The notes under the pieces are model-generated. The model saw only the letters and a program-made list of their open reading frames with translations, did no database searches and was not told the DNA's origin. Position numbers and translations under genes: made by a program. 7,473 bases of DNA, from positions 1 to 7,473 of the forward strand of contig NZ_CAMPHH010000166.1 in assembly GCF_946885855.1 (NCBI RefSeq). The letters are read 5' to 3'. The DNA comes from an uncultured Actinotalea sp. GTDB taxonomy: Bacteria > Actinomycetota > Actinomycetes > Actinomycetales > Cellulomonadaceae. Below, one piece after another: positions 1-7,473 of the stretch (position 1 is its first letter; each line of letters begins with the position of its first letter).

Positions 1-158
1 CCGAGCGGCGCGCCGCCGAGGGATCGCCCGCTGCGGCCGGCAACGCCTCGCCTGCACCCGCCCCGGCCCCGCTCCGTCCACCGGCCGCCCCGCGCCACAC
101 TCGCCACACCCACGACTCCGTCCCCAGGCCACCGCTGCTCCTGTCTGGGCCGCGCTCG
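1..158. other. GC-rich stretch with no supported gene
   Basis: No stop codon (TGA, TAG or TAA) occurs in any of the six frames between position 1 and about 286. That follows from the extreme GC content and is not evidence of coding. The + frame starting at position 3 reads as an Ala/Pro-rich tail and could be the end of a gene entering from the left. It runs without a stop to 543, deep inside the next gene, so I do not call it. On the - strand an AGGAG-like site precedes a GTG near 130, but the translation is rich in Arg, Gly and Cys and does not look like a protein. No tRNA or promoter was recognised. Confidence 0.4.
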
Positions 159-214
159 GTCGCAGATCTCGACGTTTCGGCGATCCTCGCGGCCGGAACG
201 TCGAAGTCTGCGAC
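159..214 (+). repeat. palindromic element, left copy (REP-like hairpin)
   Basis: An imperfect inverted repeat. Bases 159-181 can pair with 192-214, giving 23 pairs with one C-A mismatch (168/205) and two G-U pairs (167/206 and 177/196), around a 10-base loop. It has no T-run, so it is not a classical terminator. A diverged copy lies in opposite orientation at 1229-1281: the 17 bases at 170-186 match 1256-1272 (reverse strand) exactly, and 193-213 match 1229-1249 at 19 of 21 positions, with the same 6-base gap. The element lies 108 bases upstream of the DUF559 gene start. Calling it REP-like is inference from shape and repetition. Confidence 0.75.
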
Positions 215-322
215 GGGCGAGAAAAGGGAGACCGCCCGGGCGACCGTCCACCGCCAGTCCGGGGAGGCGCGATCCACAGCAGGGGCTCACGGTTCGTTCG
301 CGAGGGCGCCGCCTGCACCAGG

Positions 323-1252
323 ATGCTCGCCGTGGCGAGTCGTCTTCCCCCGTACTGGGTGCCCGGGGTCGCGCACCGCCAGGATGGCGTCTTCACGGCG
401 GCCCAGGCGGTTCGGGCCGGCGCGACACCGGCCCAGGTGCGGCACCGGCGTGAGCAGCGCGTCTGGAGGCGGCTCGTCGGAGCCGGTCTGGTCAGGGCGG
501 GACTGGAGGAGACACCCGGCAGGAAGGTCCAGGCGACGGGCCTGACGTGGCCGGGCTCTGTCGTCGCCTTCGAGACGGCCGCCGCCTTCCACCGGTTGCC
601 GGTCGCGGAAGACGGCCTGGTCCACGCGCTGGTGGAGCGGGCACCACGCCCGCGCGCGGGCATGGTGCCTCATCAGTACGACGTAGCTCCGAGCGACGTC
701 CTCGCGGTCGGAGCGGGGGCCGTCACGACCGTCCGCCGCACCGTGCTCGACTGCCTCGGTCGCGTCGACCCGGAGCAGGCCGAGCGCCTGGCGACCTGGG
801 CATTCACCCGTGAGCTGCTGACCGCCGAAGTGCTCGAGGACGCGATCGCCAGCCGTGCTGGGAAGCGGGGCACTCGAGCGCTCCGACGGGCACTGGCGGA
901 CATCGGTCACGGTGCCCTGAGTGCCGCGGAGCGACGACTGCACCAGCTCCTGATGCGGGCACGGGTCTCGGGGTGGGAGGCGGACGTCCGGATCCACGAC
1001 GCCCACGGCATCATCGGACGGGTCGACGTGCTCTTCCCGGCGTCGAAGGTCGTCATCGAGGTCGACGGGTACGCCTACCACGCACGGAGCTCGTTCCAGG
1101 CCGACAGGACGAAGCAGAACCGGCTGGTGGCCGCCGGCTACACCGTGCTCCGGTTCACCTGGGCGGACCTCACCGACCGTCCAGGGGCCGTCGTCACGAC
1201 GATTCGCCGCGCGACCGCCACCTCCGGATCGCACACTTCGACTTTCCGGTGA
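323..1252 (+). CDS. AbiEi-type winged-helix plus DUF559 (Vsr-like) endonuclease-domain protein
   Basis: Encodes 309 residues. Residues about 14-55 (core RQDGVFTAAQAVRAGATPAQ, then VWRR) match the N-terminal winged-helix region of AbiEi-like actinobacterial proteins. Residues about 80-145, ending TTVRRTVLDCL, match the middle of that family. Residues about 198-285 form a DUF559 domain of the PD-(D/E)XK fold: helix with E203, then RVDVLF (D235), VVIEVDGYAYH (E246, D248), Q265 and VLRFTW near 275-280. The likely catalytic set D235, E246 and D248 is intact, so the protein may cut or nick DNA; no substrate is known to me. Start: the ATG has only a weak upstream GAGGG (302-306), but no ATG, GTG or TTG was seen further upstream in this frame. 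Third codon positions hold more A/T than in rpsD or alaS, suggesting transfer. The last seven codons and the stop lie inside the right palindromic element. No partner toxin gene is adjacent, so an antitoxin role is not supported. Confidence 0.85.
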   Translation: MLAVASRLPPYWVPGVAHRQDGVFTAAQAVRAGATPAQVRHRREQRVWRRLVGAGLVRAGLEETPGRKVQATGLTWPGSVVAFETAAAFHRLPVAEDGLVHALVERAPRPRAGMVPHQYDVAPSDVLAVGAGAVTTVRRTVLDCLGRVDPEQAERLATWAFTRELLTAEVLEDAIASRAGKRGTRALRRALADIGHGALSAAERRLHQLLMRARVSGWEADVRIHDAHGIIGRVDVLFPASKVVIEVDGYAYHARSSFQADRTKQNRLVAAGYTVLRFTWADLTDRPGAVVTTIRRATATSGSHTSTFR

Positions 1253-1281
1253 CCGGGATCGCCGAAACGTCGGGATCCGGG
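1229..1281 (-). repeat. palindromic element, right copy, inverted and overlapping the gene end
   Basis: On the - strand this copy aligns to the left element over 161-213. Thirty-seven of the 44 core positions are identical, and about 43 of 53 including the flank. Its own hairpin is more decayed: 1237-1252 can pair with 1259-1274 with two mismatches and several G-U pairs, and an 11-base palindrome CCGGTgACCGG (1246-1256) sits in the middle. The DUF559 gene's stop codon (1250-1252) lies at its centre. It might also act as a terminator between that gene and rpsD, but has no T-run. Confidence 0.7.
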
Positions 1282-1338
1282 ACCGGGCATGGGGCGGTGC
1301 TGGCGCACCGAGGCACAGGGACGAGGCGGGCCCGTGGG

Positions 1339-1366
1339 TTCGGGGCGGGCGGGGCTGCGGTAGAGT
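1339..1366 (+). promoter_or_regulatory. possible rpsD promoter
   Basis: TAGAGT at 1361-1366 fits the actinobacterial -10 form TANNNT and would start transcription near 1373. The sequence at the -35 spacing (TTCGGG, 1339-1344, 16-base spacer) is a poor match to TTGACA. It is the only such -10 I noticed in the 237 bases between the DUF559 gene and rpsD. The distance to the rpsD start gives a leader of about 115 bases. Confidence 0.4.
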
Positions 1367-1370
1367 TCTC

Positions 1371-1470
1371 GGGTTGCCCGCTCGACGGGCAGCCCTGGGG
1401 ACCTCAGCCGCATCACGAAGGTTGGTCCCACACCCGCCGGGAACACCCCCGCCGCGGGTCGTGCCACGAC
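1371..1470 (+). promoter_or_regulatory. structured rpsD leader, possible S4 autoregulatory region
   Basis: Four stems can be drawn by eye: 1371-1380 with 1386-1395 (10 bp, 5-base loop, one G-U); 1398-1403 with 1424-1429 (GGGACC/GGTCCC); 1432-1437 with 1454-1459 (ACCCGC/GCGGGT); and 1458-1462 with 1466-1470 (GTCGT/ACGAC), the last two overlapping and mutually exclusive. Ribosomal protein S4 represses its own mRNA through structured leaders in E. coli and Bacillus subtilis. Whether this leader does the same is inference; I do not recognise it as a named RNA family. It could simply be structure arising from high GC. Confidence 0.35.
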
Positions 1471-1489
1471 AACGACAGGAAGTCTCTCT

Positions 1490-2116
1490 GTGTCCTCTGT
1501 GACCCGTTCGCGCCGTCAGGTGCGTCTGTCCCGCGCCCTCGGCCTGGCGCTGACGCCCAAGGCCGTCCGCCACTTCGAGAAGCGCCCCTACCCGCCCGGT
1601 GAGCACGGCCGCGCCCGTCGCCGCACCGAGTCGGACTACGCCGTCCGGCTGCGGGAGAAGCAGCGCCTGCGCGCCCAGTACGGCCTGCGCGAAAAGCAGA
1701 TGGCCCGTGCCTTCGAGGAGGCCCGCAAGACGCCGGGCCTGACCGGTGAGGCGCTCGTCGAGAACCTCGAGACCCGCCTGGACGCGCTCGTGCTGCGCGC
1801 CGGCTTCGCCCGCACGATCCTCCAGGCTCGCCAGGTCGTCGTGCACCGGCACATCCTCGTCGACGGCAAGATCGTCGACCGGCCGTCGTTCAAGGTGAAG
1901 CCCGGCCAGACGCTGCAGATCAAGCCGCGCAGCCAGACGAGCGACCAGTTCCTCGTCGCGGCCGCCGGTGCCCACCGCGACGTCCTGCCGGCCGTGCCGG
2001 GCTACCTGGACGTGCAGCTGGAGAAGCTCAGCGCCGTGCTGACCCGTCGGCCGAAGCGCGCCGAGGTCCCGGTGACGTGCGAGGTCCAGCTCGTCGTCGA
2101 GTACTACTCGCGCTGA
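1490..2116 (+). CDS. rpsD: 30S ribosomal protein S4
   Basis: Encodes 208 residues, the normal length of bacterial S4. S4 nucleates assembly of the 30S body by binding the 5' domain of 16S rRNA, and affects decoding accuracy. The N-terminal domain carries SRRQVRLSRALG (7-18) and KRPYPPGEHGRARRR (31-45). The S4 RNA-binding fold lies at about 95-160, with RLDALVLRAGFA, QARQVVVHRHILVDGK and KVKPGQTLQI. The protein ends in VEYYSR, as in many S4 proteins. The only cysteine is C197, so this is the zinc-free form without the N-terminal CxxC pattern. The GTG start at 1490 is chosen because AGGAAG (1477-1482) lies seven bases upstream; the in-frame GTG at 1499 is too far from it. The gene stands apart from the usual rpsM-rpsK-rpoA cluster and is followed by its own terminator. 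Confidence 0.97.
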   Translation: MSSVTRSRRQVRLSRALGLALTPKAVRHFEKRPYPPGEHGRARRRTESDYAVRLREKQRLRAQYGLREKQMARAFEEARKTPGLTGEALVENLETRLDALVLRAGFARTILQARQVVVHRHILVDGKIVDRPSFKVKPGQTLQIKPRSQTSDQFLVAAAGAHRDVLPAVPGYLDVQLEKLSAVLTRRPKRAEVPVTCEVQLVVEYYSR

Positions 2117-2124
2117 TCGTCCGG

Positions 2125-2170
2125 GAACGCCCCGCAGCCACGACACCCGTCGCCCGGCTGCGGGGCGTTC
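2125..2170 (+). terminator. hairpin terminator after rpsD
   Basis: GAACGCCCCGCAGCC (2125-2139) pairs perfectly with 2156-2170, a 15-bp stem that begins 8 bases after the rpsD stop. The 16-base loop holds a small nested stem, CGAC (2141-2144) with GTCG (2149-2152). There is no T-run after it, which is common for actinobacterial terminators. It implies that most rpsD transcripts end here and that the next gene has its own promoter. Confidence 0.75.
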
Positions 2171-2237
2171 GCGTACCCGGATCCGGCACCGGCGCGGCAC
2201 CGACCCGCCGTCGCCCCGGCGGCGGGACCGCGCCGGG

Positions 2238-2243
2238 TAGGGT
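2238..2243 (+). promoter_or_regulatory. possible -10 box for the DUF948-DUF6167 pair
   Basis: TAGGGT matches the TANNNT form and lies 37 bases before the ATG at 2281, after the rpsD terminator. No convincing -35 was found about 17 bases upstream. A 7-bp stem, CCCGCCG (2204-2210) with CGGCGGG (2220-2226), occupies that area and may be a second part of the terminator or chance. Confidence 0.35.
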
Positions 2244-2280
2244 CGGAGCCGCCGTCCACCACCCGCAGAAAGGGCCCCAG

Positions 2281-2643
2281 ATGTCGCTCGGAGACGTCGC
2301 AGGACTCATCGCCGCGATCGCGTTCGTCGCGCTCGTCGGCTTCCTGGCGCTGCCGCTCATCAAGCTCGGCCGGGTCTTCGACGCCGCGACGCAGTCCGTC
2401 AAGGACGTCACCGACCACGCGCTGCCGGTCCTGGACGAGACGGTGACCACGGTCGCGACGACGAACGCCCAGCTCATGAAGGTCGACACGATGACGACGT
2501 CGGCCGCCGAGATCAGCCAGAACGTCTCGGCGCTCACGGCGCTCGTCTCAGCCACGGTGGGCGGACCGCTGATCAAGGTCGCCGCCTTCACCTACGGCGT
2601 GCGTCAGGCGATGTCCGGGCTCGCCGAGAAGGTCCGCCGCTGA
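2281..2643 (+). CDS. DUF948 domain-containing membrane protein
   Basis: Encodes 120 residues. Residues 5-28 (DVAGLIAAIAFVALVGFLAL and after) form one membrane helix near the N-terminus. The rest (about 30-95) is a polar helical region rich in Thr, Val and Ala with heptad-like spacing, ending in a basic EKVRR. This layout, and the position between rpsD and alaS, match the DUF948 family. Its biochemical role is unknown to me; an envelope-associated coiled-coil protein is a reasonable inference. The ATG follows AGAAAGG (2267-2273) by seven bases, so the start is secure. The stop shares its last base with the ATG of the next gene (TGATG), so the two are probably translationally coupled. Confidence 0.85.
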   Translation: MSLGDVAGLIAAIAFVALVGFLALPLIKLGRVFDAATQSVKDVTDHALPVLDETVTTVATTNAQLMKVDTMTTSAAEISQNVSALTALVSATVGGPLIKVAAFTYGVRQAMSGLAEKVRR

Positions 2644-3050
2644 TGCGCCGCCTCTTCTGGGTCGCCGTCGGCGCGGCGGGGGCCGTCGTCGTCGCCCGGC
2701 GGCTCGAGGAGACGGCGCGGCGCTACACCCCGGCCGGGGTCGCCGAGCGCGTCGAGGAGGCGGGAGAGCGGACGACCGAGGCCGTCGGCGGTGCTCTGGA
2801 CCGGTTCCGGTCGGCCCGCGCCGAGCGTGAGCACGAGCTGCTCACGACCCTGCTCGTGACGCCGGAGGGCGGGGACCCGCACGCCGTGCTCGGCCGAGGC
2901 CGGCGGCACCGGGACGCGTGGGACGCCGCGGACGCCGGGGCGTCGTCGGCGGCCTCGGGGAGCCGGACCGCAGCCGGCGGAGCCGCGCGCGCCGACGGCG
3001 CCCGACCGTCCGGCCGGGTGGACCGCGACGAGCCGCTCTACGACTTCTGA
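2643..3050 (+). CDS. DUF6167-like small membrane-anchored protein
   Basis: Encodes 135 residues. Residues about 3-18 (RLFWVAVGAAGAVVVA) form a short hydrophobic N-terminal helix followed by RR. Residues about 20-70 form a charged amphipathic helical stretch (RLEETARRYTPAGVAERVEE and on), and residues about 75-125 are low-complexity Ala/Gly/Arg. The protein ends DEPLYDF, a compact acidic-aromatic tail that stands out after the disordered part and may be a short binding motif. Assignment to DUF6167 rests on the N-terminal pattern, its size and its place beside the DUF948 gene. Function is unknown to me. It starts inside the stop of the previous gene, so it is probably translated by coupling. 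Confidence 0.75.
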   Translation: MRRLFWVAVGAAGAVVVARRLEETARRYTPAGVAERVEEAGERTTEAVGGALDRFRSARAEREHELLTTLLVTPEGGDPHAVLGRGRRHRDAWDAADAGASSAASGSRTAAGGAARADGARPSGRVDRDEPLYDF

Positions 3051-3088
3051 CCGCGCCGCCCCGGCCACCTCCGGAGCGACCGAGGACC

Positions 3089-3119
3089 GGTCGACCCAGG
3101 TCGACAGCGCACACTGTGC
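3089..3119. promoter_or_regulatory. direct repeat and palindrome upstream of alaS
   Basis: GGTCGAC occurs at 3089-3095 and again at 3099-3105, a 10-base period (one helical turn), followed at once by the palindrome GCACAcTGTGC (3109-3119). No TA dinucleotide exists anywhere from 3051 to 3203, so no standard TANNNT -10 box can lie in the gap before alaS. The motifs may be an operator or chance; a leaderless or alternative-sigma promoter is not excluded. Confidence 0.25.
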
Positions 3120-3203
3120 ACCACACATCGAGCACCGGGCCCGAGCGGCCCACCCCGACGAGAGACCAGCGTGCCCCCGGGCCGCGACACACGTGAGGAC
3201 ACC

Positions 3204-5876
3204 ATGCGGACCGCCGAGATCCGACGCCGTTGGCTGCAGTACTTCGAGGGCCGCGGGCACGCCGTCGTGCCGAGCGCCTCCCTCGTCTCGCCCGACCCGT
3301 CGACGCTGTTCACGATCGCGGGCATGGTGCCGTTCATCCCGTACATGCTCGGTCAGCAGACCCCGCCGTGGAACCGGGCCACGAGCGTGCAGAAGTGCGT
3401 GCGCACGCTCGACATCGAGGAGGTCGGCAAGACCACCCGCCACGGCACGTTCTTCCAGATGAACGGCAACTTCTCCTTCGGTGACTACTTCAAGGAGGGG
3501 GCGATCGAGTACGCCTGGGAGCTCGTCACCGGCTCGCAGGAGGACGGCTGCTACGGGTTCGACCCGGACAAGGTCTGGGTCACCGTCTACCACGACGACG
3601 ACGAGGCGGCGCGCCTGTGGCGCAAGGTCGCCGGCCTGCCGGAGGAGCGCATCCAGCGCCGCGGCAAGAAGGACAACTACTGGCACACGGGCCAGCCCGG
3701 CCCGGCCGGCCCGTGCTCGGAGATCTACATCGACCGCGGCCCGGCGCACGGCCAGGACGGCGGCCCGGTCGTCGACGAGGACCGGTTCCTGGAGATCTGG
3801 AACCTCGTCTTCATGCAGTACGCGATCGACGACGTGCGCTCCAAGGAGGAGTTCCGGATCACCGGGGACCTCGCGCAGAAGAACATCGACACGGGCATGG
3901 GGCTCGAGCGCGTCGCGTACCTCCTCCAGGGCGTCGACAACATGTACGAGATCGACGAGGTCTTCCCCGTCATCCAGGCCGCCCAGGAGCTGTCCGGGCG
4001 CCGCTACGGCGCCAGCCGCGACGACGACGTCCGGATGCGGGTCGTGGCGGACCACGTGCGCTCGGCGCTCATGCTCATCGGTGACGGCATCACGCCGTCG
4101 AACGAGGGCCGTGGCTACGTGCTGCGCCGTCTGCTGCGCCGCTCCGTGCGGGCGATGCGGCTGCTCGGCGTCGACGAGCCCGCTCTGCCGCACCTGCTGC
4201 CGGTCTCCCGGGACGCGATGAGCCCCTCCTACCCGGAGCTCGCGACCGACTTCGACCGGATCTCCCGCGCCGCGTACGCCGAGGAGGAGACGTTCCGCCG
4301 CACGCTGGTGGCGGGCACGACGATCCTCGACACCGCGGTGGCGCAGGTGAAGGCGTCCGGCGGGGCGACCCTCGGCGGCGAGCAGGCGTTCACCCTGCAC
4401 GACACGTACGGGTTCCCCATCGACCTCACCCTCGAGATGGCCTCCGAGCAGGGCCTGACGGTCGACGAGCAGGGCTTCCGCGACCTCATGCAGGCCCAGC
4501 GCGAGCGCGCCCGCGCCGACGCGAAGTCCAAGAAGGGCGGGGCCGCGGCGACGACGGCGTACCGCGAGCTGCGGGACCAGGGCATCACCGAGTTCACGGG
4601 CTACTCCGAGCTGACGACCTCCTCGACGATCCGTGGCCTCCTGCGCGACGGCGCCGCCGTCCCGGCCGCGTCCGAGGGCGACACCGTCGAGGTCGTGCTG
4701 GAGCGGACGCCGTTCTACGCCGAGTCCGGTGGTCAGGAGTCCGACGCCGGGGTCATCACCGTCGACGGCGCGCGCCTGGAGGTCATCGACGTCCAGCGCC
4801 CGGTCAAGGGCCTCGTCGTGCACACCGCCCGCGTGGTGCAGGGCGAGGTGACCACGGGCGCCGAGGTGCTGGCGCAGGTGGACCCGGAGTGGCGCCGGGG
4901 CGCACGGCAGGCCCACTCGGGCACCCACGTCGTGCACGCGGCCCTGCGCGAGGTCCTCGGCCCGAACGCGCTGCAGTCCGGCTCGTACAACAAGCCCGGC
5001 TACCTGCGGCTCGACTTCTCCTGGAACCAGGCGCTCTCGGCCGCGACGCGCAGCGAGGTGGAGGACGTCTCGAACAAGGCCATCCGCGAGGACCTCGGCG
5101 TGAAGTGGCAGTACATGTCCCTGCCCGAGGCCAAGGCGTGGGGCGCGATCGCGCTCTTCGGCGAGACGTACGACGAGCAGGTGCGCGTCGTGGAGATCGG
5201 CGGCCCGTGGTCGCGCGAGCTGTGCGGTGGCACGCACGTGGACCACTCGAGCCAGATCGGCATCATCGCGCTGACGGGCGAGTCCTCCGTCGGCTCCGGG
5301 TCGCGGCGCGTAGAAGCAGTGGTCGGCCTCGAGGCGTTCCACCACCTGGCGCGCGAGCGTGCGCTGGTCACCGCGTTGACCGACGCCCTCAAGGTGCGCC
5401 CCGAGGAGCTGCCCGAGCGGGTCAGCGGCCTGGTGACGCGGCTCAAGGACGCGGAGAAGGAGCTCGCTGCGCTGCGGCAGGGCCAGCTGCTCGCCGCGGC
5501 GGGCTCGATCGCCTCCGGTGCGGCCGACGTCGCCGGCGTCCGGGTCGTCACGCACGAGGCGGGGACGGTCGCGTCGGCGGACGACCTGCGCACGCTGGCG
5601 CTGGACGTCCGCAACCGTCTCGGCGAGGCGCCGGCCGTCGTCGCGGTGGCGGGCGTGGCCAAGGAGCGCCCGGTGGTCCTCGTGACGGTCAACCCCGCCG
5701 GCCGGGGCGTGGGCCTGCGGGCCGGTGCGCTCGCGAAGGTCGCCGCCGGTGCGCTCGGTGGAGGTGGCGGGGGCAAGGACGACGTCGCGCAGGGTGGCGG
5801 CACGGACGTCACCGCACTGCCGACGGCGCTCGGGGCCGTGGCGGCCGCCGTCGCCGAGACCGCGGGTGGTCGCTGA
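3204..5876 (+). CDS. alaS: alanine-tRNA ligase (alanyl-tRNA synthetase)
   Basis: Encodes 890 residues, full length for the family. It charges tRNA-Ala with alanine using ATP and clears mischarged Ser- and Gly-tRNA. The class II catalytic core is at about 1-245: TAEIRRRWLQYFEGRGH at the N-terminus, motif 2 near RHGTFFQMNGNFSFGDYF (79-96) and motif 3 GMGLERVAYL (231-240). The tRNA-recognition region follows to about 460. The editing domain holds the zinc ligands H571 and H575 (HSGTH) and C674 and H678 (CGGTH), all present. The C-terminal DHHA1/C-Ala part ends with a Gly-rich stretch (852-866). The ATG at 3204 is preferred because it follows GTGAGGA (3193-3199) and gives the usual N-terminus; an in-frame GTG at 3171 would add 11 residues with no family match. 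The gene stops one base before the proposed ruvX start. Confidence 0.98.
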   Translation: MRTAEIRRRWLQYFEGRGHAVVPSASLVSPDPSTLFTIAGMVPFIPYMLGQQTPPWNRATSVQKCVRTLDIEEVGKTTRHGTFFQMNGNFSFGDYFKEGAIEYAWELVTGSQEDGCYGFDPDKVWVTVYHDDDEAARLWRKVAGLPEERIQRRGKKDNYWHTGQPGPAGPCSEIYIDRGPAHGQDGGPVVDEDRFLEIWNLVFMQYAIDDVRSKEEFRITGDLAQKNIDTGMGLERVAYLLQGVDNMYEIDEVFPVIQAAQELSGRRYGASRDDDVRMRVVADHVRSALMLIGDGITPSNEGRGYVLRRLLRRSVRAMRLLGVDEPALPHLLPVSRDAMSPSYPELATDFDRISRAAYAEEETFRRTLVAGTTILDTAVAQVKASGGATLGGEQAFTLHDTYGFPIDLTLEMASEQGLTVDEQGFRDLMQAQRERARADAKSKKGGAAATTAYRELRDQGITEFTGYSELTTSSTIRGLLRDGAAVPAASEGDTVEVVLERTPFYAESGGQESDAGVITVDGARLEVIDVQRPVKGLVVHTARVVQGEVTTGAEVLAQVDPEWRRGARQAHSGTHVVHAALREVLGPNALQSGSYNKPGYLRLDFSWNQALSAATRSEVEDVSNKAIREDLGVKWQYMSLPEAKAWGAIALFGETYDEQVRVVEIGGPWSRELCGGTHVDHSSQIGIIALTGESSVGSGSRRVEAVVGLEAFHHLARERALVTALTDALKVRPEELPERVSGLVTRLKDAEKELAALRQGQLLAAAGSIASGAADVAGVRVVTHEAGTVASADDLRTLALDVRNRLGEAPAVVAVAGVAKERPVVLVTVNPAGRGVGLRAGALAKVAAGALGGGGGGKDDVAQGGGTDVTALPTALGAVAAAVAETAGGR

Positions 5877-5877
5877 G

Positions 5878-6441
5878 GTGTCGGCCGAGGCCCCCGGTGG
5901 GGCGCGGGCCGACGCGGTGACGCGCGGCGTCCGCCTCGGGCTGGACCTGGGCTCGGTGCGGATCGGCGTCGCGGCGAGCGACCCGGACGGCCTCATCGCG
6001 ACGCCTGTCGAGACGGTGCCGCGGGACGGCCCGGGCGGGGGAGCCGACCTGCGCGCGGTGGCCGCTCTGGTGGCGGAGCGGGGCGCCGTCGTCGTGTACG
6101 TGGGGCTGCCGCGGCACCTGTCCGGGGCCGAGGGTTCGTCAGCGCGCGACGTCCGCACGTACTGTGGGATCTTGGCGCGCACGGTCGCACCGGTCCCGGT
6201 GCGGCTCGTGGATGAGCGGATGAGCACGGTGACCGCCCATCAGGCGCTGTACGCGTCCGGACGGTCCGGGCGTCGCCACCGGCAGGTCGTCGACCAGGCG
6301 GCCGCGGTGGTCATCCTGCAGTCCGCGATGGACGCGGAGCGCAGCACGGGGGCGCGGAGCGGGGAGCTCGTGGAGATCGAGCCACCGTCCGGGGACGCTC
6401 CGCAACCGGGTACGCGGTCGGCGGGCGGAGCGGACGAGTGA
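5878..6441 (+). CDS. ruvX: RuvX/YqgF-family Holliday junction resolvase-like nuclease
   Basis: Encodes 187 residues from this start. RNase H-like fold: GLDLGSVRIGVA (21-32, D23), VGLPRHLSG (75-83), VDERMST (111-117, E113) and VVDQAAAVVILQ (137-148, D139) carry the acidic residues expected for metal-dependent cutting. In E. coli YqgF acts in 16S rRNA 5'-end maturation, and some homologues cut Holliday junctions; which applies here cannot be read from the sequence. About 39 residues after 148 form a Gly/Pro/Ser-rich tail absent from short homologues. The start is uncertain: GTG at 5866 (overlapping alaS), 5878 (one base after the alaS stop) and 5917 (just before the conserved TRGVRLGLD) are all in frame, none with a strong ribosome site. 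Coupling to alaS favours 5878. Confidence 0.92.
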   Translation: MSAEAPGGARADAVTRGVRLGLDLGSVRIGVAASDPDGLIATPVETVPRDGPGGGADLRAVAALVAERGAVVVYVGLPRHLSGAEGSSARDVRTYCGILARTVAPVPVRLVDERMSTVTAHQALYASGRSGRRHRQVVDQAAAVVILQSAMDAERSTGARSGELVEIEPPSGDAPQPGTRSAGGADE

Positions 6442-6475
6442 GGCGCAGGCTGGACGCGCAACGGGAGGCAGGGCT

Positions 6476-7473
6476 GTGAACGACGTGTTCCTGGACGAGG
6501 TGATCCGACCGGACCCGTCCGAGGAGGGGCGCGCGCGCCGCCGCGGCGGTCGCGAGGAGCGGGAGCGGAAGCGCCGTCAGCGCCGGCAGCGCAGCATGAT
6601 CGCCGTCATCATCGCGCTGCTCGTGCTCGGCGGTGCCGCCTACGCCATCGTGCAGGTCGCCGGCCCGATGATCTCCTCGCTCGGTGACCGCGAGACCCCG
6701 GTGGAGGACTTCCCCGGCCCCGGCACCGGCAACGTCGAGGTGACGATCGAGGCGGGCGCCTCGGGCGGGCCGATGGGCCAGACGCTGGCCGAGGCGGGCG
6801 TGGTGGCGTCGGCGACGGCGTTCTCGCGTGCGTTCGCCGCGAACCCCGACGCCGCGGGCATCCAGCCCGGCACGTACCGGCTGCTGCTCGAGATGCGCGC
6901 GCAGGACGCCGTGGCCGCCCTCCTGGAGCCCGCGAACCGTGTCCAGACCCGGGTCACGATCCCCGAGGGGCTGCGGGCGGACCAGATCCTCGAGCGGCTC
7001 TCCTCGGTGACGGCCGTCCCGGTCGCCGACTTCGAGGCCGCGATGCAGGACACGGCCGCGACGGGCCTGCCGGCGGAGGCCGAGGGCAACTACGAGGGCT
7101 GGCTCTTCCCGGCGACGTACACGTTCCAGCCGGGGACCACGCCGACCGAGATGATCGCGGAGATGGTCGCCCAGACCCTGGCCCGCCTGGACGCCCGCGG
7201 CGTGCCCGCCGACCAGCGGGAGACCGTGCTCATCAAGGCCTCGCTGGTGGAGCGCGAGGCACGGTCGCCGGAGGACCGCCGCAAGGTCGCGCAGGCGATC
7301 GAGAACCGGCTCGCGATCGACATGAAGCTCGACATCGACGCCGCCGTCGCCTACGGCCTCGGCAAGTCCGGCACCGAGCTGACCCGCGACGACACCCAGA
7401 ACAGCGACACGCCCTACAACCTGTACCGCTACACGGGCCTGCCGCCGACGCCGATCGCCTCGCCGAGCGAGAC
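6476..7473 (+). CDS. mltG: endolytic murein transglycosylase MltG, 3' end missing
   Basis: The first 332 residues are present and the gene runs off the window. MltG is a membrane-bound lytic transglycosylase that cuts nascent glycan strands and helps set their length. Residues 1-40 are cytoplasmic and strongly basic (RKRRQRRQRS before the membrane). Residues 41-63 form a single transmembrane helix (IAVIIALLVLGGAAYAIVQV). Residues about 87-155 resemble the LysM-like subdomain, with IQPGTYRLL. The catalytic YceG domain begins near 158 with VTIPEGLRADQI, then NYEGWLFPATYTF (205-217), the active-site segment IKASLVEREA (253-262, catalytic Glu probably E259), IENRL (275-279) and NLYRYTGLPPTPIASP (315-330). 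The GTG start follows GGGAGG (6463-6468) by seven bases. It lies 34 bases after ruvX, in the same likely transcript. Confidence 0.95.
   Translation, partial: MNDVFLDEVIRPDPSEEGRARRRGGREERERKRRQRRQRSMIAVIIALLVLGGAAYAIVQVAGPMISSLGDRETPVEDFPGPGTGNVEVTIEAGASGGPMGQTLAEAGVVASATAFSRAFAANPDAAGIQPGTYRLLLEMRAQDAVAALLEPANRVQTRVTIPEGLRADQILERLSSVTAVPVADFEAAMQDTAATGLPAEAEGNYEGWLFPATYTFQPGTTPTEMIAEMVAQTLARLDARGVPADQRETVLIKASLVEREARSPEDRRKVAQAIENRLAIDMKLDIDAAVAYGLGKSGTELTRDDTQNSDTPYNLYRYTGLPPTPIASPSE

Follow-up and report, generated by a model that had tools for sequence, protein, structure and literature searches.

The window analyzed here, the whole 7,473-nt stretch of DNA from an uncultured Actinotalea sp., contains a gene for a 309-residue protein located upstream of rpsD and associated with two related elements in inverted orientation (Table 1). 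The gene product matches DUF559 (Pfam E 9.9e-9), as had been proposed in a preliminary description of this DNA, and RpsD, DUF948, and RuvX were identified among the neighbors, which bears out the housekeeping setting given there. The open reading frames at 3171–5876 and 6476–7471 we take to be alaS and mltG, respectively. Rfam gave no matches in the window at gathering thresholds.

The longest inverted repeat in the window is formed by positions 154–213 and 1229–1288 (60 nt, 82% complementary). The pair has a local score of 32.5, while 1000 dinucleotide shuffles of the flanks gave at most 17.0, and none of 300 shuffles of the upstream flank produced a palindrome scoring as high as the left element. 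The alignment bears out the reported blocks, one of 17 bases that is exact and one of 21 bases with 19 matches, and the 6-base gap between them. Both elements had been described as palindromes bracketing the gene; this stands for the left one, while the right one is decayed (score below 11 in the palindrome scan, no single-hairpin fold) and overlaps the 3' end of the gene (stop codon, 1250–1252). A separate inverted repeat with 15-bp arms at 2125–2170, right after rpsD, is present also in the related loci L001 and L002 and is probably the rpsD terminator.

Table 1. Features of the AbiEi-DUF559 locus in the window
Feature	Position	Strand	Remarks
Left palindromic element	154..214	+	palindrome 159-214: two arms of 23 nt, 10-nt loop
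Gene for AbiEi-like + DUF559 (Vsr-fold) protein, 309 aa	323..1252	+	start codon uncertain
AbiEi-like half, residues 6-195	338..907	+	winged-helix DNA-binding and antitoxin-like domains
Vsr/I-Bth0305I-like nuclease domain, residues 199-303	917..1231	+	
Right element	1229..1288	-	inverted relative to left; decayed palindrome; overlaps 3' end of gene
rpsD	1490..2116	+	downstream neighbor; marks conserved site (rarA-[cassette]-rpsD in relatives)

The N-terminal half of the protein is AbiEi-like (PADLOC E 2.6e-17, residues 16–186), with a winged helix-turn-helix and an antitoxin domain of this type. It is followed by a Vsr fold with conserved catalytic residues: in 100 aligned sequences E203, E246, D248, and H253 are invariant, and D235 is conserved in at least 90%. 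The fusion of a nuclease domain to the C-terminal end distinguishes the protein from the AbiE type IV toxin-antitoxin proteins (AbiEi, Rv2827c), as does the gene order. No AbiEii (DUF1814) toxin gene adjoins it at this locus, where rpsD and DUF948 are among the genes that follow in the window; relatives carrying the gene here have rarA and rpsD as its neighbors. The protein shares its nuclease fold and conserved acidic and histidine residues with Vsr, I-Bth0305I, and DUF559 endonucleases, including Caulobacter VsrA (PMC12907096). It differs from these enzymes in having the extra AbiEi-like half and private palindromes, and no cytosine methyltransferase was present among the five window proteins scanned.

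The nearest relatives found also belong to Actinotalea. In L001 (78% protein identity) and L002 (70%), the gene lies before rpsD with palindromes on both sides. The L001 palindromes, two copies upstream and one downstream, are of the window family; genome G001 holds few copies of the window-type palindrome, and a cluster of part-copies is found there at another intergenic place (C1:424.6 kb). The L002 palindromes do not align with that of the window, a first sign that gene and palindromes change together. The gene copy in G002 (L002/L051) has one in-frame TAG, due to either decay or an error in MAG assembly.

Among 19 Actinotalea genomes, the gene was present between rarA and rpsD in seven, oriented as in the window in G001 and G002 and reversed in G007, G010, G014, G015, and G016. 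Eleven genomes lack it at this site: in ten, rarA is located ~139–342 nt before rpsD, and in G012 the gap is longer. The site in G006 is cut by a contig end and is unreadable. Two further genomes of the family, G079 and G024, also carry the gene at rarA-rpsD. In G010 and G015, the cassette begins no more than ~30 nt from the rarA stop codon and ends ahead of the rpsD leader. The preliminary description had the gene and repeats moving or spreading as a unit; two palindrome families are indeed dispersed in relatives (see below), while movement of the whole unit is no more than suggested by the occupied and empty rarA-rpsD sites.

We compared the palindromes alone from the seven cassettes in which they could be read on both sides (the window, G001, G002, G007, G010, G014, and G015) and found five palindrome families. 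Scores between the left and right sides of the same cassette ranged from 16.5 to 34.5, compared with 11 or less across families; G007 and G010, which share one family, matched each other (26.0) better than their own opposite sides (20.5 and 21.0). We conclude that left and right sites turned over together. Two cases at the same place go against this: L049 (G016) has a single strong palindrome only, and L096 (G024) has neither a palindrome over the threshold nor a shared flank repeat. Hence the expectation that the gene would be found flanked at this locus holds for the closest relatives, L001 and L002, and fails for L096 at the threshold used.

A PF04480 search gave 147 places in the family, spread over 97 of its 150 genomes, and 23 places in 14 of the 19 genus genomes, for a total of 151 distinct places; in 53 of the 150 it found no DUF559 gene. 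DUF559/Vsr-like genes are common in this actinobacterial family, and to our knowledge no role has been assigned to them in it. Among the papers listed in a survey of titles and abstract openings, a scope that leaves out most subscription papers, none links DUF559 genes to private palindromes. We examined 106 of the 151 places, the other 45 being mostly the weakest matches, with some near contig ends or in very long frames, and 104 genes had enough flank for analysis (L051 and L065 were dropped). A shared flank repeat, defined as an upstream-downstream local score of at least 18, was detected at 76 of the 104 genes. Genes called as controls from these loci had one in 12 of 102 cases, and swapped flank pairs in 5 of 307. 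Palindromes scoring at least 12 were present on both sides of 35 of 104 DUF559 genes and 2 of 102 controls. The elements, which the preliminary description had tied to DUF559 genes, are thus strongly enriched near them, and the REP/RAYT-like layout it had recognized is real and general. Palindrome sequences vary between genes, yet left matches right within a gene. The remaining 28 genes, including L049 and L096 at the rpsD site, lacked a shared flank repeat at this threshold.

A quick tree of 98 proteins revealed three large clades, with flank pairing in 11 of 17, 23 of 32, and 43 of 46 members; it was seen in none of three proteins of a far outgroup and none of seven tested proteins of other architecture. 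Palindrome arms of clade I are, by eye, ~45–80 nt apart, and this clade was missed by the palindrome scan, which allowed loops of up to 24 nt. The gene-free rarA-rpsD gap of G008 (L167) seems, by eye, to hold a long-loop inverted repeat resembling that of a clade I DUF559 gene (L054) elsewhere in this genome. When each gene's own left-right score was set against its highest cross score with the nearest relative, the own score was higher in 21 of 38 comparisons at a protein distance of at least 0.7, 4 of 24 at 0.3–0.7, and 0 of 15 below 0.3; because cross scores include shared coding sequence, we count this tree-based comparison for neither side. Beyond the family, 34 of 44 loci entered the sample and 32 had enough flank. 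Six of these 32 (from an Acidobacteria MAG, a Nanopelagicales MAG, a Planctomycetaceae MAG, Microlunatus, Leifsonia, and Corynebacterium striatum) share a flank repeat, compared with 3 of 241 swapped pairs, and 26 do not; generality outside the family is therefore only partial.

Beyond the window type, genomes were searched for dispersed copies of three palindromes. That of L138, 60 nt long, was found at 17 places in G035, 14 of them 97%–100% identical, the copies matching along the whole length, loop included; it was absent from 15 other family genomes. G056, the only other genome of the same genus in the set, has a single copy, located at a shared place, and lacks an L138-type gene (its closest match, at 29% identity, falls in another clade). 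One further place, at the other end of the same gene, has the palindrome in G035 and is empty in G056, with flanks too diverged for exact borders; the link between gene presence and copy number is that of this one genome pair. The L117 palindrome was present at three places in G152, two beside the gene and one ~20 kb away, and at none in 15 other family genomes. Counted on both strands, the L134 palindrome had 107 matches in G062 and 118 in G043, at no fewer than 40 and 51 distinct places, respectively, and none in nine other genomes. In these relatives, gene flanks and dispersed intergenic places share a palindrome family. The G035 copies (L183–L193) have pyrimidine-rich left and purine-rich right flanks in 11 of 16 cases, compared with a background of 0.27%; as a general feature this switch was rejected, being seen at 1 of 78 strong palindromes at DUF559 genes.

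The Y1_Tnp domain of RAYT/IS200 proteins (PF01797, E 0.01) was found in none of the 20 genomes of the set; as a positive control, it was matched in 6 of 14 control genomes. This result bears on the possibility that the palindromes are ordinary repeats, either terminators or REPs spread by something else, and that the gene is a passenger tolerating such places. Shared flank repeats at 12 control genes and the single palindrome copy in gene-less G056 would agree with a passenger. However, every gene has a palindrome of its own, with matching copies on the two sides, the three palindromes above were missing from 15, 15, and 9 other family genomes, and a Y1 transposase was not among the 20 genomes, so we give the passenger explanation the least credence of those considered.

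To look at individual sites, we used 20 fetched loci from each of G062 and G043, plus the gene loci. They contain 66 (G062) and 68 (G043) copies of a 43-nt site with the common half-site CGATAGCNGATCNNNNC. Neighboring copies are phased: among spacings below 200 nt (39 per genome), 31 in G062 and 33 in G043 are within 1 nt of 62, 72, 82, or 92, and the spacers between phased copies are unrelated (34%–43% identity). Base pairs at the inner eight positions number 5.03 and 5.09 per copy, compared with 4.79 and 4.90 after shuffling (s.d. 0.13 each). A single-stranded hairpin as the substrate in this family received little support from covariation only 1.8 and 1.5 s.d. over the shuffles. The helical phasing together with low inner covariation suggests that the sites of the G062/G043 family are bound by protein as duplex DNA, the way AbiEi binds. 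Near-perfect arms at other genes, such as the perfect or near-perfect 26- to 38-bp arms at L117, L125, L130, L138, and L142, would also fit the hairpin idea of the preliminary description.

G062 and G043 both hold copies at all 14 compared places (14 of 20 G062 loci were compared). This palindrome family is therefore not moving fast, and the two genomes, being close kin with shared places, are not independent samples. By crude gene calls, none of 52 clusters lies inside a called ORF, and of 50 clusters with both neighbors called, 23 are in convergent, 23 in co-directional, and 4 in divergent intergenic regions.

This placement helps to evaluate a regulatory role. According to PMC7319586, two AbiEi monomers bind a pair of 23-bp inverted repeats separated by 3 bp, and the Rv2827c repeats are 13 bp apart. 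By analogy, the palindromes might be AbiEi-type operators of an autoregulating repressor with a nuclease or ex-nuclease domain, the copies representing its own promoter site and a small regulon rather than mobile DNA. AbiEi and Rv2827c do bind paired inverted repeats in their own promoters; in our set, the upstream palindrome commonly lies ~1000–1170 nt before the stop codon, an estimated ~100–200 nt before the gene start, and the phased arrays suggest cooperative binding. Yet many genes have a matching copy at the stop codon or just past it, divergent intergenic regions, where promoters are, account for only 4 of the 50 G062/G043 clusters while 23 are convergent, and the G035 copies match over their full length including the loop. 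Sites on both sides of the gene, dispersed in some genomes, are also unlike AbiE. The operator explanation fits the upstream site best and the dispersed copies poorly, and we regard it as unlikely overall.

The chromosomal distribution of copies is uneven, with a concentration around dnaA on C1 of both G062 and G035. Of the 27 G062 clusters listed, 17 are no more than 500 kb from dnaA (8.1 expected, p 4e-4, with the radius picked after looking), and 14 of 17 palindrome places in G035 are on the dnaA contig (p 2.5e-7). MatP structures the chromosome terminus region at matS, and a protein binding origin-proximal phased arrays could likewise structure its region, a role with which both biases, the phased spacing, and the exclusion of clusters from called ORFs would be compatible. 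We nevertheless consider such an organizer improbable: the nuclease residues are invariant, the search found no DUF559 gene in 53 of the 150 family genomes, as would not be expected of a core organizer, and the G152 palindrome family has only three places. Moreover, the G035 gene itself is ~23 kb from dnaA, and proximity to the origin and to the gene are inseparable in this genome.

We favor, as on balance probable, a reading in which the gene and its private palindromes, judged cognate from their adjacency, are a pair working like a REPtron (RAYT/TnpA-REP) with an unrelated enzyme; that the protein binds, cuts, and mobilizes its sites is inferred. As in REPtrons, an enzyme gene is flanked by a private palindrome family with dispersed intergenic copies, and the copies are frequent between convergent and rare between divergent genes, as REPs are in PMC3733652. 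Unlike in REPtrons, there is no Y1/HUH transposase in the 20 genomes and a Vsr-fold nuclease is present instead, the sites are longer, and one family has half-sites resembling protein sites on duplex DNA. The TIRtron, a RAYT-like gene flanked by long TIRs (PMC3733652), is similar in that the gene is bracketed by inverted repeats, some forming repeated families, and dissimilar in its unrelated enzyme class. The AbiEi-DUF559 gene with its private palindromes thus looks like an undescribed REP-like system. More tentatively, and with less than even confidence, we propose that a second class of REP-like systems evolved independently in Actinobacteria and beyond, with AbiEi-DUF559 proteins as its founding enzymes. 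Each enzyme would read a private double site on duplex DNA, the left and right sites would change in step with its specificity, and in some lineages the sites would have become helically phased arrays near the origin.

The favored reading would work as follows. A protein with an AbiEi-like DNA-reading half fused to a Vsr-fold nuclease would recognize private inverted-repeat sites of ~43–65 nt, two monomers probably reading one arm each on duplex DNA, like AbiEi at its promoter. Copies of the site would be retained on either flank of the gene and could spread into further intergenic places. The protein would bind its own sites and nick or cut there. A Vsr-type nuclease can nick or cut and cannot join, so spread is supposed to proceed as in homing, with cuts at related sites being repaired from a copy that bears the site. 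The step from binding to spread is the weakest part of the reading, since nucleases of the PD-(D/E)XK type have no intrinsic chemistry for strand transfer.

If each gene has a private DNA site, a testable substrate is available for every one of these enzymes. If the favored reading is true, REP-like palindrome families can arise with a nuclease unrelated to RAYT transposases. This would bear on which enzyme made palindrome families lacking a dedicated transposase, for example, the CGTC repeats of PMC3733652, a link that we offer as a suggestion only.

Finally, two gene-scale differences between G062 and G043 loci were noticed. L221 and L226 differ by ~7 kb containing a sugar-transport-like operon, and L225 and L238 by ~2.5 kb containing a glycosyltransferase-like and a membrane-protein-like gene (genes named by eye). 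Both ends of each difference are at palindromes, as if the repeats mediated gene gain or loss between the two genomes.
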